DNA of 27,271 nucleotides from a virus, in IMG/VR virus record IMGVR_UViG_3300007363_000080, positions 1 through 27,271 of that record. One strand, 5' to 3'. The position numbers and the translations under genes were made by a program. The notes under the pieces were generated by a model. The model saw nothing but the letters and a program-made list of their open reading frames with translations. It was not told where the DNA came from and made no database searches. Shown here piece by piece: positions 1-27,271 of this stretch (positions are counted from its first letter, which is position 1; each line of letters begins with the position of its first letter).

Positions 1-1
1 G

Positions 2-958
2 GCTTACAAGCTCCTTAAACGGGCTGTTGATGGGCTGGCTAAACAATCTCTGGAATTGGGCGAACTTCGAGAGCTTGCGGACGGCGTTACAACGCTCTGC
101 GCCGGTAAGCAGCGTCTTCAACGGTCCATCGCTGACATTGACGCCGAGATCGAAGCCGACGTTAAAGCGGCGCAGGAAGGCAAGACAGGCGAAGAAGGCT
201 CGCTGACGTGGGGGCTGCGGAAGCTGGACAATTTCCTTCGCCCGATTCGGCGGCATGAATATGTTTTAGTTTGTGCTCGCCCTTCGCGGGGCAAGTCGTC
301 CATGCTCTCTTTCATGGCAGGAGCCAATCTGATGCAGGGGAAGCGGGTGGCATATTTCACCCTAGAAACCTCGGACAAGGCTGTGGTGCAACAGATGGCC
401 GCTCAGTTGGCCGGGGTGCGGCTGGACAGCATGGCCCAATGGATGCCGGATCAATTCCGGCAATTCAACAAGGCCCGCGCCGACTTGAAGAATAGCAAGC
501 ACCTTCTGGTGTTCGACCGTGACATGTCATTGGACGCCATTACAGCCCGTTGCAGGCTCTTGGCGGGGTCTTTCAAGCCCGATCTAGTCATCCTCGACTA
601 TTTGGGCCTGGTGGCCACCAACGGACGGTCCCCGTATGAGCGGGTCAGCCTTGTTTCTAAGGCCATGATTCCGCTGCGGAAGACGCTGCAATGCCCCCTT
701 GTGGTGGGGCAGCAACTCAATCGGGCCGCAGAAGCGCAGGAACGGGAGCCTACGTTGGGGGATTTACGCGATAGCGGGCAGTTGGAGGAGGATGCCCACC
801 GTTGCGTCATGTTGCATTGGAAGGACAGCCAATTCCTCGACAGGGAAATCCGCGCCTACAAAATCCTCCAGCCGAAGCTGAGAGACGGGCGGACGACAGC
901 CGTTGACGGCATAGAATTTCACGCCCCCACAACGACGTGGCGGGAAGCAACGCAGTAA
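2..958 (+). CDS. DnaB-type replicative helicase (5' end cut by window edge)
   Basis: RecA-fold ATPase of the DnaB replicative helicase family, which unwinds DNA ahead of the phage replisome. The Walker A motif ARPSRGKSS is at about nt 275-301 and the Walker B motif DLVILDYLG at about 581-607. These are followed by a QQLNR segment and the typical DnaB tail RDSGQLEEDA, the region that carries the DNA-loop and arginine-finger motifs. The frame is open to the left edge, so the TTG at 56 is probably internal and the true start lies outside the window. The visible part is the C-terminal motor domain plus a short helical linker; the N-terminal primase-interacting domain is not seen. The stop lies 4 nt before the next gene. 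The helicase assignment is strong; whether the full protein also carries a primase domain cannot be seen. Confidence 0.88.
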   Translation, partial: AYKLLKRAVDGLAKQSLELGELRELADGVTTLCAGKQRLQRSIADIDAEIEADVKAAQEGKTGEEGSLTWGLRKLDNFLRPIRRHEYVLVCARPSRGKSSMLSFMAGANLMQGKRVAYFTLETSDKAVVQQMAAQLAGVRLDSMAQWMPDQFRQFNKARADLKNSKHLLVFDRDMSLDAITARCRLLAGSFKPDLVILDYLGLVATNGRSPYERVSLVSKAMIPLRKTLQCPLVVGQQLNRAAEAQEREPTLGDLRDSGQLEEDAHRCVMLHWKDSQFLDREIRAYKILQPKLRDGRTTAVDGIEFHAPTTTWREATQ

Positions 959-962
959 ACAC

Positions 963-1196
963 ATGACAACCACAGACACAACCCTTCTGGCGCACAACGG
1001 GTACGTCCAGCTTACGAACGAATACATCCTTCCCGATGAGGAGGAGATGTTTGAGCGGGCGAAGGCCCAGCTTGAGAAGAACAGCCGCAGCTATGTCTGC
1101 GTTTCCAACGACATTGGCACGTCCATTTGGGTGAAGAAGCCCTTTGGCGGGCTCCAATTCACCGACTATGCGCGGGAACAGGGGGAGGCATCATGA
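963..1196 (+). CDS. Small hypothetical phage protein (77 aa)
   Basis: Short acidic protein that I do not recognise. It starts 4 nt after the helicase stop and its TGA overlaps the ATG of the next gene (ATGA at 1193-1196), so it is likely translated from the same message. The middle (EEEMFERAKAQLEKN) is predicted helical; the C-terminal half has alternating hydrophobics (YVCVSNDIG, SIWVKKPFGGLQF) that suggest a small beta sheet. No signal peptide or membrane segment is present. Being packed between helicase and nuclease genes suggests an accessory role in DNA metabolism, but that rests on position only. Confidence 0.6.
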   Translation: MTTTDTTLLAHNGYVQLTNEYILPDEEEMFERAKAQLEKNSRSYVCVSNDIGTSIWVKKPFGGLQFTDYAREQGEAS

Positions 1197-1537
1197 GCCT
1201 CACACGCAAGAAGCCCATGCGCCGCGTCTCCAAGAAGCGGGCGACGGATAACAAGCTCTATCTGGCCAAGCGGAAAGCCTTCCTTGCCCTGCGCCCTCTC
1301 TGTGAGGTGTGGGTGGAGTTGACGAACGAGGGAACACGGGAAGCAAGCCTGCTTAAAGGGCAGATTTTTGGCGGCATTGCCCTGCGGCCCGAATACTCCT
1401 CTGACGTGCATCACATGGAGGGACGGCGGGGGGAGAGGTTCTTGGACGACAACACCTGGATGGCCTGCTCAAGAAAAGCTCATGCTTGGATTCATGCTCA
1501 CCCCAAACAAGCCCGCGTTATGGGCTGGTTAAAATGA
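1193..1537 (+). CDS. Small HNH-family nuclease (114 aa)
   Basis: Phage HNH-type endonuclease-like protein. I chose the ATG at 1193 because AGGGGGAGG lies just upstream and it makes an ATGA overlap with the previous gene; an in-frame upstream GTG/ATG extension would only overlap that gene. The N-terminus is very basic (KKPMRRVSKKR, DNA contact). The core has the DVHH motif (His73/His74), the loop FLDDNTW (Asn87) and a C-terminal helix with His97 and His101 in KAHAWIH, matching the His-Asn-His pattern. Cys37 and Cys92 could bind zinc. The last 20 codons are matched at the end of the following gene, suggesting that the 3' end has been rebuilt by insertion of that gene. Its TGA overlaps the next ATG. 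Such small HNH proteins often help DNA packaging or resolution; which applies here is unknown. Confidence 0.75.
   Translation: MSLTRKKPMRRVSKKRATDNKLYLAKRKAFLALRPLCEVWVELTNEGTREASLLKGQIFGGIALRPEYSSDVHHMEGRRGERFLDDNTWMACSRKAHAWIHAHPKQARVMGWLK
1475..1537 (+). repeat. 3'-end repeat copy 1 (last 20 codons of first HNH gene)
   Basis: This encodes the C-terminal pattern K-A-H-x-W-I-H-x5-A-R-x-M-G-W-L-K-stop. The same pattern, with the same spacing and stop, recurs at 2089-2151. The last 18 bases differ at one position only (ATGGGCTGGTTAAAATGA against ATGGGGTGGTTAAAATGA); further upstream the two copies are similar as protein but diverged as DNA. In both places the TGA overlaps the ATG of the next gene. 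Confidence 0.8.
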
Positions 1538-2151
1538 GAGGCTATACCGAGGCGGACGAGGCATTTATCCGCGCAAACTATATCACAATGCCTTACCCGA
1601 TTTTGGCCCACTTTCTTGGCAAGAAAACAACGGCCATCGGTGAAAAAGTTAAACGTATGCGGCTTCCGTCAAAACTGGCCGCAACCAAACCGGCCAGGAC
1701 ACGAAAATCCTATCGCTGCTATGTGACGTGGCGCTGCATGATCCGGCGGTGCACCAACCCCAAATGCGAATTTTGGCACGCATACGGCGGACGCGGAATC
1801 AAGGTGTGCGAAAGATGGCTGTTATCGTTTGATGCGTTTTTGTCAGATATGGGCGAGCGCAAGCCAACCGAGTCTATCGACAGAATTAACCCGGACGGAG
1901 ACTATGAGCCGTCCAACTGCCGATGGATTCCCAAATCTGAGCAGGGCAAAACTACGCGCCGCTACTTAAACGCCAAGCCGTGCTTCGTCTGCAACGAACG
2001 CCGCACAAGCTGCGGGGGGCGGTGCGCCAGGTGCGCGGAATACTACAGGAAGCGCGGGATTGAGCGTCCAAAGGATTTGGGCGCTGAGAAGGCGCATCGT
2101 TGGATACATTCAAATGCTTCGTCTGCAAGAAAGATGGGGTGGTTAAAATGA
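1534..2151 (+). CDS. HNH homing-type endonuclease, YGGRGI family (205 aa)
   Basis: Free-standing HNH nuclease of the type common in phages. The ATG at 1534 overlaps the previous TGA and is preferred over an upstream in-frame ATG lying inside the previous gene. Residues 1-45 look like a helix-turn-helix DNA-binding segment (TEADEAFIRANY ... ILAHFLGKK). The nuclease region spans about 60-140 with the family signature HAYGGRGIKVCERW and SIDRINPDGDYEPSNCRW. Residues 148-168 hold two CxxC pairs (CFVC, CARC) that may bind zinc. The last 20 residues copy the C-terminus of the preceding HNH protein, which is foreign to this family and probably a remnant of the gene it entered. I infer that this is a mobile gene. 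Its target site is unknown. Confidence 0.8.
   Translation: MRGYTEADEAFIRANYITMPYPILAHFLGKKTTAIGEKVKRMRLPSKLAATKPARTRKSYRCYVTWRCMIRRCTNPKCEFWHAYGGRGIKVCERWLLSFDAFLSDMGERKPTESIDRINPDGDYEPSNCRWIPKSEQGKTTRRYLNAKPCFVCNERRTSCGGRCARCAEYYRKRGIERPKDLGAEKAHRWIHSNASSARKMGWLK
2089..2151 (+). repeat. 3'-end repeat copy 2 (end of inserted endonuclease gene)
   Basis: Diverged partner of the segment at 1475-1537. It codes for K-A-H-R-W-I-H ... A-R-K-M-G-W-L-K-stop in the frame of the inserted endonuclease. If the endonuclease entered the first HNH gene, this copy is the original 3' end and the other copy is the replacement brought in with the insert, or the reverse. Confidence 0.75.
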
Positions 2152-2342
2152 AAACCGGAGAAGGGTTCGATTTTCAATACCCCAACGGAAACATCCTACA
2201 TGTAGTTCGCGTTAAGGGTGGGTATGAGTTCTGGACGGAGGAAAAGCAGGACGAGAAGGACAAGGCCCGCCATCGCTGCAATTTCGAGGGGGAGCCAGGA
2301 GCCCCCTTTGACGAGAATTTAGACACGCAAAGCGAACAATAA
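2148..2342 (+). CDS. Small hypothetical protein (64 aa)
   Basis: Starts at an ATG that overlaps the TGA of the homing-type nuclease (ATGA at 2148-2151), the same junction layout as at 1534. The protein is hydrophilic and acidic at the C-terminus, with one probable beta region (GNILHVVRVKGGYEFWTEE). No known domain, signal or membrane segment is seen. Before the proposed insertion this gene would have overlapped the first HNH gene directly. Function unknown. Confidence 0.55.
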   Translation: MKTGEGFDFQYPNGNILHVVRVKGGYEFWTEEKQDEKDKARHRCNFEGEPGAPFDENLDTQSEQ

Positions 2343-2358
2343 TCAGAGGACAAACACA

Positions 2359-3114
2359 ATGAACACGTTTCAGGAATTGAATGAGAAGCTCGGGGGCAAT
2401 GAAGTTGCCTCCGATTGGTCTAAGCACAGCAATGGAGGGGGCTGGGTGCATAAGAGCGCCAAGGTGGACGCCACAGCATACATTGGAGACAACGCCATAG
2501 TGTGGGGGCGGGTTTACGGGAACGCACGGGTTGACGGGAACGCATTGGTTTACGAGAACGCACAGGTTTCCGGGGACGCACAGGTTTACGGGAACGCACG
2601 GGTTGCCGAGAACGCATGGGTTTTCGGGGACGCACGGGTTGACGGGAACGCACGGGTTTACGGGAACGCACGGGTTTCCGGGGACGCATGGGTTTACGAA
2701 GACGCACGGGTTTGCGGAGACGCATGGGTTGCCGAGAACGCATTGGTTTACGGGAACGCATGGGTTTACGGGAACGCATTGGTTTACGGGAACGCATGGG
2801 TTTACGGGAACGCACGGGTTGACGGGAACGCATTGGTTTACGGGAACGCATGGGTTTACGGGAACGCACGGGTTTCCGGGGACGCACGGGTTTGCGGGGA
2901 CGCATGGGAAACATCGCCCCTGTTCATCGTTGGCTCAAAACACTCGCTCACCAACGCCAGGAAAGGGCACATTCAAATCGGCTGTAAGTGCGCCCCGTTC
3001 AAATGGTGGTTGAGCAAGGACGGGTTGGCCTTTGCGAAGGACAGCGGCTACACGGCGGCGCAGATCAAGGAGTATCGCGCCTACGTTAAACTGTTCATGG
3101 CGGTGGGGAAATAA
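2359..3114 (+). CDS. Hexapeptide-repeat left-handed beta-helix protein (251 aa)
   Basis: Start ATG has AGAGGACA upstream. After a short N-terminal region, residues from about 29 to 183 are hexapeptide repeats: VHKSAK, VDATAY, IGDNAI, then 22 uninterrupted units of the form V-x-[GE]-[ND]-A-x. This is the hallmark of a left-handed parallel beta helix, three hexapeptides per coil, giving a triangular rod about 7-8 coils long. The C-terminal 65 residues form a separate region (SPLFIVGSKHSLTNA, GCKCAPFKWWL) seen in prophage and phage relatives annotated as polymer-forming or YdcK-like proteins; that link is from memory of the family. No transferase signature is evident, so a structural or surface-binding role is more likely than acyltransfer. 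The gene is flanked by DNA metabolism genes, not virion genes. Function unknown. Confidence 0.75.
   Translation: MNTFQELNEKLGGNEVASDWSKHSNGGGWVHKSAKVDATAYIGDNAIVWGRVYGNARVDGNALVYENAQVSGDAQVYGNARVAENAWVFGDARVDGNARVYGNARVSGDAWVYEDARVCGDAWVAENALVYGNAWVYGNALVYGNAWVYGNARVDGNALVYGNAWVYGNARVSGDARVCGDAWETSPLFIVGSKHSLTNARKGHIQIGCKCAPFKWWLSKDGLAFAKDSGYTAAQIKEYRAYVKLFMAVGK
2512..2907 (+). repeat. 18-bp tandem repeat, 22 units
   Basis: Coding minisatellite with consensus GTTTACGGGAACGCACGG and variants at the second, third, fourth and sixth codons (for example GTTGACGGG, GTTTCCGGGGAC, GCATGG, GCATTG). Exactly 22 units in register, with no indel, encode V-[YDSAFC]-[GE]-[ND]-A-[RWLQ]. Because 18 is a multiple of three, other frames also stay open through it, producing long spurious reading frames on both strands. 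Unit number could change by slippage or recombination without frameshift. Confidence 0.95.
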
Positions 3115-3124
3115 GGAGGGCGCT

Positions 3125-3391
3125 ATGAACGTCCAGCCCACCAACGAAAGGTATGTGTACGAGGCCGGAAGCGAGACGGAAGCCCGCACCTACCGCGTTG
3201 ACCTCCTGGCCAACGATGGGGCCGGGTGCTGCTCCTGCACCGATTTCAGCGCCCGCCGACAGCCAGCCCTACGCAATGGGGCCGTTCCGCTGACGGACGC
3301 TTGTGTATGCAAGCATCTACGTGCCGCGCACACCCACTTTCTGCGTGGTATCCTAAAAGCCCTCGCAGCCGAGGAGAACAATGGCCCGTAA
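3125..3391 (+). CDS. SWIM-type zinc-finger protein (88 aa)
   Basis: The start is the ATG at 3125 with AAGGAGG upstream at good spacing; longer forms would overlap the previous gene. The protein contains the SWIM pattern CxC ... CxH: Cys36-Ser-Cys38 in CCSCTDF and Cys62-Lys-His64 in CVCKHL, about 23 residues apart. SWIM domains bind zinc and are used in DNA or protein binding. A beta segment (YVYEAGSETEARTYRVDLL) precedes the finger, which is typical of small stand-alone SWIM proteins. Its end overlaps the start of the next HNH gene. Likely a nucleic-acid-associated accessory factor; the exact role is unknown. Confidence 0.7.
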   Translation: MNVQPTNERYVYEAGSETEARTYRVDLLANDGAGCCSCTDFSARRQPALRNGAVPLTDACVCKHLRAAHTHFLRGILKALAAEENNGP

Positions 3392-3812
3392 GACAACCCC
3401 AAAACCCCACGCGGGCGGAAAATGGACTACCTCAAGAAAATTCTCGTTTATACGAAGCGCATTAAGACGCGCCTCAGTCAGATGGCCGCCACGCGGCGCG
3501 GCAATGAAGGCGGCACAGCAACCGTACTCGGGGCCAAACAAGCGGCAGAAATGGCGCTACAAATGCGCTCAATGCGATGGGTGGTTCATGGGGAAGGAAA
3601 TCCAAGTGGATCACGTCGTCCCCGCTGGGAAGCTCCAAGATTATAGCGATTTGCCGGGGTTTGTGGAACGCCTGTTCTGCGAGGCAGATGGGCTCCGCAT
3701 CCTCTGTGACGGCTGCCATCAAATAAAGACGAACGCCGAGAGAGAGGCGCATAAACACACAGCAAGGAACACACACAATGAAAGCTCAGACACAAACCAT
3801 CTACATCCCTGA
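3381..3812 (+). CDS. HNH endonuclease (143 aa)
   Basis: Classic small phage HNH nuclease with a treble-clef metal site. CxxC at Cys62/Cys65 (CAQC), the catalytic segment VDHVVPAGKL with Asp77-His78, and a second CxxC at Cys109/Cys112 followed by His113 (CDGCHQIKTNAER) match the HNH consensus. The first 60 residues are strongly basic and probably bind DNA. The ATG lies within the last codons of the SWIM gene and the 3' end overlaps the next gene by 35 nt, so all three are translationally linked. In many phages such proteins act with terminase in DNA packaging; here the gene lies away from the virion genes, so a homing or degradative role is also possible. Confidence 0.85.
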   Translation: MARKTTPKPHAGGKWTTSRKFSFIRSALRRASVRWPPRGAAMKAAQQPYSGPNKRQKWRYKCAQCDGWFMGKEIQVDHVVPAGKLQDYSDLPGFVERLFCEADGLRILCDGCHQIKTNAEREAHKHTARNTHNESSDTNHLHP

Positions 3813-4386
3813 CACGCGGGGGGTAGTCGTCAGTCGATACGGCAAGAGCAACATGAAGCTCGGGCCTTCGGTATTCACCTATTCCCGCCATGCCCTAGTG
3901 ACATGTCCGGGGGCGTCGGAATGGTGCTCTAAAGCCTGCTACGCGCAGCGGATTGGGGCTCCTACGACGTGGGTGTACGATCAGAACGCGGGGCCGGATG
4001 TCCCGCCGATTCCCGCCGAGTGCAAGATTCTGCGGCTGCATGTGAGCGGGGACTTTGACCTTCTTGCGTACATCGAGAATTGGATTCTCCGTCTATCCGA
4101 GCGCCCCGACGTAAGGGCGTGGGGCTACACGCGAAGCTGGCGGTTGGAGTGGCTTTTGCCCGCTTTGGAGCGGCTGCGGGCGCTGCCCAATGTTCAGCTA
4201 TTCGCCTCTACGGACCCGTCCATGCCCAAGCCTCCCGCTGGTTGGCGCGTGGCGTGGATTGAGGGGGACGAGCATATTCCCGATAGCTCGCTCATCTGCC
4301 CGGAAGAGACGGGAGAAAAGAAGGACTGCGCTTCCTGCGGCTACTGCTGGAAGCCCGGACGGGATGTGACGTTCCTAAAACACTAA
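3778..4386 (+). CDS. Gp88-like Cys-rich phage protein (202 aa)
   Basis: Start ATG has AAGGAAC upstream. The sequence resembles the gp88 group of phage proteins and the wider Gp37/Gp68-type family (recognised by pattern, not by search). An N-terminal cysteine cluster C-x6-C-x3-C (Cys43, 50, 54; CPGASEWCSKACYA) is followed by alternating strand-helix elements with motifs RLHVSGDF, WGYTRSW, LFASTD and WRVAWIEGDE. A C-terminal cluster comprises Cys174, 184, 187 and 190. This looks like a TIM-barrel-type fold with bound iron-sulphur or zinc. The biochemical function is not established to my knowledge. The following gene starts 9 nt downstream of its stop, after a CCCCGCCCC stretch with no good ribosome binding site, suggesting coupling. 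Confidence 0.6.
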   Translation: MKAQTQTIYIPDTRGVVVSRYGKSNMKLGPSVFTYSRHALVTCPGASEWCSKACYAQRIGAPTTWVYDQNAGPDVPPIPAECKILRLHVSGDFDLLAYIENWILRLSERPDVRAWGYTRSWRLEWLLPALERLRALPNVQLFASTDPSMPKPPAGWRVAWIEGDEHIPDSSLICPEETGEKKDCASCGYCWKPGRDVTFLKH

Positions 4387-4395
4387 CCCCGCCCC

Positions 4396-6108
4396 ATGAA
4401 GCCTAGAAAGTTTGTAGTGGCGTCGGACATTCACGGCATAGAGGCAGACATGCCCGCCGTGGACGCCCTGTTGGGGTTTGTGAAGGACTTCGCCCCCGAG
4501 GTAAGGGTGTTGGCAGGGGATGTATGGGACTTCGGGGCCATCCGTAACGGAGCCTCACCGGAGGAACGCGGCATCTCCATGCGGGATGACTTTGAGTGCG
4601 GGGCTACGATAGCGGACACGTTCTTTAAGGGCGGGAAGGATAATCACCTGATGCTCGGAAATCATTGCTTAGCCAAAGGCACGGATTTGCTGACAAGCAA
4701 TGGCTGGATGCCTGTTGAACAGGTGACATCCAATCACCTTGTTGCCCAATTCCGGCTGGATACAGGGGAGGTGTCCTATTCCAATCCGCTCGGAACGGTG
4801 GTTAGACATGCCGAGGAAGTGTATTCCATTGAGGGCCGGTACACGCATCAAGTGGTATCTGCGGGACATGACGTAGTGCTGAACGGGGTAAAGCATAAGG
4901 CTGCCGACCTTTACGGGCGTTTCATTAAGGAAAGCTCTATCAGGACTAGCGGCCCCAACCTGGAACCCGAATCCCCAGACGAATCCATGGCTACATGGCT
5001 AAGGGTTCTAACGTGGGTGATAATGGACGGCTGCATCGTCAACCTGAAGAAGTATAACGCCAAAACGACAAAGGCCCGCGTTCAGTTTAAGCTGTCTGTG
5101 CCCCGCAAAATCGAGGCGCTAAAGGCTTTGCTGGAGAAGGCTGGGATCAAGTACACATTCGCTCTTTGCAAGAAGACCGGGGTGAATAAGCTCCAGCCCT
5201 ATTACATCCGCATTTACGGGGATGACGCTCGCAAGATTGTGGCGGCATTGGATGGCGAGAAGCGCATCCCTGAAGGGTGGGCGTGGCTGCCCAAAGCCTA
5301 CTTCCTAACGGTGATTGATGCCATTCGGGAAACAGACGGGGCGGTGTGCTACCGGCATACAACGTGGACTACGACGGACAAGCGTAACGCCGACACCATG
5401 CAGCGTTGGGCCATTCATTGTGGCTGCGACTTTGCCATTCGAGCCACAAAGCCCAATCCAAAGGCTTTTCCCAACGGGAAACAGCAATGGAACTGTCGCT
5501 TCCGGTTTAACGCCTCCGGGCACGTCAACCAAAAGTTGAAAATCACGCGGCTGCCGTACAATGCCAACGTCTATTGCGTCACCATGCCGCTCGGGACGGT
5601 GGTTACGCGGTATGAGGGGCGTGTGGCCTTCACAGGCAACTGTGTCAGGGCTTATGACCTCTGCCATTCCGTGGACGCCGTTAGAGCCGATTTGGGGCGA
5701 AAGATGGTGGAGGACATAGGCTATGTCGCCCGCAGGAACAAAGCCCGCCTATACCCCTACGATAGCCGTCATGGGGTCTTGGAATTGGGGCACCTGAAGG
5801 TGGTACATGGCTACCACACCGGGGCGTCCGCTTGTGCCTCCCATTCCCGCATCTACGGGAACGTCATCTTTGGGCACGTCCATTCGATTGAGAGCTACCA
5901 GACGCCAGGGCTACGCCAACAGGAAGCGCGAGCCATTGGGTGCCTCTGCAAGCTGGATATGGACTACGCGGACAGGAAGACGGGGAAGCTGCGCTGGGCT
6001 CACGGGTGGGCGGCGGGCTATCTGTTTGAGGACGGCACTTACACGCTCTGGCAAATTCGGTCTATCAATGGGAGGTTTTATGCGCCAACGGGCCTCAAAG
6101 AGTATTGA
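4396..6108 (+). CDS. Metallophosphoesterase interrupted by an intein (570 aa precursor)
   Basis: Calcineurin-like metallophosphoesterase whose coding frame contains an in-frame intein. N-extein residues 1-90 carry the metal-site motifs SDIHG (Asp11, His13), GDVWD (Asp42) and GNH (88-90). C-extein residues 416-570 carry VVHGYH (His471) and GHVH (493-496). The intein occupies 91-415, directly after GNH, so the catalytic site is split in the precursor and would only be complete after splicing, giving a 245-residue enzyme. Relatives in phages are stand-alone phosphoesterases or nucleases in DNA metabolism; the substrate here is unknown. The normal Glu/Asp after GNH is replaced by Cys416, the nucleophile required by the intein. 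The 3' end overlaps the next gene by 29 nt. Confidence 0.9.
   Translation: MKPRKFVVASDIHGIEADMPAVDALLGFVKDFAPEVRVLAGDVWDFGAIRNGASPEERGISMRDDFECGATIADTFFKGGKDNHLMLGNHCLAKGTDLLTSNGWMPVEQVTSNHLVAQFRLDTGEVSYSNPLGTVVRHAEEVYSIEGRYTHQVVSAGHDVVLNGVKHKAADLYGRFIKESSIRTSGPNLEPESPDESMATWLRVLTWVIMDGCIVNLKKYNAKTTKARVQFKLSVPRKIEALKALLEKAGIKYTFALCKKTGVNKLQPYYIRIYGDDARKIVAALDGEKRIPEGWAWLPKAYFLTVIDAIRETDGAVCYRHTTWTTTDKRNADTMQRWAIHCGCDFAIRATKPNPKAFPNGKQQWNCRFRFNASGHVNQKLKITRLPYNANVYCVTMPLGTVVTRYEGRVAFTGNCVRAYDLCHSVDAVRADLGRKMVEDIGYVARRNKARLYPYDSRHGVLELGHLKVVHGYHTGASACASHSRIYGNVIFGHVHSIESYQTPGLRQQEARAIGCLCKLDMDYADRKTGKLRWAHGWAAGYLFEDGTYTLWQIRSINGRFYAPTGLKEY
4666..5640 (+). mobile_element. LAGLIDADG intein (325 aa) in metallophosphoesterase
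   Basis: The first residue is Cys91 with a block A-like start (CLAKGTDLLTSNGWMPVEQV). The block B histidine is in VSAGHDVVL. A central homing endonuclease of the LAGLIDADG/DOD type has two motifs, LTWVIMDG (205-212, Asp211) and VIDAIRETDG (306-315, Asp314). Block F/G is VYCVTMPLGTVV ... GRVAFTGN, and the +1 extein residue is Cys416. The terminal Asn415 is present; the residue before it is Gly instead of the usual His, a variation known in other inteins. All catalytic positions for splicing and both endonuclease acids are retained, so it is probably active in both. The insertion lies at a conserved active-site motif (GNH), a usual choice for inteins. The boundaries are firm because block G and the +1 Cys fit exactly. 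Confidence 0.92.
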
Positions 6109-6349
6109 CCCTTGGGCGGCAATGGACGCCTTGGTGAAGGCCAACGAGGAGCCTATGGGCGCGGAGTGGTTTACTGCTGCCGATTTTGCCGATCATTACG
6201 GGACCACCGTTGACGCCGCTCAAGCCAAGCTATCCCGGCTAACCCGCGCCGGGCAACTTGAGCGCTGGAAGGGGACGGGCCGCATCTGCCGCCGCACCCT
6301 CACCAAATACCGTCCTATCGTCGCTAAACCGCTTGACAAGCAGCGGTAG
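6080..6349 (+). CDS. Small winged-helix-like protein (89 aa)
   Basis: The start is chosen at ATG 6080, 5 nt after GGGAGG; the longer frame runs inside the metallophosphoesterase gene and is a shadow. Residues 29-65 (EWFTAADFADHYGTTVDAAQAKLSRLTRAGQLERWKG) read as a helix-turn-helix followed by a wing, as in small winged-helix DNA-binding proteins, with a basic tail. It is the last gene of the + strand arm, and the intrinsic terminator lies about 45 nt after its stop. It could be a phage regulator or a subunit that guides a nuclease; no target is known. Confidence 0.55.
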   Translation: MRQRASKSIDPWAAMDALVKANEEPMGAEWFTAADFADHYGTTVDAAQAKLSRLTRAGQLERWKGTGRICRRTLTKYRPIVAKPLDKQR

Positions 6350-6395
6350 GTGTAAAATGTCGTCCGTGGGTGTTCATTGTAGGGCTTAGTCCCTC

Positions 6396-6437
6396 CCCCT
6401 CCTTGGCTGCGTGTAGCCTTGGAGGGGTTGTTTTTTT
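6396..6437 (+). terminator. Intrinsic terminator of the + strand arm
   Basis: Stem CCCCTCC (6396-6402) pairs with GGAGGGG (6421-6427). An inner stem GGCT/AGCC (6405-6408 with 6415-6418) has a GCGTGT loop, with TT/TT unpaired between the two stems. TTGTTTTTTT follows. There is no T tract on the other side, so it should act on + strand transcripts only. Its last T is the first base of the tRNA-Arg. Confidence 0.85.
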
Positions 6438-6511
6438 GCAGGGTAGTTCAGGGGCAGAACATCGGATTTCTAATCCGGGGGTCGTTGGTTCGAGTCCAAC
6501 CCCTGCATCCA
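6437..6511 (+). tRNA. tRNA-Arg(TCT)
   Basis: Full cloverleaf: acceptor TGCAGGG/CCCTGCA; D arm GTTC/GAAC with loop AGGGGCA; anticodon stem TCGGA/TCCGG with loop TTTCTAA (anticodon TCT, reading AGA); variable GGGTC; T arm GTTGG-TTCGAGT-CCAAC; discriminator T and an encoded CCA at 6509-6511. The anticodon serves an AGA codon that is rare in many bacteria. It begins at the last T of the preceding terminator, so it must rely on readthrough, processing or a promoter embedded upstream. Confidence 0.92.
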
Positions 6512-6515
6512 ATTT

Positions 6516-6591
6516 GGCGTTGGTAGCTTAATGGACAGAGCGCCCGTGTCACAAGCTCGGGGATGCCGGTTCGAATCCGGCCCATTCGCCA
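6516..6591 (+). tRNA. Atypical tRNA-like sequence, probably tRNA-Val(CAC)
   Basis: D arm GCTT/GAGC and T arm GCCGG-TTCGAAT-CCGGC are intact. The acceptor pairs as GGCG+TGG with CCA+CGCC but contains a T against TT internal loop, giving 8 against 9 nt. The anticodon stem is irregular: in standard spacing CCCGT faces GCTCG with two mismatches, or CCCGT pairs with GC..GGG leaving a two-base TC bulge. In both readings the loop is GTCACAA, anticodon CAC. It may be a functional but unusual tRNA or a decayed one. The final A6591 fits the discriminator position. Confidence 0.55.
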
Positions 6592-6615
6592 TTTGCCGAT
6601 GTTTTTGCCGATGTT
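6592..6615 (+). repeat. Perfect 12-bp tandem duplication
   Basis: TTTGCCGATGTT occurs twice back to back (6592-6603 and 6604-6615), immediately after the tRNA-like sequence. The rest of the gap to 6682 holds no gene and no convincing terminator for the - strand arm; I see only weak short stems there. Confidence 0.85.
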
Positions 6616-6682
6616 GGGTGCCCCTAAAAGCCCCGGAAACGGCCATTCCTTGCGTTTTAAGGCGATTTGACGCTAAATTGGG

Positions 6683-8290
6683 CTAACGGTACGGAACCGG
6701 CCTCTGATTGGGGTCGCGGGCCATTTCCCGCCCCCCTGCCATAGCTGAAAGGCTTCCCATCGCCGCCCCTATGTCCATCGGCATTGCGGACCCGTAGCGC
6801 GGGGCCATCATTGCGTTCTGAACGGGGTTGCTCATAAGCAGGGTTTTGGCCAGCATGGGCGCGGCTACGGCTGCTCCACCGGCAGCTAAAGCCTGACCGG
6901 GGCCGCCGAAGTAAAGGCCACTGTTGGCTGCGGTAAAAGCCGCAAGCGGGTGGGCAACAGCGGCAACACGCTTTGGCTTTCCTGTAATGCCGGTGGCCTC
7001 TGCAAAGTTGGCAATGATTTCCAACTCGTCCGTGGTAATCGTCTTACCTGACTTCCGGCGTTTGGCGATAATGTCCGCCATCACAGAGCCCGACCCCTCA
7101 TTAAACGCATCCTCAATCAAATGCGTCTTGGCAATCGTTTCTCGGGCTTGCTGGAAGGCGGGGATTAGGTCGGCACGCCCCTTGTCCTTTAATTCTTGGT
7201 CAAGCGCGCTCTTAAACCCCTCCATCTTCTTATCCCACTCCTTAGCCGCATCGCTGGCAGCCACGGTGCCGTTGCGGTCGTGTTCCAGCCAGAAAGCCCT
7301 AGAGCGGTCACGCGCCTCTTTGAAGCCTTGCAACGCATCTGCCGCTTTGCTGCTCACAGAAGCTACGTCCCCGTATACCGCGCCCTGAGCGTCACGAATA
7401 GCTTTCAGGGCTGGGAGATTGACAACATCGTTCTCGGCTAGGCCAATAGCCTTGCGAGCAAGGGCCAGGTTAACGCTGCGGGCCGTTGCTTCCGTGGCGG
7501 CAACAGTCTGAGGCCCACCCGCCAGCCACTCAAGGGCGCGAGCTACAGCCGGAGCATCTGAAAGCTGAGAGGGGGCAATCTTATATCCCGCCTGACGAGC
7601 CGCCGCAAGGGTTTGATCCCGCACGGCATTGTCAATCTCATGGCGAGTGGCTTTAATAACAGAAGCTCCCGTGTCCATTGCCCGGCCAATCCCGGCCCCG
7701 GCAACGCCTCCGCCGACAGCCATCATAGCCTGTCCGACGTTCGGAAGCTGCTTGTTCTCTCCGTATGTTTCAATGGCCATGCCCGCAAGGTTGGCGGCTC
7801 CCTGCTTCACTCCCTCTTTAGCAACAGCTTTAATGCCAGCCTTGGCCATAGGAGCGCCCGGCACCATAGAGGCAACGCCCGCGCCCATAGCCTCTGACAC
7901 AGAAAAACCCGGCCTTTCTCCGCTAGCGCGCTGTCTAAGCTGGGATAGTGCATTGCCGCCCGCCCCGCCAATGAATCCGCCTACGGGTACCGAAAGGCCC
8001 AAGGTGGGACCGCTGAGCATTGGAAGCGCACCAACAGCCTGCCCCACGGCCCCGCCGCCACCCTCAAGCGCCATATCCGTAGCAATCTTATCGCCCTTGG
8101 ACATGGAGCGCGGATAATCCGCAGCCACCTTGTCCATTTGCGCCTGAATGTCGGGAGAATACCTGGACCCAGCCCCGCCACCGGAAGCCAATGACGACAG
8201 GCTTTCCATCTCCGCCATCTCCGCATCCGTAAGTTTCCCCTTGGACGTAAGCTCGTCCAAGCGGCCAATCTGTTTGTCGGAAAGGGCCAT
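6683..8290 (-). CDS. Putative internal virion / DNA ejection protein (535 aa)
   Basis: Last gene of the virion arm. Residues 1-50 are helical and acidic. Residues 75-210 are very rich in Gly and Ala with hydrophobic stretches (GGGGAVGQAVGALPML, VPVGGFIGGAGG, MMAVGGGVAGAGIG) that could insert in membranes. Residues 215-430 form a long helical region, and another Gly/Ala-rich part lies near 445-520. This composition and the position after the tail genes match internal proteins that podoviruses eject with the DNA to cross the cell envelope. No muramidase or protease motif is visible. Its ATG overlaps the stop of the upstream gene by one base (TAATG). The role is inferred from composition and order, not from a recognised domain. 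Confidence 0.65.
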   Translation of the reverse strand: MALSDKQIGRLDELTSKGKLTDAEMAEMESLSSLASGGGAGSRYSPDIQAQMDKVAADYPRSMSKGDKIATDMALEGGGGAVGQAVGALPMLSGPTLGLSVPVGGFIGGAGGNALSQLRQRASGERPGFSVSEAMGAGVASMVPGAPMAKAGIKAVAKEGVKQGAANLAGMAIETYGENKQLPNVGQAMMAVGGGVAGAGIGRAMDTGASVIKATRHEIDNAVRDQTLAAARQAGYKIAPSQLSDAPAVARALEWLAGGPQTVAATEATARSVNLALARKAIGLAENDVVNLPALKAIRDAQGAVYGDVASVSSKAADALQGFKEARDRSRAFWLEHDRNGTVAASDAAKEWDKKMEGFKSALDQELKDKGRADLIPAFQQARETIAKTHLIEDAFNEGSGSVMADIIAKRRKSGKTITTDELEIIANFAEATGITGKPKRVAAVAHPLAAFTAANSGLYFGGPGQALAAGGAAVAAPMLAKTLLMSNPVQNAMMAPRYGSAMPMDIGAAMGSLSAMAGGREMARDPNQRPVPYR

Positions 8291-9696
8291 TATTTGCGCT
8301 CCCAGCCGTTTGCCGTTTTAACGTACGTCACTCCGCCAATAACCTTGGTATCACCGCCCGCAGCCTCAGTTTTTGCCTCGGGCTTGTATGGCTCAACGGC
8401 CTGACGCTGCTCATATCCCGCCTGCGAATAGCGCCCAACAACGTGACGGTTGTAAATCTGTAGGTTCTGCTTGTAGGAGTTCATCTTCTCAGACAGAAGC
8501 TCCTGAACCGTCTCCTGAACAACCTCGGGGTTGGTGAGGATGCTGTTAATGTCGCCACCAATGGCATTGATAAGGCGGGAAGCATCGTTCTCCGTCAGAA
8601 CGCCCGGCCCCAGCACCGTAGTACGGAGCGCACCAAGCAAGCGTTCTTTGCGGGCGGAACTTATGCCCATAGCCTTTTCCTCTTCGCTCAAAGGCTCCTG
8701 CGTGACGGATGTTTTCACGGCAGCGGAAATGCGCGTTCCAATCTTCTCAATACCCTGCGGAAGCCCGCCCGCCGTCTTCGCATAGCGGTTGAGAGCTTTA
8801 ATGCTGTTCTCCTGATCAACAATCGTATCGGACAGCTTCTTCATGTCCGCTTCCTGCATGAAGACATTTGCATCCGAAGCCGTAGTGGGCTTGAAACGCG
8901 ACATATCCAAGGGCTGGAATTTGCCTTTGTCGTCAACCATGCCGACGCGCCCGCTGCTTGCCTCGCGGGACGCCTGAACGGGGCTACCACCGGTTTCTCG
9001 GTCAACGAATACGCCCGCGTTGAAATACTTCTCGGCGGGATCGCGCCCGCCCTGAGCAATCAATTCGGCACGACGCTTGGCCACCGCAACGGGGTCGTTT
9101 GTGTCGAGCGTTCCAGCCTTTCCTTGGCTTGCAATGACAGCCTCGGTGTCCCGCATTGCCGCCGTAGGCTGCAAACTAGCTGGCCCCGCCGCCAGATCGA
9201 CAGCCTTTGCCAGAATGTTAATGTCCGTACCGCCACTAGAGCGGTAAATCTGCATTGCCTTCGGAATGTTCAGCGTGCCGTCTGGATTGAAAGACGCCTC
9301 TACCGCCCCGCCCGCAACCTGCATGGCTTTAACCAAGGCATCGTCCTTGGCTTTTTGGGCCTGTATCTGCTGAACATGCACGCCGCCTTGAACAATCGTC
9401 TCAAACTTCTTGGAAGTTTGATCGGCAAACCCAAGGAAATCACGGGGGGCCATGCTCTCCTGAGCGGATTTAATCTGCGCGGAGAAGCCTTCTGGAACAA
9501 TCCCCAGCTTCTCCAGATTGCTAAAGGCACTTTGTAGGGCGCGGCCCCGCCCATTGGCCTCGGCGATGATGTTCTGCTCCTTCTCCTTGCGGGCTCCGTA
9601 TTGCTCAATGCCGGAGGCTACACCCTGTCCGAATTGGGCAATGCCCTGCCCTAAGAGCTGACCGCTGATGTCTTGTGTGCCGGGGTTGTAGGGCAT
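8290..9696 (-). CDS. Putative internal virion protein (468 aa)
   Basis: Mostly helical soluble protein in the middle of three consecutive large proteins at the end of the virion arm. The N-terminal 40 residues are Gln/Gly-rich (GQLLGQGIAQFGQGVASGIEQ), and long amphipathic helices follow (45-130, 265-410). The C-terminus ends in a small beta motif (DTKVIGGVTYVKTANGWERK), a common tail on phage structural proteins. No enzymatic motif is seen. Tight spacing (2 nt after the upstream stop region, 1-nt overlap downstream) shows co-translation with both neighbours. It most likely belongs to the ejection set, like the internal core proteins of T7- or P22-type phages; this is inference from position, size and composition. 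Confidence 0.6.
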   Translation of the reverse strand: MPYNPGTQDISGQLLGQGIAQFGQGVASGIEQYGARKEKEQNIIAEANGRGRALQSAFSNLEKLGIVPEGFSAQIKSAQESMAPRDFLGFADQTSKKFETIVQGGVHVQQIQAQKAKDDALVKAMQVAGGAVEASFNPDGTLNIPKAMQIYRSSGGTDINILAKAVDLAAGPASLQPTAAMRDTEAVIASQGKAGTLDTNDPVAVAKRRAELIAQGGRDPAEKYFNAGVFVDRETGGSPVQASREASSGRVGMVDDKGKFQPLDMSRFKPTTASDANVFMQEADMKKLSDTIVDQENSIKALNRYAKTAGGLPQGIEKIGTRISAAVKTSVTQEPLSEEEKAMGISSARKERLLGALRTTVLGPGVLTENDASRLINAIGGDINSILTNPEVVQETVQELLSEKMNSYKQNLQIYNRHVVGRYSQAGYEQRQAVEPYKPEAKTEAAGGDTKVIGGVTYVKTANGWERK

Positions 9697-9698
9697 GA

Positions 9699-11366
9699 TT
9701 ATCTAGGACCATATACGCTTGTAACAAATGCTTGGCGACTTGCATTGTTCCCATCGTCAAAAGGATCAGAACCAGCGGCGAATGCAGGGCCATTACTCAC
9801 GCTCCGCGCCTGCATATATGAAGGTAGATTGGTAGGTTGACTAATGCCAAGCAGATTTGTATTTGTGCTTCCAACTGAGTAGTTAAATGACGCTGGGGCA
9901 GCACCAGCGCCCCCTCCCCCGCCGCCGAAGATGCTCCCAAGTCCCGATCCGACAGCCGCGCCAATAGAAGGAACGCCAAGCAGCGCACCGCCAATCGTGC
10001 CAATGGCTCCCAAAGCCCCGCCCAGAAGCCCGCTGGAACGATTCTTAGCGGCGTTCTGTGCCGCCATTTCCGCATTGTAGCGCGTCATGGCTACATCGTT
10101 GGCAATGCCGCTCGTCTGCCCAAAATAGCTGCCGAGGTCGGGGGAATACCCCGTCGCCGCACCCAACAGCCCGCCCGCCATAGCAGGAGCACCAGACGTA
10201 GCCCCTAAGAGCCGCGTAGGGTCATAGGCGGCGTTCTGGTAGCTCCCCGCAAGATTGAGGGCATAACCCCTGTCCTGCTGCTGTTGCTGCTGCGCCAACT
10301 GAGAATTGGCCAACGCAGCCGCGTTCTGCTGCTGGGCCGTAAATTGCATGGCCTGATTTTGCGAGGCCGCGTTGAATTGCCCGGCTTGGTTGTACGCCCC
10401 CTGATTGGCCATCCCCGCTTGCAAATTAGCCCCCTGATTGGCCCCCTGTCGTCCAAGCTCCTGCCCGTACACCCCCGTAGCAAACCCGCGAGAGGCCGCC
10501 AAATCCTGGTTGTACGCATTGCCAAGCTGTGCAGCCAAGGAAAGGTCTTCCGTCATGCGGGAACGCTCTGCCCCAATCCTGTTCCCAATCTCCGCCGCAA
10601 TAGCCGGATTGGACATTTCCAGCCCACGGGCGGCAAATGCCTCCCGCGTGCCCTGCTGCACGTTTCTAAGCTCATTGGCCGTCAGAGCCCCGTTGCTATT
10701 GGCAAAGGCCGTAGCACGCCCCAAAAGGGCTTGGCTGGCCGCATTAGGGCCTGCCTGCATAGCCTGCCCATAGAGCGAACCCCCCAGCATCCCCTGCTGG
10801 AGCTGGTCCGCCGTCAGGTTGGCCATCGGGCTGTACGTCGCCGCATTGTACCCCTGCGCCGAGAAAGGCTGGTAGGGGGTCGCACCACCGAGAGCCGAAG
10901 CCCCGCCAAGGGTGGCGAATAGCTCGGGATTGGACGCACGGTAGGCATCGGAATAGCCCTTGCCGAGAGTGGTAACGTCAGAGAGATTGCCCGTCCGTAC
11001 AGCCGTATTAGCCCCCGTTTCGAGGCCAGAGGCGACATTCGTAAGCCCGCCTACGGTGTCAGCTACACCGCCGCCACGGGGAACGGAGGCCGGGTCAATG
11101 TACGTCGCATCCTGAATGGCCAATTCCAGCCATTGCGAGGGGTCTTGCCCGGAGGCTTTGACGTTGTTATACGGCTCTGCAAACTCGGGGTGCGCGGCAA
11201 GAAACGCCTGCGTATCAATGCGGCCAAGGGCAAGCTGCGAAGCATTGCCCAGGCGCCCGCCCCCAATAGCTCCCTCCGCGCCGACGCCTTGGTAGAGGCC
11301 AGCCCCCACCTGCCCCAGCCCGCCAACACTGTTCTGAATGATGCTGTCGAAGTTAAGGGAGGGCAT
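9699..11366 (-). CDS. Putative internal virion protein, Ala/Gln/Gly-rich (555 aa)
   Basis: First of three large proteins after the tail fibre. The N-terminal part includes the segment FLAAHPEFAEPYNNVKASGQDPSQW, which resembles a short repeat unit seen in phage internal proteins. The centre (about 310-365) is extremely rich in Gln, Asn and Ala with a Gln run (AQQQQQQDRG), probably a coiled or flexible rod. The C-terminus (445-500) is a Gly-rich hydrophobic stretch (LLGGALGAIGTIGGALLG, IFGGGGGGAG) like a fusion or membrane segment. Proteins of this style are found next to the tail in podoviruses. I assign it to the DNA ejection or internal core group; a tail needle-type role is an alternative. 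Confidence 0.6.
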   Translation of the reverse strand: MPSLNFDSIIQNSVGGLGQVGAGLYQGVGAEGAIGGGRLGNASQLALGRIDTQAFLAAHPEFAEPYNNVKASGQDPSQWLELAIQDATYIDPASVPRGGGVADTVGGLTNVASGLETGANTAVRTGNLSDVTTLGKGYSDAYRASNPELFATLGGASALGGATPYQPFSAQGYNAATYSPMANLTADQLQQGMLGGSLYGQAMQAGPNAASQALLGRATAFANSNGALTANELRNVQQGTREAFAARGLEMSNPAIAAEIGNRIGAERSRMTEDLSLAAQLGNAYNQDLAASRGFATGVYGQELGRQGANQGANLQAGMANQGAYNQAGQFNAASQNQAMQFTAQQQNAAALANSQLAQQQQQQDRGYALNLAGSYQNAAYDPTRLLGATSGAPAMAGGLLGAATGYSPDLGSYFGQTSGIANDVAMTRYNAEMAAQNAAKNRSSGLLGGALGAIGTIGGALLGVPSIGAAVGSGLGSIFGGGGGGAGAAPASFNYSVGSTNTNLLGISQPTNLPSYMQARSVSNGPAFAAGSDPFDDGNNASRQAFVTSVYGPR

Positions 11367-11367
11367 G

Positions 11368-12144
11368 TTAGTAGGCGAGCAACTTCATGTAAGAGCCCTG
11401 TTTTGCGGTGACATCTCTCGTGGGTGCATTTCCCGCGATCTGCCATTTTATGGTTCCGCTTCCATTACACACAAAAGTAACCGCCACCTCTAAAGTTTCG
11501 CCAACAAAGGAGCTTATGGTGATGGGCAAAGCCGTTCCCGTGTCGGAACACGCCACAGAAGAGGCCGTAAAGTTCTTGTAATACCCAACAACGTATGATG
11601 CCGTAGCGGTTCCGGTAAGTTTAAGATTGGCAGCGCCCGTGGCTGCTGTGTATCGAATAGAGGTCTCCAGTGTATAAGTCGTGCCAGAAACGACATTAGC
11701 CGTCATGCCGGTGATGTCGGAATAGGTTTCTCCGATTACATTAACATCTGCCGTGCAGCGAATAGGACCTCCAATCTCCAAGGCCGTGCGAGCTGCGGCT
11801 GCTGTTACAGCGCCGGTCCCGCCATTCGCAATTGGAAGCGTGCCGGAAAACGCCACCGTCACCGCTCCCGAAGCATTGGTGATACCAATGTTGGTTCCCG
11901 CCGTCAGGGTGGCAGCCGTGAAACCAGAGCCATTGCCAATGGGAATCTGGCCATTGGACGCACTAGCCAGCTTCGCCATCGTCACCCCGCCGTCTTTGAC
12001 AATAATAGCCCCGCCAGAAAGCGTGGTCGTAGAGCTATCCACCGCACCGGACGCGAACGTGGCGCTATCGACGAGGGCGTTAAGGCCCGAAGCCGTCACC
12101 TGATCGCCCGTCGCGTATGTCGTTCCTTTACTTAAGATAGGCAC
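11368..12144 (-). CDS. Tail fibre / spike protein (258 aa)
   Basis: Begins with GTG (VPILSKGTTY), one base after the upstream TAA; no clear ribosome binding site, so translation is probably coupled. The N-terminus has the phage fibre pattern (GTTYATGDQVTASGLNALVD). The centre carries the well-known fibre motif GTLPIANGGTGAVTAAAARTALEIGG, after which a C-terminal beta-rich domain of about 120 residues (VNVIGETYSDITGM ... SYMKLLAY) should form the trimeric tip that binds the host. Low charge, high Thr/Ser/Gly and no cysteine cluster fit a beta-sandwich. It is likely one of several receptor-binding parts in this phage. Confidence 0.75.
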   Translation of the reverse strand: MPILSKGTTYATGDQVTASGLNALVDSATFASGAVDSSTTTLSGGAIIVKDGGVTMAKLASASNGQIPIGNGSGFTAATLTAGTNIGITNASGAVTVAFSGTLPIANGGTGAVTAAAARTALEIGGPIRCTADVNVIGETYSDITGMTANVVSGTTYTLETSIRYTAATGAANLKLTGTATASYVVGYYKNFTASSVACSDTGTALPITISSFVGETLEVAVTFVCNGSGTIKWQIAGNAPTRDVTAKQGSYMKLLAY

Positions 12145-12145
12145 T

Positions 12146-14320
12146 TTAGGAAGCCTGAGTTGTTGCGGAGAACGCCGGAATAGCGTTCACCTTAGCCATG
12201 CGGAGAAGCGGGCGTCCCTGCGTCGGGGTAAGAGTGAGCTGGATGCCATAGCCTCGCATGTTCCCGATTCTACCACGCAAGGATGCGTCTTCCGACGTTG
12301 CCAGCGTACTACCCAAATAGCCGGAAATTGTGCCTAGTGTGGTAGTGCTATCGGTGTTCTCTGTCTCAACGGCAATCGTCCCATTGGACGCATTGGTAGC
12401 CGTGGATTCGACGTGTACCTCGAACGACGAGAACTTCTTCCTCTCCGTGGTTCCCAAGGTATACTGGCGGGTAGTGCCATAGCTCACGGGACGCCGGGAA
12501 TAAGCCGGGACGCCCGCAGCAAGGGCAACGTAGTCCACATCGTCCTCGCGGTCCTCAAGAATATGGATGCCGCCATTCAGATTGATGGCATAGAGCTTGT
12601 TAACCCCTCCCGCGCCCGTGCTGATGAGGTTGGCTACGTCCCAGCCCGCCTCGCTCACCGTGTCCACGCTCTCCCACTCCTGGTTCAGCAGGTTGTAAAC
12701 GAGGATCGTGTCATTCACAATCGCATTGTCCAAGGGAACGGCCAGATAATACCTGTTATTGTGGTAGCAGGCTACGGCGTTCTCTGCGTAGTCGGGGTTA
12801 ATCCGCTGGATGATGGGGTTGATGGGGTCGGACAACGGTAGTCCTGCCCCCCGTAGGTTGTAAAGGTCGCCAAACTCCGTCGCATACACCCCGTTGTCAG
12901 ACAGGAAGAATATGCGGTTGCCAATGGTGACGACGGACGCCCTGGCCACCAACCCAGCCTCGCGGGTGATTTCCTTTAGGGTGGTATCTGTCAGGGAGCC
13001 GGAAATGCCGCTAAGGAGGTGGATGGAATTGCGGTTGAAAACCACCGCATTGTCATCCGTGAAGGGATGCACCCACTTAACGTAGTCGGCAATTGATGCC
13101 GTTACTTTAAGCTGGTCCTGCAAGACATCGTAGGTGTCTCCGTCGAATATGTCAGACAGAAGGATTTCGTCCCGAATGTTGCGGGAGGTAATCACCTCGG
13201 ACCCCGAAGACCCCGTAGTGGTGTAGAAATAGGGGACAATCAGCCTCCGTTGGTGGTAGGCAGCCCAAGGAGGGGCGGGCATGTGCGTATATCCCAGCCC
13301 GTCGCTCTGCTTCTCGCCAAGGACTACGGACGTGGCGGAGAAGTCGTCCACGTCGGCAAAGAACGTGAAGGTTCCACTGGTGGGAACGCTCTTAACGGCA
13401 TAGCTGTCTCCCTTAACAAGCGGGGATGAGCCTTCGTCAAAAATCGTTACAATGTCCCCAACAGAGAGCCCGTGCGAGGTTTCGGAGACGGTGACGACGC
13501 CCGCAGAACATGCCGTGTTTGAGGCCGTTGTGAACACCGTGGGCTGCGTGTAGCTGCCATTAGCCACCTTCGCAAAGGCCGGGGAGCCTGTCAGCGTGCC
13601 ATTCCAGCTAAGGGCCGTCAGCCCATCGCGGAACAGATACACCTTGTTGAACGCCTGAAGCATCATTACGGGCGTGCTAACCGTCGTTCCCGTTGGGTAG
13701 GCAATCGTCGTAGAAACTGCCGTAGCCACATTCACTGCCACAGCGTTCTCGTTCAGGGCAATAATGATGTATTCCGTGTTCGAGGAAGACGGATCGGAGA
13801 AGCGACAAGACCCCCAAGCGGCGTTGATGGCCGTATCGAGGATGAAGGGAGCGCCAACGGTGCCCGTGCCGCCGTAGGTTTCGCTGCCGCCCGCCCCAGC
13901 AATGGTAAAGGTGAACGTCGTAGCCCCCGTTACGGTGATTGTTCGGTTGCCGTTGGGGTCCACCGTACCAGTAAGCCCCGCAATGCCCACCTGCGTAGCC
14001 GTGGTGAACCCGTGGCTTGCCGTGGTCGTAATCGTCACCGTAGTCCCAGAACGGGTGGCCGTGGAAATGTTCTTGGTGGCGTAGAGGTAGAACGGGATGA
14101 CAAGGGCCGAGGTAGGCGCGGCAACGGTGCCGCCGAAGTAGTTGTAGCCCTTTCGCTGCTGCCATGCCCCATCCACGTCCATGCGTCCATTCTGGCTGTA
14201 GGCCAGCATCCCCGGCTGTAGCTGGTCGGGGCGAAGGCGGGCATTGAAGCCCTTGAAGAACATGTCCCCCGCAGACGTTACGGGGCTGTCAAGCTGCCCA
14301 AATGAATTGTAGCGGGCCAT
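12146..14320 (-). CDS. Tail nozzle-like protein (T7 gp12-type) with inserted beta modules (724 aa)
   Basis: Large beta-rich tail protein. The N-terminus (FFKGFNARLRPDQLQPGMLAYSQN) and the blade-like segments (IFFLSDNGVYATEFG; NNRYYLAVPLDN ... DTILVYNLLNQEWESVDTV) resemble beta-propeller tail tubular protein B/nozzle proteins of podoviruses, the distal ring of the short tail. Two inserted FCCH-like beta modules are visible: residues 85-158 (ISTATRSGTTVTITTTASHG ... ETYGGTGTV) and about 265-325 (ACSAGVVTVSETSHGLSVGD). The first is closely related to a module in the adaptor-like protein encoded at 19330-20184. The stop is followed by the tail fibre gene, and the 527-aa protein gene lies upstream. 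Assignment to the nozzle class is by motif and gene order. Confidence 0.65.
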   Translation of the reverse strand: MARYNSFGQLDSPVTSAGDMFFKGFNARLRPDQLQPGMLAYSQNGRMDVDGAWQQRKGYNYFGGTVAAPTSALVIPFYLYATKNISTATRSGTTVTITTTASHGFTTATQVGIAGLTGTVDPNGNRTITVTGATTFTFTIAGAGGSETYGGTGTVGAPFILDTAINAAWGSCRFSDPSSSNTEYIIIALNENAVAVNVATAVSTTIAYPTGTTVSTPVMMLQAFNKVYLFRDGLTALSWNGTLTGSPAFAKVANGSYTQPTVFTTASNTACSAGVVTVSETSHGLSVGDIVTIFDEGSSPLVKGDSYAVKSVPTSGTFTFFADVDDFSATSVVLGEKQSDGLGYTHMPAPPWAAYHQRRLIVPYFYTTTGSSGSEVITSRNIRDEILLSDIFDGDTYDVLQDQLKVTASIADYVKWVHPFTDDNAVVFNRNSIHLLSGISGSLTDTTLKEITREAGLVARASVVTIGNRIFFLSDNGVYATEFGDLYNLRGAGLPLSDPINPIIQRINPDYAENAVACYHNNRYYLAVPLDNAIVNDTILVYNLLNQEWESVDTVSEAGWDVANLISTGAGGVNKLYAINLNGGIHILEDREDDVDYVALAAGVPAYSRRPVSYGTTRQYTLGTTERKKFSSFEVHVESTATNASNGTIAVETENTDSTTTLGTISGYLGSTLATSEDASLRGRIGNMRGYGIQLTLTPTQGRPLLRMAKVNAIPAFSATTQAS

Positions 14321-14334
14321 AGGGGTATTCTATC

Positions 14335-15918
14335 CTATTGGTCCTCTCGGGTGTTTAGCTGACCTACACAGGTGGCCGTGGACGTGACGGAACGCACCGC
14401 AATAGTGATAGATTCGCCGGGTTGCAGCGTCACATCGTCGGAGAACGGGAATACGAACGATCCATCGCCCGCCACGGTGCCCGTCCACACCACTTGGTCA
14501 TTCGTAGCGAACGTGCAGGCTGTTGCCGCCGTATCAGTGTAGGTGCAGGACGTAGTGGCGTAGCTCGTGAAATTGGGATTCCCGGCCGTCAGATTGGCGT
14601 TGCGTATGACAAAGAACGACGTGATGCCGGTGGTGCTCTTGGCGACTCCACCAACGGACAACAGGTTGACCACGCTCTGATTGGCCTTCCCGCCGTACAC
14701 CCTGTCGTTTCGGACGGTGAAAATCGGGGTGTACGCGGACGTGCTGCTGGTAACGCCTGACGTATTGAAGTAACTCATGCGCGGGCCGGTCAGGCGTTTC
14801 TGACCCTCGGTGAACCCGCCAAAACTCCCAACGCTCACGCTTACGTCCGTTGTCGATCCCGCTGAATAAGCAGCCATCGTGAAGGGGAACGACGGGTTGC
14901 TGACGTGTGGGGTCGTTCTGGCGTTGGGAAACCGAAACGTATGGGCAACCACAAAGTCGGGGTTGTTTCCGTCCGGCGTTACCGTTTCCACGCTCATCGT
15001 GACGCAGCCAAACCCCAAATACTGCATCCCGATCTGGAAGACATTACCCTTGGAAGGGTCTAGCGTGATGCCACTATACCCGGTTCCATCCAGCTTGTCC
15101 CCGTTCCAGCTACTCTGCGCCACCCATGTATCCGTGGACGCCACGCCAGCAGTCGTCTCCGCCACTGTCGCCGCTGCTGGGGAACCTGCGCCCGTCTGTG
15201 CCAGCGAGAACGTGCCTGTCACCGGGCCTGCGGAGTTGGAGAGAAAAAGGACCGTGCTGCCACGGCTCCACGCATCCCAACCGGGGAACGTGCCCCGTGA
15301 AATCTCATAGGCCGTCCGCGCCGTGCTGCTGTTATTCGTAGCCGTGACGTTGGCTGTCGTTCCGTTCGGAAGCGTCACCACGTAGTCGTTGGTTGCCGTT
15401 GACGCCGTGGTGATGGTCATGGTCTGCAACTCGCGGACCCCTCCCGTGACGTGCAGCACGCCAAAACTTGTGCCGTTGTATCCGAAGTAGAAGCCGCTTT
15501 CCGACGTGCCGAATCCCGCAACGACAATGCTAGATGCCACTGGAGCCGAGAAAAGGGCTGAAAAGCGCCCGACTGTGCCTTGGCCGGGACGATAGCGAAG
15601 GCGTCTACGCGACTGGATGGTGGCAAAAGAATAGGAGGTCGTGCCCGTGTTGCACTTGAACATCCCGTTGGCCCCGGAGGTTGCTCCCGTTCCCGCGCCC
15701 GCAATCGACCGACCCGATGTTGCCAGCGCCTCCGAGGAGTTGATCCCGTAGACGGAATCAGTCTGGAAGATGGGCGTGAGACTTTCGCAATGCACAGACC
15801 CAAACGGAAGGCGTGGGCCGTGGATTGCCACCTCTAAGTGCCCCTCCTGCGTGGAGGACGTGCCGGGTAATTCCCGGTTGGTGATATACACCTTCTCGAT
15901 CTTGTCGCTATTTACCAT
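14335..15918 (-). CDS. Conserved phage virion protein, possible tail spike/fibre (527 aa)
   Basis: Beta-rich protein with conserved segments I recognise from many phages and annotated there as structural or unknown: GSVHCESLTPIFQTDSVYG near residue 40, RRLRYRPGQGTVGRFSALF near 105, FYFGYNGTSFGVLHVTGG near 145, and DPSKGNVFQIGMQYLGFG near 290. The second half is rich in Thr/Ser and likely a jelly-roll or LamG-like fold. Its ATG overlaps the stop of the upstream membrane protein by 1 nt. Position between the lysis genes and the nozzle gene suggests a virion surface part, possibly host binding. The exact function is not known to me. Confidence 0.65.
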   Translation of the reverse strand: MVNSDKIEKVYITNRELPGTSSTQEGHLEVAIHGPRLPFGSVHCESLTPIFQTDSVYGINSSEALATSGRSIAGAGTGATSGANGMFKCNTGTTSYSFATIQSRRRLRYRPGQGTVGRFSALFSAPVASSIVVAGFGTSESGFYFGYNGTSFGVLHVTGGVRELQTMTITTASTATNDYVVTLPNGTTANVTATNNSSTARTAYEISRGTFPGWDAWSRGSTVLFLSNSAGPVTGTFSLAQTGAGSPAAATVAETTAGVASTDTWVAQSSWNGDKLDGTGYSGITLDPSKGNVFQIGMQYLGFGCVTMSVETVTPDGNNPDFVVAHTFRFPNARTTPHVSNPSFPFTMAAYSAGSTTDVSVSVGSFGGFTEGQKRLTGPRMSYFNTSGVTSSTSAYTPIFTVRNDRVYGGKANQSVVNLLSVGGVAKSTTGITSFFVIRNANLTAGNPNFTSYATTSCTYTDTAATACTFATNDQVVWTGTVAGDGSFVFPFSDDVTLQPGESITIAVRSVTSTATCVGQLNTREDQ

Positions 15919-16190
15919 TAGCGGGCGCGAGCCTCAACAATACGGTCGAGCTTCTGCGAAATGTCCCGAAGGTTTTGCTTCATCTCCGCGTACATGGCCT
16001 GTGCTGCCGTGCGGTCGGCAATGTATTCCGCCCGGCTGACAGCAGCGGACGTGCTGGCCTCAACGTAGATGATACGTTGCTCCAAAGCCCCGGCTTTAGC
16101 CCCCAGCCACAGGATGTTTCCCACAATGGCAATGATGGCAATGATCGTCGGCAACCAACGGGAGAGTGCGTCTTTCGCTTTTTCGCTCAT
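15918..16190 (-). CDS. Single-pass membrane protein with coiled coil (90 aa), lysis-associated
   Basis: I use the ATG at 16190 (MSEKAKDALSRW), 2 nt after the holin stop; a longer form would begin inside the holin gene. Residues 13-35 (LPTIIAIIAIVGNILWLGA) form one membrane helix. Residues 36-90 are an alternating hydrophobic, charged coiled-coil region ending in basic residues. The topology (short N-terminus, one helix, long coiled coil) resembles i-spanin-like or accessory holin proteins. Its place directly after the holin supports a lysis role. No lipobox-bearing o-spanin partner is nested in it. Confidence 0.6.
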   Translation of the reverse strand: MSEKAKDALSRWLPTIIAIIAIVGNILWLGAKAGALEQRIIYVEASTSAAVSRAEYIADRTAAQAMYAEMKQNLRDISQKLDRIVEARAR

Positions 16191-16192
16191 GT

Positions 16193-16627
16193 TCACTTCT
16201 TGGAATACCGGCTTCCATACCACCAGAAAAGGGCGGTAAAGGCACCGAAGGTTATTTCGCCAAGCATTGCCTGCCTAGCTTGTTCAGGGGATACGGAAAA
16301 AACGTAGACAAGGACGCATAGAAGCGCCCATGTCAGGCCGGGGCGGGTAAACGTGCGGAAAGCCTCAACAATGGTGAACAGGGACGCCACCCACGGCAGA
16401 ACGCCCGTAGGGACCACAAACGGGGCTTGCGAACCCTGAGAGCGGGCAAAGGCATCCCATGCGGCAGCCTTCTCTGCCGACTCCGTTTTGGCCTTCATCA
16501 GCATGATTTCCACCTCGGCGTCCTTCTTCTTGCGCCAGGTTTCAAAGATGCCGGTGCCAAGATGCAGGATGGAGCCAAACACCCCGCCGCCCGCCGCATT
16601 AAAGAGAAGATCGACAATTCCGGGCAT
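16193..16627 (-). CDS. Holin, three-membrane-helix type (144 aa)
   Basis: The N-terminus (LFNAAGGGVFGSILHLGTGIFETWRKKKDAEVEIMLMKA) is the signature of the 3-TM phage/GTA holin family: a Gly-rich hydrophobic start, then a charged helix. Three hydrophobic segments follow at about 72-92, 97-113 and 120-138, and the protein ends with a basic tail (GSRYSKK). Holins form holes in the cytoplasmic membrane to time lysis. It starts one base after the TGA of the papain-like lipoprotein and is followed by the membrane/coiled-coil gene, giving a compact lysis cassette. The family call is by pattern and topology. Confidence 0.75.
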   Translation of the reverse strand: MPGIVDLLFNAAGGGVFGSILHLGTGIFETWRKKKDAEVEIMLMKAKTESAEKAAAWDAFARSQGSQAPFVVPTGVLPWVASLFTIVEAFRTFTRPGLTWALLCVLVYVFSVSPEQARQAMLGEITFGAFTALFWWYGSRYSKK

Positions 16628-16628
16628 G

Positions 16629-17114
16629 TCAGAACCTCACGTAGTAGATTGAGGCCAGTTCCTGTGGGGAGAGCGTCAGGAATTTGCCCGTTTGGGGCTC
16701 AATGAACACCGGACCCTGTTCCGTGATAGCTAGGTTGATGGCATGGGGTCCAAGGGGTCCGACATACCAAGCCTCCCCTACAGCCGCAGCTTGAGCCGGG
16801 TTGTAGGCGTGGAATTGGTCGCGGTAGAAGCGCATTTGGACGCCAGAGGCATACGCCGTCGCAAACTTGTTGCAGTCAAAGCGTCCCTCCCAGCCCACAA
16901 TGTCCTTGGAAAACAGGTCGTCTCGGAAATCGCTGTAATAGCCTTTCAGCCATGCCGTGTGGACAATCGAATAACCCTTGTCTGGCAGGAAAGCCATCGG
17001 GAATAACCCCCGTAGCTCCGCATTAGAGAGGTTTGCCCCTGCAGCCATAGGTTCACCCTTCCGGGCACACGAAATGGCTATAAACGCAAGGAATAGGGCA
17101 AGGAATGGCCTCAC
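16629..17114 (-). CDS. Papain/transglutaminase-fold-like lipoprotein (161 aa)
   Basis: I choose the GTG at 17114 because GAGGAGG lies 4 nt upstream and it forms a GTGA overlap with the previous gene; a longer frame is possible but unlikely. The N-terminus MRPFLALFLAFIAISCARKG is a lipoprotein-type signal with Cys16 after AIS. The mature part has a plausible catalytic set: Cys81 in RFDCNKFATAY, His124 in LGPHAINLA, and Glu139/Gln141 in FIEPQTGKF. This order resembles phage proteins related to papain-fold (agglutinin C-terminal-like) cysteine peptidases. It lies immediately before the holin, so a role in lysis or envelope modification is possible. No canonical endolysin is visible elsewhere in the window. 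The enzymatic role is inferred. Confidence 0.6.
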   Translation of the reverse strand: MRPFLALFLAFIAISCARKGEPMAAGANLSNAELRGLFPMAFLPDKGYSIVHTAWLKGYYSDFRDDLFSKDIVGWEGRFDCNKFATAYASGVQMRFYRDQFHAYNPAQAAAVGEAWYVGPLGPHAINLAITEQGPVFIEPQTGKFLTLSPQELASIYYVRF

Positions 17115-17374
17115 AGCGCCTCCTCTGGAGAAGCCTCCGGTAGCATCACCGTCCATTCCCCGTCAGCCGCCTCCACAAGCGGAAGCGCCTCCGTCTCCGG
17201 GTCGCCCAGCACTTCCGCGCACACCGGCTCCCACAGGATGCCGCAGCGGTCGCCGTCAGTGTAGATGCCAGACCAAGCGCCGCAGGGGTTGCCGTCCTTG
17301 TCGCGGATGTAGGAGGCGATCAGGCTATCAACCACCTCGGCATGGAGTTCGTTGTCGCACACTAGGATGGTCAT
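17111..17374 (-). CDS. Hypothetical acidic protein (87 aa)
   Basis: Small acidic protein (many Asp/Glu, few Lys) between the LamG-type fibre gene and the papain-like lipoprotein gene, overlapping both (ATGA at the start, GTGA at the end). Three cysteines are spread over the first half (VCDNE, NPCGAW, RCGILWEPVC is close to a Cys pair). No signal, membrane segment or known domain. It could be a small assembly factor; nothing in the sequence decides it. Confidence 0.55.
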   Translation of the reverse strand: MTILVCDNELHAEVVDSLIASYIRDKDGNPCGAWSGIYTDGDRCGILWEPVCAEVLGDPETEALPLVEAADGEWTVMLPEASPEEAL

Positions 17375-18765
17375 GGCGTTACCCCCCAGCGGCGCATCTC
17401 ATAGGCCGCGATCCGCAGTTGCAGAGCGTCAGCGTCGGCGGCGGAACGGAGCAGGGCTTCACTCCAAGTGATGTTGCTTGAATTACCGACATTACCATCC
17501 GCGCCAACCGTAAAGCCACTAGCCGCAGTCGTTCCCGTGGTCCGCGTAATAGCCGCAGAAATGTTTTTTCGCTGAGAGGATGACGATCCGCTGTAAACGG
17601 TGGAGAGAACGGCCCGCACCCCAACCGTCATGTCGGTAACACCAGCAACGTCAGGAGTACCGCCCAAAAAGTTCAGATTGGGCGCAGACGTTTTTTGGTA
17701 ACAGCGCATATTGTTTTGCGTGTTTCCATCCCAAACGGTGTCGCCGTCCGTAAAGCCCACCTGACTGCCGGTGAAATAGACGCTCTCCGGTTGGCTAAGA
17801 GAGAACGCCGCGCTCTTCAGGTAGTCGTTGCTGCCGTCGAACGTCGCGATGTTGTACCCGCCGCTGACGCTAAATATCGGCTGATTAGCCTGCACCCCCT
17901 GATACAGGTCTCGCGCCCCGTGAATTCGGGCGGGAAGGGCGATGGCGGATTGCGTCACCGTCACCGTCTGTCCGCTCGTCGCCGTGAACGACGTGGCAAA
18001 CTTCGCGGCGAGGCCGAAATCCACGAACACCACGTTGCTGCTCTGTATCGTGCCCGCCGCGTTCGCGATGATTTCAGCCGCAGAAAGTACCTTGGAATAC
18101 ACCGCCGCACGGTAGATCGCGCCCGGTTGTGTTTCGACCCCTGAGTTGAAGCCGATATTTGTGCTCGTGCTGGTGATCGTGTCAGACCAATCGGGCGGGG
18201 TGCCGCCTGTCGTCTCAGAACCGGAAAGCGTTGCTGTTACTCCCGCCGCCGTGGTGACGTAGGCTGCGAACGTCGTGCCGGTCCTCGTAAACGTCACGGT
18301 GACAACTTGCCCAGTATACGTGCTTGAGAAATTAGCTACCGACAGTCTCCGAAAGTCGGATGTGGTGGCCCCGAGCAAATTAAACTCTATCTCGCCAGAA
18401 CTTCTAGTTTCACAAAAAAATGCTCTGCTTACGTTGTTCGTCGACGCACTACTGGACAGCGACATCACGCCAGCTGTGGTCGCAGACAAAGCCGCTTGAA
18501 ACGTCAGGCTTACACTCACGTCTCCTGTGCCAATAGCCGTGCCCGTCGTCAGTGAACAACGATTGCCCGTAACCTGTGGAAGTAGCAGAACATTCACCGC
18601 GCTGTTCCTGCTCCGGTCCGCCACGTAGTAGAGGCGATTGCTGCCGTCGATCAGGTAGGCGGAGTCGGAGGCAGACCCCGACAACGAATACACCGCCGCA
18701 TTATCAGCCAGCGTGTACGGGCTGAATCCACCCCCAAACAATGCTGCCTGTCGCGGGCTTGGCAT
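17371..18765 (-). CDS. Tail fibre/spike with two LamG-like domains (464 aa)
   Basis: The N-terminus (MPSPRQAALFGGGFSPYTLADN) is a typical short leader of phage structural proteins. Two concanavalin A/LamG-like units are visible. The first covers about 80-245 and ends with the diagnostic GAIYRAAVYSKVLSAAEIIANA (LamG closing strand and helix). The second covers about 295-460 (ANQPIFSVSGGYNIATFDGSNDYLKSAAF ... ITWSEALLRSAADADALQLRIAAYEMRRWG). Such domains bind sugars on host surfaces. Position after the adaptor block fits a tail fibre or spike. The stop overlaps the next ATG. Confidence 0.7.
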   Translation of the reverse strand: MPSPRQAALFGGGFSPYTLADNAAVYSLSGSASDSAYLIDGSNRLYYVADRSRNSAVNVLLLPQVTGNRCSLTTGTAIGTGDVSVSLTFQAALSATTAGVMSLSSSASTNNVSRAFFCETRSSGEIEFNLLGATTSDFRRLSVANFSSTYTGQVVTVTFTRTGTTFAAYVTTAAGVTATLSGSETTGGTPPDWSDTITSTSTNIGFNSGVETQPGAIYRAAVYSKVLSAAEIIANAAGTIQSSNVVFVDFGLAAKFATSFTATSGQTVTVTQSAIALPARIHGARDLYQGVQANQPIFSVSGGYNIATFDGSNDYLKSAAFSLSQPESVYFTGSQVGFTDGDTVWDGNTQNNMRCYQKTSAPNLNFLGGTPDVAGVTDMTVGVRAVLSTVYSGSSSSQRKNISAAITRTTGTTAASGFTVGADGNVGNSSNITWSEALLRSAADADALQLRIAAYEMRRWGVTP

Positions 18766-19325
18766 TAGTTGACCAGGTCATCCAAGGTAACGGTGAACAC
18801 CTCAGCATTAGCGGGCGTATAGGCCGCACGCGCCTCAATAAGCGCCTGAATGGTGCTGCCGGAAGCGTTCTTGATGTTGATGTCGTTGCCTACGACGGGA
18901 AGACCAAGCCCCGCAGCCCCGTCCGTAAAAGCACGGTCGATGGTAACATCGAACGCCCCAAGGTAGTTGGCCACCTGATCCGTGGAGAACGCCGCGTTGT
19001 CACCATTGGCGCAGGTGATGGTGGCAGAACCCCGGTAGAAGTGGACGCGGAAGCTGGCGTTCGTGGTGCTTGTCCCGCTCTTATGCAGCTTGAGACGACG
19101 AAGCATGAAACTACCCGCCGCCGTATTCGTCACGGTGAGCGACATGGCCGCGACGCTGCCAGCCGTGGTGCTATTGGCTACGAGGTCGCCAGAGGCGTAT
19201 GCCGTCGTATCAGAAGGCCGCGTAAAATTGGCCGTCGGATTGAGCACGGCCCCGCCAACGGTTAGGGGGTTGGTGGCGCTCACCGGAAGCCCGGCATAAT
19301 TGATGTTGGTGGCTGCGAGTCCCAT
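18765..19325 (-). CDS. Virion structural protein (186 aa)
   Basis: Beta-rich protein with low charge and many Thr/Ala/Ser. The segment GGAVLNPTANFTRPSDTTAYASGDLVANSTTAGSV and the following FMLRRLKLHKSGTSTTNASFRVHFYRG match a pattern I associate with phage capsid- or tail-associated beta-sandwich proteins. No signal or membrane segment. It lies between the adaptor-like and LamG-type fibre genes and overlaps the fibre start by one base. It may be a base or tail-decoration protein; the specific role is unknown. Confidence 0.6.
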   Translation of the reverse strand: MGLAATNINYAGLPVSATNPLTVGGAVLNPTANFTRPSDTTAYASGDLVANSTTAGSVAAMSLTVTNTAAGSFMLRRLKLHKSGTSTTNASFRVHFYRGSATITCANGDNAAFSTDQVANYLGAFDVTIDRAFTDGAAGLGLPVVGNDINIKNASGSTIQALIEARAAYTPANAEVFTVTLDDLVN

Positions 19326-19329
19326 GGAA

Positions 19330-20184
19330 TTAGCGGTTTTGAGTGGTGCCGTGTGTGGCGAAAGAAGAGATTAGGCGGGAGTTGGCTTGGTTCTGCGGAC
19401 GCTCCAATTCTATCAGTAGGTATTGCTGGGCGGCAGACTCTTCGGCCAAAGCCTTGTCCACCTGTCCGTCCATGCGAAGGAAGTCGGCATAAGCCCCATG
19501 CGCCGTGTAATTGAAGAACTCCAGGGGAATGTTATCCCCGTCCTCATACGGGCCTTCCCAACGCTTCTTGTAGCACACCCAGAACCCCGCCAAATCCGTG
19601 CTATTGGCCACAACGTGGGCTCCGTCGCTTTCCACGTAGAAGCGAAATTCTGGCACGCTGTTGAGGTCGTAGGGGTTGCCATTGAACACCCGGATGAACG
19701 TATCTACGTCATTCAGAGCCACCGGAGCCACCGTCCCGCTTCCGCCATAGGTTTCCGTGCCCGTTGGGTCGCCCGTAAGCTCAAAGGAGAACGTGTCATC
19801 GCCGCCCACCGTCACCTGATACACCCCGTTCGGGTTGGCCGTCGAATAGGACAGCCCCGCAATCGTCACATATTGGCCGGAAACGAAGTCGCCGTCTATG
19901 TCCGCCGTCACTACCACCGTAACGGTGCTTCCAGACCGCGTTGCGCTTGAAATAACGCGATTTCCGTCCGTCTCCGTGTATTCCCACGGGATGACGTTGG
20001 AAGGGCCAGGACGGGCCTCTGCGCCCACAATGTACCGCGCCCATGTGTCCGTAAGACGGTAGGCTTGGTAGGCCCGGCGATTGATGAATGACGTTACAAA
20101 CGTCTCTTCCGTGGAGGTGAAGCTATCCACCCCGGCAAGCCCCTCAATGCGAGCAAACAAATTGGTCCAAGTATCAGTTTGCAT
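19330..20184 (-). CDS. Adaptor-like (head-tail connector) protein with inserted beta module (284 aa)
   Basis: The N-terminal 60 residues and the C-terminal 110 are helical with conserved aromatic residues (FINRRAYQAYRLTDTWARYIVGAE; WVCYKKRWEGPYEDGDNIPLEFFNYTAHGAYADFLRMDGQVDKALAEES), typical of podovirus adaptor proteins (tail tubular protein A type) that bind the portal. Between them, residues 78-155 are a beta module (VISSATRSGSTVTV ... VTIAGL ... ETYGGSGTV) that does not belong to the usual adaptor core and closely resembles a module of the nozzle-like protein. The gene starts with an ATG overlapping the stop of the 102-aa gene. The adaptor identification rests on size, position and helix pattern. 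Confidence 0.65.
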   Translation of the reverse strand: MQTDTWTNLFARIEGLAGVDSFTSTEETFVTSFINRRAYQAYRLTDTWARYIVGAEARPGPSNVIPWEYTETDGNRVISSATRSGSTVTVVVTADIDGDFVSGQYVTIAGLSYSTANPNGVYQVTVGGDDTFSFELTGDPTGTETYGGSGTVAPVALNDVDTFIRVFNGNPYDLNSVPEFRFYVESDGAHVVANSTDLAGFWVCYKKRWEGPYEDGDNIPLEFFNYTAHGAYADFLRMDGQVDKALAEESAAQQYLLIELERPQNQANSRLISSFATHGTTQNR

Positions 20185-20492
20185 CAGAGCTTGTTAGGAG
20201 CCAGATGCGGGAAACGCTTCTGGTAGTAGTTCAGAAACTCCTTGGAATGAGTCTCTTCCTGCCCGTATTTCTTGTGCATACGGAAGAACTCCCATTCAGG
20301 GATGACGGCGACACAGCGCCCCAGCCCCTTGATCTCCTTATGCTGCCGCATCTGCTTGGCTTCCTCTGCGGCCTTTAGCTCCCGCTCCTTCTCCTTGGCC
20401 TTCAAAAACTCAACGCCGGAACGAAGCTCCCGCATCATGGCTTTGCCAATGTCCCCGTCTGTCCACTTCTTGGGGGGGATGATGATTTGCAT
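20184..20492 (-). CDS. Hypothetical helical protein (102 aa)
   Basis: Highly charged helical protein (AKEKERELKAAEEAKQMRQHKEIKG) with an aromatic C-terminal part (WEFFRMHKKYGQEE, FLNYYQKRFPHLAP). It follows a terminator hairpin whose T tract ends a few bases before the ATG, and no ribosome binding site is visible, so its expression depends on readthrough. Overlap of its stop with the adaptor-like ATG suggests coupling. It is found between capsid and adaptor genes, where podoviruses often encode small assembly or internal proteins. Function unknown. Confidence 0.6.
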   Translation of the reverse strand: MQIIIPPKKWTDGDIGKAMMRELRSGVEFLKAKEKERELKAAEEAKQMRQHKEIKGLGRCVAVIPEWEFFRMHKKYGQEETHSKEFLNYYQKRFPHLAPNKL

Positions 20493-20494
20493 AG

Positions 20495-20530
20495 AAAAGG
20501 GGCGGGGGACCGTTTGGCCCGCCCGCCCCC
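20495..20530 (-). terminator. Terminator after capsid/decoration genes
   Basis: On the - strand GGGGCGGG (20529-20522) pairs with CCCGCCCC (20506-20499), with a partly paired loop (GGGCCAAACGGTCC region), and is followed by TTTT (20498-20495). The very GC-rich 8-bp stem is strong but the T tract is short, so it is likely a leaky terminator that reduces expression of downstream tail genes relative to the capsid genes. Confidence 0.65.
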
Positions 20531-20556
20531 TGATTCTACGCTACCTGCTTACGGGA

Positions 20557-20991
20557 TTAGCCGTTGTATTGCGACAGGTTGACGATGCGGAGAGCCCAAC
20601 CCCACTTGCCCGCCGTCAGGGACGCGACAGCCGCATCCGTGAGTTTCAGGTACACAGGGGCAGCCGAGGCCGTCGCGCTCACAAACTTGCTGTAATTGGA
20701 CGTAAACTGGTCGCCCGTGTTGAACACAGGGACCGTCATTCCGTCCGCATCAAGGTTGTCGATGAACTCGTCCGGGTCGCCGCTGGTCGTGCCAATGTCG
20801 AACACGACAGAGGTAGAGCCAGCCGCAGCCGTAATCTTCCACACGCAGGCCGCTTCCACGGCGCTGTTAGCGGGCATGGTGGCAATCGTGAGCCGATTAC
20901 CCGTACCGAGGGTGATCAGATCGTTGAAATCCACCGTGCCAACGTCGGTCCAGAAGGAATTGGCGCTCTCGTTGATAGTAAGTTTAGCCAT
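20557..20991 (-). CDS. Head decoration-like protein (144 aa)
   Basis: Small beta-rich protein directly after the major capsid gene, a place where capsid decoration (cement) proteins are usual. GGAGG lies about 9 nt before the ATG. The sequence is low in charge with strands such as NRLTIATMPANSAVEAACVWKITAAAGSTSVVFDIGTT and PVYLKLTDAAVASLTAGKWGWALRIVNLSQYNG. No enzymatic motif. The nearest functional guess is a trimeric decoration protein; a minor structural role is possible. Confidence 0.65.
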   Translation of the reverse strand: MAKLTINESANSFWTDVGTVDFNDLITLGTGNRLTIATMPANSAVEAACVWKITAAAGSTSVVFDIGTTSGDPDEFIDNLDADGMTVPVFNTGDQFTSNYSKFVSATASAAPVYLKLTDAAVASLTAGKWGWALRIVNLSQYNG

Positions 20992-21011
20992 AGTAGTAGT
21001 CCTCCGGGTTA

Positions 21012-21995
21012 TTAGCTAAGGACGGTGATCTTGCCGAGGGCACCCGGATGCTTGACAACAAGCGTCGAGGTCATGTCCACCCAACCACGGTCGCCGCCAC
21101 CCAGATTGGGGGCACGCTGGCTGCCGAGCGGAATAAGATCCGCCGTAGCAACGTAGTCCCAGTTAATCAGGTAGCCCGTGTCCTTGTTGGTGGTGTCAGG
21201 CGCACAGTCCGGGTTCATGTTCACAATCGAAACAACGCCGTTGTCCGAATGGTACATTTCCACCGAGAACCGCAGTGAACCGCTATCGGCGCTCTGCGTG
21301 ATGTTACGGTAGGCCGGGGTCGTGTCCGCCGAGGTCTTGGTGAAGCCCGTGATAACGGCGCGAAGGGCGGTGTCGGCAATCAGCGTCAGGCTGTTGGACA
21401 TGCCATTCGTCCGGTAGATGGACGTAATCAGGCCATTAAGCACCGTCTCAGTGAAGGTGGACGACGCATGGATGGACCCGGACGGGGTGCGATAGGCCGA
21501 AGGAACGTCAGACGGTCCCGCGCTATCAATCCAGTCACCGAGGCCGCGAGAGGTGTACGCGGTGCCCGCGCCATCTTCCGCCGCACGGTCCTGCGTGCCC
21601 ATGTGAATCGCCTCGAAGTCACGCTTGATCTCCTTAACCGCCTTCGTTTCCGCCTGGGCAATCTTCGCAGGGCCGACGCTATCGACGGCGTTCTGGATGT
21701 TGCTCACCATGAAGTCACGGCGGCGGGTGTGGCAGTAGTTGCCAAGACGCGCACGGTTGGCGAACTTGTCCGTATAGGCCGTAACGTCCGCACCCTCGGC
21801 AATGCCGGTGGTGACGGGAGCCGCGAGGCTATCAACGGTCCATTCGTGGTAGGTGGCGGTGGCTTTCTCCTTCGCCGCCATCGACAGGAAAGGGGTTTCC
21901 TGCGGGGCGAGGATCGAGAGCGCATCGGACAGGTCTTCGCGGTTGCTTACCGCCGAGCCCGTGTTAGTAGTATCGTATGTGTTTGAAAAGGCCAT
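21012..21995 (-). CDS. Major capsid protein, SU10/DUF5309-like (327 aa)
   Basis: HK97-fold major capsid protein of the SU10-like (DUF5309) group. The start (SNTYDTTNTGSAVSNREDLSDALSILAPQETPFLSMAAKEKATATYHEWTVDSLAAPV) is typical for that family, as are TRRRDFMVSNIQNAVDSVGPAKIAQAETKAVKEIKRDFEAIHMGT (long spine helix) and the C-terminal GYLINWDYVATADLIPLGSQRAPNLGG. Length agrees with the family. It follows the scaffold gene by 3 nt and precedes the decoration-like gene, the usual order. Family assignment is by memory of conserved patterns. Confidence 0.85.
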   Translation of the reverse strand: MAFSNTYDTTNTGSAVSNREDLSDALSILAPQETPFLSMAAKEKATATYHEWTVDSLAAPVTTGIAEGADVTAYTDKFANRARLGNYCHTRRRDFMVSNIQNAVDSVGPAKIAQAETKAVKEIKRDFEAIHMGTQDRAAEDGAGTAYTSRGLGDWIDSAGPSDVPSAYRTPSGSIHASSTFTETVLNGLITSIYRTNGMSNSLTLIADTALRAVITGFTKTSADTTPAYRNITQSADSGSLRFSVEMYHSDNGVVSIVNMNPDCAPDTTNKDTGYLINWDYVATADLIPLGSQRAPNLGGGDRGWVDMTSTLVVKHPGALGKITVLS

Positions 21996-21998
21996 TGC

Positions 21999-23072
21999 TT
22001 ACAGAGATTTTCTCTTGCTGAGTTGCTGTGTCCGAAGGGAGGTCCAGTCGCTCGTCTTGCCTGTCTGGGCTGCGCGTTCACGAAGCTCCTTCAACTGCTT
22101 GGAAGTGGCGGCATCGGGCTTGCTGCTGGCAGCATTGCCTCCTGACGGATTGCTTGGCGGGGACGGGGGGATGCGGGCTTTTACGGGCTCAATAGCGATC
22201 TCCTTGCGGGCAAACATGCTGTTTACAGAATGTGCCAACAGGGAGGGCAGTTGTGCAGCCACCTCGGGTTCTACTTCCTCAATTCGCTTGAGGCGTTCGT
22301 CCCCAATCATGGCCTTATACCGCTGCGTCCGCTCATCCTTCTCATCCTCGATCCACGGGAGGGCTTTGCGCGTATCTGCTTCCAGCGCGACTCTCATGGC
22401 CGACGCACGCTCACGCTTGACAATGCGTTGAGCGACATCGGGCAGGTATTCGTCCCGCGCCTTCCGCGCCAACCGGAGACGCTCACGAATCTGTTTCTTC
22501 GTGTAAGCCTCCCCATTCGGCCCCGTAGCCACAGCATCCTCGGCTCCCAAGCCATCTGCGCCGTCCAGAGCTTCCTCCAGAACGTCAATCGACTGCTTGA
22601 TTTCCTTGGCCTTGGCCTCCAGTTCCGCGCTGGTCTTGAGAGACGCAAACGGGTTGTTGGCAATAGGCTCTGCTGCGGGCTTTTCCTTGGAAGCGAGGGC
22701 CGCACGTAGTTGCGCGGCTTCCTCCTCTGCCTGCCGTCGTTTGGCCGTTAATTCGCCAAAACGGGCTACAGCACGCGAGCCAAGGGTCTTAGCCAATTGG
22801 CCCAACTCTTCCTCGGATAGATCATCCAAACTACCACTTCTAGCCTTTGAAAGAACGTCATCACTTGCGGGAGCTTCGGCTTCCGGCTTGGATTCGCCCC
22901 CTTCGGGCGCTTCCTCTGCCTTTGGCTTCTCCTCCTCCGCTTTCGGGGCTTCCTTTACAGGAGCTTTGCCGTGAGCGGCTTGCCTTCGCAGAATCCAATC
23001 CTGCTCAGACATCTTCTTCTCCACTGGACTTGCTTCGGCCCCAGCGTTGGCCTCTACGACTGTGTTTGACAT
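21999..23072 (-). CDS. Capsid scaffold protein (357 aa)
   Basis: Charged, helical, low-complexity protein just before the major capsid gene. I use the ATG at 23072 (MSNTVVEANAG) with GGCGGAA upstream; a TTG at 23084 would add four residues. Residues about 40-85 are Pro/Glu/Ala/Lys-rich (KAPKAEEEKPKAEEAPEGGESKPE region), 90-200 are likely coiled coil, and the C-terminus is basic (LRTQQLSKRKSL), like the capsid-binding ends of other scaffold proteins. No protease motif is seen, so any prohead protease must be elsewhere or absent. It is the first gene of the proposed capsid transcription unit. Confidence 0.8.
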   Translation of the reverse strand: MSNTVVEANAGAEASPVEKKMSEQDWILRRQAAHGKAPVKEAPKAEEEKPKAEEAPEGGESKPEAEAPASDDVLSKARSGSLDDLSEEELGQLAKTLGSRAVARFGELTAKRRQAEEEAAQLRAALASKEKPAAEPIANNPFASLKTSAELEAKAKEIKQSIDVLEEALDGADGLGAEDAVATGPNGEAYTKKQIRERLRLARKARDEYLPDVAQRIVKRERASAMRVALEADTRKALPWIEDEKDERTQRYKAMIGDERLKRIEEVEPEVAAQLPSLLAHSVNSMFARKEIAIEPVKARIPPSPPSNPSGGNAASSKPDAATSKQLKELRERAAQTGKTSDWTSLRTQQLSKRKSL

Positions 23073-23113
23073 TATTTCCGCCAACTCAACGCCATGGCGA
23101 CTGCGATGGGGTC

Positions 23114-23142
23114 ATTATAGGGGTGCCGCTTTTTGGGCACAA
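23114..23142 (-). promoter_or_regulatory. Sigma70-type promoter for scaffold/capsid genes
   Basis: On the - strand TTGTGC (23142-23137), a 17-nt spacer and a perfect TATAAT (23119-23114). The expected start is near 23107, about 35 nt before the scaffold ATG. The -10 is consensus and the spacing ideal; the -35 matches only TTG. The -35 box begins inside the T tract of the preceding terminator. Confidence 0.7.
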
Positions 23143-23173
23143 AAAACCCCGGCAAGCACTAGGCTTCCGGGGG
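23141..23173 (-). terminator. Intrinsic terminator upstream of scaffold gene
   Basis: On the - strand CCCCGG (23172-23167) and AAGC pair with GCTT and CCGGGG (23152-23147) around a CTAGT loop, with one bulged G, followed by TTTTTT (23146-23141). It would stop transcripts coming from the portal/head-fibre genes before the scaffold gene, just upstream of the promoter. Confidence 0.85.
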
Positions 23174-23192
23174 TTGGCTGGGCTCTTATCGC

Positions 23193-23417
23193 TTACAATT
23201 GTGCCGCCCTGCTCCGTATAGAATCCCAGTCGACTAGCTCAAGCACGTCCTCATACGCCTGGATTTTGCCGCTAATCTCGCGTATCTTTCCCTCGTCCGC
23301 CCCGTATAGCTTCTTGACCTGCTCCTCGCGGGCGGCGTAGATGTGGGCGCAAAGACGCAAGAAATGCTCCAGATGGTGCAGCTTTTCAATGTCTTGCCTA
23401 AGAGGGTCGCTACTCAT
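23193..23417 (-). CDS. Hypothetical helical protein (74 aa)
   Basis: Small charged protein, all helical (DIEKLHHLEHFLRLCAHIYAAREEQVKKLYG; GKIREISGKIQAYEDVLELVDWDSIRSR). Its ATG overlaps the TGA of the head-fibre-like gene (ATGA), and it is the last gene before the terminator at 23141-23173. It has no recognised domain. It may be a small assembly chaperone, but only its position suggests this. Confidence 0.6.
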   Translation of the reverse strand: MSSDPLRQDIEKLHHLEHFLRLCAHIYAAREEQVKKLYGADEGKIREISGKIQAYEDVLELVDWDSIRSRAAQL

Positions 23418-24787
23418 TTAATGCGGACGGCGACAATGCTCGTTCCAACCGCCGTGGCGTCGATGGTTCCGGCACCAAGGCCAGCAGAGACATTGCCGAA
23501 GAGGGTAACAACGTCATCCGTGGCCGTAGTCGTATAGACGACGGGCGGGATGGTGACGACGCCGTAGCTATGCGTGAGAGTGGTAGCCACCGGGAGGTCA
23601 ATGACGACAACCGAAGAGAGGTCGGCAGCCGTGTTATTGGTGCGGCGAACCTTCACCGTAGCCGTTTCCGCAACCACCGTAGCCGCATTGTAGGCAAGCT
23701 GCACCTGACCGTAGATGACGTAGGTGCCAGCCTCCGCGAGCGTGATGGACGGGTCGGTGGTGCCGAAGTCAATCGCCGCAGCCGTATTCGTAAAGGCATA
23801 GGCCGTGCCCACGCCATAAGCCGTTCTGGTGTAGCCCAACGGAGCCCCATTGATGTCGAGGTCGGTGTTATTCGTCACCGTCGCCGTGCGCGTTCCTTCA
23901 AGATCGCCCGTGTAAATCTCGGTGATGGTGCGGAAGACCGAATTGGAGAGAACAGCCGTAGTCCCCGTGAGAGCCTGACTGTCATAGATGACGGCATCGG
24001 TGTTGTCTGTTCCCTTCAGGCCAATTTGCTTCGTAGTAGAGCCAGAGGCCACAATGGAGAGCAGGCGATTGTAGGCAGCTTGATCCGCCGCATCCACGGT
24101 GTTGACGCCAACGCTAAGAACTTCAGCCGTAAGGCCCGCCGTGATGGTGGCATTGCCCGAAGCCTCGCGGACGGTGACGGTGCCAGCGGTGGCAGCACTC
24201 TTCTTCACCGCCAGGACCACGCCCCAATTCGTCTTCGCCGTGGAGACAGCCGTAGTGCCCGTAAGCGTGACGGTTTCCACAACAACCGTGTCCGTTCCGG
24301 TAGTCGTTCCAATAATGGTGACGGTTTGCGTCGTGTCATCGTTGGAATCACTCAACACCTCAATGCCATCGTTCGCGGGCTGGTTGGTGAAAGCATCGCC
24401 AACAGCCGTGGTGGTGTCGAGGGACGGAAGGGCGGAAATAGCGCCCAAGTAGGCCGTGCCCTCTTCGTCGGTGATGTCTCCAAGCACCTCAAGGTCGCCG
24501 TACACCGTTTCATTGATGCTTTCATTCTCCCGCTTGTCGTAGGAGGAGACGGCTTTCCATTCCGTGGCTCCCCGAATCAATTCAACGGCAGAATAAGGCC
24601 CAAGATTGATGGTGCTGTCCCCGTCAACGGTGTCGGTGCCAGTCACCGTCCACGTCATATCCGTGGCGGCGCTGTTCTTGAGAAGAACGCTATCACGGCT
24701 GCCAAAGGGGGGGATGGTGCCGGTGGCGGAATTGGACGACAGAACATAACGCTCCGCCGACTGCTGTTTGGTTACTGTAACGCTCAT
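23414..24787 (-). CDS. Head fibre-like / beta-rich virion protein (457 aa)
   Basis: Thr/Val/Ala-rich protein with almost no helix except one segment (VDAADQAAYNRLLSIVA). The N-terminus (SAERYVLSSNSATGTIPPFGSRDSVLLKNSAATDMTWTVTGTDTVDGDSTINLGPYSAVELIRGATEWKA) resembles capsid-bound domains of head fibre proteins. The middle is repetitive (TIIGTTTGTDTVVVETVTLTGTTAVSTAKT), and the C-terminal 130 residues look like a TNF/C1q-type jelly-roll tip (TLAEAGTYVIYGQVQLAYN; TVKVRRTNNTAADLSSVVVIDLPVATTLTHSYGVVTIP). It sits between portal and scaffold genes. Probably decorates the head and may bind host surfaces; assignment is from sequence pattern and place. Confidence 0.6.
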   Translation of the reverse strand: MSVTVTKQQSAERYVLSSNSATGTIPPFGSRDSVLLKNSAATDMTWTVTGTDTVDGDSTINLGPYSAVELIRGATEWKAVSSYDKRENESINETVYGDLEVLGDITDEEGTAYLGAISALPSLDTTTAVGDAFTNQPANDGIEVLSDSNDDTTQTVTIIGTTTGTDTVVVETVTLTGTTAVSTAKTNWGVVLAVKKSAATAGTVTVREASGNATITAGLTAEVLSVGVNTVDAADQAAYNRLLSIVASGSTTKQIGLKGTDNTDAVIYDSQALTGTTAVLSNSVFRTITEIYTGDLEGTRTATVTNNTDLDINGAPLGYTRTAYGVGTAYAFTNTAAAIDFGTTDPSITLAEAGTYVIYGQVQLAYNAATVVAETATVKVRRTNNTAADLSSVVVIDLPVATTLTHSYGVVTIPPVVYTTTATDDVVTLFGNVSAGLGAGTIDATAVGTSIVAVRIK

Positions 24788-24793
24788 TTGGTA

Positions 24794-26890
24794 TTAGTTG
24801 ACGGTGTTAGCTGTTTGAGTGGTGGCAGAGCCCATAGCGGCGGGCGCTGTACCGATGCGCCCGATCTCCGCGTTTTGTGCCTGCACAATCTGCTGTTCGT
24901 ACTGGGCGGAATACTTCTGTAGCCGCTGGGCAAAGGCGTTGTCTGTCTGTAGCCGCTGCGCCACGTCCGGCTGGGAGGCGTATTGCTGGATAAGCTGCAT
25001 TGCAATCTGCGCCCCATTAGGCCGCGCCCCAACTTCAATGGCCGAGCTAATCTTGGTGAGGTCGTCCGTAACGTCCTTGAGCACCTTCTGCTGCGCCACC
25101 TCTACGGGCTGCAACATGGCATCGGCCAGAACAGGGTCAATCCGATAGGCCAGAGCCTCTACCAACGTATCAATGTTGATGCGCCCGTTCTTGTCGTAGG
25201 GCAGGATTTGCAGGAATTGCTCTACGCCCTTGTCGTCTGCTTCCGGGTCGAAGTTCTGGACATCGAAACTAATGCGGAGGTTAAAATCCTCGTCTGGACT
25301 ACCCTTTTGGAACTTCTGCGGGTCGGCAACGCCCGTAACGGTGAAGAACACCTCATCGGGGCCAAAACGCTGGAACGCTTTGAACGCGGCTTTGATGGCA
25401 TCTTGGACGTGGGACAGGAATTTATCGAGGTAGAACTGCCGCTTTGCCGTTGAGAGCGGGTTCTCCACGTCCAGCCCCATAATCTGGTCAGCAGCCTTTA
25501 ACATCGTCTGCTCCATCTCTACAGAACCGGGATTGAACTGAGGGGTGGGGGCAAACTCAAAGTCCTCGCGGCGGGTGCGGCCAATGCGTCCGCCAGGAGC
25601 CCATTCTCCGGACGGGGGCTTGCCTACCGGATGCAGAAGCGGGGGAACAGTGGCTAGGCCGTTACGGTCAACGCGGCTGTCCCGCTCCACCTTAACCTGC
25701 CATTGCAGGCCACGCAGCTTCTCGGGAATGGTGATGACATCGTACATCCGCTTGTCATCCTCGGCTAGACGGGTGACGACAAAGGGGTAGTCCTCAAAGC
25801 CGTTCAGAAGCTCAAACTTGGCGTAGGCGGGCACATCCTCCTTGGTGCCGCTGTAATTCGGGTGGAAGACGGTGCAATAGATGCCCTGCCCGCCGTCCTC
25901 CATGTCAATGAGGCGCTGATAGCCCCGGACAATTTCGTACAGGTCTTGCGGGTTCTCCACGCCGACAATCTCCCGACGAGCCATGACGTTGCCGCTGCCC
26001 ATAGGGAGCGTTTGGACGCCCTTGCAATTCTCAATAACGTAGTCGGCCCAAGCACGGTCCCAGCCCTCAGAAACCACCTTGGTTTCAATCTCCTGCGCCG
26101 TCATCAGCGTCTTGTAGAAGACGTAAGGAGCCTTCTGCGGGTCCATGCAATAGGGCGGGAAGAACACTTCTCCGTCCGGGGAGCACGCCTTGACACAGGG
26201 ACGGTCAATCTTGCGGCGGGTGACAGGAATCTCCGCAGCCCCCTTCTTTCGAAGCTGGTTCAGGGCTTTCCTACCTCGCTTCGTGGTCAGGTTTTCGTAG
26301 ATGCCTTGCAGGAGAACGACGATTTGATCGTCATTGGTCCCCTCAAGAATGAGGCGGGCAAGGTCGGGGGAGGCGTCCGCAATCTCCTGCAATGTGATGC
26401 TCTGGAGGTAGCTGCTTTCGTAACGCTCCCAGCCTACGTAGGTCACCATCAGCCCACGCTCAAACAGGTGGTTGGCCCCCTGCTCCATCTCCTGCTGGAA
26501 ACGCGGGATGTAGTGGGCAGTCATCCACTTGAGGAAGCTACTCACCACCTTGGCCTGTGCCATGTCCCCGGCCTCTACGGGATAGGCCCGGATGTTGGCG
26601 CGGGTGAGCGCCGTCATGCAGAGGGAAACGTAGGTGTCTATGCGCTCGCTGATGACATGGGCCTCGGTGTCGGACGCCCCCTTCCATGGGAACGCATTAG
26701 CCCCGCCCTTCCGCAAATCATCCTGTTTCCCCGGCCATTCGTTACGCCGCTCGTTGTAGCTGTTGCGGCATTGCCCGAAGTAGTCGGACAGATTGTTTAC
26801 TGTCTCCGTGTACGCCGTGCAAAGCTCGGGCACGTCTGGCCCTTTTTCGCTGAAATAGACAAGGGATTCAGATTGGTCACTTTTCGGCAT
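24794..26890 (-). CDS. Portal protein (698 aa)
   Basis: Large mixed helical protein of the size of podovirus portals. The N-terminal motif (NNLSDYFGQCRNSYNERRNEWPGKQDDLRKGGANAFPWKGASDTEAHVISERID) and the following helix with residues that contact DNA are characteristic of this portal type. The centre has the wing region (YVFYKTLMTAQEIETKVVSEGW) and the segment QWQVKVERDSRVDRNGLATVPPLL. The C-terminal 150 residues are Gln/Ala-rich helices forming the barrel inside the head. It forms the ring through which DNA enters and leaves. The start overlaps the 72-aa gene by 14 nt; there is no clear ribosome binding site, so coupling is likely. Confidence 0.85.
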   Translation of the reverse strand: MPKSDQSESLVYFSEKGPDVPELCTAYTETVNNLSDYFGQCRNSYNERRNEWPGKQDDLRKGGANAFPWKGASDTEAHVISERIDTYVSLCMTALTRANIRAYPVEAGDMAQAKVVSSFLKWMTAHYIPRFQQEMEQGANHLFERGLMVTYVGWERYESSYLQSITLQEIADASPDLARLILEGTNDDQIVVLLQGIYENLTTKRGRKALNQLRKKGAAEIPVTRRKIDRPCVKACSPDGEVFFPPYCMDPQKAPYVFYKTLMTAQEIETKVVSEGWDRAWADYVIENCKGVQTLPMGSGNVMARREIVGVENPQDLYEIVRGYQRLIDMEDGGQGIYCTVFHPNYSGTKEDVPAYAKFELLNGFEDYPFVVTRLAEDDKRMYDVITIPEKLRGLQWQVKVERDSRVDRNGLATVPPLLHPVGKPPSGEWAPGGRIGRTRREDFEFAPTPQFNPGSVEMEQTMLKAADQIMGLDVENPLSTAKRQFYLDKFLSHVQDAIKAAFKAFQRFGPDEVFFTVTGVADPQKFQKGSPDEDFNLRISFDVQNFDPEADDKGVEQFLQILPYDKNGRINIDTLVEALAYRIDPVLADAMLQPVEVAQQKVLKDVTDDLTKISSAIEVGARPNGAQIAMQLIQQYASQPDVAQRLQTDNAFAQRLQKYSAQYEQQIVQAQNAEIGRIGTAPAAMGSATTQTANTVN

Positions 26891-27095
26891 CAGCGAGTCG
26901 GCGTTTAATCTTTCGTATCATAACATGCCAAAACCCTGCGGGCATGGCTAGACGCTCGGCCAGCACACGCTCTGAGTTCTCGGGCTTTCCCCGCCCCAAG
27001 GCGTTCTGCAACATCTCCCACCCAAGAAGGCGATCCATCTGCTGGAATTGCCATTCGGGGTCGCCTGTAATGTCACTTTCGCGCAAGGGATTCAT
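26877..27095 (-). CDS. Hypothetical small protein upstream of portal (72 aa)
   Basis: Helical protein (MDRLLGWEMLQNALGRGKPENSERVLAERLAMPAGFWHVMIRKIKRRLADAEK). It overlaps the portal start by 14 nt and the stop of the upstream partial gene by about 23 nt. An in-frame TAA lies just upstream, so the ATG at 27095 is the first possible ATG. No domain is recognised. Its place just before the portal is where phages often encode a small packaging or head protein. Confidence 0.55.
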   Translation of the reverse strand: MNPLRESDITGDPEWQFQQMDRLLGWEMLQNALGRGKPENSERVLAERLAMPAGFWHVMIRKIKRRLADAEK

Positions 27096-27270
27096 GCCGG
27101 AATGTTACACCGTTGATGTCCTCGATGGCCTCTACACAGAAGGGCTTTCCTACCAGCCTTCCTTGCAGTTTAACGGGAATTGCCACCGGATGCTTGCCCT
27201 CTATCCCGGCAATCTTCGCAAACACCCAGCGGGGGTTCTGCGCGGCGTGTAAGCCCCATGCGTTGTAACG
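27073..27270 (-). CDS. Partial gene at right edge (C-terminal 65 aa)
   Basis: The frame is open from the window edge to a TGA at 27073-27075. The visible end (NPRWVFAKIAGIEGKHPVAIPVKLQGRLVGKPF ... NGVTFRHESLARK) has a balanced coding composition and a natural overlap with the next gene. The fragment has beta-strand-like pairs and one Cys (FCVEAIED). I do not recognise the family; neighbouring genes in related phages often include terminase or packaging factors, but nothing here confirms that. The gene continues beyond the window. Confidence 0.5.
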   Translation of the reverse strand, partial: RYNAWGLHAAQNPRWVFAKIAGIEGKHPVAIPVKLQGRLVGKPFCVEAIEDINGVTFRHESLARK

Positions 27271-27271
27271 C

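Follow-up and report, generated by a model that had tools for sequence, protein, structure and literature searches.

Inteins are usually described as being removed without trace. The phage gene analysed here raises two questions that become testable at such a locus: how an intein can enter a site where the host protein offers no Cys, Ser or Thr at the +1 position, and whether this carries a cost for the spliced enzyme. The window, i.e., the whole analysed stretch of 27,271 bases from a virus record, encodes on the plus strand a 570-residue precursor (positions 4396–6108), which is a metallophosphoesterase (MPE) with an in-frame intein. Homologous precursors, about 74% identical, occur in three IMG/VR contigs (L001–L003). 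The N-extein (4396–4665, 90 residues) carries the metal motifs SDIHG (DxH), GDVWD and LGNH; the intein (4666–5640) spans 325 residues from Cys1 to Asn325; and the C-extein (5641–6108, 155 residues) contributes the metal motifs VHGYH and GHVH. With slashes marking the intein ends, the precursor reads ...LMLGNH/CLAKGTDLLTSNGW...VAFTGN/CVRAYDL... Residue 91 is Cys (TGC, 4666–4668), residue 415 is Asn (AAC, 5638–5640) and residue 416, the +1 residue, is Cys (TGT, 5641–5643). The boundaries proposed in the initial annotation hold to the base, as does the 245-residue length of the spliced host protein (the precursor minus the intein).

The splicing blocks named in that annotation were all present, and 13 homologous inteins aligned end to end. 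Block A (CLAKGTDLLTSNGW, 4666–4707) begins with the nucleophile Cys1, which is found in 12 of the 13 aligned relatives and is replaced by Ser in L035. Block B (QVVSAGHDVV, 4852–4881, with the core VVSAGHDVV) contains the SxxH signature as SAGH, and its His68 is invariant. Blocks F and G lie together at 5569–5640 (VYCVTMPLGTVVTRYEGRVAFTGN), with block F reading VYCVTMPLGTVVTRYEG and block G VAFTGN/C. The C-terminal Asn325 is invariant, and every precursor has Cys, Thr or Ser at +1. Together with the Hint fold of the predicted model, these residues are those of a class 1 intein. The penultimate residue is Gly324, invariant among the relatives; a penultimate His is usual in inteins, being common but not obligatory.

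Both LAGLIDADG motifs are also in place, at 4996–5031 (WLRVLTWVIMDG, core LRVLTWVIMDG, Asp121) and 5305–5340 (LTVIDAIRETDG, core FLTVIDAIRETDG, Asp224), and both catalytic Asp residues, as expected of a double-motif homing endonuclease, are nearly invariant among the relatives. The AlphaFold2 model of the intein, built from the 13 homologues, had a pLDDT of 86 and a pTM of 0.86. A Foldseek search with this model placed the TliVMA, PhoVMA, PI-SceI and PI-PfuI inteins on top (best E 1.6e-14), and the fold matched I-DmoI and PI-SceI. By sequence, the only solved structures matched were the AceL NrdHF and Mtu RecA inteins, and the NCBIfam search gave no hit. A match to phrog_32482 ("PhoH-like") reflects an intein-bearing PhoH and not host homology, and weak Pfam matches to GH127 and Argos were dismissed as chance. 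The element is a genuine and probably active LAGLIDADG-type intein.

One could argue for a class-3-like route with Cys304 of block F as the first nucleophile, because this Cys and the Thr preceding the penultimate residue (FTGN) recall two members of the WCT triplet, and because the nearest solved splicing domain, that of the AceL NrdHF intein (Z 19.1 in the structure comparison), belongs to class 3. Nevertheless, there is no Trp at or near block B, Cys1 is retained throughout the family with a single Ser, and the block F Cys is missing in the Barbavirus, ANB28 and L035 relatives; such a route is very unlikely. The L035 intein (L035:2986–3939), which has Ser at both position 1 and +1, has also lost the catalytic Asp of its LAGLIDADG motifs (IMGAT, HTYGS) and, by its sequence, appears to be an ageing copy.

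All 38 aligned relatives retain the host motifs DxH, GD, GNH, H(G) and GHxH without change, and the spliced 245 residues contain DxH, GDxxD, GNH, HGYH and GHVH, the motif set of calcineurin-like MPEs. In the model of the whole precursor, the exteins superposed on PolD DP1, an MPE-fold nuclease, with Z 14.4 over 203 residues. The Pfam Metallophos matches of the window protein (E 0.086) and of the intein-free L008 protein (E 0.0053), as well as the LAGLIDADG_3 match of the intein (E 0.064), fall below the cut-offs, so it is motifs, fold and relatives that carry the MPE and endonuclease assignments. The MPE profile retrieved only a marginal MJ0936 among solved structures, and a tblastn search of annotated phages with the spliced window protein gave no match. 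As had been proposed, the intein divides the active site between the third and fourth metal motifs, directly after GNH. Since the GNH motif is interrupted, no complete MPE metal site would exist before splicing.

Intein-free alleles were found in the window's own clade. In L008 and L009 the MPE gene runs uninterrupted through the site, as GNH/DVRIFDL and GNH/DVRAYDL, respectively, and nothing in them aligns with residues 91–415, an alignment that would have spoken against an intein. L001 and L008 share 88% DNA identity in the N-extein and 87% in the C-extein, the entire 987-bp intein being present in L001 alone; in a blastn comparison of L002 with L008, the alignment breaks exactly at the intein ends. 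The empty-site homologues and the fold together rule out insertion of an ordinary MPE domain. The presence and absence alleles are consistent with homing at an intein-free site.

The exteins of L001 and L008 gave dN of about 0.04 and dS of about 0.6 (dN/dS about 0.06). Exteins and intein are under purifying selection, which for the exteins indicates that the enzyme is still used. This bears on whether the intein could be splicing-dead or slow, acting as a regulatory or inactivating insert. Two points speak for this: the insertion adjoins the metal-ligand His90, and Gly rather than His occupies the penultimate position. Yet all splicing residues are conserved under purifying selection, the exteins of the intein alleles are likewise constrained, and a phage intein with a penultimate Gly at the homologous site splices completely and is slowed by the change of this Gly to His (PMC5050341). 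We regard a dead or slow intein as very improbable.

The usual, canonical MPE motif is GNH[D/E], with an acidic residue after GNH, and the predicted spliced product has Cys there. GNHE is listed among the MPE signature motifs (PMC5454105). The extein profile retrieved 71 loci; among these, Asp (GAT or GAC) followed GNH in 59 of 59 distinct intein-free proteins, and Cys in all three intein alleles. Of the two search patterns, one demanded either Cys or Asp at the residue following GNH and the other placed no constraint on it, so that the count was not biased against Cys. With Cys at +1 in place of Asp, the spliced enzyme would read GNHC.

The same type of difference recurred among the relatives. 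In close pairs, the intein allele and the intein-free allele had Cys and Asp both in the window's clade and in the Barbaviruses. Among more distant relatives, the pairs were Cys/Glu (L031), Cys/Arg (L033), Cys/Phe (ANB28) and Ser/Leu (mycobacteriophages), and in the L024 type Thr was present in both. From these comparisons, the nucleophile is usually not native to the host family. In at least two phage groups, comparison of intein-bearing with closely related intein-free alleles ties invasion to the replacement of one residue of an enzyme signature motif.

A possible source of the +1 codon was visible in the Barbaviruses. The intein-bearing L005 and the intein-free L130 are 99.97% identical over 3,002 bp, ending 18–20 bp before the insertion; identity then drops to 55% in the final 20 bp (L005:3002–3021 versus L130:4227–4246) and is 65% in the first 60 bp after it. 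The tract is one-sided, in that identity stays low for several hundred bases rightward and is high again only further downstream. This is the pattern expected if the intein and its right flank, including the +1 codon, came together from a more distant donor. L001 and L008 showed no asymmetric tract of this kind in their exteins; the co-conversion pattern was found only in the Barbaviruses, the window's own clade having no close enough pair. The Asp-to-Cys change could have come before or after the arrival of the intein. In the haloarchaeal MCM-d intein, Ser is always present at +1 in invaded alleles, mostly Pro is found in uninvaded ones, and co-conversion was invoked (PMC10643990). That case resembles ours in having the nucleophile only in invaded alleles; it differs in that the replaced Pro is variable and lies outside any enzyme signature motif.

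Alternatively, a point mutation in the host could have produced the Cys first, with the intein then inserting before a ready nucleophile. Inteins typically precede a Cys, Ser or Thr residue (PMC3359363), and a native +1 Thr is possible in the L024-type MPEs, of which the relative L109 reads GNHETAS. Against a prior host Cys stand the 59 intein-free relatives, none of which has Cys, the two base changes needed from GAT or GAC to TGT, and the recurrence of a non-native +1 residue in Barbaviruses, L031, L033, ANB28 and mycobacteriophages. We therefore consider an earlier host mutation unlikely, and favour import of the codon with the intein.

We infer the following course of events. Cys1 would attack the His90-Cys1 bond, the thioester would be resolved by Cys+1, and Asn325 would cyclise, joining the exteins as GNH-C-VRAYDL. 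The endonuclease would cut intein-free MPE genes close to the GNH codons, and repair from the intein allele would copy the intein together with adjoining DNA, the +1 Cys codon included; as this flank is copied too, the nucleophile would travel with the intein. The mature enzyme would then retain Cys at the GNH[D/E] position otherwise held by a conserved Asp, and relatives of the intein would have spread at the GNH motif through divergent phage MPE families. We hold it very likely that the locus is, as described, a phage calcineurin-like MPE with its GNH motif interrupted by a class-1-type, double-motif LAGLIDADG intein, whose homing and co-conversion brought Cys+1 and which spread through divergent MPE families.

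The spread is suggested by the hosts of the related inteins. Search patterns internal to the intein, and hence blind to the host, yielded 17 viral IMG/VR contigs in all; the host was an MPE in 17 of 17, with the intein placed after GNH or GNH[D/E], and the exteins were often without detectable likeness. Between the window and the Barbaviruses, the inteins align over their full length at 32% identity (E 8.7e-54), whereas the exteins are not significantly similar (E 0.076). Comparison of the window with fENko, L025, L028, L032 and L033 gave the same picture, the inteins being alike and the exteins lacking significant similarity. Most simply, the sequences suggest that the intein has moved repeatedly from one divergent MPE gene to another, always at this motif. 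A search of 84,980 bacterial and archaeal genomes with the intein profile gave 43 pattern matches, none of which was confirmed.

Among annotated phages, the site GNH/C is shared by the Barbaviruses and by Klebsiella phage fENko-Kae01. The "phosphoesterase" gp070 of the Barbaviruses (Rheinheimera phages) has the same GNH/C...N/C arrangement, and its intein-free sisters read GNHD; it belongs to an MPE subfamily other than that of the window gene, and it is not annotated as containing an intein. In fENko-Kae01, a jumbo phage, the "hypothetical protein" ENKO_296 (L133:682–2259) is an unannotated MPE-intein precursor, again GNH/C...N/C with an intein 35% identical to ours, but of the Barbavirus-type MPE subfamily. 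Stenotrophomonas phages ANB28 and BUCTxx99 carry their MPE intein one codon later (GNHE/), with Cys at +1 where relatives have Phe, and the catalytic LAGLIDADG Asp residues are lost, as seen for both motifs in ANB28 (L006:2271–3245); in BUCTxx99 the annotation of the gene mentions a LAGLIDADG homing endonuclease and nothing else, which hides the phosphoesterase. A further public but uncharacterised protein, A0A6J7XD07 from an uncultured Caudovirales member, is a full-length structural match (558 residues, 42% identity).

The initial annotation suggested that a phosphoesterase host might be new; this is mostly known. Mycobacteriophage RDF proteins carry an MPE intein next to a conserved MPE motif, with a penultimate Gly, and its splicing was demonstrated in E. 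coli (PMC5050341); these MPE-hosted inteins are also treated in PMC12613952. We compared the Bxb1 RefSeq, Adahisdi gp51 and Ichabod gp54 sequences, which stand in for the Bethlehem gp51 type. Like the window intein, this type contains LAGLIDADG, sits at the GNH motif, and has a penultimate Gly, Cys1 and a C-terminal Asn. It differs in lying one codon later (GNHD/ in Adahisdi and Ichabod, GNH/ in the window), in having Ser at +1 and a poor first LAGLIDADG motif, and in being only about 21% identical to ours. The ANB28 inteins are equally distant, which makes membership of both in a narrow family less sure. In the intein tree the GNH/C inteins did not all group together; as deep support was poor and long branches met, we make no claim for a repeated origin of this register.

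What appears to be new here, on the known background of phage MPE inteins, is a nucleophile that was apparently imported and the altered signature motif that goes with it. In the open-access papers searched we found no report of the Barbavirus inteins, nor of the GNH/C position with its Asp/Cys difference, which is weak evidence of novelty. It seems somewhat more probable than otherwise that a phage intein lineage has specialised in the MPE GNH motif in otherwise unrelated sequences, carrying its own +1 codon by co-conversion, with one register permanently swapping the acid of GNH[D/E] for Cys in an enzyme still under selection. The comparisons also place a single intein family at one shared structural motif of divergent proteins, and several of these precursors are unannotated in public phage genomes.

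Several features of the window around the precursor gene were also observed. Four long ORFs of 464–555 residues (6683–11366 and 17371–18765, both on the minus strand) lie among structural genes; none matched PHROGs and three of the four also lacked a Pfam match. A structural protein of the window, searched for in five related contigs, gave no match. A small ORF (6080–6349, MRQRASKSIDPWAAMDALVK...) starts within the end of the MPE gene in another frame and apparently overlaps its stop codon. Just 3' of the MPE gene, at the switch in gene orientation, are two adjacent phage tRNAs, tRNA-Arg(tct) and tRNA-Cys(aca) (6437–6591). Finally, an HNH endonuclease (phrog_1985, E 4e-27) is encoded at 3381–3812, with the precursor gene following 584 bp further downstream; it is a second likely mobile nuclease.
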